Below are positions 1 through 20,642 of a stretch of DNA of 20,642 nt, piece after piece (position 1 is the stretch's first letter; every line of letters starts with the position of its first letter). A program made the position numbers and the translations under genes. The DNA lies in the IMG/VR virus record IMGVR_UViG_3300042945_001635, positions 1 through 20,642 of that record; one strand, given 5' to 3'. A model generated the notes under the pieces. The model searched no databases. It saw nothing but the letters and a program-made list of their open reading frames with translations, and had not been told where the DNA came from. Source of the DNA: a virus.

Positions 1-180
1 TAAGATTCTCTTCAATACCAACTCCACCATCAACTATTAATGCTCCAGTGTCTTTATCTGTTGATGATGTTGTACCAAATATTTTAGCATCCTGACCAAC
101 ATTAAGATTCTCTTCTATCCCAACACCACCGTTTGTAACAATCAGTGCTCCAGTGTCTTTATCTGTTGATGATGTTGCAC
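1..180 (-). repeat. Imperfect tandem repeat of about 102-105 bp inside the fibre-like gene
   Basis: Positions 41-72 and 146-177 are identical over 32 bases, a period of 105. The matching element starting at 1 and at 103 has a period of 102. The 3-base difference corresponds to a Thr-Asn pair in one copy against a single Asp in the other. The protein unit is STDKDTGALIV-x(1-2)-GGVGIEENL plus a linker. The array is cut by the window edge, so the copy number is unknown. Confidence 0.8.
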
Positions 181-616
181 TATTAAAAGTAACATCGCCA
201 TCAACATCTAAAGTTGCATCAAATTCAACTCTTTGTGTAGCATGAAGATCTCCAGTAATATCTAATTTATACGCTGGATTTGTCAATCCAAGACCAGTCA
301 ATCCGACAGGAGTAACAACTAAATCTTGTCCAGTAAGACCTACTTGAAATCTATTGAATAGATTTGTAGTTCCAATACCGACATTAGTGAGTCTATAGAT
401 TGGAGCAGATGATCCAGATCCAACATACCCCCATAAATCTTGTGTTTGAATATCTGCAATCCAGTTTGGATTACTCGCATTTACTGTAGGTATTAAAGTA
501 TCTGTTCCAACACCTAAACTATTTGTCTGAACAAAATTTATAGCAGCAAATGCTTGTGCTAAATCATTTGTTGGTATGAATACTCCCTGGTCCTGAACAT
601 AAAAATAATTTGGCAT
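1..616 (-). CDS. Repeat-containing tail fibre-like structural protein (C-terminus cut by window edge)
   Basis: The frame is open from the ATG at 616 to the left edge, giving 205 residues without a stop, so the gene is partial. The N-terminus (MPNYFYVQDQGVF) is followed by a Gly/Asn/Thr-rich beta-type sequence with fibre-like phrases such as TNVGIGTT and LDITGD. From about residue 145 a module of 34-35 residues begins (STDKDTGALIV, then GGVGIEENL) and starts again before the edge; a longer array probably lies outside. Such modules occur in cyanophage structural and fibre proteins, so a virion surface or fibre role is inferred; the receptor or partner is unknown. It is the last gene seen in the leftward tail cluster and has its own late promoter motif at 638-645. 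Confident that it is coding, moderate on role. Confidence 0.75.
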   Translation of the reverse strand, partial: MPNYFYVQDQGVFIPTNDLAQAFAAINFVQTNSLGVGTDTLIPTVNASNPNWIADIQTQDLWGYVGSGSSAPIYRLTNVGIGTTNLFNRFQVGLTGQDLVVTPVGLTGLGLTNPAYKLDITGDLHATQRVEFDATLDVDGDVTFNSATSSTDKDTGALIVTNGGVGIEENLNVGQDAKIFGTTSSTDKDTGALIVDGGVGIEENL

Positions 617-637
617 TTTAATTCTTTATGTTAAAAA

Positions 638-645
638 TATTTATG
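638..645 (-). promoter_or_regulatory. T4-type late promoter motif (CATAAATA)
   Basis: Read on the minus strand, the gap between two structural genes contains CATAAATATTTTT, ending 21 bases before the ATG at 616. It matches the NATAAATA late promoter form used by T4-like phages with a phage sigma factor and gp33. The same 13 bases recur at 18228-18240, which supports a shared signal. There is no -35 box, as expected for this promoter type. Confidence 0.6.
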
Positions 646-656
646 GATAATAATTA

Positions 657-1280
657 TCATTCCGGATAAAGTGGAACTCCCTCGTCTAAAATGAAAATTC
701 CCTCAGAGTATGTGGAAAGTCCTACTACTGTACCAAATCCAACTCCCGGTGATGCACCATCGACAATAAGAGGAATCCAACGAATTCCACCAATATCTCT
801 GGACAGTTGATATCCATTTCTTCCGGGAACATTTACTGAGTCATAAATATTCTCATCTATTTTTACGCTTCCGGCAATATCAAGTCTTTGTTGGGGAATT
901 GCACTCCCAATACCAACTTGACCGCTAACTATAGTATTTCCAATTACATCAAGTGATTGTTTAGGTGAAGTGCTTCCTATTCCTACTTTACCAGTTAAAA
1001 AAGGAAGTCCCTCAAGATCTGCAATTGCTCTTAATACCGTTCCCCCAATCCCAACATCTAATCTTTTCCTAACTGTTAAAATTCCTACATTTAAATTTCC
1101 ATTAATATAAACATCAGATAAAAATTCTGCATTTCCTTTAACTTCTATATTTTGAAATACTTCGGTGACATTTTTGGTTTCAAAATCATAATAAAGAGTT
1201 CCATAAATGTAAACGTCCTTAAAGAACTTAGCATCTTCATTAAAATATGCCTGTTGTCCGGTTACATTAATATTTGACAT
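657..1280 (-). CDS. Fibre-like virion structural protein (207 aa)
   Basis: This is a beta-rich protein with two near-identical repeats, VGIGSTSPKQSLDVIG (about residues 99-114) and VGIGSAIPQQRLDIAG (about 122-137), and a degenerate RLDVGIGG at 73-80. The N-terminal half alternates hydrophobic and polar residues around asparagines (DVYIYG, DVYINGNLNVG), as in trimeric beta-structured fibres. GIGT-S-P...LDV-G phrases are common in phage tail fibres and their C-terminal regions. It starts at 1280, one base after the stop of the spike-like gene, so it is probably co-transcribed with the baseplate genes and incorporated in the tail. There is no enzymatic motif. The exact T4 counterpart cannot be named from sequence alone. 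Confidence 0.75.
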   Translation of the reverse strand: MSNINVTGQQAYFNEDAKFFKDVYIYGTLYYDFETKNVTEVFQNIEVKGNAEFLSDVYINGNLNVGILTVRKRLDVGIGGTVLRAIADLEGLPFLTGKVGIGSTSPKQSLDVIGNTIVSGQVGIGSAIPQQRLDIAGSVKIDENIYDSVNVPGRNGYQLSRDIGGIRWIPLIVDGASPGVGFGTVVGLSTYSEGIFILDEGVPLYPE

Positions 1281-1281
1281 T

Positions 1282-1890
1282 TTATAATCCTACAATTGAA
1301 GTTACATTGCCACCAATGCCAATATCACCACTATCAACGAATACATCAGCAATATTAAATGCTGCATCAATAACATCAGAACCAACAAATGTTCCGGCAA
1401 AGACTTGAGCACCCCAATTAGTATTCTTTGGTACTAGATTTCCGGTTAGTGCGTCACAATCTGCCTTATTTGCTTTGAGTAGGATTCTTCCGGAACCAGA
1501 ATCTAATGTAATATTTCTCCCTGCTTTAATATCTACATCTTCATCTGCGTCAATCATAATATTTTGAGCACGAATTCTTACTCTTCCATTTTTTTCTGCG
1601 GTTATACAAACATCACCATTTCTTCCACTAATAATAATATCTACACCATTTGACTCACTTTTTTGTCCGGCAATAATTTCTATTGATCGGTCATTGTATA
1701 TTCTATAATTTCCACCTTCAGCCAATCCGGTAAGACAAACATCATTATTATTAGTTACGGCATAAAGATTATAAACTTCAGTACCATTACAACCCATTTG
1801 AGGATTGTTCATATCTATTCTGAACTTTGGTCCAAAACTTGTTAGACTTCTTCCCTGCCAGTTTTGTTTATCAAAAGGTCTTTCTGCCAT
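1282..1890 (-). CDS. Beta-helical baseplate spike-like protein (gp5 C-terminal-domain-like, 202 aa)
   Basis: Residues 82-140 are short beta strands alternating with turns: GVDIIIS, GDVCITA, GRVRIRA, NIMIDA, DVDIKAG, NITLDSG, GRILLKA. This is the pattern of the triple-stranded beta-helix at the C-terminus of T4 gp5 and of VgrG-type spikes. The N-terminus opens with PFDKQNWQGRSLTSFGPKFRIDM and has no hydrolase motif. The gene begins one base after the stop of the gp5-like OB hub gene, so the needle seems to be a separate polypeptide rather than a domain of gp5. By inference it forms or caps the membrane-puncturing needle under the hub. Four cysteines (34, 52, 95, 145) are notable in a phage structural protein. 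An alternative is a different small beta-helical baseplate component. Confidence 0.65.
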   Translation of the reverse strand: MAERPFDKQNWQGRSLTSFGPKFRIDMNNPQMGCNGTEVYNLYAVTNNNDVCLTGLAEGGNYRIYNDRSIEIIAGQKSESNGVDIIISGRNGDVCITAEKNGRVRIRAQNIMIDADEDVDIKAGRNITLDSGSGRILLKANKADCDALTGNLVPKNTNWGAQVFAGTFVGSDVIDAAFNIADVFVDSGDIGIGGNVTSIVGL

Positions 1891-1891
1891 T

Positions 1892-3937
1892 TTATGTTAC
1901 ACAATCTATTACTTGTTTTACTTCACCTTGGAACTCTGCTGGCGGCGTATCTAGTATGGGTCTTAATATGGCACCAGAACCAGTATCAGATTCAATAGTA
2001 ATCACCGGAAGATCATTCACAATAACTATAGTATTTATTGGTTGAATCTTAGTAATAGAACCCTCAAATATTTCAATAGAATATTCATTATCAAATTGAT
2101 CGGTTGCCTTATCACCATTAATATAATTCCTTCCAGGATTTTGAATAATAATTTTATTCACACTATAATTTCTGGCAATTAATGATTGTGTTTGATTCTC
2201 GGTTAAACTATTAATTACAGTATCTGCGGTTGTAGATACGGAATTATCATATAAATCTCCCGTTGGATAATTTTCACCTTCGGATACAATATAAATTGAA
2301 TCAACTTCTCCGGCATCATTAATGGTTGCTCTGGCAACTGCACCATATCCCTGATTACAATTATCCATAATCTCCACGAATGGTGGGAATCTATATCCAG
2401 AACCTCCATTTGTTACTTTTGTACCAATAATACTTCCGGTTGAACCAGAAATTGCTCCAATTAGTGGAATTGCAGTAGCACCAGATCCACCACCACCAAA
2501 AATAGTCACAACAGGGGCACTACAAAATAGTGGTGGTCCGGTATAGCAACCACCAATTTGATTTGGAATATTGTTTATCGTACTAAATGCACCCGCAATT
2601 CCTGAGACTCCACTCAATACATCACCAGAATTTGCTATTGCATTAGTAGTATTTGCATTTTCAAGAATTTCATCAAAACTAGGTGCGGGTGCATTTGCCG
2701 GTCCAGAACCAATTATCCATTCATCAACAATACCATTAGATTTTCCTTTACTCTGGTTACAATCAAATAATCCAACAAGACCTTTGATTGAATCTATACT
2801 ATTACGCAAAAATCTATCAACACTAAATGATGGAACAAATTCTAAAATTGGCTGAATTCCTGCAAGTGAGTCACTTAATCCGCTTGATATTTTATTAATA
2901 ATATCATTAACGAGTACTCCAGTAAATTGATTTGCGGCACAAGAAACAAAATTTTGAACATTATCAACTGCAGAATTAAGTATTTCTCCTATGAGACTGC
3001 CAAGACCACTTACGATTGCACCGGCAACACAGGAGATTGCCTGTTCTACTGCTTTAATTGGATTAACCATCGCAGTTTGTGCGGCAACACCAGCAAGATG
3101 AGCAGCTGCAGGATTTTGAGTTGCCGCTAAAACTATACTATAAACTGAATCATAAAGTAATTTGAGACCACTATTTAATATTGGTATCATACCTTTATAC
3201 AATCCATTTACCATATTACCGACAAGACCGTTTGTAATTGCCTGTATCTTGTCAGTTACACGAGTAATTTCATTTGCAATATCCGTAAAGATTGCGGGTG
3301 CCTTAACCTTATTCAGTAAATTACCAACCTCAGTAGATATTTTGCCAATAATAGTATTGTTTACTGTATTTCCAAGTTGAATTTTATCACCAATTGCACT
3401 AAAAGAAGAAATCTCATCAGATGCAATTGATTCTGCTTGTTGTGGTGAGACACTTCTTGGAGATTTTTGAGCATCTGCATTTTGTTCAAGTGATTGGTCA
3501 GGTTTTAGTGTGCCATTTGGTTTTTTAACCTTACTAGTATATCCAGTAAAAGGTATAAAAGGTCCAGCATAATCCCCAGAAGGAACTTGTGAAGTTCTTC
3601 CGAAGCATCCCATAATAACCGGAATCTGAGCATTATCACCATCCAGGAAGAATCCAAATACAGTATCACCAGGAGATACTTTTACTGAAGTTGCATTATT
3701 TCCTGCTCCAGTACCTGAGGTTGTTGGCAATAAACACTGTGCCCAGGGTAAATCTTCATTCGGAAGTTCTACCGTATTATAAGGATGATATCCCATAATA
3801 CGAACCTTAAATCTATTTCCCCATCCTGCTCCATTAATTTGACCACCATGAGACGATTCTGGTGGAATTTGACCTACCCACCAACGAAATCCATCTCTTC
3901 CTAGAAAATTACTTTTGAGTAATGATTCGTCTATCAT
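1892..3937 (-). CDS. Baseplate hub protein, gp5-like OB-fold, lacking a lysozyme domain (681 aa)
   Basis: Residues 18-115 resemble the N-terminal OB-fold of T4 gp5 (WWVGQIPPES, GNRFKVRIMGYHP, LPWAQCLLPTTSG, VSPGDTVFGFFLDGD, PVIMGCFGR). T4 gp5 has a lysozyme domain next; here there is a long Ala/Ile/Asn-rich, partly helical middle region (about 160-460) and no recognisable lysozyme motif. The C-terminal part has three copies of a G-x-x-Y turn motif: NGGSGYRFPP (510-519), GENYPTGD (554-561) and GRNYINGD (602-609), suggesting beta repeats. It starts at 3937, overlapping the stop of the gp27-like gene by ATGA and preceded by a strong AAGGAGAG ribosome site. It probably forms the central hub with the gp27-like protein. 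The family call is firm for the OB part only. Confidence 0.75.
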   Translation of the reverse strand: MIDESLLKSNFLGRDGFRWWVGQIPPESSHGGQINGAGWGNRFKVRIMGYHPYNTVELPNEDLPWAQCLLPTTSGTGAGNNATSVKVSPGDTVFGFFLDGDNAQIPVIMGCFGRTSQVPSGDYAGPFIPFTGYTSKVKKPNGTLKPDQSLEQNADAQKSPRSVSPQQAESIASDEISSFSAIGDKIQLGNTVNNTIIGKISTEVGNLLNKVKAPAIFTDIANEITRVTDKIQAITNGLVGNMVNGLYKGMIPILNSGLKLLYDSVYSIVLAATQNPAAAHLAGVAAQTAMVNPIKAVEQAISCVAGAIVSGLGSLIGEILNSAVDNVQNFVSCAANQFTGVLVNDIINKISSGLSDSLAGIQPILEFVPSFSVDRFLRNSIDSIKGLVGLFDCNQSKGKSNGIVDEWIIGSGPANAPAPSFDEILENANTTNAIANSGDVLSGVSGIAGAFSTINNIPNQIGGCYTGPPLFCSAPVVTIFGGGGSGATAIPLIGAISGSTGSIIGTKVTNGGSGYRFPPFVEIMDNCNQGYGAVARATINDAGEVDSIYIVSEGENYPTGDLYDNSVSTTADTVINSLTENQTQSLIARNYSVNKIIIQNPGRNYINGDKATDQFDNEYSIEIFEGSITKIQPINTIVIVNDLPVITIESDTGSGAILRPILDTPPAEFQGEVKQVIDCVT

Positions 3938-5277
3938 TTTCTCTCCTTATTATTGACTCCAAAAGTATCTCTCAGCAATTTCATCGAAGTATAGGAATTA
4001 TTGACATTAAAATGGTGGCAAAGTTCCTTAATCATATATAGACCACTTGTTTCGGAATCATGTTCTCTCTTGTCTGTTTGTGAGACGGCAGGAAATAAAC
4101 ACTCAATAACATCCCCCGCTCTCAAATCTATATTTCCCGGAACCATTACATTTAAGGTTTGAGTAAAAAGAATATTATATCTCATTAAAGATTGAGATTG
4201 GTATAGTGATGGGTCGGCATTTTCGGATTTTGATACTTCTTTTTCTACGGTTCCGATATCTAAAATAGCGGTAATAATTCTAGAAGGAGCATCACCAAGA
4301 GATAAATCAGAACCCTCTGATATTTTAGGAAGTCTTAAATCTGTTCCGCCAAGATTTTCTGTTTTATTAGCATAGTCCTCCAACTTAAAAAGTCCCCTTT
4401 GAGGATCCGTAAATGTAAAGTCTAGAGGATTAAAAAATGTTCTTTGACTTGCATAGGTTCCAAGACGAAGTTTCTCAATTAAATTTTGATTTTTTTCGGT
4501 ATTATAATTCAGAATCTTAAACTCATTATTAACCTTTTCATTATTATCATCATAAGAAACGGTTGTTGGACTATAAACATAAGTTGCCTTTGGTTTTTGA
4601 GCGATTAGATTATCAATTGCACGAAACTGAAATCCATCACGAGTTTGATAAAATACAAATCCGGCAGTTGCATCTCCAGAAACCACAGGAACACCTTTAG
4701 ATGCCAACCAAATTAGTGTGGTAAATGGTTTTCTCATATTTCCAATAAAACCATACTTATTGGAAGTTTCATCAATTGTTCCGATACTATCAGTTTTTAG
4801 AACATCGGTTAAGATTTTACGAACTGACTCACTAATCTTCGATGATGTCGAATATTTTCTCATCACTCTTGAGGTTTCGTTCGTAATTGCCTCTCTTGAA
4901 ACTAGATTTAGAGTGAAACTTTCTTGTTGTGCCTCGGAAATTACATCCGTAATACTTGAAACATAAAGATATTTTTTTGGATTATTTGAGAAATCTAGTG
5001 ATTCTCTTCCGGGAACATTTCCGGCAACTTTCATCGAAAGTCTTTCACCACCACGAAGAGGAAGACCATTATAAATTGATTGCCTTTCTCCGTCTTGGTT
5101 CTTAAAGGATGTGATTGTTTCTCCGGTATTAACTACTTTGAGTCTGGCAGTAATTGTTGGAGAAAAAATATCCTCAAAATATTCAAGTGCAATCGTACCA
5201 TTTTTGATGTCAATCGTTCTTTTTTGGTCGTTTGACTCAAGAACTAGTTCTTCATATAGGGATTTACTAATTGACAT
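3934..5277 (-). CDS. Baseplate hub protein, gp27-like (447 aa)
   Basis: The N-terminus (residues 1-60: RTIDIKNGTIALEYFEDIFSP) and the C-terminal region (MVPGNIDLRAGDVIECLFPA, SGLYMIKELCHHF) resemble T4 gp27 and the related gpD-type hub proteins, which form the trimeric ring holding gp5 under the tail tube. T4 gp27 is 391 aa, so this version is slightly longer. Position is strong support: it lies between the tail hydrolase gene and the gp5-like gene, overlapping the first by TAATG and the second by ATGA, which implies translational coupling and matched production of hub partners. No transmembrane or enzymatic motif is seen. Confidence 0.7.
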   Translation of the reverse strand: MSISKSLYEELVLESNDQKRTIDIKNGTIALEYFEDIFSPTITARLKVVNTGETITSFKNQDGERQSIYNGLPLRGGERLSMKVAGNVPGRESLDFSNNPKKYLYVSSITDVISEAQQESFTLNLVSREAITNETSRVMRKYSTSSKISESVRKILTDVLKTDSIGTIDETSNKYGFIGNMRKPFTTLIWLASKGVPVVSGDATAGFVFYQTRDGFQFRAIDNLIAQKPKATYVYSPTTVSYDDNNEKVNNEFKILNYNTEKNQNLIEKLRLGTYASQRTFFNPLDFTFTDPQRGLFKLEDYANKTENLGGTDLRLPKISEGSDLSLGDAPSRIITAILDIGTVEKEVSKSENADPSLYQSQSLMRYNILFTQTLNVMVPGNIDLRAGDVIECLFPAVSQTDKREHDSETSGLYMIKELCHHFNVNNSYTSMKLLRDTFGVNNKERK

Positions 5278-7166
5278 TATAGGTAAGCGAGGTCGAGTAG
5301 AAGTTTATTACGCATAAAATTATTTAACAAGGCAAATTCACTTATTTGCGGAGACCCTCCACCAGAAGAACCTCGACCACCAGAATACATCATTTGCCGT
5401 GCAGGAGATGAAGGATTTTGAGAAATAATCACCGTTGGTCCGGTTCTCTCTGGTGCTAATGATTGAGTTATTTGTGGATTTTGGGGAGTTCCGGTTGGAG
5501 TTATTTGTGCCGGTGATGGGGATGGTGGTTGTTGTCTTGCTATAGATGGAGGAACTCCACCCTTTTCAATAGTCTTAATATAATTTGTAGGATCTAAAAG
5601 TCTACTTCCGGAATATAATTCAATATGTAAGTGTGTTTGATCTCCAAGATCTACCAATCTTCCTATTCTTTGCCCCGCAGATACCTTTTGTCCGGGTCTT
5701 ACTGATGGAGTCATATGTAAATATCTTACTGAATATCCATCATCCTGATCTATCACCATTCCACTATCATATTTTGTTCCACCAACATAATCTCTTGAAG
5801 AAACAACTCCACCACGAATTGCAACTACTGGTATTCTTGGGTCACTTCCTCGTTTCCAATTAGACTCTGTAATATCAATACCAAGGTGTTTTCTAGATCC
5901 TCCATCTCTAGAAGCTCCAAATTTTTGACTTTCCCCACCTTTAAATGAACCTTGGGGTAATGGTCTAAAAGATTGACCCATTCCTGGAGTTGCTTGTTGT
6001 TGAGATCTTGTTGTTCCAAAATTTGGAGTAGATCCAATGATATTTTGAGAATAGTTCCAATCCCACCCAAAATAATTATCTCCAGATTTTCTTAAAATCT
6101 GCCCTCTTCTATTTTTTTTAGAATAATTTGTAAAATCAGTTCTACCCTGAACAAATTCAACTGCGTTCTTTTGCAATGTTGGATTTGTTAAGTTAGCGGC
6201 AACACTTTTTATAGCACCAACACTCATATCAGATGCTTTTGCTGCAGACTCTGCATCTGTAATATTAATCCATTCTGGATTTGGTTTTCTATCCCCCCTT
6301 TTTCTTGGATAATCCCAAGTTGGTTGATATTGCCCCTCTGCTATAATCAATTCTCTTATGGTTTTTCCAGAATATGCACCAGATGCAAGTCTATTATAAA
6401 TTGACTGAGCCACATCTGCTCTTCCTTGAGGATCTCCGTCTTCTCTAGCAGCAACAGCAACTAAAGTCCAAAAATCTGAACTCCCCCCACTAACAGTTTC
6501 ACTACCACTATAAGGTGCCGATGTTTCATAGGCACCTTCATCAGTAATTCGAGTTCCAGTCGCCGGAGCATCCTCACCAGAAGCAATACCCTCGGTTAAT
6601 GGAGTCGTGAGCAATTTAATGGCATCCTCAAATCCAGTTCCCCAATTATCTACACTTAAATTTAGTTCATCAAAAGCAGTTTTAACTCTTCCAGAAGTAT
6701 CAAGAAAATCAAATGTCATTAGATTTGTTAAGGGCGCACCCAAAAGTCGTGTGAAATCTTTAAATATATCAGTGCTTTTTACAATAAAGTTTCCAAGTAT
6801 CTGACCCATCTGTTGAGTTCTGGCAATAAACTCCTTACCCATTGAAATCCAGGTGGGTAGATTATTAATTATCCATCCTGCGGTCAAATAACCAAGAAAT
6901 CCTACTAATCTTCCAAAAAATCCTTTGGCACTACCGGAAATTAACTGTGCAGGTCCACGAGGTCTTGTTACAAGATTAGATGCCTCAAGTTCATCCTCTC
7001 TTTGTTTTCTTCTTTCATTTTCTATTCTGCGACTTTGTAAGATTGTTTTATTTTGAAATATTTCTTTTCTAACTCTTGTTCTATTGAGTAAAATACTCTG
7101 TAACTTTTTTATTGTTTTTGTCGAACCTGTCGGAACTTTTGATTGAAGTGGTGATGAGATTGCCAT
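5277..7166 (-). CDS. Tail protein with SleB-like and M23 peptidase peptidoglycan hydrolase domains (629 aa)
   Basis: A basic N-terminal helical region (1-70) leads to a hydrophobic segment with FGR at 84-86 and GWIIN at 97-101. Residues 230-375 look like a SleB/cell-wall-hydrolase domain (VAVAAREDGDPQGRADVAQSIYNRL pattern, candidate catalytic Glu242; YFGWDWNY near the end). Residues 415-532 look like a LytM/M23 metallopeptidase: HLGID supplies His427 and Asp431, and HLHIE supplies His512 and His514, the usual zinc and catalytic set. A Pro/Gln/Ser-rich tail follows. The enzyme should cut peptidoglycan during tail penetration, replacing the lysozyme domain of T4 gp5. The gene sits between the tape-measure-like and gp27-like genes, one base after the former's stop, so the product is probably in the hub or tail lumen. 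Domain calls are confident; location is inferred. Confidence 0.8.
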   Translation of the reverse strand: MAISSPLQSKVPTGSTKTIKKLQSILLNRTRVRKEIFQNKTILQSRRIENERRKQREDELEASNLVTRPRGPAQLISGSAKGFFGRLVGFLGYLTAGWIINNLPTWISMGKEFIARTQQMGQILGNFIVKSTDIFKDFTRLLGAPLTNLMTFDFLDTSGRVKTAFDELNLSVDNWGTGFEDAIKLLTTPLTEGIASGEDAPATGTRITDEGAYETSAPYSGSETVSGGSSDFWTLVAVAAREDGDPQGRADVAQSIYNRLASGAYSGKTIRELIIAEGQYQPTWDYPRKRGDRKPNPEWINITDAESAAKASDMSVGAIKSVAANLTNPTLQKNAVEFVQGRTDFTNYSKKNRRGQILRKSGDNYFGWDWNYSQNIIGSTPNFGTTRSQQQATPGMGQSFRPLPQGSFKGGESQKFGASRDGGSRKHLGIDITESNWKRGSDPRIPVVAIRGGVVSSRDYVGGTKYDSGMVIDQDDGYSVRYLHMTPSVRPGQKVSAGQRIGRLVDLGDQTHLHIELYSGSRLLDPTNYIKTIEKGGVPPSIARQQPPSPSPAQITPTGTPQNPQITQSLAPERTGPTVIISQNPSSPARQMMYSGGRGSSGGGSPQISEFALLNNFMRNKLLLDLAYL

Positions 7167-7167
7167 A

Positions 7168-8898
7168 TTACATTACCACATTATAGTTTAATTGAGAATA
7201 AAGAACATAAAAATTATCAGGATTAGAAGAACTAATCAAAGGAGTATCGGTGCCATTTGTTGGTGCTTGTGAAATAGAGGATCGTTGATTATTAATTTGA
7301 CCTGATGGAATCATAATAACATTCGGAGATGGTTCTGGAAGTTCTCCTACATTTTGAGTGGGTTTTGGAAGTGGTTGAACCTGTGCCGAGGGTAGAGGTG
7401 CTGCCTGAGACATAGAAGGTTTTTCAGTCAACTTCATTTCAGTCCAATCATATCCTTTTGATTGTGCCCAGATTTTTGCCTGCTGTTGCTGCTCTACAGA
7501 CATATTGTTCCAGGCAGACTCAATTCTTCCTCTTGCAAATCCATTATTCCTATAATCCCACGCCATCTGAAACTGTTTAGTCATTTCAGGACTTGGTGGA
7601 GGAATTGCGGGTGTTTGTGGTTGTACTGCTGCGGGTGCTGGTGATGCCTCAGGTGTTTGTGCTACTAAGGTTGGAAGTATAGAGTTTTGTGGTTCAACTG
7701 TTGATGGTGAAATTTTTGCGGATGCTTCTACAGGCGCCATTATTGTTGGTGGTGGTTCTGTTGGTTTTTCTGCTGGTGATGTTGATGTTTTTCCAAAAAA
7801 TTTATCATACATATCCTTTCCAAATTCTGATCCTGGACCATAAGCGAGAGCACCACCAACAATACCAGTTCCAGGAATGGGAATTAAAGATGTTAAACCA
7901 CCTACTACAGTAGAAGTAATCATTCCAGTAGTTGCACCAGCAATCGCTCTTCCTGGGTCTTCTCCTTGTGCTATATCAAGTCCAGTTAATGCACTCCCCG
8001 CCAACAGGGGTCCTGCCAAACCTCTTATAAAGTTTCCTGCCCCACTCAACATACCCCCACCCCCAGGAGGTTTTACACCAGGTCCGGCAGGAGGTTTGTT
8101 TCCACCACCAAAAAGACCTCCTATAAGTGGAGCACTTTGAAGACCTTTTCTTATAAGATTTAAGGGCGCCAGGGCAAGTTTAAGTACAAGACCACCGATT
8201 TTTCCTGCAAGTCCGGTAATAGTCTTAATTATCAAATCAAATCCTATTTTAATTGCGGCAAAAGCCCCTACGGCATATCCAATATGTTTGAGAACATTAT
8301 CTTTGATTTCTTCTAATTTATTTTTATTTCCTTCTGCGTTTGCCTTAAGTGCCTCAATTCCTTGATTTGTCAACCATCCTGTAAATAATGTAACTAGAGC
8401 CTCTCCTATTCTTCCAAATATATTACCAACTTTCTGCTGCAGAGCCTGAACCGGTTTCGCCAGAGCATTTGTAATGTTTTGTTCTAGTTGAGATTCTTTT
8501 CCCAATCTAATATTTGTTTCGGCAAGTTTTCTTTCACTTTCTGCCTCTGCCGCTGCCTGTTGTTTCTCTACTACACTATCTTGCTGTATTAAATTAGAAA
8601 TAGATACAAGACCTTTGTTTAGAGTTGTTGTTTCTGTCCGTAAAGCATCTACCGTGCTTCTAAGTGCAGAAATCTCTTGAGTTTGTTGAATATTTTGAGT
8701 GGTTTGAATCTCTAGATTTCTTTCAACATTAACTAAACTTGCCTGAGGTTGTACTGCAAGAGCACCACCTCTTCCTCCTCCACCGCCACCGCCAGGAATA
8801 CCACCACCTCCACCGGCACCACCAGTTATGGCAGAACTAGAAACCGTTCTTGCCACAACATCTATAGTAGGTCCAATTGGAGATGATAGACTAGCCAT
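7168..8898 (-). CDS. Tape-measure-like tail protein (gp29 position, 576 aa)
   Basis: Layout: a Gly-rich stretch (26-45), a long predicted coiled coil (about 55-158, with heptad-like hydrophobics and many Gln/Glu), FGR at 161-163 and GWLTN at 174-178, then hydrophobic helices (about 205-255 and 300-370) and a Pro/Ala/Ser-rich low-complexity region (375-440). Coiled coil plus hydrophobic segments is typical of tail-length tape measures; T4 gp29 is 590 aa, close to this. It follows gp26 and the 57-aa ORF exactly where a tape measure follows tail chaperone genes in other long-tailed phages. The start at 8898 overlaps the 57-aa ORF by 8 bases. Direct similarity to gp29 cannot be confirmed here. 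Confidence 0.6.
   Translation of the reverse strand: MASLSSPIGPTIDVVARTVSSSAITGGAGGGGGIPGGGGGGGRGGALAVQPQASLVNVERNLEIQTTQNIQQTQEISALRSTVDALRTETTTLNKGLVSISNLIQQDSVVEKQQAAAEAESERKLAETNIRLGKESQLEQNITNALAKPVQALQQKVGNIFGRIGEALVTLFTGWLTNQGIEALKANAEGNKNKLEEIKDNVLKHIGYAVGAFAAIKIGFDLIIKTITGLAGKIGGLVLKLALAPLNLIRKGLQSAPLIGGLFGGGNKPPAGPGVKPPGGGGMLSGAGNFIRGLAGPLLAGSALTGLDIAQGEDPGRAIAGATTGMITSTVVGGLTSLIPIPGTGIVGGALAYGPGSEFGKDMYDKFFGKTSTSPAEKPTEPPPTIMAPVEASAKISPSTVEPQNSILPTLVAQTPEASPAPAAVQPQTPAIPPPSPEMTKQFQMAWDYRNNGFARGRIESAWNNMSVEQQQQAKIWAQSKGYDWTEMKLTEKPSMSQAAPLPSAQVQPLPKPTQNVGELPEPSPNVIMIPSGQINNQRSSISQAPTNGTDTPLISSSNPDNFYVLYSQLNYNVVM
8764..8823 (-). repeat. Poly-glycine low-complexity coding tract
   Basis: The codons for residues 26-45 of the tape-measure-like protein encode sixteen glycines with only Ala, Ile, Pro and Arg interrupting. 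The plus strand reads as repeated CCACC/CCGCC units. It is probably a flexible linker before the coiled coil and is prone to slippage and length variation. Confidence 0.75.
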
Positions 8899-9064
8899 TC
8901 TGTTGGTTCTTTAGATTTTGCTCTTCAATATATTGAGAAAGAAGAGTGATATAAACTTCCTTTTCCCAAGGAACCATATTTTCTAACTCTGTTAATGAGT
9001 ATTTATGATGCTGCATTAACTGAAATGTAGTTCTGTAGTATGACTCTAACGATGTATGAGCCAT
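8891..9064 (-). CDS. 57-aa tail-assembly chaperone-like ORF, probable -1 frameshift extension of gp26
   Basis: The 57-aa product begins MAHTSLESYYRTTFQLMQHH and ends EEQNLKNQQNG. It is acidic, rich in Gln/Glu/Tyr and predicted helical. Its ATG lies two bases after the gp26 stop and in the -1 frame, and that frame is open back through a T TTT TTC heptamer at 9073-9079. A ribosome slipping there would make a fusion of gp26 residues 1-238, then Arg-Leu-Gly, then this 57-aa sequence: 298 aa in all. This is the arrangement of lambda G and G-T chaperones, which act just before the tape measure, as here. The ORF could also be made from its own ATG, but AGGA abuts that ATG with no spacing, a poor initiation geometry. 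Its position also recalls T4 gp51, though it is far shorter. Confidence 0.75.
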   Translation of the reverse strand: MAHTSLESYYRTTFQLMQHHKYSLTELENMVPWEKEVYITLLSQYIEEQNLKNQQNG

Positions 9065-9066
9065 TC

Positions 9067-9786
9067 CTAGGCGAAAAAAGATGTTAGTCCCTCCAATACG
9101 ACTTCACTTTCCACATTAGTATTTGGATTCTTTACCTTAATAGTATAAGATAGTTTAGGCATCGTCTCAAAAAACTTTTCAATTTCTTTAAACTGATTGG
9201 TGGTAAGTTGCTCTAGAAACTCATTCAGTTCTTTTTTAGTCGTATCAGAAGCATTCCAAGATTCTTCTTCACTATAAATCTGCTCCACACAGGCAGAAAT
9301 CATCTCAAAGGTATCATCCACACTCACAGATTCATTATTATTAAAGTTGTTCTTAATGAACTCCTGCATCGATGGATATTTCATACGAAGAGTCAGAACA
9401 TCATCAAGTTTAATATCTTTTGAATGTTCTTCACTTACATTTACTTTAATTTCATCTAGATTAATTGAAACCGGAACTTGCGTGGTTCCGTCATCAGGAC
9501 AGGTAATTAGAACATCCACTGATTCTCCAACAGACTTTCCACGAACATTCAGAAACAAATATTCAATATCAAAAGTTGATAGTTGTTCTACCTTGATTCC
9601 TTTTGTGAGAATACAATTTGAAATTACGGTTTTTACCGCTTGTGCAATTTGTTTCGTATCTTCACTTTCCATCGCAATAATTAAAACCTTTTCTTCTTTT
9701 ACGAGAAAGGGTCTATATTTAATTTCTTTTTTAATAGATGGTATTTCTAAACTATATGTTGGTACTGCAATTTTTGGTAAAGGCAT
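9067..9786 (-). CDS. 26: Baseplate hub / tail assembly protein gp26-like (T4_baseplate family, 239 aa)
   Basis: The N-terminus (PKIAVPTYSLEIPSIKKEIKYRPFLVKEEKVLIIAMES) is characteristic of the T4 gp26 family: a short beta N-terminus followed by an acidic, helical body. T4 gp26 is 208 aa and participates in hub assembly; in other long-tailed phages the gene at this position is a tape-measure chaperone, which fits the frameshift signal at this gene's 3' end. A GGAG ribosome site precedes the ATG at 9786, and a late-type motif (ACTAAATATTTTT) lies at 9810-9822. The C-terminal residues are SFFA; the two Phe codons form the slippery site. Confidence 0.8.
   Translation of the reverse strand: MPLPKIAVPTYSLEIPSIKKEIKYRPFLVKEEKVLIIAMESEDTKQIAQAVKTVISNCILTKGIKVEQLSTFDIEYLFLNVRGKSVGESVDVLITCPDDGTTQVPVSINLDEIKVNVSEEHSKDIKLDDVLTLRMKYPSMQEFIKNNFNNNESVSVDDTFEMISACVEQIYSEEESWNASDTTKKELNEFLEQLTTNQFKEIEKFFETMPKLSYTIKVKNPNTNVESEVVLEGLTSFFA
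9073..9094 (-). promoter_or_regulatory. Probable programmed -1 ribosomal frameshift signal at the gp26 3' end
   Basis: On the minus strand the gp26 frame reads TCT TTT TTC GCC TAG. The heptamer T TTT TTC (9079 to 9073) is in the phase required for X XXY YYZ slippage. Nine bases upstream is GGAGGG (9094 to 9089), an internal Shine-Dalgarno sequence placed like the stimulator of the E. coli dnaX frameshift. After the slip the frame reads CGC CTA GGA ATG and continues for the whole 57-aa ORF. No clear downstream stem is visible by eye. Confidence 0.7.
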
Positions 9787-9814
9787 AATACTCCAATAAA
9801 AACTTCATTAAAAA

Positions 9815-9822
9815 TATTTAGT
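9815..9822 (-). promoter_or_regulatory. Late promoter-like motif (ACTAAATA) upstream of gp26
   Basis: The minus strand reads ACTAAATATTTTTAATG, with the last base of the motif 28 bases before the gp26 ATG. It differs from NATAAATA at one position but shares the TAAATATTTTT extension with the motifs at 638 and 18233. It lies just upstream of the stop codon side of the neighbouring gene and could give the chaperone/tape-measure block its own late start. Confidence 0.4.
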
Positions 9823-10632
9823 TTAGTTATTTAAGATCGTAGGAAAAACACTTCCTTGATTGGGAATTGTACCTCTTACCCCACTTTCATTCCCAAGAGA
9901 TTGACCAGTTCTATAAACAACTCTTTGATTATTGCTTTGATTATTGTTTTGATTATTATTATTGTTTTGATTATTATTATTATCACCAATAACTTCATTC
10001 AAACTTAATGATCTACCTGCAATATAACGATCATACTCAAAATTTACCGACATCTTGAGAATTTCTGACGAATTATAACTTACCGGAATTGATGACATTG
10101 CCGATGGAAATAATCCAATAAAAGCATATTCTATTTCTTTATTATAATCTCTGTCAAACTTTGTAATTGTAGTTCTATCGGATTTATAATATTCTGGATA
10201 TTGCATTCTAGAAATATAGTCCTTACGATTCTGCCCTATCGGAGCAAGATTACTTCCAACTGGATTATTAGATCCACTTGCGATAAACTCCATCCAACTT
10301 TCCATAAATTTAAGAGCATTATAATTGCTATCCACATAAAACTCAAGCGCAATTGCAGAATATTGTCTTGTGTGTGCGAACTTTTCCGTTATACCCATAA
10401 AGTTCCCACTAATCTCAGCAGTTGCCAAAGAAGTAGTTGGAAGAGATGCATTAAAACAAAGTAGTCCAGCATCTTCTGCAATAAATCTTTGACTAATTCC
10501 TTTACGAGAAAGATATGCCATTAGAGGACCACCAAGAGGTCCTACGCCACCAAATCTTACTTCATAGTGAGAAGTTTGTGCGAGATTCGTAAAGAGTGGT
10601 TTAAAGTCGGATATTCTGCGGATACTAGGCAC
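9823..10632 (-). CDS. Tail tube-like protein (gp19/gp54 family candidate, 269 aa)
   Basis: The N-terminus (ISDFKPLFTNLAQTSHYEVRFGG) and the central features (FNASLPTTSLATAEISGNF, REYSAIALEFYVDS-like strand, FMESWMEFIASG) resemble the tail-tube fold shared by T4 gp19 and gp54. A tube or tube-initiator role is therefore likely. The start codon is GTG at 10632 with AAAAGG upstream; no better ATG is in frame at the N-terminus. Residues 217-236 are a nearly pure Asn/Gln tract, after which come 33 residues ending TILNN. The gene heads the leftward tail module, with a late-type motif at 10667-10674. Which of gp19, gp54 or an additional tube paralogue it is cannot be settled here. Confidence 0.6.
   Translation of the reverse strand: MPSIRRISDFKPLFTNLAQTSHYEVRFGGVGPLGGPLMAYLSRKGISQRFIAEDAGLLCFNASLPTTSLATAEISGNFMGITEKFAHTRQYSAIALEFYVDSNYNALKFMESWMEFIASGSNNPVGSNLAPIGQNRKDYISRMQYPEYYKSDRTTITKFDRDYNKEIEYAFIGLFPSAMSSIPVSYNSSEILKMSVNFEYDRYIAGRSLSLNEVIGDNNNNQNNNNNQNNNQSNNQRVVYRTGQSLGNESGVRGTIPNQGSVFPTILNN
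9925..9984 (-). repeat. Asn/Gln-coding trinucleotide-like low-complexity tract
   Basis: Sixty bases encode a run of asparagines interrupted by Gln, one Asp and one Ser near the C-terminus of the tail-tube-like protein. The DNA is built of AAT/AAC and CAA codons (plus strand ATT and TTG). Such tracts expand and shrink easily; the flanking protein is not low-complexity. Confidence 0.8.
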
Positions 10633-10666
10633 TCTAAATACCTTTTATGAGTCTTATTAGTATAAG

Positions 10667-10674
10667 TATTTAGA
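10667..10674 (-). promoter_or_regulatory. Candidate late promoter (TCTAAATA) for the leftward tail module
   Basis: The minus strand reads TCTAAATACTTATA about 35 bases before the GTG at 10632, one mismatch from TATAAATA. It lies in the divergent region opposite the better motif at 10757. No sigma-70 type pair stands out here. Confidence 0.4.
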
Positions 10675-10698
10675 TGTCTTATAAGGGAAAATTTCATA

Positions 10699-10780
10699 GT
10701 GGGCAGCAAGAATGTCTGGGGAGATAATATTGCGTAAGTCCCACACACATTAAAATTATAAATATTAATACCCCAGACAT
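10699..10780. other. Nested inverted repeats in the divergent control region
   Basis: A perfect 10-bp inverted repeat (ATGTCTGGGG at 10712-10721, CCCCAGACAT at 10771-10780) has its arms 49 bases apart; the 3' arm ends 7 bases before the HNH start codon. A second pair, GTGGG (10699-10703) and CCCAC (10740-10744), interleaves with it. The late promoter at 10757-10764 lies between the arms of the first pair. Transcripts started at that promoter carry only the 3' arm, so the repeat acts at DNA level (a protein site) or in read-through RNA. Confidence 0.55.
10757..10764 (+). promoter_or_regulatory. T4-type late promoter (TATAAATA) for the rightward structural module
   Basis: A perfect TATAAATA lies 23 bases before the ATG at 10788, in a strongly AT-rich setting (AATTATAAATATTAATA). 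This is the classical T4 late promoter sequence. It would drive the HNH gene and gp4, whose start overlaps the HNH stop. Confidence 0.65.
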
Positions 10781-10787
10781 AAAAAAA

Positions 10788-11519
10788 ATGAACTATCTAA
10801 AGGTTTATTGCAACCTCATCAGGAAAGCAGAGAATAGGATTCCTCCTGAAGGTTATACGGAAAAACACCATACATTTCCTAAAAGTATTTTTGGGAATAA
10901 TACTAGAGTTGTAGTGCTTACTGCAAGAGAGCATTATATTGCCCATACATTATTAGCAAAAATTTGCATTAAAAAATATGGGTTATATCATAAAAATACT
11001 CAAAAAATGTTATGCGCTATCATTAATATAAAAGGTAAAACTAATAGGTATTATAACTCTTACTTATATGAATATGCAAGAAAAAAAAGAAATGAAAGTA
11101 TAAAAGGTGAGAATCATTGGAATTATGGAAAACCTAGAACACAAGAAGTTAAAGACAAAATAAGTTTAAAAAATAAAGGAAACCCATCTCCAGACCCAAA
11201 AGGTGATAAATTAAAAGAATATAAAGAATTATATGGAAATTTTTGGACTGGAAAAAACCATACGGAAGAATATAAAAAATTAAAGTCTATAGATAGATTA
11301 AATTATTATCAAACAGAACGAGGAAAAAAACAAAGAGAAGAAATATCAAAAACTTTAAAAGAAAAAGGTATAAGACCTCCAGATTATGCATTAGGATCAT
11401 CAAAAGGAACAAAATGGTGGAATAATGGAAAAATTAATAAAAGATCTATTGAAAGTCCGGGAGAAGATTTTATATCTGGAAGAATAAAGGGAAAATGGAA
11501 GTGGAATAAAACTAAATGA
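10788..11519 (+). CDS. HNH homing endonuclease-like protein with NUMOD-type DNA-binding repeats (243 aa)
   Basis: The N-terminus carries an HNH nuclease pattern: EKHHTFPKSIFG (His27, His28), then VVVLTAREHYIAHTLL (His49, His53). Downstream are basic segments of the NUMOD kind (GENHWNYGKPRTQEVKDKIS, about 108-126) and a C-terminal KWWNNGKINKRS-ESPGEDFISGR motif (about 209-232) frequent in phage HNH proteins. It probably nicks or cuts DNA at a site in related phages and spreads itself there. Codons are notably A-rich (many AAA) compared with the neighbours, which suggests separate acquisition. There is no ribosome site before the ATG, only a run of A. Its stop overlaps the gp4 start (ATGA). It is free-standing; I see no intron or interrupted gene. 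Confidence 0.8.
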   Translation: MNYLKVYCNLIRKAENRIPPEGYTEKHHTFPKSIFGNNTRVVVLTAREHYIAHTLLAKICIKKYGLYHKNTQKMLCAIINIKGKTNRYYNSYLYEYARKKRNESIKGENHWNYGKPRTQEVKDKISLKNKGNPSPDPKGDKLKEYKELYGNFWTGKNHTEEYKKLKSIDRLNYYQTERGKKQREEISKTLKEKGIRPPDYALGSSKGTKWWNNGKINKRSIESPGEDFISGRIKGKWKWNKTK

Positions 11520-11959
11520 AAAGATTTTTACAAGGAAAATATTCTCCAAAGTTTCCAGAAAAGTATGTTGGAAATCCTTGCGAAATATATTATAGATCTA
11601 GTTGGGAGTTAAAGTTTCTCAAATATTGTGATACGAATAAAAATATTTTAGAGTACGCATCAGAAGAACTTGCCATTCCTTATCGTTCTCCGGTAGACGG
11701 AAAAATTCACAAATATTTTCCTGATGCGTATATTAAAGTCAAAGAACCAGATGGAAGTACTAAAAAATATTTGATTGAGATTAAACCTTATAAGCAAACG
11801 ATGCCACCACCAAAACCAAAAAGACAAACTAAAGGATATATCTATGAGGCATATGAGTATGCCAAGAATCAATCGAAGTGGGAGGCAGCGAGAGAATATT
11901 GCAAAGACAGAGGATGGACTTTCAAAGTAATCACAGAAAATGAACTTTACGGAAAATAA
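11516..11959 (+). CDS. 4: Head completion protein gp4-like, PD-(D/E)XK/TnsA-like nuclease fold (147 aa)
   Basis: The length matches T4 gp4 (150 aa). Motifs follow the TnsA-like nuclease order: RSSWELKF (Glu31), YASEELAIPY (Glu50), HKYFPDAYIKV (Asp70) and YLIEIKP (Glu88, Lys90). In T4 gp4 is needed to finish DNA-filled heads before tail joining. A conserved Lys/Arg/Pro-rich loop (PPPKPKRQTKGY) follows the last motif. It begins on the last codon of the HNH gene, so HNH translation may feed it. In T4, gene 4 lies next to gene 53; here gp53 is two genes further on, on the same strand. Confidence 0.85.
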   Translation: MKRFLQGKYSPKFPEKYVGNPCEIYYRSSWELKFLKYCDTNKNILEYASEELAIPYRSPVDGKIHKYFPDAYIKVKEPDGSTKKYLIEIKPYKQTMPPPKPKRQTKGYIYEAYEYAKNQSKWEAAREYCKDRGWTFKVITENELYGK

Positions 11960-11962
11960 ATA
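11955..11962 (+). promoter_or_regulatory. Late promoter motif (AATAAATA) overlapping the gp4 stop
   Basis: AATAAATAAT begins within the last codons of gp4 and overlaps its TAA stop, 26 bases before the ATG at 11989. It fits NATAAATA; part of the match is forced by the stop codon, so it is less certain than 10757. Confidence 0.45.
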
Positions 11963-11988
11963 ATACATCAATCCATGATAAATCCTTT

Positions 11989-12570
11989 ATGGCACTCACC
12001 GGATATGAAAAACCATTAGGGGATTATACAAAAGATGAATTAATTGAGATTGCAGAATTTCATACAGTTTATTATAAAACTGCAAGTGGTGTAGGAAAAT
12101 TAAGTGGTTATCGTAGATTAACAAAAGATCAATTAATTAGTATTATAAAAAATGATTCTGATTATATTCGTGATAACCCAAAAGCACCCAGAAGAATTGA
12201 TGGAAGGATACGCACAAATCGTTTTAGTGATTTCAAAAAATCATTAAACGGAACTGAAAAACCGGATAAATTAATGAATGAAATCTTATCAATATTAAGT
12301 GGAACTGAAAGTGCATATCCATTACCAGGAAGATACTATACCTACATTTATTATGCCAAAACTCCAAAAATACTTTATGATCAACATCCACTGATTCTGG
12401 CAGGAGATATGTTGCCAAAAGGATTCTTAGGATTTAATTATCATCTTGGAAAAATTAGACAATACAATACGGCAGATGGTGATCGATTGGTCAGTGGTTT
12501 GTATGAATTGAGTCAACAAGAATTTGCAACATTGAGATCAGTACCATATCGAAAATTAATACAAAATTGA
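11989..12570 (+). CDS. Conserved-looking phage protein with SAP/Rho-N-like N-terminus, role unknown (193 aa)
   Basis: Residues 12-56 hold two helical motifs of the SAP or Rho-N kind (DYTKDELIEIAEFH and YRRLTKDQLISIIKND), which often bind nucleic acid. A basic linker follows (RRIDGRIRTNR). The C-terminal half is a beta-type domain with YYTYIYYAKTPKILYDQHPLIL and LPKGFLGFNYHL. I do not recognise a named family. It lies between gp4 and gp48 under late-type motifs on both sides, so a virion or packaging role is more likely than an early one. A link to DNA-end handling next to gp4 is only a guess. Confidence 0.6.
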   Translation: MALTGYEKPLGDYTKDELIEIAEFHTVYYKTASGVGKLSGYRRLTKDQLISIIKNDSDYIRDNPKAPRRIDGRIRTNRFSDFKKSLNGTEKPDKLMNEILSILSGTESAYPLPGRYYTYIYYAKTPKILYDQHPLILAGDMLPKGFLGFNYHLGKIRQYNTADGDRLVSGLYELSQQEFATLRSVPYRKLIQN

Positions 12571-12578
12571 GATAAATA
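12571..12578 (+). promoter_or_regulatory. Late promoter motif (GATAAATA) before gp48
   Basis: GATAAATAACTAAA starts directly after the TGA of the preceding gene and ends 14 bases before the gp48 ATG. It fits NATAAATA. Transcripts from it would have a very short leader, and no clear Shine-Dalgarno sequence lies before the ATG. Confidence 0.5.
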
Positions 12579-12592
12579 ACTAAAAACTATAA

Positions 12593-13603
12593 ATGGCTTT
12601 CCCGACTCAAATATCATCAGCCACTCAAAATGCCATTACTGCCGGATATAAAGCAGCAGCGAATAGAGCGCCGTCGTCAAAAATATTCCGATATCCATTA
12701 AAGAATATTGATGCATCTGATGATTATTTGCAGATTGAATCTTATGAGTATCTTCCACCGGGATTAACTCTTAGTTCAACTTCTTTTGCTCAGAATAGTT
12801 CTGATAATATTGTTAATGAAGGTGGATACGGACCAAAAAACATTAGAGGAACCGTAATACTACCAATTCCAGAGGGTATTCAGGATAGTAATAGTGCAAG
12901 TTGGGGTGAAGGTAGGATGGGACCTATAGAAACTGCAACGATGGGAGCAGCTAGTGACATAATTGGCGGAGAAAATATACCAGCAGCGGCAAATTCTGCA
13001 TTTACAAATCTATTTGAAAAAGCAAAATCTGCGGCAGTAACAGGAACAACACAAAAAATGATACAAACATTTTTTGCCAGTCAAGCAACAAAGGCACTAA
13101 CTGGAGGTGGAGACTTTAATCAGGCATTATCAAGACAAACAGGGGCAGTTTTTAACTCAAACACAGAACTTCTTTTTAATGGTGTATCATTAAGAAGTGG
13201 GTTTTCATTTTCATTTGATTTAGTTCCTCGTTCTAAAAAAGAATCGGATGAAATCAAAGATATTATCAGATTCTTTAAGTCGGAATCTGCGGCACAAAAA
13301 GGAGCGATTGGTGGTGGTGCTGCCGGACTATTCCTCAAATCTCCAAGTGTATTTCGTCTTCGTTATATGAGTGGTGGAAAAGACCATCCATTCTTGAATC
13401 AATTTAAGATATGTGCCCTGAATGCCATGTCGGTCAATTATACTGCTTCGGGAACTTATGCAACATATTCTGATGCAACACCGGTTCATATGCAAATGAC
13501 TCTAACATTCCAAGAACTCACACCAATCTATCGTGAGGATTATATTGAAGCAGGATCACCAACCGGTGCATATAAGTCCACTATAAAGGGAACAGGATTC
13601 TAA
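12593..13603 (+). CDS. 48: Baseplate tail tube cap protein gp48-like (336 aa)
   Basis: Overall sequence and length agree with the gp48 family (T4 gp48 is 364 aa). Characteristic parts are SSKIFRYPLKNIDASDDYLQIESYEY near the N-terminus, YGPKNIRGTVILPIPEGIQDSN, a helical Ala-rich middle, and the C-terminal FLKSPSVFRLRYMSGGKDHPFLNQFKICAL with HMQMTLTFQELTPIYREDY. gp48 caps the hub and, with gp54, starts tail tube polymerisation. The C-terminal half has the tube-like beta fold. Its TAA overlaps the gp53 ATG (TAATG), coupling the two. Confidence 0.8.
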   Translation: MAFPTQISSATQNAITAGYKAAANRAPSSKIFRYPLKNIDASDDYLQIESYEYLPPGLTLSSTSFAQNSSDNIVNEGGYGPKNIRGTVILPIPEGIQDSNSASWGEGRMGPIETATMGAASDIIGGENIPAAANSAFTNLFEKAKSAAVTGTTQKMIQTFFASQATKALTGGGDFNQALSRQTGAVFNSNTELLFNGVSLRSGFSFSFDLVPRSKKESDEIKDIIRFFKSESAAQKGAIGGGAAGLFLKSPSVFRLRYMSGGKDHPFLNQFKICALNAMSVNYTASGTYATYSDATPVHMQMTLTFQELTPIYREDYIEAGSPTGAYKSTIKGTGF

Positions 13604-14250
13604 TGTCATATTTCAGAGAATTACCCAATTTAGAGTATCAATCATTCCTATCAAGTCGTAAAGGCTCTGATGATTACTTATTGGTAAAAAATATATTTCG
13701 TAGAGTTAAACTTCGTGATGACTTACAAAATGTTTTTACCATATTCAATAAGTATCAAATTCAAGAAGGAGCAAGACCCGATACGGTTGCCGAAGAACTT
13801 TATGGAAGTTCTCAGTATGATTGGGTCGTATTAATTGGCGCAGGTATTGTAAATGTAAGAAATGAATGGCCTCTTTCCGATAGAGACATCTATAGGTATT
13901 CGGAACAATTATATGGAAATGATCTAAATGCCGTTCATCACTATGAAACCATAGAGGTCAAAGATTCTAATGGAAGACTTATACTTCCGGCAGGTAAGAT
14001 TGTAGATTCTACTTTTACTATTCCAAACCCTAATATTCCCATACAAACCGTGAATCCTGTTGTTGGTATTAGTAATTATGAATATGAAGTCAGAAAAAAT
14101 AATAAGAAAAGAGACATTTATGTTCTTAAACCTTCATATCTTCAGCAGGTGATTAATGATACAAGAAAAGAGATGACATATGATAGATCATCGCAATATG
14201 TAAATGATAAATTAATCCGCACCGAGAACACAAGAGTCACGATGCCATAA
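13603..14250 (+). CDS. 53: Baseplate wedge subunit gp53-like (215 aa)
   Basis: The N-terminus (MSYFRELPNLEYQSFL, NIFRRVKLRDDLQNVFTIFNKYQI) and the phrase RPDTVAEELYGSSQYDWVVLIGAGI are typical of the gp53 family, which contains a LysM-like segment and clamps neighbouring baseplate wedges to the hub. T4 gp53 is 196 aa. It ends the rightward module, directly before the convergent terminator at 14251-14282. Confidence 0.85.
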   Translation: MSYFRELPNLEYQSFLSSRKGSDDYLLVKNIFRRVKLRDDLQNVFTIFNKYQIQEGARPDTVAEELYGSSQYDWVVLIGAGIVNVRNEWPLSDRDIYRYSEQLYGNDLNAVHHYETIEVKDSNGRLILPAGKIVDSTFTIPNPNIPIQTVNPVVGISNYEYEVRKNNKKRDIYVLKPSYLQQVINDTRKEMTYDRSSQYVNDKLIRTENTRVTMP

Positions 14251-14282
14251 AAAAGAGGAGAGTCTTTCAACTCTCCTCTTTA
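14251..14282. terminator. Bidirectional hairpin terminator between convergent gp53 and gp32
   Basis: An 11-bp perfect stem (AAAGAGGAGAG at 14252-14262, CTCTCCTCTTT at 14271-14281) encloses an 8-base loop (14263-14270). On the minus strand the stem is followed by a run of T (TTTTTTATGG, counting stem Ts), which suits gp32 transcripts. On the plus strand the run is shorter (CTTTATT), so it may act both ways. It occupies the whole gap between the two stops. Confidence 0.85.
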
Positions 14283-14291
14283 TTAGATCAC

Positions 14292-15209
14292 CTATTCAGC
14301 AAGTTTTGCGAAATATGATAAGGTTTCATCTTCCTCATCGTCATCAACCGCAACCGAACGACTTGGTTTCAGATTGTTGAGTTCTGAACGCAGGTCATCA
14401 TCAAGAGAAGGAGCAGGACCACGATAGTTGTCTTCGTCTTCAACTTCTTCATCGACACGACTAGAAGTTTTAGAACCAAGAACAGAGTCAAGACGAGTCT
14501 TTAATTCCTCATAAGACTTGAACTGGTCAGGTGAAATAAACTCGTTCAGAGAATATTGCTTCTTCCAGATTGCTTCAAGTGCGTCATCATCATCCAGAAG
14601 AGCACCAGCAGCAGCAAACTCACTGGAATCATAGTTGCGATAACCGGCAACATTTTTTGCTTTCAGTTTGAAGTTAGCACCTTTCCAGAAGTCAAACGGA
14701 TCGATTGATTCCTCATCTTCGAACTCTGGTTGCATCGCGGCAGTCAGTTTATCAAAGATTTTCTTACCATACTTGAAGAGGAATACTTGACCTTCATTTT
14801 CTGGATTGGAAGGATCTTTGACTACATAGATGTTGCTTACATAGGTCAGTTTGCGCTTCTGCTTTCGTGCTACTTCCTTATTAGAATCCGAACCAGAGTT
14901 CCATAGTTGCCCATTGTGTTCACATACAGGGCACTTTTGATTGAGAGTAGTGAGGCAAGAATCGATCAACCATCCACCAGAACCCTGGAAGGCGTGAGAA
15001 TAAAGTTTTACAAAAGGTAGGTCTTCGCCTTCTGGGGCAGGAAGAAAGCGGATTACGGCATAACCATTGCCGGATTTATCACATTCTAACTTCCACAGGC
15101 GCTCATCGGCAGAACCGGCGCCAGAAGTATTCATTTTTTCAACTTGCTTAACTAGTTTCTCAGTAAGAGAACCAAGTTTGGATTGTTTTTTTAGATCTGA
15201 AAAAGACAT
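14292..15209 (-). CDS. 32: Single-stranded DNA-binding protein gp32-like (305 aa)
   Basis: The length (T4: 301) and layout match gp32. The basic N-terminus (LKKQSKLGS) is the cooperativity region. The core zinc site is His72, Cys85, Cys93, Cys96 (SHAF..., CLTTLNQKCPVC); T4 uses His64, Cys77, Cys87, Cys90 with the same spacing except two residues fewer between the first two cysteines. The C-terminus is strongly acidic (DEEVEDED, DDDEEDET), the region that binds gp59 and other replication partners. gp32 coats ssDNA in replication, recombination and repair. It has its own sigma-70 promoter at 15254-15282 and a terminator after it, so it can be expressed alone and strongly. Confidence 0.93.
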   Translation of the reverse strand: MSFSDLKKQSKLGSLTEKLVKQVEKMNTSGAGSADERLWKLECDKSGNGYAVIRFLPAPEGEDLPFVKLYSHAFQGSGGWLIDSCLTTLNQKCPVCEHNGQLWNSGSDSNKEVARKQKRKLTYVSNIYVVKDPSNPENEGQVFLFKYGKKIFDKLTAAMQPEFEDEESIDPFDFWKGANFKLKAKNVAGYRNYDSSEFAAAGALLDDDDALEAIWKKQYSLNEFISPDQFKSYEELKTRLDSVLGSKTSSRVDEEVEDEDNYRGPAPSLDDDLRSELNNLKPSRSVAVDDDEEDETLSYFAKLAE

Positions 15210-15253
15210 AAGATTTTTTTGGGTACGATGGATAAGTTTGATTTTCCTTGGAT

Positions 15254-15282
15254 ATTATAGCAAGAATGACCTGATTAGTCAA
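15254..15282 (-). promoter_or_regulatory. Sigma-70-type promoter for gp32 (TTGACT-N17-TATAAT)
   Basis: The -35 is TTGACT (15282 to 15277) and the -10 TATAAT (15259 to 15254), separated by exactly 17 bases. The -35 overlaps the last Leu-Asp codons and stop of the DUF1825 gene. The expected start near 15247 leaves a leader of about 38 bases before the ATG at 15209, in which no strong Shine-Dalgarno is seen. Confidence 0.75.
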
Positions 15283-15604
15283 GATACTTCTTCAGTGCCT
15301 CAATCGTCTTTTTCATATTAGCAAAGACAACATTAACATTGGTGTCTTCGGCAAATCCCATCAGACACAAAGATTTTTTTAGATTTTCTTTGATTTCGAT
15401 TGCTTCTGGGTCGTCCGATAATGAGACACGAGTATACATAATCTGCTGTTTTTCAAGCAGTTCAGTCATTTTATCAATGTGTTCTATTTTATCTTCACGA
15501 GACATAATCGCAAAGGTCAGAATACTTCCATAAAGAAATTCCTGAAGTTCATTGATTTCTTTTAACTCTTTTTGGATAAATTCGGAATCAAAAAATCTAC
15601 TCAT
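15275..15604 (-). CDS. DUF1825 family protein (109 aa)
   Basis: The N-terminus (MSRFFDSEFIQKELKEINELQ) and central region (SREDKIEHIDKMTELLEKQQIMYTRVSLSDDPEA) match the pattern of cyanobacterial DUF1825 proteins (FFDSEIVQ..., DREGKKxFIEQMExLMExY.xFxxRxELSxD). The function is not known. It is all-helical and charged, with no membrane segment. Its start overlaps the gp59 stop (ATGA) and its final codons hold the gp32 promoter. Placement among gp33, gp59 and gp32 suggests a role around replication or transcription takeover, but this is inference from position only. Confidence 0.7.
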   Translation of the reverse strand: MSRFFDSEFIQKELKEINELQEFLYGSILTFAIMSREDKIEHIDKMTELLEKQQIMYTRVSLSDDPEAIEIKENLKKSLCLMGFAEDTNVNVVFANMKKTIEALKKYLD

Positions 15605-16188
15605 TCTATAATCTCTCGTAAAATACGCTTATAAGAAAACACATCAGTATGTATAAAAGAAGAATACTTTTTGATCTTGAGAGATACGATTTCCCAAACA
15701 GGGTCTAAAAGATTCTTGTCGAAGTTTTTAAGAAAGGAAAAAACCTTTTCATATATTACCATACTTTCGGGCGATATTTCACCTCTTAAAAAACTTTTGA
15801 GAAGTATTGGATGCCCCTTCGAGCAGTCGAAGACATCGTTTAATGCGTTCTGAGAGAACAATGCGGTCGATTGTTCCTTGAACAAGTAGGTTAAACTCTG
15901 CTGTCGTTTTGTCCACTCCTGATAGTTTTTTTCTCCGGAGTTTATGATTTGACCAATCCATAAGTTACCCGGATCATCGGCGGCAATAAAGTTTGATACA
16001 AAAAACTCAATGATTTGTTTGTCGTTATATTTTCTTGATGTCTTCTCGAACCAGTATTTATCGGATCTGGAATTAAACGATTTTACAGAGGCACGAACCT
16101 TTTTATTATATTTGAAGTAATCGTAGGATTTATTGGAAAAATGAGACTTCAAAGCAAGATATTTAATATAGGTCTCATAAGGCGTCAC
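15601..16188 (-). CDS. 59: Helicase loader gp59-like (195 aa)
   Basis: The N-terminal region (MTPYETYIKYLALKSHF...YDYFKYNKKVRAS) and the central FVSNFIAADDPGNLWIGQII match the T4 gp59 family; T4 gp59 is 217 aa. gp59 recognises fork and recombination DNA, binds gp32 and loads the gp41 helicase. The protein is helical and basic as expected. It lies two genes before gp32, its partner, and overlaps both neighbours by ATGA. Confidence 0.85.
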   Translation of the reverse strand: MTPYETYIKYLALKSHFSNKSYDYFKYNKKVRASVKSFNSRSDKYWFEKTSRKYNDKQIIEFFVSNFIAADDPGNLWIGQIINSGEKNYQEWTKRQQSLTYLFKEQSTALFSQNALNDVFDCSKGHPILLKSFLRGEISPESMVIYEKVFSFLKNFDKNLLDPVWEIVSLKIKKYSSFIHTDVFSYKRILREIIE

Positions 16189-16490
16189 AAAGGCAACTTC
16201 CCACTTGAAGTTCTCTTCATAAAGTTCAGATTAATTGCATCATATTTTAATCGTTCCTTTAAGGGTTTAGAGACAAGTTTTGTAACTGTCTCAATCTCAA
16301 TCTCATTCTTCTCACAGAACATAACGATAGCATCTATATGATTACAGTTTTCTTGAGCAACGATGTTTTCAATTTCCAGAGAAAACTTGGATGGTGTGAG
16401 AAACTTGTTTTCAATTACCTGTTCTAAAGTTTCTTCTTCTTTCATTTGTTGTATGTCGATTTCCAAAAGACTTTCTAATATATTGTTCAT
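16185..16490 (-). CDS. 33: Late transcription coactivator gp33-like (101 aa)
   Basis: The core FSLEIENIVAQENCNHIDAIVMFCEKNEIEIETVTKLVS has the gp33 pattern, and the size is close to T4 gp33 (112 aa). gp33 binds the RNA polymerase beta flap and, through a short C-terminal hydrophobic/acidic motif, the sliding clamp, thereby activating late promoters. The C-terminus here is MKRTSSGKLPL. The NATAAATA motifs in the window are the likely targets of the polymerase it helps. A sigma-70 promoter lies directly upstream. Confidence 0.85.
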   Translation of the reverse strand: MNNILESLLEIDIQQMKEEETLEQVIENKFLTPSKFSLEIENIVAQENCNHIDAIVMFCEKNEIEIETVTKLVSKPLKERLKYDAINLNFMKRTSSGKLPL

Positions 16491-16510
16491 ATTTTAGTTA
16501 TATTTTATTT

Positions 16511-16540
16511 ATTATAGCATTAAAAAGTCTAATCAGTCAA
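16511..16540 (-). promoter_or_regulatory. Sigma-70-type promoter for gp33-gp59-DUF1825 (TTGACT-N18-TATAAT)
   Basis: The -35 is TTGACT (16540 to 16535) and the -10 TATAAT (16516 to 16511), with an 18-base spacer. The -35 overlaps the last codons of the nuclease gene, the same design as at gp32. The leader to the ATG at 16490 would be about 15 bases. Confidence 0.7.
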
Positions 16541-17209
16541 CAGTTCAAGTTTATCATTCACAAACTTTTTAATATACTCAACCACAAGTTTCATATATTT
16601 TTTAAGGTCGTATTCTTCATAGACTACACACTCACCATTCTCACACGCCATAATGATTACTAATTTTTTGATTGGAGTTCCGGTCATTTCATAATATGCC
16701 ATTCCGTAGAACATTGCCTGAACGAAATAGTTTTCAATCCAACTTCTGGGTTTGGGTTTTTTAGAAGTCTTAAAGTCGATTACGGCAAGTTCATTATTAT
16801 ATTCTGATATACAATCCGTTGTTCCTGCTACACCAAGTTGTTTGCTATAAAGTGCTCCTTCAAGACAATGAATATTATTAATCTTATTCAGACTTGGTTT
16901 CGCAATCTTAAAAAGAAACTCCGATAGGGGTTGAACTGGAGGAAGAACTTCGTGATTATAAAGATAGTTTTCAACCAGGGTATGCATATCGGTTCCACGA
17001 CTTGTTGCCGCCTTTGTAACACGGTCTGCTTCTTCATCTCCAACTTTTTTGCGCCACTTCACAAAGATTTCCTTGTTGAAGTGACTAGTTACGGAGGTAA
17101 TCGAAACTAACTTAAGAACCTCATTTTCTTCAGAGATAGTATAGTATCTTACCGAATCTATCGTTTCTCTTTCAAGTTTTGGTAAGTCAATATCAAGATG
17201 ATTAAACAT
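16529..17209 (-). CDS. RecB-like PD-(D/E)XK nuclease (226 aa)
   Basis: The motif order is that of the RecB/Cas4-like nuclease family: RGTDMHTLVENYL (71-83), LEGALYS (Glu118), GVAGTTDCI (Asp132), LAVIDFKTSKK (Asp145, Lys147) and NYFVQAMFYGMAYYE (Gln164). Asp132, Asp145 and Lys147 would form the catalytic centre. The substrate is not evident; an exonuclease or processing role in recombination, or degradation of host DNA, is plausible. It lies 4 bases after phoH in the early module and is probably co-transcribed with it. Confidence 0.8.
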   Translation of the reverse strand: MFNHLDIDLPKLERETIDSVRYYTISEENEVLKLVSITSVTSHFNKEIFVKWRKKVGDEEADRVTKAATSRGTDMHTLVENYLYNHEVLPPVQPLSEFLFKIAKPSLNKINNIHCLEGALYSKQLGVAGTTDCISEYNNELAVIDFKTSKKPKPRSWIENYFVQAMFYGMAYYEMTGTPIKKLVIIMACENGECVVYEEYDLKKYMKLVVEYIKKFVNDKLELLTD

Positions 17210-17213
17210 TATA

Positions 17214-17966
17214 TTAAAGTCCTAAAGATTTTTTAGCAATTACAAACTCTTTTACTAAAGAACTTCTAACGATATCATCAATACCAAACTCAATCTTCTC
17301 AAAAGAAGGCATAGCATCAATTACTCTTATAAAATCAATAATACCCGTTTTTTCACTCATTTTAACTAAATCACTCTGTTCGATGTCTCCAGCAAACATA
17401 ATTTTCGTATCTTCACCACATCTTGAGATTATAGAAAAACTCTCGTGTGCCGAACAATTTTGTGCCTCATCTACAATAATAATACAATTATCTAATGTAA
17501 TACCACGAATGAAAGAAGTACACCAAAAAGAAATAGTATTTTGTGCCTTTAAATTTCCATAAAGCATATCGAAATCTACATCACTCGGCATCTGAAACAT
17601 ATATTTTACCATATTCTTATATGGTATTTCGAAGAGAGATTTCTTATCATCTTCTCCTCCCGGCATAAAACCAATTTCTCTAGTCTGGACTAATGAACGG
17701 ACAATATAAATCTTTTCATAAGGTGTTCTTTCATCTAGAACCTCTTTGAGTGCTTTATAAAGAAGGCAAAAAGTTTTTCCAGAACCGGGAACACCGTGAG
17801 CGAAAATATTTTTACCTTCATCATAATACTTAAAGAGAAGTTTTTGGTTCTCTGTAAGTGGATCAATATCAATCAGAAAATCCGAACTTAATGGTTTTCT
17901 ACGCTTCGCTTGACGGGCAGTGAGACCAACACCGATTGGTTGGTCTGATTTTCTTCTTCTAGACAT
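17214..17966 (-). CDS. phoH: PhoH-like P-loop ATPase (250 aa)
   Basis: Walker A is GVPGSGKT (58-65), Walker B IIIVDEAQN (162-170), and between them lie the PhoH signatures YIVRSLVQTREIGFMPG and ISFWCTSFIRGITLDNCI. PhoH proteins are ATPases with RNA-helicase-like relatives; phage versions are widespread in marine cyanophages, and the name's link to phosphate starvation is not proven for them. No phosphate-regulation site is seen upstream. The N-terminus is basic (MSRRRKSDQP, TARQAKRRK). It lies between the FmdB-like small gene and the nuclease with 1- and 4-base gaps, so it is part of one operon. Confidence 0.92.
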   Translation of the reverse strand: MSRRRKSDQPIGVGLTARQAKRRKPLSSDFLIDIDPLTENQKLLFKYYDEGKNIFAHGVPGSGKTFCLLYKALKEVLDERTPYEKIYIVRSLVQTREIGFMPGGEDDKKSLFEIPYKNMVKYMFQMPSDVDFDMLYGNLKAQNTISFWCTSFIRGITLDNCIIIVDEAQNCSAHESFSIISRCGEDTKIMFAGDIEQSDLVKMSEKTGIIDFIRVIDAMPSFEKIEFGIDDIVRSSLVKEFVIAKKSLGL

Positions 17967-17967
17967 A

Positions 17968-18210
17968 TTAGAGTTTTTTTACAGTTGATCCGGGCATCTT
18001 TTGCGCCCGACCCAAAACATCGTTCCAAGAGGGGTGCTTGGAGGTTAACTTGTCCCTCCAATCACCCGCCTCGCCAACATTCATCTGAGTCGGAATAAGA
18101 GGTTTGATATGAGGATTTTCTTTGAGATATGGGTCTTTGTCCGCCATATACATCCATTTCTCAAAGATTTCACCTGTTTCAGTATTCTCAAATCTATAAG
18201 TAGGGCACAT
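17968..18210 (-). CDS. Small protein resembling an FmdB zinc ribbon that has lost its cysteines (80 aa)
   Basis: The start PTYRFENTETGEIFEKWMYMADKD parallels FmdB-family regulators (PTYxYxCxxCGxxFExxxxMSD). The positions where CxxC would be expected read ENTETG, and the second CxxC is replaced as well (ENPHIKPL). Only Cys2 remains, so zinc binding is not expected. The C-terminal half (GEAGDWRDKLTSKHPSWNDVLGRAQKMPGSTVKKL) is polar and may be disordered. The start at 18210 lies 17-22 bases after a late-type motif overlapping the thyX stop. The function is unknown, and the family link is tentative. Confidence 0.6.
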   Translation of the reverse strand: MCPTYRFENTETGEIFEKWMYMADKDPYLKENPHIKPLIPTQMNVGEAGDWRDKLTSKHPSWNDVLGRAQKMPGSTVKKL

Positions 18211-18232
18211 AAGTTATAATAATTTACAAAAA

Positions 18233-18240
18233 TATTTATG
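18233..18240 (-). promoter_or_regulatory. Late promoter motif (CATAAATA) overlapping the thyX stop
   Basis: The minus strand reads CATAAATATTTTTG across the thyX stop, identical over 13 bases to the motif at 638-645 upstream of a structural gene. It is 22 bases before the ATG at 18210. It would let phoH and downstream replication genes continue to be transcribed late, separately from thyX. Confidence 0.55.
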
Positions 18241-18991
18241 GGGCGAGACGCGCTTTGTGTAACCTGCGCTCTTCATAATAACTAAAGATTTCTGGAACCC
18301 ACGCTTTCATTACAGGCACCATCGCTTCACATAATCCCTGAATCTCTACCTGAGCATCCAGTTTTGCTCTTAGGTCAAGGAAGTGAAGAGCAGCACGAAG
18401 AGAGAACGAAACCACAAAGTTCTGGCGGATGTTCTGTGGAAGATAATCGCGCAGATGTTCTTCCGCCATACCACGCTTCTCATAACCCTCAGCATACCGC
18501 TCAGATGCCGCCAGACAGAACTTTAACTGTCTTTCGTAGTCATCCTTCGTCCATTCATACTTGTGCCCTTTACGGTCAAGGTAGAGACCTTCTGGACGCA
18601 CATAGAAAACCTCTTCGGGTTTCAGGTCGCCAGTCGCAACCTTTAATACACGACGACCAGTATAACGCTGAGACTGAACATCAAAAGAAACTCCAACACG
18701 ATGAGTTCTTGCCTGAACTATTACATTATGAACAAACCCAACACAGTCCAAAGTAATCGCAGGATGCTCCAGTGGTCCCCAGTGCCCTCTTTCATTTGCT
18801 AGAAGTTGCTCAATGACCCATTTACCACAATCCTTCTCACCAGGAGGAAACTTGGTATGAATAGGGTCTTCTGAATAATCATTCTTACCTGCCTGATAAA
18901 CAAGAGTCTGAGGAAGTTGTGTCTGACGAAGCATCACAACTTTCATATAACGGTCAAGTTCTAGAAGGTCTTTTGCTTTAATAGGTTTCAT
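18236..18991 (-). CDS. thyX: Flavin-dependent thymidylate synthase ThyX (251 aa)
   Basis: The ThyX signature is present as RTHRVGVSFDVQSQRY (95-110), with the substrate-binding His97, Arg98, Ser107 and Arg109; the variant form with VGVSFD rather than the textbook spacing should be checked against cyanobacterial enzymes. HWGPLEHPAITL (70-81) is the conserved HxxxxEH-type segment for FAD and dUMP. ThyX methylates dUMP to dTMP using methylene-tetrahydrofolate, with FAD and NADPH, supplying thymidine for phage DNA synthesis. The length fits the family. Its ATG overlaps the TGA of the upstream 54-aa gene (ATGA). GC content appears higher than in the tail genes. Confidence 0.95.
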   Translation of the reverse strand: MKPIKAKDLLELDRYMKVVMLRQTQLPQTLVYQAGKNDYSEDPIHTKFPPGEKDCGKWVIEQLLANERGHWGPLEHPAITLDCVGFVHNVIVQARTHRVGVSFDVQSQRYTGRRVLKVATGDLKPEEVFYVRPEGLYLDRKGHKYEWTKDDYERQLKFCLAASERYAEGYEKRGMAEEHLRDYLPQNIRQNFVVSFSLRAALHFLDLRAKLDAQVEIQGLCEAMVPVMKAWVPEIFSYYEERRLHKARLAP

Positions 18992-19152
18992 TTTCCAAAT
19001 CCTTTTGATGTTTTTGCTTCCAAGTCTGCGAGTTCTTCTTTCACGACTCGCAATTGTGATTTCATTTCTTTAAGTTGCTTATCGGAATATAGATGATCTT
19101 GTTTAATCAATCTTTCCAACAATTTTACAAGTTTTTTTGCTCTTACAGACAT
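18988..19152 (-). CDS. Small coiled-coil-like basic protein (54 aa)
   Basis: The ORF starts MSVRAKKLVKLLERLIKQDH and ends LEAKTSKGFGK. It is rich in Lys, Leu and Glu with a heptad-like spacing of Leu/Ile/Val, so it is probably a single helix or coiled coil. It overlaps thyX by ATGA and follows the 47-aa gene by 3 bases, which supports real translation. No family recognised. Confidence 0.6.
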   Translation of the reverse strand: MSVRAKKLVKLLERLIKQDHLYSDKQLKEMKSQLRVVKEELADLEAKTSKGFGK

Positions 19153-19155
19153 TAG

Positions 19156-19299
19156 TTAAAAAACCTCATCATAGTCAATTTCCTCTGGACGAATATCATC
19201 ATACTTATATTGCCGTGTATCTGGATATACTTCTGCCTTGAGTGCGTCCAAGAGCAGTTCCATATTCCGAATAATTAATTTAAGTTTGTCCTTATCCAT
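19156..19299 (-). CDS. Small acidic protein (47 aa)
   Basis: The sequence begins MDKDKLKLIIRNMELLLDAL and ends RPEEIDYDEVF. A helical N-terminal half is followed by an acidic tail. It is the first gene after the consensus sigma-70 promoter at 19321-19349, with a leader of only about 15 bases and no clear Shine-Dalgarno. Tight spacing to the 54-aa gene supports it as the first cistron of the thyX operon. Function unknown. Confidence 0.6.
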   Translation of the reverse strand: MDKDKLKLIIRNMELLLDALKAEVYPDTRQYKYDDIRPEEIDYDEVF

Positions 19300-19320
19300 T
19301 TAGATTAATATTCTGTTTTG

Positions 19321-19349
19321 ATTATACAAAAAAAGAGAGGACTTGTCAA
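19321..19349 (-). promoter_or_regulatory. Perfect consensus sigma-70 promoter (TTGACA-N17-TATAAT) nested in a terminator
   Basis: The -35 TTGACA (19349 to 19344) and -10 TATAAT (19326 to 19321) match the bacterial consensus at all 12 positions with the ideal 17-base spacer. The -35 lies in the loop of the hairpin at 19332-19359, and the spacer is the 3' arm plus the U-tract. It should be recognised by host polymerase early in infection and would drive the 47-aa, 54-aa, thyX, phoH and nuclease genes. Confidence 0.85.
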
Positions 19350-19359
19350 TCCTCTCTTT
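19326..19359 (-). terminator. Rho-independent terminator after the micro-gene cluster
   Basis: A 10-bp perfect stem (19350-19359 with 19332-19341) and an 8-base loop (19342-19349) are followed on the minus strand by further T residues (stem TTT then TTTTG). It lies about 10 bases after the stop of the 28-aa membrane peptide gene, so it ends the riboswitch-led transcript. A shorter A-run precedes it on this strand, so it could also act in the other direction. Confidence 0.8.
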
Positions 19360-19369
19360 GGAAAAAATA

Positions 19370-19456
19370 TCACTTATAAAGCCACTGAATATACATTGAT
19401 AAAATAATAGTCAAAAGAGCGATTCCGGCACTCATTGAGACTATGAGATTTGCCAT
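19370..19456 (-). CDS. Single-span membrane micro-protein (28 aa)
   Basis: The sequence is MANLIVSMSAGIALLTIILS followed by MYIQWLYK. Residues 4-22 form one hydrophobic transmembrane segment with a short C-terminal tail carrying Trp, Tyr and Lys. Its ATG overlaps the stop of the 32-aa gene (TAATG), so translation is probably coupled. It may modulate a membrane complex of the host, but no partner is evident. Very short, yet the overlap and clean hydrophobic segment support it. Confidence 0.55.
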   Translation of the reverse strand: MANLIVSMSAGIALLTIILSMYIQWLYK

Positions 19457-19554
19457 TATTTTGCTCCGATTAGTTGTGCTAATTGTGCTAAATGACGACG
19501 CTGTTCTTTTTGTTTTTGTTCTTTGATAAGTTGTAGGAAGTTAAGTTTTTTCAT
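19456..19554 (-). CDS. Basic/glutamine-rich micro-protein (32 aa)
   Basis: The sequence begins MKKLNFLQLIKEQKQKEQRR and ends HLAQLAQLIGAK, an amphipathic helix by pattern. A strong AGGAGGT ribosome site lies 6 bases before the ATG, inside the end of the upstream gene, and the start overlaps that gene's stop (TGATG). This is the strongest Shine-Dalgarno seen in the cluster. Function unknown. Confidence 0.6.
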   Translation of the reverse strand: MKKLNFLQLIKEQKQKEQRRHLAQLAQLIGAK

Positions 19555-19688
19555 CACTTGACCTCCTTTACAAATTTAACCCCACGATAAGTCTCATTAT
19601 ACTGTTGGGGTTGCTGCTGTGCCTGCTGTTGTTGCTGGCGACGAACTTCGGTGTCATATGGAACACCTCTGTAAATAATTTTTGACAT
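19554..19688 (-). CDS. DUF4278-like short peptide downstream of the glutamine riboswitch (44 aa)
   Basis: The sequence starts MSKIIYRGVPYDTEVRR and ends YNETYRGVKFVKEVK, with a glutamine-rich middle (nine Gln among fourteen residues from about 18 to 31). Two YRGV motifs at the ends match DUF4278, a family of short cyanobacterial and cyanophage peptides (pattern MxLxYRGxxY ... YRGxxx). A GGAGAA ribosome site precedes the ATG. It is the first gene after the riboswitch and thus the probable 'downstream peptide'. Its biochemical role is not known; regulation by glutamine would tie it to nitrogen status. Confidence 0.75.
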   Translation of the reverse strand: MSKIIYRGVPYDTEVRRQQQQQAQQQPQQYNETYRGVKFVKEVK

Positions 19689-19720
19689 TAGGTTTTCTCC
19701 TTAGTTGTTTAGGTTAAAGA

Positions 19721-19819
19721 GCGTTCCTTCAGTCGGCGTTTGCGTTCCCTATTTGCGAATAGCGAATGAACGATCCGTTCCGCGTCGGCTTACTTCCGTC
19801 TGGATACTCCAGATGAACG
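19721..19819 (-). ncRNA. Glutamine riboswitch (glnA / downstream-peptide class) in the 5' leader
   Basis: On the minus strand the leader begins ATCGTTCATCTGGA, then a perfect 5-bp hairpin CUGGA-GUA-UCCAG (19812 to 19800), then ACGGAAGTA (19799 to 19791), and closes with GAAGGAACGC (19730 to 19721). CGUUC at the 5' end pairs with GAACG at the 3' end to form P1. These elements, in this order, are the conserved core of the glnA and downstream-peptide RNAs of cyanobacteria and marine cyanophages, which bind L-glutamine. About 50 bases inserted between the core halves hold two further small hairpins (GAACG-GAT-CGTTC and CTATT-CGCA-AATAG). The start codon of the DUF4278 gene is 32 bases further on. 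It may act by freeing or hiding the ribosome site; the output direction is not evident. Confidence 0.8.
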
Positions 19820-19828
19820 ATATATTAT

Positions 19829-19857
19829 ATATTACCACAAAATTAAAAAAGTAGCAA
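19829..19857 (-). promoter_or_regulatory. Candidate sigma-70-like promoter for the riboswitch transcript
   Basis: TTGCTA (19857 to 19852), 17 bases, TAATAT (19834 to 19829) would place the start at about 19822, just before the riboswitch core. An alternative -10, TATAAT at 19829-19824, has no good -35 and would start inside P1. The -35 lies in the distal stem of the preceding terminator, the same nested design as at 19321-19349. Confidence 0.45.
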
Positions 19858-19885
19858 CCGATACTAAAGTGTATCATGCTGCTAC
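19845..19885 (-). terminator. Hairpin terminator upstream of the riboswitch promoter
   Basis: A two-part stem, GTAGCA/TGCTAC (19851-19856 with 19880-19885) and GATAC/GTATC (19860-19864 with 19871-19875), is separated by a small internal loop. On the minus strand it is followed by TTTTTTAATTTTG, a good U-tract. It would end transcripts of the two genes at 19948-20588. Confidence 0.75.
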
Positions 19886-19905
19886 CTTTTCAAAAAACCT
19901 TAAGG

Positions 19906-19936
19906 GGGCAAAAATTTTGGGGGAATTTTTTTGCCC
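19906..19936. other. Second hairpin with G/C clamp and A/T stem (GGGCAAAAA/TTTTTGCCC)
   Basis: GGGCAAAAA (19906-19914) pairs with TTTTTGCCC (19928-19936) around a loop containing GGGGG. It lies directly between the stop at 19948 and the terminator at 19851-19885. It has no U-tract of its own and may protect the 3' end of the upstream transcript or assist termination. Confidence 0.5.
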
Positions 19937-19947
19937 GATATGAGAAA

Positions 19948-20316
19948 TCACTTTCGCCTTTTCTTTTCGGGTGATTTGTATCCCCAAATCTTAGGAGATA
20001 CTCTACCATAACCCCAATCAATTTTCGTTACCACCCCTGGACCAAACTTATCATAATACATATCGAAGATTTTAACTCTGGTTCCACGACACAAATCCAT
20101 ATAAGAATTTCCCTTTAGTGTATAATATACAACATAGGCATCATTGGGAAAAGAGGTGTCTTTAATCTGAGAAGGAGTTCCGTTCTCAACCAGAATCTCA
20201 CAACCATAGCGAGGAGGAATATCTTTTTTTTCTTCTGGAGTCCATTCCACTGTAGTATTATCCTCGATTGTATTTCTTTTTATATCACGAACTCGACTCA
20301 CGAACGACCTCCCCAT
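19948..20316 (-). CDS. Hypothetical phage protein (122 aa)
   Basis: I do not recognise a family. The N-terminus is basic (MGRSFVSRVRDIKRN); the middle (YGCEILVENGTPSQIKDTSFPNDAYVVYYTLKG) and the C-terminal part (GTRVKIFDMYYDKFGPGVVTKIDWGYGRVSPKIWG) look like small beta-barrel sequence, and the tail is basic (KSPEKKRRK). A nucleic-acid-binding or SH3/KOW-like fold is possible but unproven. It overlaps the upstream gene by 19 bases and is followed by two hairpins. Confidence 0.6.
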   Translation of the reverse strand: MGRSFVSRVRDIKRNTIEDNTTVEWTPEEKKDIPPRYGCEILVENGTPSQIKDTSFPNDAYVVYYTLKGNSYMDLCRGTRVKIFDMYYDKFGPGVVTKIDWGYGRVSPKIWGYKSPEKKRRK

Positions 20317-20588
20317 ACGATTTCTGGGTATGCCTGAGAAACAATTTCCTTCGTGATTTTATATTTCGTTTCAAGTTTCTTATCTTTGACCAGACATAGA
20401 ATCTCTGCCTCTAGAGGATGAAGACCCTGAAGAATATTAATGAACATCGTTTCTCTACGAAGAGAACTCAGTCCATCATTACCACCTTTAATAAAGTTAT
20501 AAAACTTTGAATATTCTTTACGAATTGATGAAAAACCTTGATCTTGTGAACCAAGTGAATTGGAACCAATCTCGCCCATTTTTCCCAC
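20298..20588 (-). CDS. Hypothetical phage protein (about 96 aa, start uncertain)
   Basis: No family recognised. The C-terminal half (TMFINILQGLHPLEAEILCLVKDKKLETKYKITKEIVSQAYPEIVWGG) is helical and well ordered by pattern. Two starts are possible: GTG at 20588 or ATG at 20579 (product 93 aa). The frame is open further upstream, with an in-frame TGA at about 20637-20639, so the gene does not continue off the window in this frame unless frameshifted. It overlaps the next gene by 19 bases. Confidence 0.55.
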   Translation of the reverse strand: MGKMGEIGSNSLGSQDQGFSSIRKEYSKFYNFIKGGNDGLSSLRRETMFINILQGLHPLEAEILCLVKDKKLETKYKITKEIVSQAYPEIVWGGRS

Positions 20589-20642
20589 GGCATCATCAAT
20601 CTTTTCACTGAGAGTTCCACTAAATGAACCTTGATCTCACAC

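Follow-up and report, generated by a model that had tools for sequence, protein, structure and literature searches.

The window analysed here, a 20,642-nucleotide stretch of viral DNA (IMG/VR record IMGVR_UViG_3300042945_001635), carries a tail tube gene, a gp26 gene downstream of it, a small ORF and then a large gene that is a candidate tape measure by position alone (Table 1). In the Pfam and PHROGs profile sets, gp26 matches PF12322 (E 9.1e-75) and phrog_150 (E 3.2e-82). The small ORF is gp51, already annotated in P-SSM2 and S-PM2; the initial annotation, which saw in it an ORF missed by gene finders, was thus right in part, as many records name it gp51 and others have it truncated or missing. 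It also matches a Campylobacter sequence. A tape-measure-like gene had been placed right after the small ORF, and a large gene does lie there; its profile matches are weak and without useful function, and gene order is what suggests a tape measure. HTVC008M and Cr30 have an annotated tape measure gene after gp51, with one small ORF between, which does not imply homology to the large gene of the window.

Table 1. Features of the gp26-gp51 locus, in window coordinates
Feature	Position	Strand	Basis
Tail tube protein (lambda gpV counterpart), upstream of gp26	9823..10632	-	PF23849 E 2.6e-17; phrog_45 E 7.2e-40
gp26, short tail assembly chaperone (TAC-N, lambda gpG counterpart), 239 aa	9067..9786	-	PF12322, phrog_150, AF2 model
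GGAGG, Shine-Dalgarno-like frameshift stimulator, 10 nt upstream of heptamer	9090..9094	-	Motif and spacing, conserved
Slippery heptamer T TTT TTC	9073..9079	-	In phase for -1 slip
TAG stop of gp26, 0 frame, two codons past heptamer's A-site codon	9067..9069	-	Sequence
Predicted stimulatory hairpin, 7-bp stem, 11-nt loop, begins 8 nt past heptamer	9040..9064	-	Folding, synonymous-codon null, pair counts
gp51 ORF, 57 aa, C-terminal (T) domain in -1 frame	8891..9064	-	phrog_634 E 1.2e-25; open -1 frame
Putative gp26-gp51 frameshift product, 298 aa (TAC-NC, lambda gpGT counterpart)	8891..9786	-	Conceptual fusion; RB49 gp51 alignment
Candidate tape measure, next large gene, overlaps gp51 end by 8 nt	7168..8898	-	Gene order alone

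Read by codon on the minus strand, the junction is TTG GAG GGA CTA ACA TCT TTT TTC GCC TAG, then GA ATG GCT CAT. The anatomy first described for it is borne out by the sequence: T TTT TTC lies in slippage phase, with its A-site codon two codons ahead of the gp26 stop; GGAGGG stands 9 nt upstream of the heptamer (GGAGG 10 nt) and 24 nt ahead of the gp51 ATG, which itself follows the gp26 stop by 2 nt; the -1 frame has no stop from the heptamer to the ATG and is open until the gp51 stop; and the length of the fused product, when recomputed, agrees. Slippery heptamers of the X XXY YYZ class are common in the window, with 51 in phase in its 24 listed gene-like ORFs (6,148 codons), among them two T TTT TTA and a single T TTT TTC, the one at the gp26 junction. 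The weight of the argument therefore rests on position, the Shine-Dalgarno-like element, the hairpin and conservation. On these grounds we hold, with a probability of roughly 0.9, that gp26 is a tail chaperone and that a -1 frameshift on T TTT TTC gives a minor 298-aa gp26-gp51 form.

Relatives were gathered as 215 loci including the window, 212 of them with a gp26-like ORF ending inside. The contig sets comprise the best 80 of 185 relatives and the best 80 of at least 600, and so lean to near relatives. The count set aside every row whose best match was to the SJ2, VAP7, K448 or IME-SM1 query. With S13 and Mendera added and identical 90-nt junctions merged, the heptamer was found at 132 distinct junctions (113 from IMG/VR, 18 from isolates, and the window), among them that of contig L026, which ends 13 codons past the shift. 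It reads TTTTTTC in 123, TTTTTTT in 8 and TTTTTTG in 1, and the gp26 stop lies two codons past its A-site codon in 121. GGAGG precedes the heptamer by exactly 10 nt in 81 of the 132 junctions, as in the window, against 2 of 2,371 in the control, and this spacing is inside the 9-14 nt given for -1 stimulators in the accessible passages of PMC5009743; 27 further junctions have GAGG at 10 nt, and in 13 no Shine-Dalgarno-like motif was found. Three loci (L139, L122 and L186) have no heptamer within 33 nt of the called stop. In L122 and L186 it is located further on, past an upstream frame break, which leaves L139, with a deletion in the gp26 3′ end, as the sole locus without it outside the groups set aside. 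Within those groups, no T-run heptamer was found in IME-SM1 (five T), VAP7, SJ2 and relatives, or K448. The comparison of gp26 3′ ends that the initial annotation had proposed thus finds heptamer, Shine-Dalgarno-like element and open -1 frame conserved, and the proposed joining of gp26, as the G part, to the 57-aa ORF, as the T part, is supported by all three. A separate small ORF lacking heptamer or overlap, which would have spoken against frameshifting, was absent among the examined loci, bar contig L139.

Codon choice at the junction was counted in 146 of 167 sequences. These were picked for the heptamer, so that its first Phe codon is fixed by the selection; the second is TTC in 134 of 145, and the other conserved Phe-Phe (columns 211-212) has TTC as its first codon in 91 of 146. 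At the Shine-Dalgarno-like site, Glu is encoded by GAG in 124 of 137 sequences, whereas seven other columns with conserved Glu have GAG in 197 of 988 cases (Fisher p about 1e-60, with sequence relatedness ignored), a choice opposite to that in the remainder of gp26.

Downstream of the heptamer, a predicted hairpin begins at 4-9 nt in 114 of the 132 junctions. Measured against synonymous-codon randomisation its z is -3.46 (n=131), compared with 0.06 for a control 60 nt further on. Sliding-window folding, for which 60 of the 132 junctions were sampled, gave a mean z of -2.3 to -3.4 for 40-nt windows beginning 4-8 nt past the heptamer (59 of the 60), and 60-nt folds gave a mean of -2.0 over 41 entries (40 sampled junctions plus the window, which is also in the sample). 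The hairpin of the window itself is weaker than average, with z -2.25 under the synonymous null and -0.9 to -1.1 in dinucleotide shuffles over 60 nt. Pair counts drew on 82 representatives picked by protein pattern and a mismatch limit, of which 66 were used and 16 more distant ones, whose stems were judged to lie in a different register, were omitted. Among the 66, the stem pairs in 87.9% of cells, and one pair, the only one to change on both sides, is compensatory, being U-A in 44, G-C in 15 and unpaired in 7. Covariation over the stem was not above shuffles, 494 and 492 of 500 of which reach the observed two-sided pair count and pair types, respectively, and a version of the stem slid by -2 has 17 two-sided cells versus 15 for the unslid stem. 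The folding statistics support a downstream hairpin that is stronger than coding explains and probably under selection.

The start codons of gp51 bear on whether it could be an independent 57-aa protein, made by termination-reinitiation at its ATG or by ordinary initiation from GGAGG, a reading that we regard as improbable. It draws on the closeness of that ATG to the gp26 stop in the window, on the presence, in 110 of the 132 junctions, of an ATG at most 7 codons beyond the shift, and on GenBank records that annotate gp51 separately. The conserved ATG has another explanation, however, because it is part of the stem's 5′ arm. The GGAGG sits at the distance of a -1 stimulator, and its 24 nt to the ATG fall outside the usual Shine-Dalgarno-to-start range; moreover, reinitiation requires neither heptamer nor hairpin, and a full-length fused homologue exists in RB49 gp51. 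In 18 junctions, neither ATG, GTG nor TTG occurs between the stop upstream in the -1 frame and the twelfth codon beyond the shift, and one more has a start codon only at codons 8-12; S-RIM2 and S13 are examples of junctions that lack one. Together these make up 19 of the 132; with no usable start nearby they still keep the gp51 domain, and their residues ahead of any possible start stay similar, which rules out an independent gene as the sole explanation. In this window, a gp51 start additional to the fusion is possible. Together, the downstream hairpin and the relatives without a gp51 start add two further lines of support to the frameshift.

Slippage of RNA polymerase on the T run, rather than of the ribosome, could also make the fusion. 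We consider this highly unlikely: a few relatives do have runs of at least seven T (the 8 TTTTTTT junctions and L186), and the T run of Stenotrophomonas phage IME-SM1 is one T shorter than that of Mendera, but the 123 TTTTTTC junctions have six T then C, a run shorter than those on which polymerase usually slips, and the codon phase, Shine-Dalgarno-like element and hairpin suit ribosomal slippage. That the pattern reflects chance and the conserved coding of Leu-Glu-Gly-Leu-x-Ser-Phe-Phe has next to no probability, since in-phase slippery heptamers, however common in an AT-rich window, explain neither the codon choice at the Glu and Phe-Phe positions, the spacing, a hairpin in excess of synonymous randomisation nor the loss of start codons, which together rule out a chance heptamer.

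The predicted fusion finds a counterpart in the T4-type phages, with which the locus shares family homology (PF12322 and phrog_150 for gp26, phrog_634 for the small ORF). Residues 14-254 of RB49 gp51 align with residues 23-298 of the fusion (pairwise E 1.5e-10), and RB49 gp51 also aligns with RB49 gp26 (pairwise E 1.7e-13); T4 gp51 aligns with fusion residues 76-285, and T4 gp26 aligns with the fusion at a pairwise E of 4.4e-11. In T4-type phages, gp26 stops a few residues beyond the point of the shift. Because RB49 gp51 spans nearly the whole fusion, T4-type phages have one gene for the short form and another for the long form, and in T4, RB49 and Aes508 the two lie on opposite strands. By these alignments, the fused form corresponds to the gp51 that RB49 and T4 encode at full length in a gene of its own. 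We lean, with some reserve, towards the three-part dnaX-like signal being ancestral for the T4-like long chaperone, the Ackermannviridae arriving at the same result through a reduced slip site without a T-run heptamer. This reading spans the Kyanoviridae, the Pelagibacter, rhizobial and Caulobacter phages and, within the Straboviridae, Vibrio phage R11Z and Cronobacter phage S13; in several of the non-cyanophage members the heptamer alone is clear, not all three parts. The order of events follows from one small midpoint-rooted tree, in which the placement of Mendera has a support of 0.085, and from the frameshift in other Straboviridae.

Structural comparison provides a further, modest resemblance. 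In VIA-align, the N-terminal domain of the gp26 AF2 model has the HK97 tail assembly chaperone 2ob9 as joint best match (Z 7.9, 84 aa, rmsd 3.6) with 3fgx (Z 7.9), a range in which a match may reflect only a common arrangement; 3klu follows at Z 7.2, and the next match at 5.0. Plain Foldseek of the model against the HK97 chaperone gave E 1.3-1.9. Its search of the PDB returned nothing at E <= 0.001, and the gp26 profile found at most weak, seemingly unrelated matches among PDB sequences (best E 0.02). Predicted viral structures gave 66 matches at E <= 0.001; most of those with a name are baseplate hub proteins resembling gp26, and larger uncharacterised proteins are also present. The model thus modestly suggests the HK97 tail assembly chaperone fold.

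Several known systems offer parallels. With lambda G and G-T the locus would share a short form and a minor frameshifted long form, and it shares a gene beside the tail tube gene. The lambda heptamer is G GGA AAG; the cyanophage differs in its T TTT TTC, its gp26 of 239 aa, and the presence of Shine-Dalgarno-like and hairpin elements. In E. coli dnaX the run is poly-A and the shifted form is not the longer one, whereas the cyanophage run is poly-T and the shifted form would be the longer. A Shine-Dalgarno-like element, a run-of-one-base heptamer and a downstream stem-loop are nonetheless common to both (passages of PMC5009743), and the window has the in-phase X XXY YYZ heptamer, the stimulator and the predicted downstream structure of a dnaX-type signal. 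Passages of the same paper describe the chaperone roles of lambda G and GT, and the G-T frameshift as widely conserved 'except T4'. In Vandenendeviridae and Andersonviridae, a -1 frameshift likewise leads from TAC-N into an under-annotated ORF before the tape measure; the motif is GTTTTT, not a full heptamer, and a Shine-Dalgarno-like or hairpin element goes unmentioned in the accessible part of that report (PMC12846349).

The gp26 and gp51 of the window are homologous to the T4 hub assembly chaperones of the same names, the cyanophage probably having one frameshifted gene where T4 has two. The initial annotation was not aware of such a frameshift as standard annotation for T4-like cyanophages; the chaperone identity of T4-like genes was already published by Vladimirov et al. 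(2022, Virology 566:9-15), according to the accessible parts of PMC12846349 and PMC10885494. The former also mentions poly-T slip signals in TAC-N genes of T4-like phages and the latter separate short and long genes in some of them; from such statements in citing papers, the frameshift at its core may have been published for T4-like phages before. No description of the three-part signal of heptamer, Shine-Dalgarno-like element and hairpin was found in the titles and abstract openings of the literature searched.

From the signal and its conservation, the start-codon loss in a subset and the homology that links the fusion with gp51 of RB49 and T4, all at the level of sequence, we infer the slippage itself, its rate and a role in assembly. 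Most ribosomes would stop at TAG and release the 239-aa short form, while on T TTT TTC a minority would move back by one base, aided by pairing of the upstream GGAGG with 16S rRNA and by the hairpin just downstream, and produce the 298-aa form with the gp51 domain. If the two forms act as lambda G and GT do, a large number of short copies and a small number of long ones would then bind the tape measure protein, with the gp51 domain recruiting tail tube subunits.

The Kyanoviridae are very abundant marine phages, and in the records examined gp26 and gp51 figure as two separate hub genes; where a start codon is lacking, gp51 is in some cases cut short or left without annotation. If our reading is true, one recoded gene explains both the separate annotation and the truncated or missing gp51. 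The hub 'chaperones' of T4 would in turn be tied to the general tail-length machinery, and these phages provide a natural series in which to ask how a programmed frameshift is gained, retained, or replaced by gene duplication.

Every feature that the initial annotation had claimed at the junction of gp26, the proposed short tail assembly chaperone gene, with the 57-aa ORF, gp51, was found on the minus strand of the window: the slippery heptamer, the GGAGG upstream, and a −1 frame open through the ORF. The 3′ end of gp26 reads TTG GAG GGA CTA ACA TCT TTT TTC GCC TAG (minus strand), and a −1 slip at the heptamer would yield a predicted protein of 298 aa.

Features of the gp26–gp51 junction
Feature	Positions	Strand	Remarks
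gp26	9067-9786	-	239 aa
T TTT TTC slippery heptamer	9073-9079	-	in phase
GGAGG	9090-9094	-	10 nt before T TTT TTC
gp51, 57-aa ORF	8891-9064	-	phrog_634, E 1.2e-25

The comparison of gp26 3′ ends proposed at that stage spans 132 distinct junctions (113 from IMG/VR, 18 from named isolates, and that of the window), and bears out the conservation of both the heptamer and the GGAGG at its fixed spacing; because each IMG/VR scan kept its best 80 loci, the set leans toward close relatives of the window. In 123 junctions the heptamer is TTTTTTC, in 8 TTTTTTT, and in 1 TTTTTTG; its A-site codon lies two codons upstream of the gp26 stop in 121/132. By name or isolation host, its bearers include phages of cyanobacteria, Pelagibacter, Methylophilales, Ochrobactrum, Sinorhizobium, Rhizobium, Caulobacter, Vibrio, Cronobacter, and Stenotrophomonas. 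In two loci additional to the 132 (L122 and L186), the heptamer is found downstream of a frame break. At exactly 10 nt upstream of the heptamer, 81 junctions have GGAGG and 27 more have GAGG, while 13 of the 132 lack such a Shine-Dalgarno-like motif before the heptamer; the same test elsewhere in gp26 returned 2/2,371. The Glu codon forming the GGAGG is GAG in 124 of 137 sequences, against 197/988 at seven other conserved Glu columns of gp26.

Windows beginning 4–8 nt past the heptamer are predicted to fold far more stably than shuffled sequences (mean z −2.3 to −3.4), compared with z of −0.6 to 0.4 for more distant windows, apart from about −1 at +100 and +120. Since this hairpin overlaps gp51 coding sequence, synonymous codons were randomized as the null, giving a mean z of −3.46 (n = 131; 90% below −1.5) and, in a control region 60 nt further on, 0.06. 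The longest stem begins 4–9 nt past the heptamer in 114/132 junctions; S-PM2, MC09, and the locus L192 have other, longer stems in the same position. Pairing holds in 87.9% of the stem cells of 66 collinear sequences, one pair is compensatory (U-A in 44, G-C in 15), and the covariation score lies above 500/500 shuffles, although pairs changed on both sides are no more numerous than in those shuffles. A weaker second folding signal occurs within gp51 of relatives, about 100–160 nt past the heptamer (mean z about −1.0).

A separate gp51 product is also possible in the window, because an ATG is present there. Elsewhere, the −1 frame of 18 of the 132 junctions contains none of the start codons ATG, GTG, and TTG between the upstream stop and the twelfth codon after the shift; one further junction has a start codon at codons 8–12 only. 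The gp51 domain is intact in junctions without a start (for example S-RIM2, ACG-2014a, Mosig, Melnitz, and S13), and frameshifting would be the simplest account of its translation in these phages. Missing or truncated annotation is expected where gp51 lacks its own start codon: the ACG-2014a feature is truncated (32 codons including the stop), the S13 region carries none, and 12 of 60 isolate rows sampled down the ranking of gp51 matches have a match without any annotated feature, 11 of them cyanophages. The supposed under-annotation of the ORF holds for some isolates and not for P-SSM2 and S-PM2, whose records name it gp51.

Outside the groups set aside from the 132 junctions, a single locus lacks the heptamer, the IMG/VR contig L139, in which gp26 is missing about its last 40 codons and the gp51 start is intact, through either a deletion or an assembly error. 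Stenotrophomonas phage IME-SM1 (L098) has five Ts where its near relative Mendera (L218) has six, and its gp51 domain is therefore beyond reach of a −1 slip; the cause is either a sequencing error or a mutation. The gp51-like domain of Ackermannviridae likewise lies in the −1 frame; the site is ATT TTC ATY TAA in SJ2, a Salmonella phage, and its relatives, and GTT TTT in VAP7. The −1 frame also holds this domain in Vibrio phage K448, which its record leaves unclassified and where the site is CTT TTC. The T-run heptamer is absent from the gp26 3′ ends of these loci (L102, L197-L214, L099, L100), and most SJ2-like junctions have no ATG nearby. Only the Phe tRNA would re-pair well here, a reduced slip site resembling the T7 gene 10 type.

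Tail chaperones made by frameshifting are classical, and the gene order here (tail tube, gp26, gp51, then a large gene, the candidate tape measure) resembles that of lambda-like tails. In lambda, according to PMC5009743, both G and GT bind the tape measure, and the tail tube protein is bound by the T part. The predicted gp26 model (mean pLDDT 85.1) has the HK97 tail assembly chaperone 2ob9 as joint best PDB match in VIA-align (Z 7.9, rmsd 3.6, 84 residues), a modest score in a range about which VIA-align itself cautions; 3fgx ties at 7.9, 3klu reaches 7.2, and the remainder are at or below 5.0. Foldseek alone returned no significant PDB match for the model. In the window, a homing endonuclease gene (10788-11519, +; NUMOD3 PF07460, phrog_655) adjoins the tail tube gene on the opposite strand, and the tail tube protein has an Asn/Gln-rich low-complexity stretch in its C-terminal part (about 9920-9985, −). 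Past the candidate tape measure gene, the product of 5277-7166 (−) is 629 aa long and contains an M23 peptidase domain; its match to a cell wall hydrolase falls below the Pfam cut-off.

Separate short and long chaperone genes in T4-like phages were reportedly described in 2022; our literature searches listed no description of the combined Shine-Dalgarno-like, heptamer, and hairpin signal in cyanophages, and claim no priority, as the 2022 work is known to us through its title and citing papers. T4 and RB49 encode gp26 and gp51 on opposite strands, with gp51 of 249 and 256 aa, respectively. Pairwise, residues 23-298 of the fusion align with RB49 gp51 residues 14-254 (E 1.5e-10) and residues 76-285 with T4 gp51 residues 64-246 (E 1.3e-4); RB49 gp26 in turn aligns with RB49 gp51 (E 1.7e-13). 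In the alignment, T4-type gp26 ends a few residues beyond the shift point. In a small, midpoint-rooted tree, T4-type gp26 and gp51 form one group (0.964), R11Z and S13, likewise Straboviridae, fall with the frameshifting phages, and Mendera receives no resolved placement. The simplest reading of these alignments and this tree is that gene duplication may have taken over from frameshifting in the T4-type phages.
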